DNA of 7,379 nucleotides, taken from NCBI GenBank assembly GCA_016928495.1, contig JAFGKQ010000191.1:1-7379 (forward strand), read 5' to 3'. This DNA comes from Candidatus Fermentibacterales bacterium (GTDB lineage Bacteria; Fermentibacterota; Fermentibacteria; Fermentibacterales; JAFGKQ01). The first letter of the stretch is position 1; each line of letters begins with the position of its first letter. The position numbers and the translations under genes are program-made. Below, piece after piece: positions 1 to 7,379 of this stretch. The notes beneath the pieces were generated by a model, which was not told where the DNA came from, searched no databases, and worked only from the letters and a program-made list of their open reading frames with translations.

Positions 1-2149
1 ACAGAAGAGCGTCCGCCAGGAGGAACCTGTCTCCCGAGTCCCGGCTCAGGCGGACCCCCTCATCCAGCGCTTCCTCGGACGCGCTGAGGTCGCCGAGCAG
101 CATCCGGCAATCCCCCAGCCGGACCAGAGTCACGATGATCTCGCGGCACAGGTCCTGTTCGCGGAGCACGGCCAGGCTCCTCTCCAGAATGTCGCGGGCC
201 TCGGCGATCCGCCCGGTCCTCATCAGGAACACGCCCTCGGATCTCCTCAGCACGGACAGGGTCACCCGGTCCGCCCTCTCTCCGAGGGTCTCCAGGGCTC
301 TTCCGAACAGAAGGCAGGCCTCCCCGAACCAGCCACGTCTCTCGCAGAACAGGTCCAGCCCCTCGGCCGTCTCCACGACGAGCTTCAGAACGGCATGCGC
401 GGCGGCCCATTCCCAGGCCGCGCGCACGTTCTCGAACTCCAGGGCGACGTCGGCGATCGCCTCGCTCTCGCGCATGCTCCGCATGAGAGGGGCCCGGGAC
501 CTGAGCAGCTCCGAGTAATGGCGGCAGTGAGCCTCCTCGGCGCGGAACAGCGAGTCCTGGTCCTCGGCGAGCTTTCGGCCAGCGTACTCGCGCAGGATGT
601 AGAGCATGTCGAACCGGCCCGAGTGGGAGCAGCGCAGGAGCGACTTGTCCACGAGCCCGGCGAGAAGGGCAGGGCCGGCCTCGGCAACGACCCGGGCCGC
701 CTCGCGGTCCAGCCCGCCCCGGAAGACCGAAAGCTTCTTCAGGGCCTCTCGCTCTTCCTCTGTCAGCAGAGCCCAGGAGTAGTCGAACACGGCTCTCAGG
801 CTCCGGTGCCTCTCGGGAGCCTCCCTCATACGGGACGACAGGAAGTCGACGTTCCTGCCGATCTCCTCCAGTATCTCGCGCGGGCGAAGGGTCCTGCTCC
901 AGGCAGCCGCCAGCTCTATGCCGAGAGGCTGCCCGTCGAGCATGCGGCATATCCCCATCACCGCGTCGAGATCCTCTCCCGTCACAGCCTCGCGGAGCCC
1001 GACCCTCGAAGCGCAAAGCAGGAACAGCGTGACCGCCTCGGACTCCCGGGGGTCCCCGACTGAGTCCGGCAGCTCAAGACCGGAGAGCTGCACCAGCCTC
1101 TCGCCACTGACGTTCAGTGCCTCCCTGGACGTCACGAGCACCCCCAGCCCCCTCGCTGCCTCCAGCAGCTCCGACACCAGGGGGGCCCCCGAGATGACGT
1201 GCTCGAAGTTGTCCAGGACCAGGAGCAACTGCTTGTCGCACATGTAGCCCTCGAGCTGGGCCTTCTCGTCCTCCCCTCCGTAGAAGGAGAACCCGATCGA
1301 CTCCGCGATGGCGGGCAGGATGAAGTCCGGCGAGTCCAGGCGATCCAGAGGAACGAAGAAGACCCCTCCGGAGAACCGCTCGAATGCTTCGGCGGCAGTC
1401 TGCACGCCCAGCCTTGTCTTGCCGATGCCGCCCGGACCGATGAGAGTAACGAGGCGCTCGCCCGACCGGATGAGCCCCAGCGTCGCTCTCACTTCCTGCT
1501 CCCTGCCTATGAACGGCGTCGTCTGGGCGGGGAGGTTGTGCCGGTGCATCGAGAGGGTCCGCAGGGGAGGGAAGTCCCTCAGCTCGAGGTCGTCCGCAGT
1601 CAGGCGGTAGAGGTGGACGGGCTGCTCGAGGTCCCGCAGCATGTGCAGCCCCAAGTCCTCGATCGAGGCTCCGTCCGGAACACCGAAGCCGATCACGGCA
1701 TCGCTGACGACCACCTGGCCGCCCCATGCACTGCTCATGATCCGGGAGGCCTTGCTCACGGCCTGGCCGAAGTAGTCGTTGCAGGACCTCTCGACTTCCC
1801 CGGCGTGAAGGCCGATCCTGACTCTCAGGCCGCCCACCTCCGACCAGTCGCCGGCCTGGAGGGCTCGCTGGACCTCCAGGGCGCAGCCCAGCGGGTCCCC
1901 TCCGTCGAAAACGGCGAAAAAGCCGTCCCCGGTGTGCTTGACGACCTCCCCGCCATGGTTAGCCACGCACTCCCGGATGATGGCATCATGCCGGGAAAGC
2001 GCGCCCGGCATCCGGTCAGGGAACCGCTGCCACTTCTGGGTCGAGCCCTCGATATCGCTGAACAGCATGCAGATCAAGGTCAGCAGCTTTCTCCCTCGAG
2101 TGTCTCTTGCCGCGGCATCGATGCGGGACAGACGGCGAATATACTCCAC
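1..2149 (-). CDS. Class III adenylate cyclase - STAND ATPase - TPR-like signalling protein (3' end outside window)
   Basis: Read on the minus strand, the frame stays open for about 716 codons from GTG 2149 to base 1. Residues about 22-183 form a class III cyclase domain: FSDIEGST with metal Asp32, KHTGDG with adenine-type Lys71 and second metal Asp75, then DYFG with Asp125 at the adenine-specifying position and Arg136 eleven residues later. The transition-state Asn expected at 132 is Ser. A linker ending in FIGRE leads to a STAND-type ATPase: Walker A GPGGIGKT at 238-245, Walker B LLLVLDNFEH around Asp313, then VTSRE and QPLGIELAAA. From about residue 500 the protein is helical and TPR-like. 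The family couples ATP-driven assembly and partner sensing to cyclic nucleotide production, and is probably cytoplasmic. The start is uncertain: no clear SD precedes GTG 2149, the upstream in-frame stop is TAG at 2272-2270, and a start nearer the first beta strand is possible. The gene is divergent from the beta-propeller gene. Confidence 0.87.
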   Translation of the reverse strand, partial: MEYIRRLSRIDAAARDTRGRKLLTLICMLFSDIEGSTQKWQRFPDRMPGALSRHDAIIRECVANHGGEVVKHTGDGFFAVFDGGDPLGCALEVQRALQAGDWSEVGGLRVRIGLHAGEVERSCNDYFGQAVSKASRIMSSAWGGQVVVSDAVIGFGVPDGASIEDLGLHMLRDLEQPVHLYRLTADDLELRDFPPLRTLSMHRHNLPAQTTPFIGREQEVRATLGLIRSGERLVTLIGPGGIGKTRLGVQTAAEAFERFSGGVFFVPLDRLDSPDFILPAIAESIGFSFYGGEDEKAQLEGYMCDKQLLLVLDNFEHVISGAPLVSELLEAARGLGVLVTSREALNVSGERLVQLSGLELPDSVGDPRESEAVTLFLLCASRVGLREAVTGEDLDAVMGICRMLDGQPLGIELAAAWSRTLRPREILEEIGRNVDFLSSRMREAPERHRSLRAVFDYSWALLTEEEREALKKLSVFRGGLDREAARVVAEAGPALLAGLVDKSLLRCSHSGRFDMLYILREYAGRKLAEDQDSLFRAEEAHCRHYSELLRSRAPLMRSMRESEAIADVALEFENVRAAWEWAAAHAVLKLVVETAEGLDLFCERRGWFGEACLLFGRALETLGERADRVTLSVLRRSEGVFLMRTGRIAEARDILERSLAVLREQDLCREIIVTLVRLGDCRMLLGDLSASEEALDEGVRLSRDSGDRFLLADALL

Positions 2150-2227
2150 ACCGCGGCAGGAGTTGAGTGCGAGCCGCTGCGCAGCTGTTGCTGCTGGAGC
2201 CTGCGGCGGAGGGGTTAGGACGCAGTG

Positions 2228-2237
2228 TTTCCGGAAA
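2228..2237. promoter_or_regulatory. Palindrome TTTCCGGAAA, possible operator
   Basis: TTTCCGGAAA is a perfect 10-bp palindrome. It extends to GT-N-TTTCCGGAAA-N-AC (2225-2240) with one mismatched pair. It lies between the divergent cyclase and beta-propeller genes, about 20 bp upstream of the candidate -35 at 2260 and about 80 bp upstream of the cyclase start. The position suits an operator, but a 10-bp palindrome can occur by chance. Confidence 0.25.
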
Positions 2238-2259
2238 TACGGAACGGCGCCAGAGGTCC

Positions 2260-2290
2260 TTGACACAACCTACCCTGCAGGTCGATTAAT
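2260..2290 (+). promoter_or_regulatory. Candidate sigma-70-type promoter for the beta-propeller gene
   Basis: A perfect -35 box TTGACA (2260-2265) is followed after 19 bp by ATTAAT (2285-2290), which matches four of six consensus -10 positions. The AT-rich patch stands out in GC-rich surroundings. Transcription would start near 2297 and give a leader of about 75 nt before ATG 2372. The spacer is longer than the ideal 17 bp. Confidence 0.45.
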
Positions 2291-2349
2291 ACTCTCGAGG
2301 AAAAGGTTCTCACTGAAAGAAATGTGCCTCGGTGCGGGAAACGCAGCTT

Positions 2350-2365
2350 CCACCTCGGGAGGTGG
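2350..2365 (+). promoter_or_regulatory. Hairpin covering the ribosome binding site of the beta-propeller gene
   Basis: CCACCTCGGGAGGTGG is a 16-base inverted repeat that can fold into a 6-bp stem (CCACCT with AGGTGG) closed by the tetraloop CGGG. Its 3' arm contains the GGAGGTG Shine-Dalgarno sequence of the gene starting at 2372, and its 5' arm resembles the 16S anti-SD. When folded it would hide the ribosome binding site. A weaker GTGAGG just downstream stays free. That the hairpin regulates translation is inference. Confidence 0.45.
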
Positions 2366-2371
2366 TGAGGC

Positions 2372-3379
2372 ATGAAGCCTGCCCTTCTAGTGCTCCTGCT
2401 GCTGGCGATGGGCGCATTCGCGCAGCCGCAGATCGTGAACTCCTTCGATGCCCCCGACACGGGCGTGACCGGACTGGCATACGCCCAGGGCAGCCTCTAC
2501 GCGGTAGCCACGTCGCGCGTGGTCTACCAGCTCAACCCGTCCACGGGGGCCATCCAGAGCTCCTTCTCGGTCACGCCGACGAACCCCAACGGGCTGGGAT
2601 ATGCGGGGACTCTCCTCTATGTGACGAACGACACCTACTACGTCTACAAGTACACCGTGGGAGGGACGTCACAGGGCACGACAACCCTGTACTGCCCGGG
2701 CTGAGGCGGAGGCACGTACTACCCGGCGGGTGGTGCAGCAGGCAGTTCGACCTCGGCTTACTTCCTCAGGACAAACAACCAGATCCTCCAGGGCTACCCG
2801 GTGCCCCTTCCCTCGACATGCAACCCGTCCCTCCTGGGCTACATCCCGACCTCCCTCAAGACCTACGACATAGCCCGCCAGGGAGACGACAACTCTCCCA
2901 ACGACATCTGGGTCGCAACGGACCATGCGGACTCACCGATAAGGGCCTACAACACAGCCGGCACGCTCACCTTCGCCTGTGACCTGGTCAACCCGGTCAG
3001 GGGCATGGCCTTCAACAGCGCGGCAGGCCACGACTACATCTGGGTCAGCAACCCGAGCGACGGCAGGATCTACCAGATCGACCTCAACCCGACGGGCATC
3101 GGGGAGGCCGAGGGCGCAACGATCGAGGTGCTGGACGTCAGCCCCTCGAGCAACCCCTTCAGGGAAAGCGTCATCTTCTCCGTCACCGGCGCAGTCGGCC
3201 AGGCAACCATCGAGATCTACGACATGTCCGGAAGGGCCCTGGCCAGAGCCACGGTCTCCGGCACCTTCGCCTGGGACGGCCTGACCGAAGGCGGTGCCAC
3301 GGCCCCGTCGGGGGTCTACTTCGCCCGGGTCCGCGACTCCTCGGGTCAGGAGGCATACCTGGCGCTGACCAGGCTCTGA
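2372..3379 (+). pseudogene. Secreted beta-propeller-like protein with FlgD/type IX-like C-terminal domain, interrupted by in-frame TGA
   Basis: One frame runs from ATG 2372 (SD GGAGGTG) to TGA 3377-3379, 335 codons before the stop, broken only by TGA at 2702-2704 (codon 111). The start encodes a signal peptide, MKPALLVLLLLAMGAFA, with cleavage likely before QPQ. Residues about 20-245 hold repeated strands such as GVTGLAYAQGSLYAVA, PNGLGYAGTLLYVTND and GMAFN followed by DYIWVSNPSDGRIYQIDL, as in YVTN/NHL-type beta-propellers. Residues about 253-335 match the FlgD Ig-like/type IX-type C-terminal domain (NPF, IEIYDMSGR, WDG, PSGVYFARV), so export and surface attachment are likely. Both sides of the TGA look intact and no good restart follows it: the first in-frame alternative is GTG 2801 without an SD. 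The local sequence is Gly-TGA-Gly-Gly-Gly, so GGA to TGA is the simplest origin. A recent nonsense mutation or sequencing error is more likely than recoding, since every other gene here stops with TGA. Confidence 0.75.
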
Positions 3380-3405
3380 CACAAGCCCGAGCTGAACGAC
3401 AGGGG

Positions 3406-3430
3406 CGGGGGCGCTGCGAGGCGCCCCCGT
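3406..3430 (+). terminator. GC-rich terminator-like hairpin after the beta-propeller gene
   Basis: GGGGGCGC (3407-3414) pairs perfectly with GCGCCCCC (3421-3428) across the loop TGCGAG. A C-G and a G-U pair extend the stem by two. It lies 27 bp past the stop at 3379. No run of T follows, so it is either a weak intrinsic terminator or a 3'-end-stabilising hairpin. Confidence 0.5.
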
Positions 3431-3446
3431 TCCACGTCCGGGCCAG

Positions 3447-3526
3447 ATGGGGACACGCACTCATTGCGTTCCCCCTTCACCGCACGACTTGACGGGGACA
3501 TGCACCCGTTACGTGCGTGTCCCCAT
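3447..3526. repeat. 80-bp REP/MITE-like element with perfect 14-bp terminal inverted repeats
   Basis: ATGGGGACACGCAC (3447-3460) is the exact reverse complement of GTGCGTGTCCCCAT (3513-3526), so the two bound an 80-bp unit. Each end also folds by itself. At 3449-3474 GGGGA-C-ACGCA pairs with TGCGT-TCCCC across CTCAT. At 3494-3524 GGGGACATGCAC pairs with GTGCGTGTCCCC across a 7-nt loop, with one G-U pair. GGGGACA/TGTCCCC hairpins are typical of REP sequences moved by IS200-like REP-associated tyrosine transposases. No transposase gene lies in the window, so mobilisation in trans is inferred. Confidence 0.65.
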
Positions 3527-3541
3527 TCTCATCCCGACGCT

Positions 3542-3572
3542 ATGGGGACATCTACCAGTCAGGTGTCCCCAT
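3542..3572. repeat. Third GGGGACA hairpin of the same REP family
   Basis: ATGGGGACA (3542-3550) and TGTCCCCAT (3564-3572) are perfect inverted repeats. The stem GGGGACATCT with AGGTGTCCCC (3544-3553, 3561-3570) has 10 pairs including one G-U, and a 7-nt loop ACCAGTC. Loop size and outer stem match the hairpin at 3494-3524, while the inner stem differs. It lies 16 bp past the 80-bp element and about 60 bp before the next gene, so it could also act on transcripts there. Confidence 0.6.
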
Positions 3573-3632
3573 CATGTGCAGCCGCTTGACTCTAACAGGC
3601 TCCTCCGCAATGCTCTGGACGGAGGTGAGGCG

Positions 3633-4250
3633 ATGAGGGTGCTGCGCTTCCTCCCGTGTCTGTGCGTTGCTTCGGTGCTTGCCGGGAACGTCAGGCTGGA
3701 CAGGCCTCTTCCTGTCCCGTCTCCCTACTATTACCTGCGGTACGATGACGGCATCGCCTACTGGCTCAACTGGAGCGGCACCTACAGAGGGACCTGGTTC
3801 GATGTCGAGGATTTCATACCGGCCCCATCATCCTGGATCACCTCCGCCTCCCAGCTCTGGTTCTACCACGACCCATCCTACCCGTGGGACACCTCTTCCT
3901 TCTACTGCGAGCTCTGGAACGGAGGGATAGGCGCCCCGATTTCCCAGCTCGATCAGACAACCGTGTCAGCGGTCCATTACGGCCCATGCTATGCCGACTA
4001 TGGCTCGGGCATCGCTACCGACGTCGAGTTCTGGGTGATCATCAACACCGAGGTATCCTCGGGAGGGTGGCCGTCGGTCCTGGGCGACAACACTCCCGGC
4101 GACGATCATAGCTTCTTCTCGGACGACTTCATGGTCTGGGAGCCGTGGCTGGTCCAGGGCCCCACTGCCAACGATTACTTCATCCGCTCGGAGTTCTGGT
4201 GGCCGGGTCTGGACGCTGCCACCTGGGGCTCGATCAAGACCCTCTTCTGA
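3633..4250 (+). CDS. Small Trp-rich secreted protein of unknown function
   Basis: The ATG at 3633 follows a strong SD, GGAGG at 3621-3625, with a 7-nt spacer. The frame is open further upstream, but that stretch crosses the REP repeats and is not a gene. The 205-residue product starts with a short signal-peptide-like segment (MRVLRFLPCLCVASVLAG). The mature part is extracellular in character: 14 Trp in total, many Tyr, Asp and Ser, and two Cys (FYCEL, GPCYAD) that could form a disulfide. It opens with YLRYDDGIAYWLNWSG, contains WFYHD, ELWNGGIGAP and FWVIIN, and ends near SFFSDD and DYFIRSEFW. This resembles beta-sandwich regions in large secreted proteins of FCB-type bacteria, which often carry a YDDG start. 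Unlike the gene at 2372 it has no C-terminal sorting domain. I do not recognise a family or function. Confidence 0.8.
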   Translation: MRVLRFLPCLCVASVLAGNVRLDRPLPVPSPYYYLRYDDGIAYWLNWSGTYRGTWFDVEDFIPAPSSWITSASQLWFYHDPSYPWDTSSFYCELWNGGIGAPISQLDQTTVSAVHYGPCYADYGSGIATDVEFWVIINTEVSSGGWPSVLGDNTPGDDHSFFSDDFMVWEPWLVQGPTANDYFIRSEFWWPGLDAATWGSIKTLF

Positions 4251-4324
4251 TCCCCTGACCCGGGCATCCCCACGAACCCCGTCCTCCATGCCGCCCGCGT
4301 CCCTCTTCCCCTGGCAACGGCGCT

Positions 4325-4359
4325 GTCCCGGCAGGCAGGAAGGCGGTGGCCTGCCGGAC
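4325..4359. terminator. Strong inverted repeat, possible terminator of the upstream gene
   Basis: CCGGCAGGC (4328-4336) pairs perfectly with GCCTGCCGG (4349-4357) across a 12-nt loop. Two more pairs (GT with AC) are possible if C4327 bulges. It lies 75 bp past the stop at 4250 and about 290 bp before the next gene. No T tract follows on either strand, so the terminator role is uncertain. It could be the first element of the structured region downstream. Confidence 0.35.
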
Positions 4360-4443
4360 GCGGCGCTCATTCGCAACCCGGGCATGCGCCCGCCCGCTGC
4401 CCCCCGGTGGCATGCTCCCCTGGTGCCGGACCGCCCTGCTCGT

Positions 4444-4623
4444 TGACCCGGTGCGACCGCCAGAGGATTGTTGGTGTGCCAGTGAGCCTCTGACCCGGGA
4501 GAAGACGGAAGGACCGAAGAGGCTGGTTCGAGCGAAGGCCGGAGACCCGGTTCCCTGTCGGCCACCGTGTCACCCCGACGGGAGCCTGACCGGACCACGG
4601 TCCCGGGGCTGCGTCGACCCCGG
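4444..4623 (+). promoter_or_regulatory. Candidate structured leader RNA upstream of the PII/EIIA/Mrp operon
   Basis: The 395 bases from 4251 to 4645 hold no credible gene, but this part is rich in pairing. CAGAGG (4461-4466) pairs with CCTCTG (4487-4492). AGCCTCT (4485-4491) pairs instead with AGAGGCT (4518-4524), so the two stems exclude each other. A longer hairpin at 4547-4593 has an outer stem CCGGT/ACCGG and an inner nine-pair stem TCCC-T-GTCGG/CCGACGGGA with one bulged T. CCGGGG (4603-4608) pairs with CCCCGG (4618-4623), just before the SD of the gene at 4646. TGACCCGG occurs at 4444 and 4491, and AGACCCGG at 4543. A switch-like leader for an ion-transport operon is a reasonable reading, but I cannot assign a known riboswitch class. 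A possible promoter (TTGACC 4443-4448, GATTGT 4466-4471) would exclude the first stem from the RNA. Confidence 0.4.
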
Positions 4624-4645
4624 AATCGCGTGAAAGGCGGCGGAG

Positions 4646-4984
4646 ATGAAGCTCTTGGTCTTTGTCCTGAACAACGAGGAGCTGCTCGAACAGGTTCTGG
4701 AGGCCTTCACCGAGGTGGGCATCTCCGGTGGCACCATCCTGGACTCGGAGGGCATGGGGAGGTTCCTCACCTACGAGATACCCCTGTTCGCGGGCTTCCA
4801 GAAGTTCATGAAGGGCAACAAGCCCTACAACAAGACCATATTCTCGGTCGTCCGCGACGAGACCCTCATACCGAAGCTTCACAGGATCCTGAACGAGGTG
4901 TGCGGCGACCTGAGCGGTCCGGGAACGGGGATTCTGTTCACATTGCCTGTGGACTGGGCCGTGGGACTGGCGGAGGAGGAATGA
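4646..4984 (+). CDS. PII-like signalling protein at the head of the Mrp operon
   Basis: The 112-residue product has the length and fold pattern of PII (GlnB/GlnK-like) trimers. It starts with strand MKLLVFVL and a helix ending EAFTEVGISGGTILDSEGMGRF (residues 19-40), which lines up with the PII segment ending in VKGFGRQ. The T-loop region follows at about 40-60. The end, SGPGTGILFTLPVDWAVGL (90-108), matches the PII GDGKIF-PVDDAV region. The uridylylation-site Tyr motif of classical GlnB is absent and the ATP-contacting Lys of GDGK is not conserved, so ligand and partner probably differ from GlnB. PII-type proteins bind nucleotides and gate transporters or enzymes, so control of the antiporter encoded downstream is a plausible role. 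ATG 4646 follows AAGG at 4634-4637. Its TGA stop overlaps the ATG of the next gene. Confidence 0.8.
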   Translation: MKLLVFVLNNEELLEQVLEAFTEVGISGGTILDSEGMGRFLTYEIPLFAGFQKFMKGNKPYNKTIFSVVRDETLIPKLHRILNEVCGDLSGPGTGILFTLPVDWAVGLAEEE

Positions 4985-5448
4985 TGACAACGAAGCTTGG
5001 CGATATGCTTCATCCTTCCTGCATCGAGCTGAACCTCTCGGAGAAGAAGAAGCCGGAGATCCTCCGGAAGCTGGTCCGCATGGTGTCGCAGTCCGTGGAC
5101 ATCCGCGACCCAGACGCCATCTTCGAGGCCCTGATGGAGAGGGAGAGAATCAGCAGCACCGGGATAGGCAACGGGATAGCCATCCCCCACTGCCTGACGC
5201 CGCAGGTGGATTCCACCCACATCGCCTTCGCCAGGAAGCTGGGCGGGGCGAAGTTCGACTCCGTGGACAACCAGCCGGTGGCTCTGTTCTTCCTGCTGGT
5301 CGGACCCGAGGGCAATCCCAACCTCCACCTCAAGGCGCTCAGCAAGCTGGCCCGCTACCTGCACGACGGCAGCTTCTGCGATGTGCTTATGGGGGCCGGC
5401 TCACCGGAAGAGGTGATCGAGGCCTTCGCGTCCAAGGAGCGACTGTGA
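4984..5448 (+). CDS. PTS EIIA type-2 domain protein (PtsN/EIIA-Ntr-like)
   Basis: This 154-residue single-domain protein matches the fructose/nitrogen-type EIIA family in length and sequence: ALMERERISSTGIGNGIAIPHC contains the phosphorylatable His69 within the GIAIPH signature. Later segments VALFFLLVGPEGN and LHLKALSKLARYL are also typical. In other bacteria EIIA-Ntr is phosphorylated through EI and HPr paralogues and regulates rather than transports sugar; in enterobacteria it controls K+ transport through TrkA and KdpD. No sugar EIIB or EIIC gene is nearby and the gene sits between a PII-like protein and Mrp antiporter genes, so a regulatory role in cation transport is the best inference. 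Two adjacent ATG codons (4981 and 4984) are in frame; 4984 has the better spacing from GGAGG 4972-4976. The stop overlaps the start of mrpE. Confidence 0.9.
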   Translation: MTTKLGDMLHPSCIELNLSEKKKPEILRKLVRMVSQSVDIRDPDAIFEALMERERISSTGIGNGIAIPHCLTPQVDSTHIAFARKLGGAKFDSVDNQPVALFFLLVGPEGNPNLHLKALSKLARYLHDGSFCDVLMGAGSPEEVIEAFASKERL

Positions 5449-5960
5449 TGGACCTGAGAACCCGGTGGGCCCTGGTCCGGTTCGGGATTACCTTCCTTTC
5501 GCTGTTCGCGGGATGGCTGCTGTTCACCTGGTCCCTCGACTCCGGCTCGCTTCTGGCAGGAGGGGTCTCCAGCCTGGCCGTGTCCCTCGTGACCTACCCC
5601 ATCTTCGTAGAAGAGACCGAGGCTGGGCGAAGGGCCCACCTTCCCAGGCCGCACATGTTCCTGCTGTTCCTGGCAGCGCTGGTGTTCAGCATGTACGTCG
5701 CCAGCTTCCGGGTTCTCTGGCGGATACTCAGGGGGGACATCAACCCCAGGGTGGTGCACTTCCGGACCCGCCTGAAGACGGACATCGCCAGGGTCGTCCT
5801 CACCAGCTCCATCACCCTTACCCCCGGCACCATCACCCTGGACCTGGACGACGACCACCTCGTGGTGCACTGGCTCGACGCGCAGACCACGCACTCCCGA
5901 TACGCCGGCATGCTGATAAAGGGCGCGTACGAGAAGCTTCTGCGGGGGGTATGGCTGTGA
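5448..5960 (+). CDS. mrpE: Na+/H+ antiporter subunit MrpE (MnhE/MbhA family)
   Basis: The 170-residue membrane protein carries the family hallmark NPRVVHFRTRLKTDIARVV followed by TSSITLTPGTITLDL and HLVVHWLDA (about residues 101-145). Hydrophobic segments lie near 10-28, 32-50 and 68-90, before this cytoplasmic C-terminal part. MrpE is a structural and assembly subunit of Mrp-type multisubunit antiporters; its counterpart in membrane-bound hydrogenases is MbhA. The ATG at 5448 overlaps the EIIA stop and has AAGGAG at 5434-5439 with an 8-nt spacer. GTG 5445 is an alternative three bases upstream. The stop overlaps the mrpF start, which suggests translational coupling. Confidence 0.93.
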   Translation: MDLRTRWALVRFGITFLSLFAGWLLFTWSLDSGSLLAGGVSSLAVSLVTYPIFVEETEAGRRAHLPRPHMFLLFLAALVFSMYVASFRVLWRILRGDINPRVVHFRTRLKTDIARVVLTSSITLTPGTITLDLDDDHLVVHWLDAQTTHSRYAGMLIKGAYEKLLRGVWL

Positions 5961-6217
5961 TGCTGGCGTGGGTGATACGCTTCATGGTGCTCTCCATAGT
6001 GGTGAGCATGGTGCGGGTCGTGATAGGGCCCACCGTGGCCGACAGGATGATAGGCCTCAACCTGGTGGCCGCTCAGACCCTGGCGCTTCTGGTCCTGATA
6101 TCCGTCTCCATGGAGAGGTCCATCTACCTGGACGTGGCCCTGGTCTACGACATCTTCGGCTTCGTTGGCATCCTGGTGATGACCCGCTACTTCTCCGGGA
6201 AGAAGGGCGAGCTGTGA
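5960..6217 (+). CDS. mrpF: Na+/H+ antiporter subunit MrpF (MnhF/MbhB family)
   Basis: This 85-residue protein has three hydrophobic segments and the MrpF motif VRVVIGPTVADRMIGLNLVA, followed by a last helix DVALVYDIFGFVGILVMTRY. Size and motif agree with the family. MrpF is a small membrane subunit of the peripheral, MrpE-F-G-B part of the antiporter. The start at ATG 5960 overlaps the mrpE stop and lies 10 nt after a GGGGGG stretch. ATG 5951 is also in frame and would add MAV, but has no usable SD spacing. The stop at 6217 overlaps the GTG start of mrpG. Confidence 0.92.
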   Translation: MLAWVIRFMVLSIVVSMVRVVIGPTVADRMIGLNLVAAQTLALLVLISVSMERSIYLDVALVYDIFGFVGILVMTRYFSGKKGEL

Positions 6218-6543
6218 ACGTAGGTGCGGCTGTCTTCCTCGGCCTGGGTGTGTTGTTCAGCATCATGGGCAACGTGGGCGTGCTGGTGTTCCCCGACCCC
6301 TACACCAGGCTCCAGGCCTCCTCAACCTGCACCACTACTTCGGTACTGTCGTTCTTCATCGGCTGCATGTTCATCGTGGGATGGGGCCCCATGCTGGGCC
6401 GGCTCTTGGTCATAACCCTGTTCTTCTTCGTCACCAGCCCCATATCGGCCCACATAATAGCGCGCTTCGCCTGGAAGAGCGGCGTCGTGCCCTGGAGGAA
6501 GAGCTTCGCCATGAAGCGGCATGCGGAACGACGCGATGATTGA
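6214..6543 (+). CDS. mrpG: Na+/H+ antiporter subunit MrpG (MnhG/MbhC family)
   Basis: The 109-residue product has three predicted membrane helices and the family pattern: GLGVLFSIMGNVGVLVFPDPYTRLQASS at the start, LLVITLFFFVTSPISAHIIARFAW later, and a charged C-terminal tail. Many respiratory-type MrpG proteins have RLHA where this one has RLQA; I believe the Gln form is more usual in Mbh-like and anaerobic sets, but cannot test that here. The GTG start at 6214 overlaps the mrpF stop and has AAGGG at 6203-6207 with a 6-nt spacer. The end overlaps the next gene by 8 bases. Confidence 0.92.
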   Translation: MNVGAAVFLGLGVLFSIMGNVGVLVFPDPYTRLQASSTCTTTSVLSFFIGCMFIVGWGPMLGRLLVITLFFFVTSPISAHIIARFAWKSGVVPWRKSFAMKRHAERRDD

Positions 6544-6769
6544 GGTGCTGCTGGTGCTGATGTGGGTGTCCGCCGTGATCGCCCTGCAGATAAGAGACAT
6601 GCTGGCAGCCGTGCTTCTGCTGGGTGTCTTCAGCATGCTGAGCTGCCTGATCTTCTTCCTGCTCCACGCCCCCGACGTGGCCCTCACCGAGGCTGCCGTG
6701 GGTACGGGGGTGGGGACCGTGATGCTCATCTGGATAGTCTACAGGACCGGGCGGAAGGACAGCACATGA
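6536..6769 (+). CDS. mbhD: MbhD-like subunit (first C-terminal piece of MrpA, as a separate protein)
   Basis: The 77-residue membrane protein has three hydrophobic segments and the strongly conserved core LLHAPDVALTEAAVGTG near its end. This core identifies the MbhD/MnhB-associated family, equivalent to part of the MrpA C-terminal region. The acidic Asp and Glu in this core are conserved across the family and lie on a proposed ion pathway. Its presence as a separate gene, directly followed by an MbhE-like gene, shows the split-MrpA arrangement of Mbh and related complexes. ATG 6536 gives the usual short N-terminus (MIEVLL); ATG 6521 is in frame and would add five residues. Neither has a strong SD, so the start is uncertain and coupling to mrpG is likely. 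Confidence 0.88.
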   Translation: MIEVLLVLMWVSAVIALQIRDMLAAVLLLGVFSMLSCLIFFLLHAPDVALTEAAVGTGVGTVMLIWIVYRTGRKDST

Positions 6770-7065
6770 TGCGCGACCGCATCCTCTCGGCAGTGGAGGT
6801 CGTGGTGCTCCTCCTCATGGCGCTGTTCCTGTTCCAGGCCCTGCGTGGCAGGCACCCCGAATCCTCGGAGATCCGCCGGTACATGCTGGAGAACGGGAGC
6901 GAAGAGACCGGAGCCCTCAACCTGGTCACGGGGATCTACCTGGGCTACCGGGCCTTCGATACCCTGGGCGAGACCATGGTCCTGCTGGTCTCCGTCACCG
7001 GGGCGGTCTTCTTCCTGAGATCCGCCGAGAGGAGAGATGAAGACACGGAAGACGACGATACTTGA
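6766..7065 (+). CDS. mbhE: MbhE-like subunit (second C-terminal piece of MrpA)
   Basis: The 99-residue protein has two membrane segments, near residues 8-26 and 72-88. Between them lies the motif GALNLVTGIYLGYRAFDTLGET (about residues 49-70), which is diagnostic of the MrpA C-terminal/MbhE family. Its N-terminal periplasmic-type loop is charged and the C-terminus is very acidic (EDTEDDDT). It complements the MbhD-like protein upstream. ATG 6766 overlaps the mbhD stop and follows AAGGA at 6755-6759 with a 6-nt spacer; ATG 6769 is the alternative. The gene overlaps mrpB by 29 bases. Confidence 0.88.
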   Translation: MMRDRILSAVEVVVLLLMALFLFQALRGRHPESSEIRRYMLENGSEETGALNLVTGIYLGYRAFDTLGETMVLLVSVTGAVFFLRSAERRDEDTEDDDT

Positions 7066-7379
7066 TCTGGTATCCCGCAAGCTGGCGCCCTTCATGCTGC
7101 TCTTCGGGCTCTACCTGCTGACCTACGGTCACGCTTCCCCGGGGGGCGGCTTCCAGGGCGGAGTGGTCATGGCATCAGGCGTGATCCTCCTCTTCGTGGC
7201 CCAGGGGGTCGATGCGGCGGAGTCCATCTTCCCCTCCCTCTCCCTGTCCCGCATAGAGACGGCGGCCTTCCTTCTGTTCATCGCCGCAGGGCTGACGGGG
7301 GTCGCCGCGGGGATCGGGTTCCTGGGGAACCCCGTCGCCCATGTGGACGTCCGGGCGGTTCCGCGCGCGGGCATGGTGC
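7037..7379 (+). CDS. mrpB: Na+/H+ antiporter subunit MrpB (MnhB/MbhF family), cut by window end
   Basis: The first 114 residues are visible. After the basic start MKTRKTTILDLVSRKLAP come helix FMLLFGLYLLTYGH and the family signature ASPGGGFQGGVVMASGVILL (about 33-52), then a further helix and a glycine-rich segment. This is the MrpB/MnhB domain; MbhF is its hydrogenase counterpart. The gene starts inside mbhE, with GAGG at 7029-7032 and a short 4-nt spacer, so translation is probably coupled. By the Mbh order, MrpC- and MrpD-like genes should follow beyond the right edge. Confidence 0.9.
   Translation, partial: MKTRKTTILDLVSRKLAPFMLLFGLYLLTYGHASPGGGFQGGVVMASGVILLFVAQGVDAAESIFPSLSLSRIETAAFLLFIAAGLTGVAAGIGFLGNPVAHVDVRAVPRAGMV

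Follow-up and report, generated by a model that had tools for sequence, protein, structure and literature searches.

The window analysed here, 7,379 bp in length, is the entire contig C285 of genome G000 (a 2.3 Mb MAG, 81% complete), and it contains an operon headed by genes for a PII-like protein and an EIIA protein of the phosphotransferase system (PTS). On the basis of gene arrangement, and by analogy with characterised regulators, we hold with moderate confidence that the two proteins are dedicated cytoplasmic regulators which would jointly gate antiport by an Mrp-type antiporter of a distinct kind, composed of MrpEFG-MbhDE-MnhB-MrpCD and containing a single large antiporter-like subunit. 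Since the operon recurs across phyla and the pair is also associated with an antiporter family unrelated to Mrp, it looks like a dual control device for ion exchange.

Open reading frames and Pfam matches identified, between position 4646 and the contig end, eight overlapping + strand genes coding for the PII-like protein, EIIA, MrpE, MrpF, MrpG, MbhD, MbhE and a partial MnhB, in this order (Table 1). The preliminary description of a PII-like protein and an EIIA at the head of an overlapping antiporter operon with six subunits was thereby borne out, as was its reading of the EIIA phospho-His as intact, i.e. His70 within the motif GIAIPHC. The layout was refined by the homologous operons elsewhere, which comprise ten genes, with mrpC and mrpD after the MnhB gene. 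Contig C155 of the same genome starts with the 3′ part of an mrpD gene (304 aa) and probably lies across the assembly gap, as the continuation of the window operon.

Table 1. Features of the PII-EIIA-antiporter operon, with positions in the window.
Feature	Position	Strand	Evidence and remarks
PII-like protein, 112 aa	4646..4984	+	PF00543, E 6.6e-5; PII fold in model
EIIA (PTS_EIIA_2), 155 aa	4981..5448	+	PF00359, 3.3e-33; ATGA overlap with PII
EIIA active-site His70 codon, CAC, within GIAIPHC	5188..5190	+	His in 135/137 aligned EIIA
MrpE (MNHE)	5448..5960	+	PF01899, 2e-33; distinct MrpE subfamily
MrpF	5951..6217	+	PF04066, 4.7e-14
MrpG	6214..6543	+	PF03334, 4.6e-21
MbhD-type subunit	6521..6769	+	PF13244, 3.6e-20
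MbhE-type subunit	6766..7065	+	PF20501, 4.2e-9
MnhB (MrpB), cut by contig end	7037..7379	+	PF04039, 3.5e-24; mrpC, mrpD next in homologous loci

The antiporter module shares with Mrp (CPA3) and with the Mbh membrane module the subunits E, F, G and B, present in the window, and C and D, present in the homologous loci (mrpD also as the fragment on contig C155 of this genome), together with MbhD and MbhE, which correspond to the C-terminal parts of MrpA and are separate genes in the operon. Unlike in Mrp, there is no separate large MrpA subunit: the operon contains MbhD and MbhE only, and no large MrpA with an N-terminal antiporter domain. In Mbh hydrogenase MbhD and MbhE are likewise separate genes, whereas visual inspection of the genes beyond mrpD at the listed loci gave no recognisable hydrogenase subunits. 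From both systems the operon differs by the two regulatory genes at its head. Genomes G351 and G068 each had one Proton_antipo_M protein, the MrpD of the operon, and a second mrpD was present in some Sphaerochaeta.

Scanning of 84,980 species with an alignment of the Mrp-type PII returned 177 relatives, of which the best 80 were examined. MrpE was located downstream of PII in 70 of these 80, and at five of the ten loci without MrpE the contig ended within ca. 0.8 kb of PII. EIIA was situated between PII and MrpE in 68 of the 70 cases, the exceptions being L157, without EIIA, and L185, in which EIIA had moved. Complete ten-gene loci numbered 54 among the best 80 of 177 relatives, and all 54 had the genes on one strand in the order PII-EIIA-MrpE-F-G-MbhD-MbhE-MnhB-MrpC-MrpD, which argues that the arrangement is not due to chance. 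The hosts were predominantly Spirochaetota, followed by Aerophobetes, Fermentibacterota, Fibrobacterota, Omnitrophota and others. Conservation of the pair with Mrp genes outside this genome, the absence of which was named at the outset as a ground for refutation, was thus found in several phyla, and the notion of a pair unique to this genome was rejected on account of these homologous loci. In Aerophobetes (L087/L210) the operon breaks off behind MrpG; restriction-modification-like genes come next, which gives the impression that the remainder has been replaced.

Mean pairwise identity among the homologous loci was 68.8% for PII, 38.8–52.4% for the antiporter subunits and 37.1% for EIIA, the least conserved gene product of the operon, and PII was the most identical protein in 97% of locus pairs, figures that are biased upwards for PII because the loci were chosen by PII similarity to the window. 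EIIA was absent from a few PII-Mrp operons (L092, L157). A search of 385 genomes with an MrpE model gave six scores of 286–310 bits, all PII-linked, and a next score of at most 121; since five of those six genomes, plus one other, went into the model, it is the existence of this gap, not its size, that counts. PII was present in 6/6 Mrp operons of this MrpE subfamily, while neither PII nor EIIA was found within 1.5 kb in any of 24 other Mrp loci.

Within Fermentibacterota, the Mrp form was found in only 3/42 genomes of the collection (ca. 42 genomes), and the window PII shared 83% identity with its counterpart in Marispirochaeta, which belongs to a different phylum. In a tree of 98 PII domains, which was based on 112 columns and left many forks unresolved, the Mrp-linked domains clustered together, with 3 changes of state against a shuffled mean of 20.8, and the Mrp-type PII of Fermentibacterota was placed among the spirochaetes. 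Because of this identity and nesting, the operon has likely been transferred horizontally.

The PII-like protein scored 23.6 bits against the P-II family (PF00543), just under the 25-bit cut-off, and 52 of 69 relatives matched P-II at E ≤ 0.01, the best at 7.5e-11. Its predicted single-chain model adopted the PII (ferredoxin-like) fold with a pLDDT of 84. Foldseek returned GlnK3 with an E-value of 8e-6, and 50/50 matches listed were PII proteins; the best structural matches of the model were archaeal GlnK, PotN, TT1020 and SbtB, with Z scores in structural comparison of 11.5 to PotN over 93 residues and of 11.1 to SbtB. The motifs DSEG, YE, PxF and KPYNKTI were nearly invariant in the Mrp-type members, and the B-loop GxG and Thr30 were retained. 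Gln39, Lys58, Lys90 and Arg101, which we take to be the residues for MgATP and 2-oxoglutarate in canonical PII proteins (GlnB/GlnK), aligned with F40, N62, I96 and G107, which are nearly invariant in 75 Mrp-type members. Owing to these replacements, ligand binding by the PII-like protein, if any, must differ from that of GlnB/GlnK, and the close analogy with canonical PII that was initially drawn was not supported. The family defined here has a conserved signature without the known ligand residues of GlnB/GlnK. The PII-like BB0017 of Borrelia was dismissed as a relative, being a YitT/DUF2179 protein outside this family. A third context of the PII-like gene, with neither EIIA nor antiporter, was observed at L093, L099 and L225, where it adjoins phosphoglycerate-mutase-like and purine-synthesis-like genes.

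EIIA matched EIIA family 2 (PF00359) with 115 bits against a cut-off of 27 and the PtsN equivalog TIGR01419 with 104.2 bits, below the cut-off of 138.7; the designation PtsN-type, used in the preliminary description, therefore applies only if taken broadly, as EIIA family 2, and the narrower assignment to PtsN is not supported. The genome was also searched for the partners of the phosphorelay, EI and HPr, and both, the absence of which was part of a second such ground for refutation, were present, with their genes located together with that of HprK on contig C137. The one EIIC family searched for, PTS_EIIC, was found in 0/18 genomes and the one EIIB family, PTS_IIB, in 0/11, with positive controls run in both cases and this MAG being incomplete. 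As HprK, HPr and EI are present and PTS_EIIC and PTS_IIB were not found, the relay looks regulatory. A recognised HPr was not found in G351, an operon-bearing genome, so that the relay is not universal. HprK, HPr, EI, the intact EIIA His and the lack of matches to PTS_EIIC and PTS_IIB are features in common with PTS-Ntr and other phosphotransferase systems without a sugar permease. In contrast to regulatory PTS, EI here matched nothing but the three EI domains across 580 aa, a GAF domain not being reported, and three of the five EIIA copies of this genome (on C285, C277 and C143) were linked to cation antiporters. The idea that all EIIA copies of the genome go with cation antiporters was rejected: the copy on C274 (L246) lies directly downstream of an NCS2-like purine permease, and that on C149 was not assigned.

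Association with a second antiporter family was found for the same pair of proteins. In Fermentibacterota PII usually forms the C-terminal part of an EIIA-PII fusion of ca. 280 aa, and these fusions adjoin PF00999 antiporters, being upstream of one or two or downstream of one; contig C277 of this genome carries a fusion of that kind. The PII family was present in 90/385 genomes, 53 of the 90 outside Fermentibacterota. Among 58 loci outside the phylum, 36 carried a PF00999-like antiporter less than 4 kb from PII and in the same orientation, and EIIA was present as well in 30 of the 36; the antiporter label here rests mostly on an iterated profile. In these loci no antiporter matches were located 4 kb or more from PII. 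Mrp was present in 3/58, and PII-EIIA without an antiporter nearby in 8/58, as also at L215, L220, L223 and L224. Among the antiporter-like proteins submitted to Pfam, PF00999 was confirmed for those from Fermentibacterota, and not for those of L106 and the L185 fusion. On contig C143 of this genome, PF00999 and PF00359 were found in one frame, which represents an EIIA-antiporter fusion. That the pair turns up again next to antiporters of an unrelated family strengthens the suggestion that it tunes ion exchange.

Several further arrangements were observed. In bacterium UASB270 (L185, 11257–13092) a 611-aa protein with an antiporter-like membrane part and EIIA, identified by iterated profile, is encoded at the end of a PII-Mrp operon. 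The PII-EIIA pair at L089 (4716–7826) and L090 adjoins a ClC chloride channel with CBS domains, not a cation antiporter. One class of EIIA-PII fusions is preceded by a HAD-type hydrolase (upstream genes in L038, L051 and L052), and at L042 (5935–7608) such a hydrolase is joined to EIIA-PII in a single 557-aa frame. At L128 (G042:C66) an MrpD-like gene, an antiporter, EIIA and PII are directly upstream of rnf-like genes.

In the proposed mechanism, EI and HPr would phosphorylate His70 of EIIA according to PEP/energy state, and the PII-like trimer would bind a small ligand, in a way that probably differs from canonical MgATP/2-oxoglutarate binding. PII, the constant partner, would dock on the membrane complex from the cytoplasmic side, with EIIA as a phosphorylation-dependent modulator that, as PtsN does with YcgO, may inhibit cation/proton exchange when unphosphorylated. 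A two-input gate, responding to PII ligand and EIIA phosphorylation, would be the simplest reading. Elsewhere the same cassette would serve PF00999-type antiporters, there often as an EIIA-PII fusion. We suggest, as a tentative generalisation, that a dual-input cassette of a PII-like trimer with a new ligand and a PTS phosphorelay output may be interchangeable between the Mrp/CPA3 and PF00999 superfamilies, the PTS serving cation homeostasis and not sugar uptake.

Precedents exist for each half of this mechanism. GlnK, a PII-family trimer encoded with its transporter, gates AmtB by direct binding. SbtB, of the PII family, inhibits SbtA (PMC10710835), and the likeness lies in a PII-family gene encoded with a membrane transporter, gating by direct binding being a feature of SbtB. 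Unlike these two systems, the present one involves another transporter class and an EIIA, does not conserve the canonical ligand residues, and is known from its genes. Unphosphorylated PtsN (EIIA-Ntr) of E. coli binds and inhibits the K+/H+ antiporter YcgO (PMC11808508), a case of monovalent cation/proton antiport under EIIA family 2 control, as may by analogy apply here; the YcgO target, however, belongs to CPA1, is encoded elsewhere and involves no PII, whereas the present EIIA is encoded in a multi-subunit Mrp operon beside a PII-like gene. TrkA and KdpD are further proteins on which PtsN acts (PMC13104625).

Counting against joint gating are the lack of EIIA in a few PII-Mrp operons, the PII-EIIA pairs that have no antiporter close by, the operon-bearing G351 with no recognised HPr, and the low conservation of EIIA. 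Joint gating also has to be weighed against other explanations. The PII-like protein could be a stoichiometric structural subunit of the Mrp complex, a trimeric cytoplasmic cap and not a reversible sensor, which would leave EIIA as the sole regulator. This would fit with PII exceeding all other operon proteins in conservation (68.8% versus 37–52%), being kept where EIIA is absent (L092, L157), marking exactly one MrpE subfamily and having its canonical ligand residues replaced. We nevertheless consider it unlikely: members of the family are also found where Mrp is lacking, next to PF00999 antiporters or on their own, the PII fold serves signalling wherever it has been studied well, and the conserved GxG and Thr30 suggest that a ligand pocket has been retained.

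Less likely again is that PII and EIIA have their targets elsewhere, e.g. in transcription or in nitrogen or potassium systems, and share no more than their expression with the antiporter. The fixed ten-gene order across lineages, the recurrence with a second antiporter family and the EIIA-antiporter fusions together point to a local target, although PtsN has many targets, the sensor kinase KdpD included (PMC13104625), and some PII-EIIA pairs occur without an antiporter. Recent horizontal spread of one operon with no functional coupling appears highly improbable; the scarcity of the Mrp form in the phylum and the closeness of the window PII to that of Marispirochaeta and the spirochaetes would agree with it, but transfer leaves unexplained the strong purifying selection on PII, the fixed order in distant lineages and the separate association with PF00999 antiporters.

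No description of PII and EIIA on any antiporter was found in the open-access literature, the only literature searched, in line with the preliminary statement that no described system joining the two with Mrp was known to its author. The parts and principles are known; the combination, the ten-gene conservation and the sharing between two antiporter superfamilies appear to be new. Mrp antiporters set Na+ tolerance and pH homeostasis, and to our knowledge their regulation after synthesis is largely open. With a strictly conserved PII-like protein and EIIA encoded in the same operon, two concrete candidate Mrp regulators can be named, and the question is testable in cultured, non-pathogenic spirochaetes such as Sphaerochaeta halotolerans and Alkalispirochaeta alkalica. 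Joint gating by PII and EIIA, if true, would give phosphotransfer systems a role in genomes that yielded no sugar permease.

Further coding regions were noted elsewhere in the window. At positions 2–2266 (− strand) the contig end truncates the gene of a large protein that combines an adenylate/guanylate cyclase domain with an AAA/NB-ARC-like ATPase region and TPRs. A signal-peptide protein with a C-terminus like T9SS/FlgD-type sorting domains is encoded at 2372–3379 (+ strand), in a frame of 335 codons that is open except for a single in-frame TGA at 2702–2704.
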